Assembly (NCBI RefSeq): GCF_003073045.1
Contig: NC_037597.1
Span: forward strand, 26,488,158-26,552,157
Origin: Pomacea canaliculata
Taxonomy: Eukaryota; Mollusca; Gastropoda; Architaenioglossa; Ampullariidae
DNA length: 64,000 bases
Direction of reading: 5' to 3'
A program made the position numbers and the translations under genes. The notes beneath the pieces are model-generated. The model ran no database searches, had not been told where the DNA came from, and saw nothing but the letters and a program-made list of their open reading frames with translations. Shown one piece after another: positions 1 through 64,000 of this stretch. Within the stretch, counting starts at the first letter, position 1, and every line of letters starts with the position of its first letter.

Positions 1-54
1 CCACAACTATCACATGTGTTGTCACTTGTTTTGTTTATTTTTGTATCTGAGTAG

Positions 55-3000
55 ACCTCCTGAGCATAATTGCCAACTGGGATCAGTACAGTTGATCATT
101 GTTATTGTCATGCAACATGATATTTTAAAAGTATTACAAAACATATTTGAGGAATCTTCCATTTCACTTGTTTTTTGTCCTCCTGGAAAACAAAAGCTGG
201 AGAAATGCATCAAGCAGGGATCACTAAAAGAGTCTTCAAAAACTTTACGCAGTCCAGATTTTTTACAAGTGTTATTTCATCTGCAGGAATTAGCAAGTAA
301 CACTCGACCTTTTATCAAAGCTGCTCACTATCCTACTTATGCTAGAAACCTTTAGCATTTATTTTCTGATTTTTATTTAAGCACCTAATTAAAATATGTG
401 CTCAGGACAACACCCACCAAGCTGGATGTGGGCAAGTTTGGTAGTCTGGTTCACCTACGGGAGCTGCGGCTGCGTGGAGTGTTGGGGTTGGTGTTGCCCA
501 CATTTACCTTCAATGGAAGTTTATCAGAACTAGCACATCTGAAACATCTTCACTCCTTGGTAAGATCATTGTTGATGTTGTTATCAGGGAGGGGGCAAGG
601 GTATACATGAATAAATATTCATTCACATTTGTTTGTGTGTTTATTAAGGGTAGATGGATAGTTGAATTGTTAGAGCACTAGGTTCTGAAGCTGTTCACTT
701 GCCATTTTTAAACCTTTGTTGGCCTAAGTTAGTGAATCATTACCTCATTCCCTTAGAGAGTTGAGAAGGAAAAGGCAGCATGGGAGAGAAACATAGGCAC
801 CACCAAAGCTAGTGCCAAAATAAGTGCTGTCTTTTTCTATTTCACTCTACAGCAGCTGAACAGTTACAGGACTACTCTTCTTGTATATTATAATAAAAAA
901 AAACTATTTTGTGTTTTATCATAAAGTCAACTCTTCTTATGTCTTATTATCATAAAGTTAACTCATCTTATGTCGTATCTTCTGTAGTCTCTGACATCCT
1001 TGCATGCCATGCGGGACAGCGACTTTAATTTCTTAGCTGACATGAAGCATTTGAGGGAGCTTGAATTGGGCAACTGTCTCAACTGGACCTCTCAGGTTGG
1101 TGCATCTAGAAAATCTCAATAATAGTAATAAAAGCCATTAAAGCCAAGGAAACAAAAATTCACCTTTAATTTTCACTTTTGTTTTGTCTGCAACCTTCAT
1201 AAACATGCCAAAGAGAGATTAAAGATTTCCCCTGGGATTATAGCTTTTCTCCAGAAGGATCACAGGCTAGTCATCCTAAAGATAAATAGCTCTGAAGGTT
1301 ACCTGCTGGCAACCAGAATGAGATCTTTCCACAGAACAGTAGATGACGTCAGAGTGATGCCCCATTTGACTAACTTGCAAGAGTTTTGACTATTTTTGTT
1401 GCAGCTACATTGTTTTTTGACATCCATTGTTGGATTGCTGGATCTGTATTTTGTGGTGTTATCTGTGTGGTCTGTTATCATCACTTATCGACACTTTTTG
1501 TTTGCACCTTCTAGACTTCAGTGGGACCTTTTTCACGTTGCAGTTGTTTGCTTGCCATTGGAGTCCACTGTTGTGCCAGCTGCTGTGTTCATCTGTGGCT
1601 TGGGTATTTGCAATGATTCCTTTTCTTGGATTGCTGTGCTGTGGTCCTGTTAGATCTGCACCTTTAAGTTGGTTGCCGCATTATCAGTGTTGGGCATTTG
1701 GAGTATGGTACACTACTGTGAGACAGACTTCAGCAGGCAAAGAAGTCAGAGGCATCAGGGCAAAGATCATGGAAACTGGTCTTGCTTAAAAGTTAGTCAA
1801 CTTGAAGTGCCCAGAACTACAATTCTTAACTCTGCTAAACATGTTTCTCATCGTACAGTGTCATACTGGTTGTAAATCCTTGAGAAAATTATTTAGTATC
1901 TGCAGCAGCCAGTGTCATTCCGTTCAGGACACCCTCACTCCTTCACAATTTGTTTCTTTTTTTGTTAACCTGTTTTTGCTTGTTTGCCCCCATGGGCACA
2001 ACTTTTCATTTCAGGGTATTCTTTTCCAGCAAACTCTTCCCTATCCCACCCTCTCAAAAAATGACACCTCTTCATCTTCACACCATCATTCATGGCAACA
2101 AAACATTGTCTTCATTTGGGTCACTGTCATGACGGTGCATTTGATATGTACCCTTAAAAGGTAGTGCCTGTGTATGTAAAGCACTTTGAGCCCAGCTTTG
2201 GTGCTGGGGAAAGGTACTACGTCAGTACAATGATGATGAGAAGGAGAAAAGAAATAATTCATCCAAAATCCATGTAAAGACAAAGGTATCTTGTGTGAAA
2301 TTTGGGGTAGGGGAGAGAGAACATTTAAACTTGGGGATGTACATTATTGTTGCTTCATTAGGTGTTATATGGTCTTGTACAACAGCCTGTTTTCTCTTCT
2401 CTTTAGACGTACTTGCTTTTAGGGGAATTACGAGAGCTGCGGCACCTTCGACTAGAATGTGGTGGAGAGATACCTGACATAGGTCTGGGCGATGCTTTAT
2501 TATATCTCACGAAGTAAGTTACTCATTGCAAATAGCCTCATCTTTTCAGCCATATCATATTCTGCTAAAAGCTGAATCACCTTTGTACCACACTTTATTT
2601 AAACAAAAAATGAGAAGAATTAACTCTGTGAGTTAAACATTCTCAGGATATTTTTTTAAGAGTGGGGTTTTCTGAGGTTTTCTTCCATGCCTTTCTTATG
2701 GGACAAGCTTTTTGCCTGTGCAGACTTGAGCGCTTGGAGCTGATTCTGTTTGTGATCCCAGCCTCTCTCAACAAAGCTTTGTCAGAACTCACCTGTTTAC
2801 ACACATTGGTCCTGTGGCCTGACACCGGCTGTGGCATCTTGGTAAGCAACAATGTTAAGGAGAACTTGAGCTTAAGCACTCAAAATGTGTGCACAAGCAT
2901 GAAATAACTGCAAGTGGGACAGCAAGTGTAAGAATGTATATGCACACACTAGTTTTCTGATGCATAAGACTGGATAAAATACGTTGTCTATTTGTGTAGA

Positions 3001-3401
3001 AATGACTGATCAGCAATTTTCATAGATCTTTGCATTGTGCATGTTACATTTTGCAGCCAGCAACAGTCAACTCTAACGCCGTAGCTGCTGTCCTCAATGT
3101 CAAGCATCTGCAAGTCTTGGAATGGGGTTTAATGGTCAAGGACTCTTCTGCACACTCCAAGTCACTGCTGCAGCAGACTGAGGACAGCAGTACCATACCA
3201 GTGCTGTGCAATGGCTGCTCCTTGGATCCAGACTTTCAGCACAGCAATGACGCCATCATGAACTTGACTGTAAAGGAGTTTACCGAGCGCTTGTGCGGTG
3301 CTCTCCCTTTGTGTACCAACATCCGCGTCTTTAACACTCAGTTGTTGGTAAAAGGCAAACTTTGTGCATGTGAGTTCACAGAAGACTGCTGCCTGAGGTG
3401 A
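55..3401 (+). CDS. Leucine-rich-repeat protein, C-terminal exons (5' part outside window)
   Basis: Five consecutive exons join in one frame: 406-559, 988-1095, 2407-2513, 2724-2841 and 3057-3401 (TGA). Each internal boundary has an AG acceptor and a GT donor, and the phases fit (0, 0, 2, 0). The product has repeated leucine-rich motifs such as LVHLRELRLRG, MKHLRELELGNC, LRELRHLRLEC and LTCLHTLVLW, each about one repeat per exon, followed by a non-repeat tail of about 70 residues. This is a solenoid scaffold of the kind found in F-box/LRR ubiquitin-ligase receptors, but no F-box is visible because the N-terminus lies outside the window, so I give no gene symbol. A further probable upstream exon runs from 55 to about 296 (LQVLFHLQEL-type sequence), but its obvious donor phase does not match the exon at 406, so that join is unresolved. 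Confidence 0.75.
1096..2406 (+). other. LRR-gene intron with an eroded LINE/SINE-like 3' tail
   Basis: This 1.3-kb intron has no conserved coding sequence. At about 2165-2245 it contains the stretch TGTAAAGCACTTTGAG followed by a GG-rich segment and a short GATGATGAG run. It resembles the conserved 3' tail of L2/CR1-type retroposons and their SINEs; a similar tail recurs at 18985-19062. A palindromic TGACGTCA (CRE-type) occurs at 1344-1351. Nothing else was recognised. Confidence 0.35.
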
Positions 3402-4600
3402 AAAATACAATTAATTTTTTAGTTTGATGGTGTGCTGGACAAGAGGTGGTTCCCCTGTGGCAACACTGCAACAGGATTTAGACTTTCTAGCATGAAGTGT
3501 ACAGCTGAGAAGTTTTTACTGGTTTTCTTATATGGGCAGGAAAGAGACCTGACATTTTATTGAATGTGGCTAGACTCAGGCTTTCTGTGAATGAGGATGA
3601 TATGGCATGCTGGTTATAAGATATGCTGATGAAAAAAAAAAAAAATTTGGAATATTATCAATTTCTTGGAGGACAAGATTCCCAGAACAAGGAAAAATTC
3701 TTTATTCGTGTGCTTTGTTCTTATATGTTCTTATATAATATATTTTAAATGGAGGGTCACTTCATTGGAATGATGTCTGAACAATCTTTTTGACTTAAAA
3801 AGGCAGCTGAAAAAGCATTTATTGAGTAGGGTAGTGATGGCACTTGCGACAGTGCAAGTGCATACTTATCAGTAAATTTGAATATATTATTAATACAGTA
3901 AAAGTAAAAGTGACTGTCAATGTGTTCTCCATTAGTGCTGAGTTCAACTCAGTTTTGTGAAAGGTTGAAGCCCTGCTCAGCTTCCCTGTGTAAACAGCAG
4001 GCATACACAGTCTTTGTCTGTGCATACCTACTTGTGTTGGCTGTACTTTGTATGGGGTAGTTGACTAAAATTTAATCAAACATAATTTCTTTTGACCTTT
4101 TGACCATTGGTCATGTTTCTTATACTTCAGACTTATCTTGGACAACCAGTGAAAGGACTGTTAAGTTTTAGTGAATCATTAGAAATGATAATTCAAATAT
4201 CATAAAAAGATGTTTAAGATCTGTGCTTAAGATGCATGCTTGCATTCCATTTAACCAGCAGAGCTTCCATTAGTAATACAGTAAGAATTTTGGACAGAGA
4301 GGAGTTCACATGCCTAAAAGGCAATAATGTAATTATGAATAATTTTTAATAACTTCTTTTGATAATTGATTTTATTAATTTTTAGTGAGATGCATAAAAA
4401 TGCAGCCATGCTGCATAAGCAGTTATTATCATTAATCTTGCAGTTACACCCAGATTGCCAAGACACCTTTTCTAAATCTTTAAAGCTTTTTGTAACTTTT
4501 CAAATGAAAAATTTCTCAGTTCAGATGTACATTCTACATAGAAACTATTACTAGCAGCAGAGGAAAGTAAGTAATTTGATTTCTGAGAATTTCTGTACTT
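3402..4600. other. Intergenic, no gene recognised
   Basis: This is AT-rich sequence after the LRR-gene stop codon, presumably its 3' UTR followed by spacer. No conserved reading frame, RNA gene or clear repeat was recognised. Short open frames here lack family resemblance. Confidence 0.4.
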
Positions 4601-5076
4601 CAGGAGTGGGCAAAGTATGGCCCGTGAGCTGGATCTAGCCCGTGGAGTCTTTTTGGCCAAAATGCATAGTGAACTTCTTTTAATAACTTTCCTTTTTTAT
4701 TTAACTTATGTTCATTTGATTGAAGGTTAATTTATCAAATATGACTTAGCCTGAGGAATCTTCAGTCCATAACATTCTAACAGAAAAAGTACAAAAACAA
4801 TGTGTCTGACAAGTTTTATGGAACTGTGAGAGAGTATTGGTGAAAGCTGCCTTCAGAGGAAAGACAGTTTAACTTTTTATTGTGAGCGAATTTAAACAGC
4901 TTTATTTTTCACATTAAATTCAGTTAGTGGACATCATTATGTATGCATTACCATCCCATTTTCACTAGATTCGTTGTGTAGTTGCAACAAGAGTTTTTGG
5001 TATGTTGCTGACCATGCTGCATAGTTTAGAATTTTGAGACCAGCCCACAAAAAAAAAAAACCTTTGCCCACCCCTG
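4601..5076. mobile_element. hAT-type MITE
   Basis: The left end reads CAGGAGTGGGCAAAG and the right end CTTTGCCCACCCCTG, imperfect inverted repeats of about 15 bp. Just inside the left end is a GGCCCGTGAGC-type segment. These are the familiar ends of small non-autonomous hAT elements (CAGGGGTGGGCAAA). The element is about 476 bp and has no transposase frame. The flanking 8-bp sequences are not a clean duplication, so the copy looks old. Confidence 0.7.
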
Positions 5077-5491
5077 TTCTGCTTCCAGCATTTCTGCTTC
5101 TTAAAGCAGGAATAGCTGCTAATTATGTTTCCTGCGCAAACTTGTATTGGTATCATTTCACTTAAGTTCAAAGGAAGAGTTTTTTGGAAACATACGTTTT
5201 GACAACAACTAAAATTCCATTGATGATTTATATCATCATATGCAAAATATTTATATCCAATTTTTCTTTTTATCTTCAAATTTTTATCAGATTAAAATTA
5301 TCATACATTGGAAAATCTTTCAAAGGTAGTCACTTTAATGTTGTACAAGCTTTTTCTACAAGAAGTTTTAAATGGGTGTTAGTAAAACCAGCGTTTCCCT
5401 CAAAATACTAGAAAAACAAGAAAAACTTTGTAAGATATACATGCATTACAAGGCAGGAGTTGTAGTTCTGCAGTTTATAGCTAAATCACTT

Positions 5492-8400
5492 TCATAACTT
5501 TTCTTCCATGTGTTGGTCTGGATCAAGTCCATAGTGCAAGAATCCATCTTTGATCCATGCCCAGGCCATGCGCTCTGTGGTGAACTTTGCAGCTACCTCC
5601 CCTCCTTCCCTGATAACCACTACTCCTCCTGAACCTTGAACTCTCTTGGTCATGTGATCCAGTGCCATTTGGGATGCTTCCTCTGCGTGCATTCCTGTCA
5701 CCAGTCACAAACATGGTCAAGTCATTTAGATAGCCTAATAGAACAATGGCATCTGAAACCAAAGCCACACACACACGCGCGCACTAGTCAGCTTATATAA
5801 CCTGTAAATGTAAAGTGATGCAGCATATTTTCCTGAGTCAACCCAGCTGTGGAATAGATACCTGACTACGAGTGTTTTGGTATGAGCAAGGAAGAGGAGA
5901 CTGTACCATCCATACAAAAGTTGGCCCCAAGAAGAGTGAGGTCTGCATCACTTCACTCCCCTATGACCATATGGTCAAAGGACTGCCCTTATATTTTAAA
6001 TAGCAGGAAAGATAGGATAACCAAAACAAGGATAGTTTGATAGCTTTAGTTCAGAAATGTAGTTACTGAAGAGCACATATTCTGTGTCCAATGTCCACGT
6101 CCTCTAATTCTTGTTACTTGAAGAGCAGTGCAGGAGCATGTGTTTGTGAGAGATTTTTATAATGTTTAACCTTCTGTTAAATCTGGATGTCTCAAAATGT
6201 CTACATGGTAGGACTTTGTATTGAATAAGAGTTACATAATTGCTGAAAAGCAGCCACCTGAAGTACAACAGTTTCTTGAGAGTGGATCACATATGCATTT
6301 CACATAAACAGAAACTACAATGACTTTTTACATACTAGCCTGCAGCCAAACCCTTAAAGCTTGTACCTGTACTACGGTTAAGCTATGATAGTATATTGAG
6401 TATACTATTGCCCATAATCTTGATGCTTGCCTGCATTCATGAGACTAATGATGTGGTGAGCTAAACATGTTCGGATGATGGCTTCTCCATGACCTGTGCT
6501 GGACACAGCACCCACCTGGCTGTCTGCATAACCACCTGCTCCTGTTGACCATATAATACATAGCAAAAAACAATATCAAACTTTTCCACAGCTTTGTAAG
6601 AAAAATGTAATCTAGGCTTTTCCTTCTAAGCTATTGTCCAAGTTCTGAAGAATACACCAAAACAAGAAAAAATAATATTGATGCCTGATGTGATTGACAA
6701 TTAGCTCTTATTAGCCTTACATCAGTTTAGATATTGAATATTCTATAAAAGGGGACATAAGGTGTAAAATCTATGAGAATTTCAGCCAAGCTTGCATCAT
6801 TGGGTAGCCAAAGATCAGGGTTAGGGGACATAACCCATGGGTCAAGGTCTATCAGGACATACATGTACTAGAACTCAAATGGCGTGCCATTTTTCTTCTT
6901 TGTTCTATCATAACATATTTTGCATGATTTGCAAAGCAACACGTTACCTATTATGGGTGAATCGCCCACTCTGCCTGGTCGTTTGGCAGTGATACCACCT
7001 GTTGAGGTAGCAAAGGCTGTATTGCCTGCACTGTCCAGGGCTACGGCACCAACTGTGTCGCAGCCACTGTTTATATCTCTGAATCACACAAGTGTACAAA
7101 TACATTTGCATTCACATGAAAAATATAATTTGTAAATGATAACTGGCTTCATGCTGCTCATCTACTGAAAAATTATGCTTTTACATCAACATGGAGTGAC
7201 AGATGACAGTCATCGCATGTGGGGGCCAGGTGTGTTAAGCACTGCTTTAATATATGGATATGAATTGTAATGAAATCTTGGGTTTTCTGTCCCAGCTGAT
7301 TTACTCCACAATTTATTGAATATCTTTTGCTTCCTCTTTTATTGGGACTTTTGAAACCTTTACTATTCACTAATTGGCCTCCTAGCGGCCGGTGGCGCAA
7401 CGGTTAGTGCTGTTAGCGCCTGTCACCAATACAGTGAAGGTTGGCTGCCCTGGGTTCATTTCTCGTCTCGGGCACGCTGTTCTTTCTCTGCACGTGGCAT
7501 CTGTTTACAGGGCTGGCTGCTCTCCGCCAAGGACGGTCCCAAGCCGGCCGAAAAGGAGGAGGGTTGGGCGTGGGGCCAGCACACCGTAAAAAAAAACAAA
7601 TCCTTGCTACTAAAACATCGACAAACAGTAAACTGTCGTCGATGGCCTATGCACCTGGAGGTGCGAAGGGCAAAAAAAAAAAAAAAAAATTGGCCTCCTC
7701 ATACACAGTGATATAGCCTTAGCTGTTGGCTTGGCCTAAAACACCAATTCCTATCACCATCACCACCTCCCTATAACAGAAAGTACTGTTTTTAAAAATA
7801 AACACCTATTCAAACTTTTTTTCCTTTTTTGTGCATATAACACTACTAAAGATACTGAATAAATACCTATTAGAAAAGAGGTCCATGATTGTGTCATGAT
7901 ACTGCATGTACCGCTCCCACTCTTTTCTGGCTGTCTTTGTCACCAGCACGTCAGTAGCAACAGTGGGTATGCCCTGTTCAGCTGCAAACTGATTGGCACC
8001 CTTACCAACCAATAACACATGCTCTGTCTGGGGGAAAAAAAATGACAAAATTTGCTGATTGGTTTTACTGTATGTCAATTTAAACATTATAGTTTTTGTG
8101 AGAATGAAAGGTCTTTATTGGGGCATCAAATTGTCATGGACATCACTAGGAATTTCTCCCATGTTCATTTCCCCATCCCCAGTGCTAGAGCTCATTACGG
8201 ATGTAATATTATTATATTACTGATTATATAAGATGTCTGCACTTAATATGCATTTTGGGTACAGTCAGACACCACCCAACAACTCTGCTCGATCTGTAAC
8301 ATGGTCTGTGATAGTTAAATTTAACCTCAACTGCTTCAGAAAATTGTTGAAATTATCTTTGCTTTAGATAAAGAGCCACTGGCCTTCTCCATGACCCGAA

Positions 8401-8973
8401 GAGCCAACTGCACAGGGTGTTGAATGTTCTGGACACATGCCACCCCCTGCCTTGAGTGTCTGTCCATCCATTACCACAGCATCCATCTCCACCTCTCCCG
8501 CAGAGTTCAGCACAGACCCTATGCCTATATTATGTAACAGCAAGCAAAGCTACAATTTTCTTGATCAAAAAGTCTGTGCAAGTACATTTATGGTTAGACT
8601 AACAGGTGGCATGACAAATATGAAATACAAGATCCTTTAAATTGAGAATGGAACAAATAATTATTTGAGTAATGTTTGTAACTGTACTTCTGAAGACAGC
8701 CAGCTCTGAATTACTATAAACTATGATTATACTTGTGAAGCTGCATGTGCAAAAACAGAATAATGCCTTCTTACCTGCATCAAAAACTGGATTATCCTCC
8801 ATAAGAGACACTGCAGCAACAACAGCATCAACAGCTGTTCCTCCTTGCTGTAAAATTCTGAAGCCTTCTTTCACCGCCAGTTTGACTCCAGTCACACTGG
8901 CTTCAGCCACAGTGTCAGGAATGGCCCAAGCACCCCCATGCACTGCTATCACTGGATGTTGAGTGCTGTTCAT
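5492..8973 (-). CDS. ASRGL1: Isoaspartyl peptidase/L-asparaginase (ASRGL1-like), six coding exons, one frame disruption
   Basis: This is a Ntn-hydrolase that hydrolyses L-asparagine and isoaspartyl dipeptides in the cytosol and activates itself by cleavage before a catalytic threonine. Minus-strand exons: 8973-8775, 8524-8380, 8023-7867, 7078-6948, 6541-6431, 5694-5492. The N-terminus reads [13 protein letters not shown], the fold's signature; the catalytic region reads [13 protein letters not shown] (Thr at the new N-terminus of the beta chain), followed by ATSTGG, GRVGDSP and [11 protein letters not shown]. The start is the ATG at 8973; an upstream GTG in frame is not used. Discounting one extra G in exon 2 (C run at 8443-8447 on the plus strand), the exons total 945 nt, or 314 residues, close to the 308 of human ASRGL1. 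The intron after 6431 begins with GC. The exon 2 donor (A|gtggct) is weak and chosen by alignment and phase. Confidence 0.9.
6429..6431 (-). other. Non-canonical GC splice donor in ASRGL1
   Basis: The minus strand reads GCAG|gcaagc at the end of exon 5, and the next exon begins after tgacag at 5694. Joining them gives MNAGMHAEE in frame, as the family alignment requires. No GT in the vicinity restores the frame. The donor matches the known GC-AG consensus (AG|GCAAGT) in all but the last base. Confidence 0.75.
7372..7699 (+). mobile_element. tRNA-derived SINE with 12-bp target-site duplication
   Basis: The body at 7384-7687 begins with a tRNA-like promoter: an A-box-like segment (GGTGGCGCAACGGTTAGTG) and a B-box-like GGTTCATTTC about 50 bases further on. 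It ends in a run of about 19 A. It is flanked by the perfect direct repeat AATTGGCCTCCT at 7372-7383 and 7688-7699, which is the target-site duplication. It lies in an ASRGL1 intron, in the opposite orientation to the gene. Related copies are at 12233-12278 and 23505-23653. Confidence 0.9.
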
Positions 8974-11900
8974 ACTAGGTTTTTTTTGCACCTTCCAGTA
9001 CTAGTGATTCCAACTCTTACAGCTTCTGCACGGCCCACTGTAGCTACTCCTCTTTCTATCAACCAGTCTTTTCTCCAATTGTTAGTTGACAAATCCTTTT
9101 GTTAACTGCTGTATACATTAGTCAGTTTAAACACTGAAAGACAAAGCTTAAAATGGTCAAAAACAAAGTCTTCAGTACAAGATAATATATCCACGTTGTT
9201 CTCAGTGACTGTCATGGCCATGCTTGTAATAAAATCTGCTTTTTCTATGCATCTTATGCTAGATTTCCTTGCTTACCAAAAAATCTAGAATACTAAGAAA
9301 TCCATTTGATTCAGTGTAGCACTGTTGGATGTGTTGTCAAAATTAAACGTGAAATATTTCATTCTTCTTTTAAAAGTTTTGTATTTTCTCAGGAAGTTGG
9401 AAAGTGATTTGCTAGGCATTGAAATGTTGGAGTGTTTACTTCTGCACCCCAGAAATGAATGTTAATTCCACCAACCCTTGGTTAACTATTTTGAAAAATA
9501 TGACTTGACACCTTGACCCCGGCCATGGAAATTCATTTTTTTTTTTAAATTCAAAAATTTATATCAGGTTATTCGGCGGTTCTTTGCCGATGAATGCCAC
9601 CAAACTAGATTCATTGCTTCTTATGCATACAGAAGAAAGAATCAGCATTGTTTACTAATATAGACGTAGCATTGACATGCAGGTCAGGGCATTTACATCT
9701 CTACAGACCTTCCCTACAGTTCATAAAAATATCAGCATTTCTGCCATTCACAAAATTCAATTTCAGTTCCTTAAGCTAGTTTGACCATGTCATTATCTAC
9801 TGATATCTATCAAGTTTGCAGTATTACAGATTTTTTACCAAAAGTTAATATATCCTTACTTGAGAGTGGCATTGAATGGAGAAAATTTTCAACAGGTACA
9901 GTAAACGAAAGTGTCATTCCTCCTGATGGTATGCATGCACTTTTATATCTTAGTGCGGACTTTGCTCTTTAAAGTGCATGGTCATACTTTAACACTACTG
10001 TCCACATTAATATTAATCTGCCCTACTATCAATGAAAGCAGCCTGTGACTATGATTGTTACAAGCACATTTATCTCAAAGAGTTCATGAGGACTGGTCCA
10101 GTGACACCATTCCCTAAACTTCTTGTTCCTAATCCCCAGTGGACTGGCAGGTTACATAGGGAATCTGCAGGCAGAGTTATTCACTACACTGCTGAAGATA
10201 TATTAGACACTCAAGCCCACATGGTAGCTGTGCTTAAGACTCTTTTCTGAGTTATGTGGGCCTAGACTATTAATTTATTAGTAATTTACTAAAAACTTTG
10301 GCAAACTTAGCGTATGTGATGAGATGTCTCTTGATATCACTTTTTTGAGTAATATGCATGGACAACCAAAATGATAAAGTTTGCAATTCATTAAATGCCT
10401 AGTTCTTACAGATTAAGAAAAGGTTAGAGTTTCGACTCTGCAAGCCATCAGTAGTTTTGTAAGTTATTAACTGCAATAGTGTTCTGCAAGCTAAGACAGT
10501 TTGTAACTCACCACTTGATATCTTAAAAGCCAAACTCTCTGTAACATCAGTGTCACAGACGCCTGCTCTCACCAGAGCAACACACACATGACGTCTATAC
10601 GCATTCTTTCAACACACTAAACAATGATTGCCTGAGGCTGTCCAAATCATGTTATTAAGTTGCTCAGGACTACAGAATAGAACCACAGATAAGTATATTC
10701 ACACAAAAATGTCTCAACCCACTGTTCCTTAGGGAAGATAGTGAAAACCATCTCAGATAAGTAAACGTACATGTAATGCATAATGCGATAGCTCGGTACT
10801 CTCTTAAGTTGCCTGTAACCATACTCACATAGGGCTGTCGCCCTTCGCCTCAGAATACAGTTTGAATACATAGCAAGAGATTTTTCACAGTATGGCTCCA
10901 AGATACAGTGAGTGCTTCAGATTTACTTGAAGAGGTTGGTCATGCACTCGTGTCTGGTTTATTTCAAAATATACAAGACCTCTGAACTTACATTTTCTAA
11001 TTCCTGACACTATGTGCTATGATGCTTATTTGATTTTATCGAGACATCCAACATTATGGATTACACAAAACAATTATAAATTTTGTATCTAATGGTAAAG
11101 ATGGAGGCTGTGATTTTTCTATTTCATCAATATAAAGTCTGAAAGCCAGCTTCAATAAACCAATGATGGCAAAACTAACATAAATCTTAACAAGCTCTTG
11201 GCCACAAGATAAAAGTTTCAGTCAAGTTCATTCAGTACACTGCCAAAAGAAAGTGTACTATATGTTAATTAAAAAAAGTAAAAGAAAGGTAAGTCTTGCA
11301 AGTTAGGAACAATCAGTACAAAGCCCACCATTTCTCATTAAGTGCACAGCTTAGAAAAGTAGGTACTAAATAAATCCTTACAATATAAACAATGAAATAT
11401 TTATTTCATATAAAATCTAAATGTAAGGTCGTAAACTGCATAAGCCATTCATACATGGACTGTTCTGTTGTATGCTTTGTGTATTGAGTACACCTTTTAA
11501 TAGTGTTCGCTTAAAGTCTTCTTTTCCTACATTGTTCATTTTGGGATTATTCAGCATCATGAACAAGTATCTTGCCATACCCTCTCTTTATTCTCATAGC
11601 TCCATATTTAGCGTAAGCGCTCAATAAAAATATGGAATATTCAAACTCAGAATTTTTTTGTTTGGTTAAGATGACCAGAAAATGGACCTGCTCATATGTC
11701 CCGCTTTCTGGCTTTCTGGCCATCAATGTTCCTTCGGAAAACGTGATTCGGCGTCTTTGACGGTTAGAATACGTGTCCGCTTTTTTTGTTTGGTCCTTTC
11801 AAGCACCAGATTGCAACAACTGTATGGACCGAAATTTTATAGAATAAACTTGAAAGAAGTAATTACTTGGCTTGGGGAACAGGATACAACAAGGACGATT

Positions 11901-11986
11901 TGGCTCAATGTCATTTGTCGTTTCACACACACTGACACAAGTAGTTAGAGGAGCAGTACCAAAGTCTTCGTGAAGTAGTCCACACT
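8974..11986. other. Spacer between ASRGL1 and the mitoregulin-like gene
   Basis: No conserved gene was recognised in this 3-kb stretch. A possible untranslated or unknown exon on the minus strand at about 10562-10510 has an acceptor-like GAGAGCAG before it and a strong donor (AAGTG|gtgagt), but it has no family resemblance. An AATAAA on the minus strand (11592-11587), about 400 bases past the mitoregulin-like stop, is a plausible polyadenylation signal for that gene. Confidence 0.35.
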
Positions 11987-11987
11987 C

Positions 11988-12167
11988 TCACGTTGTCGAC
12001 GCCAGTTCCAACTGCTTTTTTGCTTCTTCCAACCGATATTTCAATCTGTCCTTTTTCCTCTGTAGGTACTTTACTCTCCAAGACTTGATTTTATAGCCTA
12101 CGTAAACGCCGGCTGCAAATGTCATGACACATAAAACCATCGTCTGCCTCCCTGTAAATTCAGCCAT
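11988..12167 (-). CDS. MTLN: Mitoregulin-like inner-membrane microprotein, 59 aa
   Basis: This is a single-exon frame of 59 residues from an ATG in excellent initiation context (AAC ATG G). An in-frame GTG 27 bases upstream is not needed. Residues 9-25 form one hydrophobic segment with small residues (VMTFAAGVYVGY). They are followed by a strongly basic, amphipathic stretch with KYLQRKKDRLKYRLEEAKKQ and a LELA ending. This layout and many positions match vertebrate mitoregulin (56 aa), including the FAxGV-xGY/W transmembrane core, the YL-xx-RK-xRL basic helix and the K-LxLA C-terminus. Mitoregulin sits in the inner mitochondrial membrane and supports fatty-acid oxidation and respiratory supercomplexes. 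Homology is my inference from residue pattern and length; function in this organism is not shown. It could alternatively be another small coiled-coil membrane protein. Confidence 0.72.
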   Translation of the reverse strand: MAEFTGRQTMVLCVMTFAAGVYVGYKIKSWRVKYLQRKKDRLKYRLEEAKKQLELASTT

Positions 12168-12232
12168 GTTGACTTTCTGGGTAGGGGTAGTCACTCCTGA
12201 TGCGTGTAACTGGGTTATCTATTCATTGTCAC

Positions 12233-12278
12233 TGGCGGCCCGGTGGCGCCGGTTAGTGCCTGTCACCAATACAGTGAA
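12233..12278 (+). mobile_element. Truncated SINE head upstream of the mitoregulin-like gene
   Basis: These 46 bases match the first part of the SINE at 7384 (GGCGGCC, then GGTGGCGC, then GGTTAGTGCCTGTCACCAAT and ACAGTGAA) and then stop. It lies about 65 bases upstream of the mitoregulin-like ATG, probably in that gene's 5' UTR or promoter, in the opposite orientation. Confidence 0.75.
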
Positions 12279-12735
12279 ATAAAATTACGGTGAAATATTT
12301 TAGTATGTGTTACATAAGAAGCAGTGAAGCCCAATCCCTTTTGCCAACCTCGGCCTGCGGCCATATCCATTTCGGACAGCCGTGTCTGCACTTCACAGTA
12401 AAGGAAATCGCAAAAAATAAAAAAAGGAAAAAAAAAATAGGGAGCAGATATTTTTATCCTAGAAACGTTGTACTTTACCATTAATTCTTATGTAGTAATT
12501 AGTCCACAGGGGATATCTTTTGAGTTGTTTACCCGTTAAACCAGACTTCTGAATACAGTCCGGCTCATCGTTCTAGAGAACACCGAAAGTCAGCGTTTGA
12601 ATTTTGCACTGTGAATCGAAATGTTCGTCCATCGAAAAAAAGATTGGGAAACGCCCCTACGTGGGGATAAATGGTATACTTCTTCTTCCCTTTTTTTTTT
12701 TTTTTTTTATTACTAACATGCCGATTTCCTGCACT
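12279..12735. other. Non-coding spacer
   Basis: No gene was recognised. The segment carries an A-rich run at about 12411-12438 and a T-run of about 19 at 12691-12709, and the short frames here have no family resemblance. Confidence 0.35.
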
Positions 12736-12812
12736 GTGGGCAGAAGTTTCGCGGGCCGGATGGCACCGCGTCGCGGGCCGGATATGGCCCACGGGCCGTA
12801 GGTTGTGCATCC
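12736..12812. mobile_element. hAT-type element end (one terminus recognised)
   Basis: The sequence contains GCGGGCCGGAT twice, then ATGGCCCACGGGCCGTAGG and ends in GCATCCCTG. This is the reverse complement of the usual CAGGG-(GGCCCG)-type hAT MITE start. I could not find the matching left terminus, so only the end is annotated. Confidence 0.5.
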
Positions 12813-12959
12813 CTGTGTTACAGACAATTGTAACCGAGATCGGTTGATGCTGATGGCATTTTAGAAATGGAATTTTTCATATCGTACCTAATTGTCTTGC
12901 TTGTTTTTGAATCAACATATACATGATTTACTTCATCTTTTTGTCAAAGAATTCCACGG

Positions 12960-13443
12960 AGGGGAGGGTAAGTGACCACTCGGCATCCGAGTGTGTGGGG
13001 CAGAGAACTTCTCCTAGTCGACCCACCAGTCGTGAATGGATACCTGACACCATGGAGGGTTGGGGGAAGGCAAAGCAGAGAAAGAGATGGACACCACCCT
13101 CTTAAACTCAGTTTGGGGTCTTTAACACCTCACCCCACAACCCCTACAATGAACTTAAAAAAAAAAAAAAAAAAGAGGAAGTTGGGAGGGGGAACTATAC
13201 CTTTACCTCTTACTTTTTTCTACTCATTATAAAAAGAAGGCTGATAAAACAACTGGAAAAGAGTCCATCATGGACTCTTAAACCCAGAGTGGGGTCTCTA
13301 ACACCTCGCCCCACAGCCCCTACAACGACCTATAAAAAAGTTGATGGGAGAGGGAACCATCTTTACGTCTTACCTTTTTTCTACTCATGAATCATGATGA
13401 AGAGAAGGCTGATAAGACAAAGAGGAAAGACTCCATCCTGGAC
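12960..13443 (+). repeat. Unclassified interspersed repeat containing a tandem duplication of about 170 bp
   Basis: Two diverged direct copies lie at 13101-13276 and 13277-13443. Both contain TTAAAC, then GGGGTCT-TAACACCTC, CCCCACA-CCCCTACAA, CTTTAC-TCTTAC, TTTTTTCTACTCAT, GAAGGCTGATAA and ACTCCATC-TGGAC. The first copy carries an internal run of 17 A. The preceding bases (12966-13100) have a short-repeat-like head with GAATGGATACCTGAC. I cannot assign it to a named family. Confidence 0.65.
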
Positions 13444-14437
13444 CCAGTGTTGATGCAACAGTAGAAAGAATCATAAAGGTAAAAATATACTAAAGCTGCA
13501 ATAATGTTGCCATCAGAAGCTAGTTATTGTGGCCAAAAACCCGTCATTTGTAAGAGTATTTATGGATCCGTTGATGACAATTATAATTATTATGTGTATG
13601 CATCGTTGATTTGCAACAGCAGTTTCATATTCAAGAAAAACCTGTGAGAAAAGCGTCTTGTCTTTCTATGCTGCTTATGATACCCGACGCTCTCTTAAGG
13701 TACATGTATCAAATACTTATATAGTAGCCTACGTGCATTTCATCAAGATACATAAAACTATCTCTCGAACGATCCTTATCCTTGGGAAAAAAGATAACCG
13801 CTTTGCCATCTGTATCACAATTCCTCGTTTCACAGCCAAGGACAAATTCAACGGTACGAGCAAGAAAACCATGGCGCTTGCCATGCTAGAAGAAAAGTAC
13901 CTACATCTCTATCTATTGCACATCTCCACTCAATTTTTGGTTGGCTAGTTTGAGAGTGAAAAAGCTGCTACGTCACTTTTGAGACAAGGGTCGGAAAAAA
14001 CAGTAAGCCTTGTAAGTTGTAACAGCCAAGAAACAGCAACGATCGACCCACTATCTTCAGCATCTTATGTGACAATAAAACGCGTATCACCACTGCGTGG
14101 CAGGAAGAGAGTCGACCCCTCAGCAACCCATCAAGATGGGTGCGAAGGTAGACTCATGGGTTGTGAAGTTTGTCTGGGCTCGCCATCAACAAAGGTCACA
14201 CAGCCCGTGTGATCAACGTGCGACTTTGACACCGCCCTTGAGGAACGGTCGACATCGATAACACTTTGCGATAGGATGAACTGAAGATGCTGACTAACAC
14301 TGACTGCGGCGATAATATGAAGGAGATTTATCATCAACATATCTTCCCTCTTCTCCATTATCTCCAACCGTTATCAGTCTTTTCAGCGAGAGCTAGAAAG
14401 ATGTACGTGGTTCGTGACCGACTCATCGATGTCACTG
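13444..14437. other. Non-coding or 5'-flanking sequence, no confident gene
   Basis: A 41-codon frame starts at ATG 14136 and ends at 14261; it has no family resemblance and I do not call it a gene. Composition becomes more GC-rich from about 14000 to 14700, which would fit a promoter and 5' UTR for the small gene at 14587. Nothing else was recognised. Confidence 0.35.
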
Positions 14438-14581
14438 CACGTGTACATGGTACCACGTGGTCTGCACTCAGTCACTTGACTCCTACCTACCCTGTCTGCA
14501 TTCTTTCTTTGCGCTGATACTCCTCGACCTGTTCTTGACTCAAGCTCCTCCCAGAGATCCAGGACTGCTGAGAACCACGTG
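14438..14581 (+). promoter_or_regulatory. Cluster of three CACGTG E-boxes
   Basis: Perfect CACGTG palindromes lie at 14438-14443, 14454-14459 and 14576-14581. The first two are 16 bases apart (start to start), and the third ends five bases before the ATG at 14587. CACGTG is the canonical site for MYC/MAX, USF and MITF/TFEB-type bHLH-ZIP factors. That they regulate the small gene is an inference from position. Confidence 0.5.
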
Positions 14582-14586
14582 CATCT

Positions 14587-15871
14587 ATGGCTGTTACAGG
14601 CGGTAATTACACCACAACCACAGTCGTGGTTGTTGGAGTTGCGGCAGCTTTGGTGGGCTTCCTCATCGGCTACAAGGTGCGAGACAGATCGGGATCCAAG
14701 GGGGCCAGGTCCAGCTAATATTTACACCTGTTCCAGGTTCGTACCGAGTACAGATGGTGTGGTCACTTTTGTAGATGTTGTCGATAATTTTAACGTGTCC
14801 ACCAAAGTAATGTTAAAGGTCTAGAATTTTGTGCAATTTGGAAGTCTTGATAAGATACAAGTAATCTGTAAGTTTACATCTATTCTACCGTCTTTTTTAC
14901 ATGTTGGCTGTCGTTTCTGTCGCATTAAAGCAGTTCAATCATTTCTGTATCTTGCTGTCAGAATGCTGGCTATAACCACTGAAATGCTCAAAAGAGATAA
15001 CATACACTGCGGATTACTGAAAGCATAAATCTGTCGATTATTGATGTTTGTAATGTGTGCATGATGCTTTAAAATAATAGTCTGGGGTGGGGGTGGGCAA
15101 AAGTTTAATCATCACAAAACTGTACTAATTAACAATAGTGTTGTGGCAAGCAGAAAAGGTAATGTAACAGATTTATAAGCAGAATGTCGCTCCGGCAAGA
15201 GAGTGGAAAAACTGTCCATCTGATTTATCGGTAAAAGTAAAAGTGGTGAGAGGCTATATAGACTCCGCCATGTCTTAGACACGGGTAGCCTTGATCGGGG
15301 CGCCCCGTAGTTTTGTAAAACAATGCTCGTTTGTCTGTAAAGAATCCTAAGATCTGGGTTCATATCGGGTCACACTCTCCATATAGGTGTCATACCTAAT
15401 TGCTGTTTGTAGAGCTGATCGACCGGAACGGAAAGGATTTTCTTCGGTTTACCGTTTACGCCATCTACAGACAAGCAGTTTATACATAACTTTCCTCTGG
15501 AAGTCACAACTGATGGCATTTTTGTTAGGTGCGGAAACGTTCTCGTGGATTTTGGAGAGTGAGGGGAAGGGAGGGAAGAAAGGATCATGTGATAGTCGAC
15601 CATCATATATCATCTTTCATTGTCATGAATGAGGCGATCGAGGGATTACAAGGGAAACAAATGTCAACCACATCTTATTCAATTGTATAGTAATACACTG
15701 TGTGTGTGTGTGTATAGAACTCTTGATTTTACACACCTTCTCACCATCACTATTATTATTATTTTTTTTTTACCACAGCAGAACACGCTTAATACTGGAT
15801 TTGCTATAAGACCACAAGCAAGTATGGATTGCCAGATATACTATGACGGCAGGATGCAACATCACCACTGA
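14587..15871 (+). CDS. Candidate single-pass membrane microprotein (two models)
   Basis: From ATG 14587 the sequence encodes a Thr-rich N-terminus (NYTTTT), a Val/Ala/Gly-rich transmembrane segment (VVVVGVAAALVGFLIGYK) and basic residues. Model A reads through to TAA at 14716-14718, giving 43 residues. Model B uses the good donor TACAAG|gtgcga after 14676 and the strong acceptor (a T run, then accacag) before 15781. It continues in phase to TGA at 15871, giving 60 residues. AATAAA signals at 16196-16201 and 16263-16268 could end the transcript. The GY-K-basic pattern after the membrane segment resembles the mitoregulin-like protein 2.4 kb away in divergent orientation. It could instead be a membrane-spanning exon of a larger surface protein, because an acceptor-like TTACAG lies just inside the frame. 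Confidence 0.4.
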
Positions 15872-16858
15872 AATGCCTGTCACCCAACAGACGATCGCAT
15901 TCCCATATGGGAGTTCTATAGTTTTATTTTTACATTAAAATATTCACTTTGATACAAGTATTTTTAATTTGTGTATGTGTGTGTGTGTGAACGTCTACAA
16001 CAGAATAAGGTGCCATAGAATGGGCATCAAAAGCTGCAATGCTCTTCTTTAAATGGTAAACGGATAGGATTTAAAATAAACCTTTACCCACACCGTGGGT
16101 CTCTGAGAACAAAGGTGCAAGTTTCTTTCCACTCGCTTTTAAAGGCGTTTAGATCACAGTTTTATATATGCTATCCTCACACTGTAATTTTCTTCAATAA
16201 AACACCGCTCGAATTCTCCTACCTCTCCTCTCCGTGTCCCATCCCGTGGAAATCCTCAAGGCAATAAAGTCGCGGTAACTTTACACCGCGGGAAAACAAG
16301 TATGTGTTGTCTCCCTTCAAGGGGCCATTCCTTTATTTCATCTGTAAAGCTTTGGTATAGCCTTCTCAGGGCAAAAAAAATTTTTTTTAATCGAATTAAG
16401 CTTAATATTATTGCTTAATCTTAATTATGTTTGAAAATTTTAAACAGTAAGTTTTAAATTTATAAATTTAATCAGACTGATAGCTCCCTCGATGACTTCG
16501 GTTCCATGACGACGCAAGACGCTTTTCCTGACTAGCGTGGTAGGCATGAACGCGTTTGCATGGGTTCTTCTATAGGTTTTATAAAACTTTACAGTGAAAG
16601 CTAAACTGTAAATCTAAATCCATCCATAAAATTGAGCTTTTTAATTTTCGTCTCTGTAATTACCAGAGTAAGAATTAAAAGGCGATCACTATATATACAG
16701 TTCTTGTTCAGACACATATATACGACTCGTTGCAGTATTTGCAACATTTCAACTAAAGTGACCGTAGTCTGTTCCCAAAGATCAGTTAACACAACTTTCA
16801 ACGTTACACAAGGTCGTGCCGACTGTACGTTTATGTGAAAAGGGTACCTGAATCAAAA
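15872..16858. other. Probable 3' UTR of the small gene and 5' flank of the DHHC gene
   Basis: It holds AATAAA at 16196-16201 and 16263-16268, a hairpin-forming CGCGGT/ACCGCG pair around 16271-16290, an A8/T8 run near 16373-16388 and a palindromic ATTAAGCTTAAT just after it. No conserved coding sequence precedes the ATG at 16859. Confidence 0.4.
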
Positions 16859-18058
16859 ATGAATTTGAAGGAACAGGAGACGTCACTGAAAGAAAAACTG
16901 TCACAGCACTACAAGAATCGCAACTTTACCCCACAGCCAAAGGCCATTGTAAGAGCAGGACTTTTCTGGCCAGGATTCATGATATGTTCCCTTTTCTTTG
17001 AGGCTGTAGCTGTCCTTCTTCCCGGGGTGTACAAGTTGCATGGAACAGGAAATCTAGAGGGCCATGGATGGTTTGGGGAAACCTACTGGCTGATGCTTGG
17101 AGTGGTATTGACAACGTTTGTGGAGTCACTGATTAACTGGTGGAGAGTGTACATGGATGTGGCCAATTACGTTCGAAAGGAGACAAAAATGGCTCACTTT
17201 CCACAGTGTCTTGAAACACCTCCAGGTATATCTTTAAAAGCAATACAAGAATTAATTATAGTGAGATCTGATTTTTAACTCTGAAAAATTCTTAAAAGAT
17301 ACATTTTTCTTCTAATATGCATTGATATTTTTGGTAATTGTATGTAGCTTTGCTAAACAGCTATGTTAAAAATTTTGTCTCTATGAAATGTATAGTAATA
17401 GTCTTGAAGCACAGAAAATTGTAAGAGAATTTGTTTTTGTCCCAACTTACTATAGCTTTTTTCTTTCTTTTTGGAAGGTTGGAGGCACTGCCCTACCTGC
17501 CAAGTGGATGCACCTCCACGCTCATTTCATTGTAATATGTGTGGTCGGTGTATCCTCAAACGTGACCACCATTGCTTCTTCACAGGTTCTTGTATTGGCT
17601 ATTACAACCAGAGGCATTTTGTCATTTTCTGCATTTATGTGATATGGGGCAGCTTACTTGCTCTCTACTTGCAACTATCTTACCTCAGCAAATACATGTT
17701 TCCTTTTTTTGAAAATGTGTATGCTTACATCCTCCCATTTACAGTCATGAAGCTCTTTTCTGGTAATTTAACTATCCAATCATTTTTGTTGCTTTTACAT
17801 ACTTATGCTACTGGATTTTGTCTTTTCCTGGGACTTTGGTTCCTACTGTGGCAATTAATCATCATCTTACGTGGCCAGACATCCTATGAGGCATGGAAGA
17901 ACATTCGAGTTTATCATGGCGGCTTGTACAACAATTTTACATCTGTGTTTGGCTCACCACTACAGGCCTGGCTTTTATTTTTTGTACCACTCATGTTGCC
18001 TTTGCAAGGAGATGCTTGTGCATGGAAGATTAGGCCTAAGTCTGAAAAAGGTCATTGA
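16859..18058 (+). CDS. ZDHHC24: DHHC-type palmitoyltransferase, ZDHHC24-like, two exons
   Basis: This integral membrane S-acyltransferase transfers palmitate to protein cysteines. The exons are 16859-17225 and 17478-18058, joined in phase (TPPG|WRHC) to give 315 residues. The order is: a cytosolic N-terminus, transmembrane segments near residues 33-52 and 80-98, then the zinc-binding cysteine-rich domain. That domain has HCPTC, PPRSFHCNMCGRCILKRDHHC (the catalytic DHHC) and a GSCIGYYNQRHF tail. Two or more further membrane segments follow, then RGQTSYE (the TTxE-like motif). All zinc ligands and the active cysteine are present. The RGQT-x-x-E and L-x-GD endings near the C-terminus match ZDHHC24 better than other DHHC subfamilies. 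The start is the first ATG followed by a good frame; an in-frame GTG at 16835 is ignored. Confidence 0.9.
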
Positions 18059-19900
18059 AATAAATAGGGTTTAGTAATATGTGAGAAGTTTTTCTCAAGT
18101 ACAGGACAGACATTATGGAGTAGACAAGTAAATTATAGCCAGGGACAAAACATACTGTCTTATGTAATGAATAGTTTAAAATAGTTAACAAAAGCTTGAT
18201 GAATGCAACACAAAGCAACTACCAATTATCAGACTCAAAATGATCTATATATGGAATAAATGTTCTACATATAGAAAGAATAATAGACAGATCTTTCTTT
18301 TCCCATTAGTGCGGAAAAGTCCATTACTATCATATTTTATTTAAGTATACGACATGGGTGAGCATAAATGTACACTAGTAGAATAAGCTCCTAAATTTTT
18401 CAGATGTTAACCACTTTAGTTCGAAAGGCCTTTGTCAGACTTTCAGCAAAGCAGAAGAATGCACAGATGAGGTATATGCAATAATTTTTGTTGAAGCCAG
18501 TTAACAGAAACTACATGTAACATGCTGTCTTGTGATGTTTTGTGTCATCCTGCATCTTGCTCTGTCTGTTTTTCTGGTCTGTTGTCGTGTTCACTTCATC
18601 AGTGCCAGGATTGTGCTGTTTTCAAGTATGTTGCCCTAAAACATTTCACTTAGCTGAATTTGTAGTCACAAGAAAGGCTGGTGCTGATGGGAAGATACGT
18701 CACTGTTCGCCAAATGTCTCTACTGACTTTATCTCACCTGTCTTAACTGTCAGCGACCTCATGCCTTTCACCAGCTACATGCTGCCATGGGTCCCTTGGT
18801 ACTGTGGCTATAACCATGGCAACGAAAACAACTCTTTTGTTCTTTAAACAACAGCCCCAGAGGATATCCCATGAGACCCTTTATTAACCATTTAGCTCAG
18901 ACTGTTGCTGCAGGAATCACCGCTGGTTTTGTGCAAGCACTGCAGCAACCTGTAAACTCCTGTCATTTTACAGCCTTTTCTTAAATGGATTGTAAAGCGC
19001 CTTGAGTCTGCCAAATGCTGGAGAAACATGCTATATAAATGTCTTCATTATTATTATTAATAGTTTTAGTTAATGTTATCTATATGCTCTCAACAGTTTA
19101 ATTTGTAAAACCAAAAGAGCATCTCTGCTTTCATGTGATTTTACTTATTTTTCTGTTAAAATATTGTGAATAAGAAGTACTGTATAGATTAAATGCAACA
19201 GGTTCTGTAAAAAGCGAGCTCAGTGTAAGAGGTATGGTGTACCATGAGATCAGTGCAAGAAGTACACAAAGTTAGAAAAAATATCATGTGACAAAACATA
19301 AGGCATTGAATCTACCGCTCATGCTGAATCACCTATGGCCATTTTTTTTAATGTATCAGAATTATATTAACGTTTTGTACAAGTAGTATCTACAAAAATA
19401 TTACTTTTACAACTTAACACAGAGACTGTCTTAAAATGTCTTAGCATCTTTAAGCCATAAGAACTTCAGAGATAAATATTTCTGAAAAAAGTTCATTTAC
19501 TTTTGTTCAAGATTTAAATGCCTATGCAATGCTTTCCTGACTTTTGATGAGGTTGTGCTGTTTGAAAGCATGTATAATGTATATGACTTCATGTAATAGC
19601 TGTTTGTGCCATGGATTTGAATTCTGCATAATAAGTGCTTGTTTATTGCAAATGTTGTAACACATTTTTCCAAAAAAATCTTACTTTAATGAACTTTTAA
19701 TAGTGTCTTACTGGTTTGTATTGTCAATCAAATTGACCAATGGAAAAAAGCACAATATGGAGGTGTGATGCAGCATTTCATGAGTACTATTTTTTCTATA
19801 TGTAATATCTTTTGATAGACTGTTACACTGCCATGTTTTATCAATTACAATCATGTTTGAATTTATATTATTCAATAAAGATCTGTGTCTTGTTTCATAA
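18059..19900 (+). other. Probable ZDHHC24 3' UTR with retroposon-derived tail
   Basis: There is no coding sequence after the stop. At 18985-19062 a segment reads GTAAAGCGCCTTGAG, then CTATATAAATG and an ATTATTATTATTA run. This is the characteristic 3' end of L2/CR1-type LINEs or dependent SINEs. An AATAAA at about 19874 followed by T/G-rich sequence is a plausible polyadenylation site. The segment at 18600-18840 may be part of the same old element. Confidence 0.45.
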
Positions 19901-21715
19901 AATGTATTTGATATTTATCTTTATTTTGTTTTAACTTTGGAGATTTAATATTAGCTAATGATGATTATTCAAGCAAAAATATTATGTGAGAACACTGCTG
20001 ATAAATATTAGTTACTTCTTATGGCTCCAGAGTCACAACTGAATGCAGAGCAATGATCCGCATCTTGGCATACAACTCATGATTCAACAGAAGATGGTCA
20101 GAGCTTCAAATGATGAGCCCTTAAAAAAAAGACATGCTTTAAATCAGGCAATTATTCAACTTGTTCAGTTGCCCCACACTGCGTTCTTTCTGGTGCACAT
20201 TAGTACTTAAGGATCAAGTATGAGACTATTTAAGGTTTGCAACTACTTGTTAGGGTACATACATGTACTTCAGCTTCCGAAAGTCTTTCAGCCTGCTACA
20301 CTGCTCAAGGTCTTCAGCAAGTATTCGCAGAATTGTTGACATCTGTGCCAAACTTGATAACTTGCCTGTGCATCCCCCAAGTTCTTACTAGCCATGCAAC
20401 ACACAAGGTGCAGAGAGAATGAAAAATGTAGATGGAAAGCTCAGTTAGGTAAACAGATGCCAAACCTTTAACTGTTCAGAAACAGTTAGTAGGAAGTCAA
20501 CGAAACTGTTTTAATATTCTTACAAATTTTTATCCAAGTTTAATTTAAACTTCATCACAAGGCACCACTTTACAGACTGTTGCTTCAAGTTTGTTACTTG
20601 GAAGTCTCTGATGCTGCATGTGTGTGTATGTGCATGCATACATCTTCCCCCCTTCCAACCATACACACAGTCTCTCTCTCCTTATAACCAACTGCATTTA
20701 AGTTATGCATGTCATGATAAAATATTAGCATATCGTCTTTTTCCAATCCTACATAAGCTTCCTTAAAGAACTTAAACACCTGTGACTGGTTTAGCAAAGA
20801 CAGTGGTACAAACAAATAGCAATAATAAAAACAGCAAATTCTTATTCATGGCAACATATTGAAAAAAGTGTCACATTGCTCACCTTTTCAGTGTCTATTA
20901 TCAGGACCACATGAGCATCACTTTTTAAAAAAAACATCAAACCAAAAAATACATTCATTCAGTTTTCGGCCTCAATTTTTTTTATTAAATCACATTTTAA
21001 CAGGGAAAGCAGTCAATGTATCCTTTTGGAGGACCAGACTATCTTGTACATGCATGCTTGCACACATAATTATGTACATAATGAACACACTCACACACAA
21101 AATGTCCCAGCAATTAATGAAAACACTGTAACAGGCGTATGAAGAACAAACACTCGTCAATCAGTATAACAAGAACAACCCAAGCTCTATCATGATAGAA
21201 ATGTTGTCTTCTTTCAATGACTGGGAACAAAAATGTTTCAACAATCAAACTATTATTTAATTTACATGCAGTATGCTTTCTTGAAACAGTATCGGATATT
21301 TGCAACATGTTTACGTAAGTATATATGATTGGCCAGACTTTACTAATATTTTATGCATTACTTTATGGAGCAGGATGAACTTAAGATATGAAACACTAAC
21401 CTGCTTCAGTGCTCTTGTCCTTTCAGCATGTTCTCTATACACAGTCATTGTTAAAACTGCTTCCTTCTTAAAATTATTAAAATGTCTCTATGTGCTTCTT
21501 GGAGCACACATTTTGATATTTACGAAAAATACCCACTGTCGAGAGTCATCTTTAGTTGCCCTAATGAAACACTGCTTTCCACATCAAAATGGGTGGTAAA
21601 TTATTCTTTATTGTAAAGACCTAAGCTCATGAGTGTTTGTAACCCAAGTGAAATTTGTCCTTCACTCTTAAAATCTGAAATAGTAAAACAAAGGTTACTG
21701 ACACTGAACAAAGAC
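19901..21715. other. Intergenic between converging ZDHHC24 and UBXN1
   Basis: I see no supportable gene here. Simple CA/GT-rich patches occur near 20620-20690 and 21060-21100. The two genes converge on this stretch. Confidence 0.4.
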
Positions 21716-21721
21716 TTTATT
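21716..21721 (-). terminator. Candidate UBXN1 polyadenylation signal
   Basis: AATAAA reads on the minus strand about 150 bases downstream of the UBXN1 stop codon at 21874. It is the nearest canonical hexamer. Confidence 0.5.
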
Positions 21722-21873
21722 TGCGTAGTTTGCCCACAGATTTTCTTTCTTCAGTAATGAAGGTAAACTGTCAAATTTAATGTATGAAGAGATCACTAAA
21801 ATTTATATGCTATGATTAGTCCATAAGTAAACCATATATAAACTCATCACATTCTCATATAAACAGATAAGCA

Positions 21874-24800
21874 TCACTGAGACTTAGTAACTGTGATCAC
21901 TGCTGACGGTACAAGTCCTGCAACAGAATAGACCACAACACTTTAACATATCTGCCTACCGGATGTCAATGTATTTATGTACCAGAAAATAAAAGAGAAC
22001 TTAAAAAAAAAACTGTTTCTTTCCTGCTCCAATCCCAACTTTATTCTTTAATGAAGGTTATTTTCATATTTCTTCATTTTCATGCACATGCTAAAATTAA
22101 GATTTTTATGGTTTAATTCTTATTCCATAAGTAAACATGAAGTTACCCTGACTTGTAAAAAATGAAGAAACTGTGATGGTGTTAGCCACAGAGGATTAAA
22201 GGTGATATAAAGTTGATATAAATAAAAGCTACAGGTAAGTAAACAGTCAAGATAGGTGACAATGATGTCAGAAAAAAGTGTAGATCAGTATAAAAGGCAC
22301 TACAAACACAACAAATCCAAGAAGAAAACAAAAGCGCTGAGAGCTGCCCCCTTGAAGCCTGTTAGGTGAAGGGACACGAATGTTTTGAGGAATGTTTTGT
22401 GGGGACATAGTTTGCATGCATGTTTGAACAAAGCAGAGATCTGTATACATAAAATTTTTCTCATTTTAATGCTGTGTTGTTGCATCTGTATAGTTGTTTC
22501 TTGATGTTTCAGTCTAAGTCTATGCATTCTGTATATACTTCCCCCTGCTCCTGTACAGCACATTGAGCCTACTTTAAAAGTGGAAAGATGCACAACAAAT
22601 ATCCTTCTACTATTATTGTCAACATCACTTACCTAGCTGGTTTAATGGCTTTTCCATATCTTCACTGGTGAATATTTTACGTGGAAAAGTAGTCATAAGT
22701 GAGAAAGGACCTGTCCCATCAGAACGATTGATTTCCACATACAGTCGCACTGCTGCCAAGGACTCTTTCACATTGAAAGTTTGTGTCAATGACTGGCCAT
22801 TAGGAAGTCGAATCTGTTAAAAATAAAAGACATTTGTAAGAGGTTTTTTGCAAGAAAAAAAGGCACGTCTAAATGCAGAGATGACAAGCCATTGCCACAA
22901 GCTTGACCTGTAAACCTCATGACTCCAAGGAAACATACTATTAATGCAATTTCTGTTAGGCAGGACCACAGAAGCAGGTATTTTATAGTGGCATTATCAT
23001 AAGAAGTCGTTCCAGTAAATAAAAGCATGAAAGACATATTTTTTTAACACGACCCCAGAAATATTTTTGTAATGATAATGGATATGGCAGCAAATAATGG
23101 ACATTTATATACCATCTGCAGTCCTCACAACTACACTAAACAAGTAAGACATTTTTCTGTTTCAAAAACATTATAGTGTGCAAGAAATAGACAGTTGTGG
23201 ATGGTGTGTACAAGCCCAACAGAGTAAGAAAAAAAGCTCTGGACAGTTTGAGAGACTTTACTAACCTGCAGCCGGGTCTGATCATATTCTTTTTTCTCAG
23301 CAGCCAGTGCAGCAGGAGAGGCAGCAGCAGCAGCCGGGGAAGCAGTCTGGGCAGGTACTGCTGTGGTCTGTGGCCCTCCCTTTCCAAACTGTTTACAATA
23401 AGATGACATGATCTTTATTAACAAAGGAATACTTATCTTAGAAAGAACACACTTCTATCTGCAATGGGTGGGGGGAAATGGTTTTTATGCAGAGCCAGCT
23501 ACTAAGGCTATATCACGGCAAGGCACCCAGCCCTGTGAACAGATGCCCCAGGCAGAGAAAGAACACCGTGTCCAAAATGAAAACTGAACACAGGACAGCC
23601 AACCTTTGCTGCATTGGTGACAGGCACTAAACGCTGCGCCACTTGACCGCCCCTATATGTAAGGCAGCTGGCATCACTGAGCATGTGCTAAAATGTAAGC
23701 TCCCTTTTGTAGTCTGGAACTAAATACATGATTCCAGTATATTAAACAAATTGTCACCAAAACTTATTCATTCCAAGTGACTAAATTTGCCGTCCATGAT
23801 GATGTTAACCTAAATTATTTCCCAAACCAAAGAGAATAACCACTTTCTATTTTCAAGATAGTCAATCCAGACCATGTTAAAAGGCTATCCACATGACTGG
23901 AATGCAAAAAGACCACACAAAAACAGTGATGGTATGTAAGAGGATGAATTGACACCTCTGAATGCCTTCATCTGAAGTCTGCACCCGACCAGTAGGCAGT
24001 CTACTCAAATGTTTTAGTGCTGAAGTTATTTGTTGTATTTTGGAGACAGGATTATTTTCATCTATTTTCATCAGCCTTAGGTAAGTCATGTAACCATACA
24101 ACACAACCCACTGTACATTGAATCATATCACTAAAGCCTACTAAAGGTCAAGAGTCTGATGTTACTACTAAACACAGCATCACTGTAGCAATGTGAAAGT
24201 TTAAAAAAGAATAGTCACAAAGATCCATGTTGTGTAAAAGCAGACATGGAAATCTTTGACGCTGAAGTTTAATGATGGCGGCAAAAAACAGGATTATATC
24301 TACTGTGTGCTGTTTGAGTCAGCTACCACTGAGTAGAAGGGGTAAGGCCAAGGCATCAACCAACCTGAAATACCTGGCTGGTAAGTTGTTCACCTTCACA
24401 GGTTTGTGAACAGAATAAACAAATTTACTGGCACCCTTAAACTGAACTAAAGAAATGAAATAGTTTTACGAAAGCCAAAGTCAGACCTTGGCTGCTCTTT
24501 CCACTCTGTCTTTTTCAATCTGGTCCTTCACCCTCTGTCTGGCCATCTTCTCTTCCATCTTCTCCCTTTTTCGTTCCTCTGCAATTTTACGCAGCTCAAC
24601 TTCTTCCATCCTGCAAGACAAATCACATTGGCTTAGAAGAGATTCTGAAATTCTTCTGCAGTAAAGGATGCTAGGTGGGAAAAACGTTGCCATAAAAGAT
24701 CAAGAAGCAATGAGGTCTTTTGGGGACTGAAAATGAATTACTGCCTTGAAAAGGGATAAAGGAACACAAACACCACACTAAGGTGAAACCAGCTGGAGAT

Positions 24801-27800
24801 GGAATGGTAGCTATACAGAAATCTTGGAGATTCAGCTGTGGATGTAAGGATCTAAAGCTGAAAAAACTTTGTCTTGGTATAGAATTGATCATCAATTGCA
24901 GTGAAAAGAATGTGTATTTCTGATATTTATCCACCTATGATATATAAATATGATGTGCAGGGCAACATATCCATCAACAATGTATAAAACATCAGAAAGG
25001 CATCCCATATCATTTCTATTTGTGATCATTCGCTGCGAGTTCTCATGTCTATGGTCTGGCCACAATACCCATTTGTAAAACAGCCATCTCAATTTATTTA
25101 TTCCATGTGCCATCCCCCTGATCAACTCCACTGGCCACGATGATCACCAGGTAAGGTGACCTAATGCAGTTTACCAACTGCTGCGGTATACTTTTAAAAT
25201 TTCTTATGTGATTCAGCTGTATGATGGTAGTATGTTTTTATAACTGCCTCAGCAGATGAATAATGGTTTAAAGCACATTCCAAACCTTATGCATGCAAGC
25301 ATCTATGCACACATGAACACACCAGAATGAGAAAAGATTTTTGGATGGTTTTTTTTTATAGATGTGTGTGTGTTGGGATGGGGTGGGAGGATATCAAAAT
25401 AAGCTTTCTACTCACCTCTGTTTGACTGAAGTAAGGTCACGGCCCTGTGAACGCCTTAATTTTTCTCTTTGAATTTCATCTTGTTTTTCTTTTTCTTCTC
25501 TTTCAACTCTTCTCTGTTTTAATTTTTCTATCAATCTGTTGTCAAAGAAAAAAAGTGTAATAGTAATAAGAGAGTTGGGAGAGAGAAGGAATTTATAGGT
25601 TTTTCTCTTGCATCTAAAGAAGAATTAACTTGCAGTCACCAACACAAACACAAAATATTTATGCCTTTTACAAGAATGATAAGGAATTTGTGTTATTTAT
25701 AAATTTTAAATGTATAAATTCAAACACGTTACCATTAATGGGACTAGATTTTGTGTGTAATAGTAGATCCAAACAAACACCAAGTAAAAGTAATGTTTGC
25801 AATGTGCCAAATATCAATAGTCATTTTGCCACTGGTTACAATCTAATCCTAGTTTTCCTGACATACAACTTCTTTAAAGCAGTTTTTTAAAAGTCCTGAA
25901 ACAATCTCACTTTTCCTTCTGCTGTGTTTTTTCCTCTTCTGTTAAAGGCTTGATCTCATCTGTGGTCTCAGAAAACATCTCATGCTGGGTGCGTGCAGCA
26001 TGAGCCTGAACCTCTGCCTCATTCTTTAGCATTTTCCCACATCTGAAGAATTAATTTTTTTAAAGAAAAGAATGCATAAAAAAGGATCTGTAGTTAAACA
26101 GCCCCTATAAAATATTTTCATGACAGCCATGCAGACTGATACTACTTAAGGGTAGGTTTTTTTTTTTTAATGAAAAGAATGCATAAAAAAAGGATCTATA
26201 GTTAAACAGCCCCTATAAAATATTTTCATGACAGCCATGCAGACTGATACTACTTAAGGGTAGTTTTTAAGAAAGAACAAATGGTCCTGAGATAAAATGG
26301 TGCTAAATAAAAAGGCAGCAAAATTATTCTTCTATGATAGTATTGCTTTAATGATGTGTTTTCTTTACAGAGACTTAATGAATTATTTTCTTTTAGATGT
26401 GAATGTACAGCTGCAACTTTTTTCCCCAAAAGACTGAGTATAGTTTTTTATAACAACAAAGACACCAAATCTAATAACATTATGCCTTTCTATCAGTAAC
26501 TTTGTCCCTGTGGGACCCCGGGGTATGCTTGCCTAGCAAGCATTGTAAGAATAGGGTCCCTGCCATCCAGCCAGGCATGTCGTAAGAGGCGACTAAGGTG
26601 GACACCTCACCTAGAGGTAAAATAGGTTGTGGTAGGGCTAACAACCCCACCATGTAAAAAAAAATCATGTTACAGAAACTAAAACCAGAGAACTCGTCAC
26701 AGATGGCGGAGGTAATGAAGCACACCAGGAGACTGGACTAATGACGGACGACAGCCAAACCCGAAAGGGAGCTGGCGCCCCGACAGCGGATTTACTTAAG
26801 CCGAGGCAAAAGTTGAGGGTGGGGTGCTGGAACGTCCAGACCTTGTACCAGACTGGCAGGATGCTCCAATTAGTCAAGGAGTTTGACAACTACAACTTGG
26901 ACATCCTGGGAGTCAGTGAGGTCAGATGGACCGGCACGGGAAAGAGGAGACTAGCGTCAGGACATACCATCTTGTTCTCAGGAAGATCAGACGCTCAGCA
27001 CTCTGAAGGAGTAGCTCTACTCCTCAACAAGAAAACAGAAAAGGCACTGCTGGAATGGAAGCCTTATGGACCCAGGCTTTTGAGAGCAAGATTCCATTCA
27101 AAGTACACCAAGCTGACAGTGCTAGCTTGCTATGCACCAACAAATGACTCTGAGGCAGAAGACAAGGATGCTTTTTACGATCAGCTCCAGGCAGCCTCAG
27201 AAAGCGTTCCAGCCCACGACATGTTGCTCATCATCGGCGATCTCAATGCCAAGGTGGGAAGTGACAACACCTGCAGGGAGCATGTCATGGGCAAACATGG
27301 AATCGGAACCATCAACGACAACGGAGAGAGACTGGCAGACTTTTGTGAAGAAAACAACCTACTGATTGGAGGCACACTCTTCCCACACAAAGACATCCAC
27401 AAGGCAACATGGACATCACCAGATGGGATCACAAAGAACCAGATAGACCATGTCATCATCAACCGAAAATGGAGGAGCTCACTTCAAGATGTTAGAGCCT
27501 ACAGAGGAGCAGACATTGCCAGTGACCACACTCTTGTGATAGCCACAGTTTCTCTGAAGCTGCGTCGATCACGAGGAAAACAGGCACATCAGCAGAGAGT
27601 GGACTCCGGCAAACTGAAAAATCCAGCCACCGAAAGGGCCTTTGCTATGGAAGTAAAGAACAGGTTCCAGGCACTAGGAGAGCAACAAGAGATGACCTTA
27701 GACGACTTCAATCGAGTCTTACAGGAATCAGGAGAGAAAATACTGGGTTTCCAACGGAAAAAGAAAGAACAGTGGATCAGAGAAGAGACATGGAAGAAGA

Positions 27801-30800
27801 TAGAAGAGAGAAAGTCAGCCAAGCAAAGAATCAACAGCACCAGATCTGAACGCCTGAAGGAACAACACAGACAAAGATACGCAAAACTGAACAAAGAGGT
27901 GAAGAGGATGACAAGAACCGACAAAAGATACCACATAGAGAAACTGGCAGATGAAGCAGAAAATGCAGCAAGTAAAAATGACCTGAAGACACTGTACAAG
28001 ATAAACAAACAGCTAAACAACGGGTTTAAGAACAGTGATGTGCCAGTGAAAGACGTGAACGGTAATGTCGTCGAGGGAGAGGCAGGAAAACTACAGCGCT
28101 GGAGGGAACATTTTGAGTCAGTTCTGAACAGACCAGATCCCCTCAGCTTGCAGACATCCAGCCAGCAGCTATAGACCTTGACATCTGCACAGACCACCAA
28201 GCCTGGAAGAAGTGACAGCAGCAGTCAAGACAATGAAGAGCGGCAAAGCACCAGGGGCAGATGGAATAACAGCAGAGATGTTGAAAGCAGACGTGAATGT
28301 GACAGCTCCCAAGCTGACTGAAATCTTCAGGCAAATTTGGGAATCAGGGCAGGTCCCTGTTGCGTGGGAAGACAGGGCTCATCTTCAAGTTACCCAAGAA
28401 AGGAGATCTTGGAGACTGCAATAATTGGAGGGGCATAACACTTCTTTCCCTCACCAGCAAGGTCTTCAGCAAGATTGTTTTGTCAAGACTGACGACAACT
28501 CTTGAGAAAGACCTCCGACCACAGCAAGCAGGATTTCGCCCTGGGCGATCCTGCTCCAAACACATCTTCATTCTGCGACAGATTCTGGAGCAGTGCAACG
28601 AGTGGAACACACCGCTGTACATCAATTTCATCGACCTGGAGAAGGCTTTTGACAGCATCCACCGCGAGTCCTTATGGAAGATCCTGAGGCATTACGGAGT
28701 CCCTGCAAAACTTGTTCAGGTCATTGCAATGCTGTACAGCGACTTCAAATCCCAGGTTGTCTGTGACACGGAGCTCACAGACCCCTTCAACGTCAGTACC
28801 GGGGTGAAGCAGGGCTGCATTCTGTCGCCGTTCCTCTTCATCCTGGCCATGGACTGGATCATGAAGACTTCCACCGACAGCGAGAGGAGAGGGCTCAGAT
28901 GGACCATGACTATGACAGCAACAACAGCGCTGGAAGACTTAGACTTTGCTGATGACATTGCCCTGTTGTCACACCGCCACCAAGACATGCAGGAAAAAAC
29001 AAAGGCCTTCTCAGAAACAGCTGGAAACCTTGGCTTGAAGGTCAGCACAAAAAAGACTAACAGTATGAGAGTGAACGCCAGAGTCCAAGACAGCATCAAA
29101 CTAAATGGAGAAGAGATTGAGGAAGTTGACAGTTTCACCTATCTTGGGTCCAAAATGTCAAACACTGGGGATGCGGAGGTAGAGATTCGAGCCCGACTGG
29201 CGAAAGCCAGCCACGCCTTCGCCTCACTCAGGAGCACATGGAAGACAAAAAACATCAGCCAGAAGATCAAGCTGAGAATCTTCAAGTCAAATGTGATCAG
29301 CACCCTCCTTTACGGATCAGAATCTTGGAAGATGACCAAAACCATCAGTAACAAGCTTGACGTCTTCCAAAACAGATGCCTCAGGCGCATACTTAACATC
29401 TTTTGGCCAAACACCATCACCAACGAAGAACTCCACCGAAGAACTGAAACCAAGTCCATCACCACGCAGGTTCAACGAAGGCGTTGGCGATGGATTGGAC
29501 ATGTGCTCCGCCAGCAGACAGCAGACCTTTCCAGAGTCGCCCTACGATGGACTCCAGACGGCCAAAGAAAACGAGGCCGCCCAAAGGAAACTTGGAGAAG
29601 AACAGTGGAAAGGGAGATGAAAGGAAAGGGCTGGACATGGGGTCACCTAGAGCGGGTTTCAGCCGATCGACATCGGTGGCGGACTCTGGTTGAGGCCTTA
29701 TGTGCAACCTGATGCACGAAGAGGAATAGATAGATCAGTAACTTTGAGACTGTTTGTTCAGCTTGGTTTTTGTTTCTTTACTTTTTTCATGGGATAGCTT
29801 TAAATACTGTTTATGAGAGAGGCTCTTAAATCTATGATGTCTGGAGAGGTGCAAGTATTTAATTTTACAAAATATGACAGCCATCATAAAAGCTTGTTGT
29901 CGATTAGAAAACTTTAAAGACTTTTTCAGCATTAAAACCAATTATTAATCCTAAATGGCATAAGCAAAATTAATGTTGAGATAAAAAGTTCCACTTTTTT
30001 CTCTAAGAAACATGAAGTTATCCTGATGGTTCACACCTACTCATCACATTTTAAAGATTTAGCTTGTTGCTGAGATTGTGTGCTGTCCCCGCTTGCAGCA
30101 CCTGCCTCAGCATCTATAACACTGTCATTGGCAGTGTTCTCTCCTGGAAACAGAAGAAGAAATTCATCAATTATACCACAGATCATAAGGTAATATATAT
30201 TGCGAGTTATATTAATACAACAGTAGTGTTAGTAATTTTTCCGGTCTGAGTGATTAAAATATTTATTTCATTAACCTTCCTTTTTAAGTTTATAAAAAAG
30301 TTTATATTAACATAGTGAAATAAAAGTGTCATTCACAAATACCATACCTATAACATGACCCTCTTGATTTGGAATCTCCAATGGTATATCAACATCTGGG
30401 TCATCTTCATGTGCCATAATCCTAGAAATATAGTAAAATATGAGTACTTCATAAATAATCTGCTTGGAATGAAATACAATAGCAATTTTTTTCCTGCAAT
30501 TTAAAAATAAATAAAAATTCTCACATCATGACCACTGGAAAGTAGAGAGCCAATAAAACAATAAAAGATAAACACTTAGAGCCCATTAACAATAACATGT
30601 AATTTTTTTAAATATTCATTAATCTGAGGTATATATTATGATAAGTAAAATTAACATCTGCATCATACCAAAAATAAAACACATACCAGTCCATTGCAAG
30701 CTGCACACCCTTGTAGCCAGTCACTGCCAAAGCTTTCTCCCTGTATCACACAAACCCTACATATACATGTCTTCAGCAGATTTGACAGAATACCAAAAAA

Positions 30801-31951
30801 AATTGATATTTCGTCTTACAGTCGAATTTCAATAAGTCGAAGTTTCAAGGGATCGATGAAAAAAAATCAAGTTAAAGAAGGTTTAAGATGAGGAAGTTCG
30901 TTGAAAAAAGAACATTTTTGTCACTGTGGATGTTTAATTTTAACCAAATGTTTGTTTCATGTCATTCTTTTAAAGACACTCAGGCACCCTGCAGAGATGG
31001 AGATGGAGTCACCCTTATTGCACACATGTTTCCCACCATGCAGCCATATTAGCATATAACAGACATGATCACTCCTACAACAGACGCTACACATACACAG
31101 AGTAAATACAGACACGTCAGGGTCAGGACAGGGTCACAGGGAAGTCGTTCTGAAAAGATGTGTCTTAAGTTTGAACTTAAGTGGTAAGAAAATCAGAGTG
31201 ATGAAGGCTGATGGGTAATCTGTTTCAAGGATGGGGCTAAGTAAAAGAAAGAAAAAAAAAAAAGACACTTTCCATTACGCCTTTGTTTTAGTAGTCACTT
31301 TCCATCCTAAATATCGGTATACAGGCTTTTTCACGCTGCATTTTCAAAATTTTTATATTTTATTAAATACAATGAATCAGAATAAACCAAATGTGAAACA
31401 AATGCATGCTCATAATGAGAACAAAAAAAATTTTTCATTCAAAATCTTTAAAATGCTGAATGTGGCCACATTTGTGCATTTTCTTTAGCTATCCTCTTCA
31501 ATATATAAAGTTATTATGTCAAGTCTTTTTTACAATAAATGGGAACCAAGCTCAAGCCTTAGCTTGTTTTGTTACTTAATTTTTGCGTTTTACTCCAAAT
31601 AACAATATTATCACAATAAGCACCATCTGGTTTAGGTCTTTTATCATTTATGAATCGAAATCGGCAATCTGCTGCATTACCAGCAACACGCAATAAGCAT
31701 TATTTCTCCAATATTTTACTTTTATTTTATACTGCGTGAATATAACAGACTGAAATATTACATGACATTAAAATATTAGATCCAAGAAAGGAATGAAATA
31801 CCTTTACTTTCAAATTTCCTCAGAGAATTTTTACAGAAGAAAAAAAAAACAAGAGGGCATAATCTTTGTGGTAATTGCAAACTTACGCTCTATTTTTTGG
31901 AAAACCCATCTCAAGTAACGTAGCGAGATCTGATGACACAGTTGATGACAT
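21874..31951 (-). CDS. UBXN1: UBX domain-containing protein 1 (UBXN1/SAKS1), ten exons
   Basis: This is a cofactor of the p97/VCP ATPase that binds ubiquitin through an N-terminal UBA domain and p97 through a C-terminal UBX domain. Minus-strand exons: 31951-31887, 30740-30687, 30421-30348, 30143-30041, 26042-25911, 25535-25416, 24610-24487, 23388-23266, 22813-22633, 21917-21874. They total 1020 nt with every phase consistent, giving 339 residues. Order: UBA (LLEMGFPKNRAEKALAVTG, then AMDW and AHEDDPDVD); a C2H2 finger (CDECGKMLKN to HAARTQH); a long charged coiled coil (exons 6-7); an Ala/Pro linker (SPAAAAASPAALAA); and the UBX domain (EYDQTRLQIRLPNG, TFPRKIF, LGLVPSAVITV). The p97-contacting FPR loop is intact. 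The finger is absent from human UBXN1 and, as far as I recall, typical of invertebrate orthologues. Confidence 0.95.
23505..23653 (-). mobile_element. SINE copy in UBXN1 intron 8 or 7 region
   Basis: Read on the minus strand it begins GGCGGTCAAGTGGCGCAGCG, then has TTAGTGCCTGTCACCAATGC, then AAAGGTTGGCTG and CTGTTCACAGGGCTGG, in the same order as the full SINE at 7384. It lacks the A-rich tail and diverges more, so it is an older, 3'-truncated copy. It lies between exons 7 and 8, in the same orientation as UBXN1. Confidence 0.8.
26055..26264. repeat. Tandem duplication, unit about 108 bp
   Basis: Copies at 26055-26155 and 26163-26264 differ at only a few positions. Both contain GAATGCATAAAAAA, then AGTTAAACAGCCCCTATAAA, then TGACAGCCATGCAGACTGAT and ACTACTTAAGGGTAG. 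The first copy begins about a dozen bases outside the acceptor of UBXN1 exon 5. Confidence 0.9.
26741..28174 (+). CDS. LINE ORF, AP endonuclease and N-terminal part (477 codons open)
   Basis: This is the endonuclease/exonuclease/phosphatase fold that nicks target DNA for target-primed reverse transcription. Catalytic motifs are visible in order: GCWNVQTL, SEVRW (metal-binding Glu), CYAPTNDSE, IGDLNAKVG, and ASDHTLV (the SDH motif). A basic, Arg/Lys-rich linker follows. The start is an ATG at 26741. The frame ends prematurely at TAG just after a run of four C (28139-28142), where a family comparison suggests one base has been lost. Proteins of this type are often auto-annotated as craniofacial development protein 2-like. 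Confidence 0.9.
   Translation: MTDDSQTRKGAGAPTADLLKPRQKLRVGCWNVQTLYQTGRMLQLVKEFDNYNLDILGVSEVRWTGTGKRRLASGHTILFSGRSDAQHSEGVALLLNKKTEKALLEWKPYGPRLLRARFHSKYTKLTVLACYAPTNDSEAEDKDAFYDQLQAASESVPAHDMLLIIGDLNAKVGSDNTCREHVMGKHGIGTINDNGERLADFCEENNLLIGGTLFPHKDIHKATWTSPDGITKNQIDHVIINRKWRSSLQDVRAYRGADIASDHTLVIATVSLKLRRSRGKQAHQQRVDSGKLKNPATERAFAMEVKNRFQALGEQQEMTLDDFNRVLQESGEKILGFQRKKKEQWIREETWKKIEERKSAKQRINSTRSERLKEQHRQRYAKLNKEVKRMTRTDKRYHIEKLADEAENAASKNDLKTLYKINKQLNNGFKNSDVPVKDVNGNVVEGEAGKLQRWREHFESVLNRPDPLSLQTSSQQL
28175..29712 (+). pseudogene. LINE reverse transcriptase region, frame broken near its start
   Basis: The long open frame 28360-29712 carries the core polymerase motifs: YINFIDLEKAFDS (motif A), GVKQGCILSPFLF (B), FADDIALLSH (C, catalytic DD) and a C-terminal RRWRWIGHVLR segment. 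The N-terminal fingers lie in a different frame (28212-28424, with SGKAPGADGITAEML). The frame changes near 28194 (CC, one base short) and near 28366-28368 (GGG, one base long). With the break at 28139-28142, these uncouple the endonuclease and polymerase, so this copy is probably not autonomous unless the changes are sequencing errors. Confidence 0.88.
30817..30900 (+). mobile_element. Possible pogo/Tigger-like element end
   Basis: The sequence TTACAGTCGAATTTCAATAA, then GTCGAAGTTTCAAGGGA, resembles the TCGAA-repeating subterminal region of pogo/Tigger MITEs. I could not identify the opposite inverted repeat. It lies in UBXN1 intron 1. Confidence 0.35.
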
Positions 31952-33557
31952 TTTGTAAGATACTCTACGGCTGTCGTTAGGTTTTGCCCTCGCGAGTTCC
32001 TCACACTTACCCTCCTTGGTTCTACGCTAGTAGAGAGCTACTCAAGGGACTGAACCCTTCTACAAGTCTAGCCATCCTCCGTCGCAGTTACAGGCACTTG
32101 ATTGTAATGCGCTTATATTATTATGCTGTCGCTTTGGACAAAAATTTTCTTTCTGACTTAATTCTAATTAACACAACTTAAAATATTCTACTGACCAAAA
32201 ATACATGTTATTGTTCAAGAATTAAATGTGGATTTTCTAATCCGCAATTCTACTCTTTTTTTTTTTTTTTTGTGCTACATGGTCGAGCTGTTTGTCAACA
32301 ACGAATTATAACTGCAATAATTATGCAATACTGATTGCTTAATTATTAATAGTATTTCATGATGCAGTAGAGAAGCAATATTTAATGAGATGATATTAAC
32401 GTAATTCGTTTAACACTTCACATAATGCTTTAATTAGTGCATTTCTGTTACGGAATTTATATTGTATTAATTTTAACGAAAACGGTCAAAGTTCATTTTG
32501 TAGTTGCAGTTCCTTTGGTGGTACCTAATTCATATATTAGTTGGATACTTTGTAAAAAGGAATTCTTCATGTCTTGACTATTTCAAACATAATACATATA
32601 CATTCATATGCATGAAGTACTCGATCGTGTGTGTGTAAATACTCGATCCGTTAATACTTTTTATTGATTACAAGCGTGAGCGATCTTTCTTTCTCACAAA
32701 CACGCACAAAGTACATATTCTGACGCAGAAACGACTCACTTTCAATTTATTTTAATCATATATATGATATTAATTAATTCTCGTACAGTTTATCACCATA
32801 TAGCTATGATCGATCGATCTGTTTAATGTACAGAGAAAATAGTTATTTTATTTCACAATCCAAGGAATTTAATTAGCCAAATGTATGACGTTTCCGTTAA
32901 TCTGGGGAATATAGACCTACTTCACTGGGGGAAATCTCTGGAATGGAAAATCTTCCAAAACTTTATTCATACAAGGGCGTATAATTGGTAAAATAAAAAG
33001 AATAATGTGATCATTTTGTAGTATCCAAAAATTGCTTCTGATTTAGATAATTTCATTATAATGTATAGCTTTATAGTTTCTGTGGAAGTGCTTAGAAATT
33101 TTTTCGGAGAAAGCACGCACTTTCGTCAAAAATATTTAGTACATCCTAAATGACCTTATGTTGTAATATCTTTGGTTCCCGTGAAAATCTGCACAGGTTT
33201 CGTCTCCAGCAAATCGATGCATTCCCCCGCTTCTACTATTGCCACTGTTTACAACGGAATCCCTGGCGATGTACGGACTGCAGGCTATGCTTGCACTGCT
33301 CTAGTCTAACCCAAAAGCAATCGATAGACTCTTGCGCGCAATCGCATCGGCAGAACACACTTAAATCGAACTGTCGCCATTTGCAGTAAAACTTCACTGG
33401 CCACGCTAACGACATAACATTGTTTCATAGTTATCTATGTATAGTAGTTATGTACCGTGTAATTTATTATTTTATTCAGTACTATTCCTTACTGTCGAGC
33501 ATTATCGAGGGGTCGAAAAAGAAAAGGGGGGAGGGGGATTGGTAAGAAACAAATTAC
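31952..33557. other. Divergent intergenic region between UBXN1 and PKC
   Basis: The UBXN1 and PKC genes point away from each other here, with 1.8 kb between their start codons. Most of the sequence is strongly AT-rich and contains no conserved frame. Composition rises in GC from about 33150, consistent with PKC promoter sequence. Confidence 0.45.
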
Positions 33558-33569
33558 TGCGCATGCGCA
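33558..33569. promoter_or_regulatory. Palindromic NRF1-type site upstream of PKC
   Basis: The 12-mer TGCGCATGCGCA is a perfect match to the palindromic binding sequence of NRF1 and its invertebrate relatives (erect wing type). It lies 204 bases upstream of the PKC start codon in an otherwise AT-rich stretch. Such sites are common in metazoan core promoters. Function is inferred. Confidence 0.55.
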
Positions 33570-33772
33570 GAGCGTCTGCATTTTCCTGACGGGTTTGCAG
33601 AATATTCACATTACAACTTCCGTGATATTTTTTTATCGTTGTGTGTTCTCCTGGATTCTGTGGCCGTTTTGCGGATGGTTGAAGATCTAGATGCCTTCCA
33701 AACGTACGGATTCGGATAGACTGGACCCTTAACTGTTCGTCTGTGTCATTCGCGGAGCGACTCGAGGCGAAA

Positions 33773-60337
<26,565 letters not shown>

Positions 60338-62720
60338 AGTCAATCAGTTGTGTCTGTACCATAATCCTCATCAGCACTGCCTCCCCAGGCCCCCGATATC
60401 CTTCCCTCCCATACACGCTACCATTCTTTCCATAGCTGTGTTTTCCACCATTGTAAATCTCACATCATTGACCACACTTGCATATTTGTGCATGCATGTG
60501 TTCACCCCCACCCAACACACATACACACTTTCATTTTCTCTCTCAGTACTTGTTCTTTTCTAGTACTCACAGTGCTGATCTTTTCTATCTATTCTTTCAG
60601 TCTCTGAACTTAAAGAGGGCATCATTTAACCTGATCTGATTATATGAGTGTGTTATGTCGGCTACTGGGGAAATGTGTGCCATCAAGTCTTCTATGCCAT
60701 GCCCTTTAAAAAAATCAAAACCTATAGATGTAAGAGGATGAAAATGTATGCACATTAACGCACATGCATCACACAGGCATATGTGTAGCTAGAAAACTGT
60801 TTCAGCAGCAGGCGTGACATCCATTTTAAATAGAATCTTACAGGAAGAAGACTCAGATTTCATGTTTTTCTCTAGGAGTCATTCATGGATGCTAGTTCTT
60901 TTACTGCTTTGCAGCATGGTTCTGATTCCTATTGTTATGACTTTTATCAGCTAGAGATGTTTGTTTTGTGTGAAATAGTGGAGTTCAGAGGAATTAGCTT
61001 CCAACTTCTCTTTGTCCGACCTTTAATGATCATGATGTATAAATATCTTATATAAACCTTTATAGAAATGCAAGTTTTTAAGCACAAAGTTGTTGAATCT
61101 TTTGTGCCATACAACCATTTGTATGTTCAAATCACTGCACATTATTTTTAAGTGAAGTAATAAACGTGTTTGACTTTGCATTTTGAAAGTTGTTAAAAAG
61201 GGTCTGTCTCACTTTTCCTTTAATTATGTCAGATAAGAGTAAGACTAAATGCTGATTGCTGTGCTTGGGCTTTGGGAAGGTAGCATGCACATTTTTGATT
61301 TTTGTTACACTAGTTTTAAAGGAAATGTGCTGCCAAAGGGTTTTGCTAAGTGAAGACCTTTTTCTCATGATGTTTTTAAAGTTTTTTACGTATGGACTTG
61401 TGACACACAGTCCTGTTGGCTTATCTGTTGGCCTGCCACTTAAAAACTTGCTAAAGACTTTAGGTGCAAACAGCCAACAACGCTTAGTCATACCTACTCA
61501 GAATCCAGGATTACTGAGGTGTTTTTTTTTTTAGCTTTAAAAAAATATGCTGTAAACATGAGCAGTTCAGCTTAATTTTTTTAAAGACTTATGAGCTTCT
61601 ACATATGTCAATTTTTGCTCTTTTTATTTTTTTTAATAGAATGAGATTAAAATGTAGTCACTGTCTCTTTTCTTTTCACATGTATGCACATGTGCATGCA
61701 TACACAGATGCACTTTACAAACTGCAAAGTCAAATTGCATGCAGTGCCAAGGCTTATTTCTCTGAACTGACTCTATGTTCTGATAGGTCAGTTGTTCCAA
61801 CTCCACTGCTATAGGTTTGATCACCATGATTTGTTCAGATACCACCATTTAGTGTGGTTGGCCTTCTTAACTGCACAGCAGTGGTCAACTGTAAAGAAAA
61901 AGTAATTGCCAGCCTGTTAATCTTAAAGAATCCTGTTTCTTAACAGAATAGTGACTTTATGTCATGCAGAGATGGGGGGAATGGATGGAGAAGACTGACA
62001 GGCAGATGAATTTCACACATCTTTGTTCATTCCATTTTAGGTCAGCAGATACCTAGTTTGCCAATGTTGATTGTTAACAATGTGGAGTCTAGTAAATCCA
62101 CAAAGAATGGGACAGGAATGATTTTATTCTGCCTTCTGACAAATGATGACAACCTGACATGATATGAAATTGAGCAGCATATTTTAAATATGAAAAATTT
62201 AATGCATGAGGGCAAGACAGGCTTCACAAGAAACGTCATTTCATACAGAGGCAATAAGTAAAAATTACAAGAAAAAACTTGCAGTTTGAGTCCTGTAAAA
62301 TGCTGAGCAGTAAGTGGGAGCAGTGTTACCACAGGGAATGTAGCCATTGATGTGAACATAATGACAGGTGTTATAAATATAACCACAGTGAGCCTCAGGC
62401 TCAGATCTTTGTCTAAGACCATTTTGTAACAATAATAGATTTGGGAATAGTTTATTGATGTCTTTATAGCAAGGCTTATGTAAAATTTTTGCATCATTTG
62501 CCCTTTTGATTGACCTATTTCCCTGTGTTGTAACAATGCAAGGATGCAGCATCATGACCTGTGCTTGAGAATACTTTTTTTTTATTGATGGCAATTTTAA
62601 CATTAGAGTTGTCAAGTACGTTAAAGGTTGGCCCTCAGCAATGAAGTTGTTGACAAATTAATGGCAGAAAAATCAATACTAAGCTTTATTATCATTCTTA
62701 CAATAAAATCTTTTCTTTTA
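60338..62720 (+). other. Probable PKC 3' UTR and downstream sequence
   Basis: Candidate AATAAA signals follow the stop at 61159-61164 and 62702-62707. No conserved reading frame occurs. Several CA-rich short repeats lie near 60500-60530. Confidence 0.45.
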
Positions 62721-63494
62721 AACTTATGTTTTTTCACCTTTCAGTGTGAATTTTAAGTGAGATCTCATTTGACACAAATTCAAATTCTCCACTTCATTAT
62801 ACGTTTTGGGCAATGCTAAAGCAGTATATATATTTAAAATCCATGTGCAATGAAGTATGAGAAATTTTCTCAGTTTAGAAAAGATTCAACATGCTGGTTA
62901 GCATCATTTTCATCATTGTTCTTAGCTTGACATAAAGTGGAGGAAGTGTAATAGTTCTTTTGGACACATTTTCTCATTTCATGATTTTCTTTAGCTCACA
63001 CTGCCTCCTACTCTAATTTGTCCACAACCTCTACATTTCTAATTAGGTTTTTAAAAATATATGTGTGGTCATGCATTCTTTCTGAGATCGACTGAGACAA
63101 CCTTTTGTCCAGTTGGGCGGTGGTAACATGAAGAAACTCTTTACCATACTACTTATTTGAGCCATGTCATGTCACACCATGGCATAATGTCATTGAACTT
63201 AATAGGATTGGATGGCCTAGATAGATGTTAATGTGTGGTACATTTCCATAACAGCATCTGCTTTGTGAAAGTCAGCAATTTGGAAAAGGATGAAGGAAGA
63301 AACTCTACTGTTGGCATATCTGATACAGGAGGCTGTTAATTGTTCATGTATGTTGCTGTGCATTGTCTAAGAAAGGTCAAACTGCACCTTTTCATCAATG
63401 TGATACCCATTTCTCAATTTCATACTCTAGTTCAGATAAGTGATTTATTGTCATAATATGCTGATCTTTGTGTGTTTCCCACCTTTGTTGTCAG

Positions 63495-64000
63495 CTCCCG
63501 ACAAATATTAACATGAAAAGAGGAAGATCAGTTGCCAGTAGCCACCTTTGTGGTGAGTTACCAATTGAATGCTTTTGAAAAGGTGAATCACGAACAATGA
63601 ACTGGATCATTGTGCAGATGACTATCTGTTGAATTATTGAATTAAGAGTTATATCTAAGTACTTTTATAATAGAAAGAAAGGCTGGGTGCAATAGCCATC
63701 ATCTTCCTTGATGTTTATACTGATGTTTTGTCTTACCCCTCACTTCCCACTGTGAGGGGCTGTTCTCTTCTCTTAATGTTCAACCCACTCCCACATTGTC
63801 GTTATCATCGTTAATGTTGGAAATGTGATAATTTATGTTTCTACTTCTGATTTGAAACTGGTTAGGAGAAAATCGTGATCAAACAGAACCCTGAGAAAAA
63901 TGTTATAGTGATCATCATCTTTCTCAGAAGTTGTCTTTTCTGTAATTGTACCTGTGCAGAAATGCATGTTGTCTGCAGTCAACTGGGCCATCGGGCACCA
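63495..64000 (+). CDS. Two candidate exons of an unidentified downstream gene (runs off window)
   Basis: 63495-63552 follows a gttgtcag acceptor and ends at a good donor (TGTG|gtgagt). 63960 to the window end follows a pyrimidine-rich tract ending tgtgcag. Joined, they stay in one open frame: LPTNINMKRGRSVASSHLC, then EMHVVCSQLGHRAP. No family is recognised. The only support is splice-signal quality and a shared phase. They could equally be non-coding exons or chance. Confidence 0.25.

Follow-up and report, generated by a model that had tools for sequence, protein, structure and literature searches.

A short open reading frame on the minus strand, at positions 11988..12167, raises the question of whether the gastropod Pomacea canaliculata carries a gene for mitoregulin (MTLN). 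The window, that is, the whole 64,000-nucleotide stretch of DNA analysed here, is part of contig 8 of the genome assembly. According to a 2025 review, invertebrates are believed to lack mitoregulin (PMC11920140), and another article lists MTLN among the proteins that evolved during vertebrate evolution (PMC10032668). The first-pass annotation, which described the family as known mainly from vertebrates, agrees with both. PMC7214441 gives an identity of 71% between the mammalian and zebrafish proteins and states that the mouse protein rescues zebrafish. PMC13303939 names mitoregulin in its references only. In the literature that we searched, outside which most subscription journals lie, no article linked mitoregulin with molluscs or bilaterians, and none dealt with a "mitoregulin-like" protein. 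On the sequence evidence set out below, we consider it highly likely that P. canaliculata has a protein-coding gene here and that its product is an orthologue of mitoregulin.

The frame opens with an ATG at 12167 and closes with a TGA ending at 11988, giving 59 codons on the minus strand. These limits coincide exactly with those in the first-pass annotation, which left the strand unstated; on the plus strand, 11988-12167 contains in-frame stops. The start codon lies in the favourable initiation context that had been proposed for it (GTCAACATGG, with A at -3 and G at +4), and an in-frame TAG is located 54 nt before the ATG (12219..12221, minus). Downstream on the same strand, AATAAA at 11587..11592, 395 nt past the stop, is a candidate poly(A) signal, although so short a motif is no proof of a transcript end, and ATTAAA follows at 11501. 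A mitoregulin gene is expected to be short, some 56 codons that run without interruption between a start and a stop, and the snail frame runs unbroken from ATG to TGA. The length of the frame is uninformative, as frames of 59 or more codons that begin with ATG number 107 in the window, this one included; it is the sequence (Pfam E 2.3e-14) that sets it beyond chance.

The Pfam model Mitoregulin (PF22002), which has 56 positions and a curated cut-off of 27 bits, aligns its positions 2-56 with residues 2-56 of the snail protein at a score of 53.4 bits, about twice the cut-off. The four other Pfam families that touch the protein are stray matches (E 0.022-0.55), all under their own cut-offs. On PF22002, the 56-residue human mitoregulin used in our comparisons scores 106.8 bits. 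The alignment of the snail and human proteins spans 56 residues and needs no gap; 19/56 are identical (34%), and the BLOSUM62 score is 87, against maxima of 50 in 2,000 region-preserving shuffles and 42 in 2,000 full shuffles. The same 56 letters as in the human query, unnamed there, stand in a passage of the appendix of PMC11351124. The residues kept between the two species include F-A-x-G-V-x-x-G, Y-L, K-x-R-L and L-x-L-A. A curated profile matched at about twice its cut-off over nearly the whole length, together with the gap-free human alignment, supports the proposed place in the mitoregulin family, and the suggested parallel with the vertebrate protein in length (59 and 56 residues) and in the order of features holds as well. 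The family very probably gains a new member in the snail protein, though a distant one.

The anatomy of the predicted protein follows the same plan. Its most hydrophobic 17-residue stretch, residues 9-25 (12093..12143, minus; mean Kyte-Doolittle 1.68), is a probable transmembrane segment with an FAAGV-x-VGY core. Residues 31-56 (12000..12077, minus), basic by charge count and helical in the structural model, form a putative basic helix ending in LELA. From residue 26 onward, 12 K/R are counted against 4 D/E, and the snail protein shows the N-terminal hydrophobic segment and the positive C-terminus that mark mitoregulin. The FAAGV-x-VGY core and KYLQRKKDRLKYRL, both singled out in the first-pass annotation, are present in the translation. 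LELA, said there to be terminal, is also present but is followed by STT. The helix had been called basic and amphipathic; its basic character stands, but its hydrophobic moment is not above that of shuffled sequences. For KYLQRKKDRLKYRL, a 14-mer, the moment of 0.459 was attained by 20.6% of 10,000 shuffles, and that of residues 28-56, a 29-mer, by 53% of 5,000 shuffles. Since human mitoregulin likewise fails both tests (44.5% and 53% of shuffles), amphipathicity does not seem to be a defining feature of the family. The AlphaFold2 model computed from the single sequence is one continuous helix over residues 6-58 (mean pLDDT 87.3, pTM 0.42).

A search of the genome (440,159,624 bases in 24 contigs) returned one full match, the frame itself, and the next three matches were weak (E 1.45-3.34); more diverged mitoregulin copies may exist elsewhere in the genome. 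No relative was confirmed in the prokaryote, viral and plasmid sequence collections, all non-animal, and the search of solved structures gave only three stray matches (E 2.8-3). Six further open frames of the window were scanned, and five of them match a Pfam family at E up to 0.001. Three of the five are exons, for an asparaginase (8997-8599, minus), a DHHC palmitoyltransferase (17456-18055, plus) and a C2 domain (33683-34156, plus), and the last resembles the N-terminal part of a novel-type protein kinase C; the other two are pieces of a retrotransposon. The open frame 16790-17275 had no family match. The mitoregulin frame is thus flanked by exons of eukaryotic type, with DHHC and C2 on one side and asparaginase on the other, and these neighbours, together with the distance from the human sequence, make bacterial or vertebrate contamination unlikely.

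The window also contains the remains of a non-LTR retrotransposon (26642-29709, plus), in which the endonuclease (E 2.5e-12) and the reverse transcriptase (E 3e-36) lie in different reading frames. A stretch at 12690-12830 is richer in GC, and its end resembles hAT-type transposon ends. Two interleaved imperfect direct repeats occupy 13099-13443, one with copies of 65 nt that are 85% alike and 176 apart, the other with copies of 52 nt that are 81% alike and 168 apart. For P. canaliculata, a recent burst of DNA/hAT-Charlie elements is described in PMC6129957.

Is the frame the whole of the gene? The mitoregulin frame could instead belong to a longer or bicistronic transcript, for instance spliced near its end or serving as an upstream frame of the asparaginase gene; this is compatible with an orthologue but alters the gene model. 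A splice-donor-like AAC|GTGAGA, noticed by eye and unscored, overlaps the stop codon (11986-11994, minus), so that the real C-terminus could differ after LELAST. The asparaginase-2 family exon at 8599-8997, with which the coding sequence of its gene seems to open, lies 3 kb downstream on the same strand, and a transcript common to the two is possible but unsupported. On the other hand, the AATAAA at 11592 could terminate a short transcript first, and the PF22002 profile ends at LELA/LDLA, so that no further exon is needed. We regard a longer transcript as unlikely.

The frame could also be a dead remnant, descended from a mitoregulin gene whose expression has been lost, and the repeats nearby would suit such a history. 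Nevertheless, the start and stop are intact and the profile match is nearly of whole length; the favourable start context, the upstream in-frame stop and the downstream AATAAA are in place as well. A relic would hardly keep 59 unbroken codons at 34% identity to human, and we consider this explanation very improbable.

Proteins of this composition do give stray Pfam matches. Seventy region-preserving shuffles (40 of the human and 30 of the snail protein) matched 46 families; among the 25 listed, the best E was 0.002 and MTLN was absent, so that a weaker MTLN match is possible among the other 21. The reversed protein reached an E of 0.0027. MTLN was matched at E up to 10 by none of six controls (four region-preserving shuffles, one full shuffle and one reversal). 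That a random frame with a transmembrane segment and a basic helix resembles mitoregulin by chance or convergence is thus extremely improbable, even with the four other stray matches of the snail protein, since its E lies about eleven orders of magnitude under the best listed shuffle match and its alignment with the human protein is gap-free over 56 residues.

If the snail frame is an orthologue, mitoregulin would date at least from the ancestor that snails share with vertebrates. Provided that descent was vertical, we infer that the gene was present before the protostome-deuterostome split, and the family probably has an earlier origin than the literature gives it. From this one genome, and again if descent was vertical, mitoregulin may not be a vertebrate invention, and may have been overlooked since annotation drops short frames. 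Other invertebrate members, or a record of the snail protein in protein databases, may exist.

By analogy with vertebrates, the snail may use mitoregulin as they do. Going by the vertebrate protein, the hydrophobic half at the N-terminus would hold the peptide in a mitochondrial membrane, with the basic C-terminal helix outside that membrane, where it may meet acidic lipid (cardiolipin). The same helix may also meet membrane partners, such as CYB5R3 or HADHA/HADHB, proteins of fatty-acid oxidation. By homology, the peptide may help to set mitochondrial lipid composition, cardiolipin above all, and in this way act on complex I-linked respiration. PMC11920140 describes a consensus on the lipid effect of vertebrate mitoregulin, and a dispute over the inner versus outer membrane, the partners and respiration. 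If the assignment is true, the residues constant between snail and human (19/56) point to what should be tested in the dispute over membrane, partners and function, and tests of mitoregulin in invertebrates become possible.

We also examined an origin from bacterial LapA, because the snail and human proteins touch the LapA_dom model PF06305 in one register. The snail protein matches with residues 11-54 on positions 21-64 (E 0.022, 15.1 bits) and human mitoregulin with residues 11-53 on positions 21-63 (E 4.7e-5, 23.6 bits); both scores lie under the cut-off of 28 bits. The LapA profile was touched by 1 of the 70 shuffles at E 0.042, close to the snail value, and in the reverse direction E. coli LapA matched the MTLN profile at E 0.91. 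When the snail and human proteins were aligned by hhalign with 81 LapA sequences (that of E. coli and the 80 best of 138 loci, all closely related in sequence, one labelled Chryseobacterium), the score was 26.57, with a probability of 54.6% and the program's own E of 0.00012. Of 100 column shuffles, 3 attained this score, the highest shuffle probability being 69.1%. The pairwise LapA score was 38 for both proteins, a value that region shuffles attained in 25 of 1,000 cases for snail and in 69 of 1,000 for human. An origin of mitoregulin from bacterial LapA thus mostly failed its controls. We keep LapA as a lead because one result, the human match to PF06305, exceeds everything among the 70 shuffles, whose best LapA match is 0.042 and whose best listed match is 0.002. 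It seems to us very improbable that mitoregulin both predates the protostome-deuterostome split and goes back to a LapA-like protein in the ancestor of mitochondria, as a descendant of that protein's second membrane stretch and basic tail.

In comparison with known systems, the likeness to LapA / YciS concerns the basic tail of that protein and the second of its hydrophobic stretches, and FAAGF-x-IGW of E. coli LapA corresponds in position to the core of mitoregulin; mitoregulin is without the first hydrophobic stretch. The snail protein and known mitoregulin (MTLN, also LINC00116, MOXI, MPM and LEMP; PF22002) are of similar length (59 and 56 residues) with a single N-terminal hydrophobic stretch, and they have in common F-A-x-G-V-x-x-G, the basic C-terminal helix and L-[DE]-L-A near the end. 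The snail protein differs in its three extra C-terminal residues (STT), in its identity of 34% and in its mollusc host. What would be new is this unexpected host outside the vertebrates, the family itself being already known.
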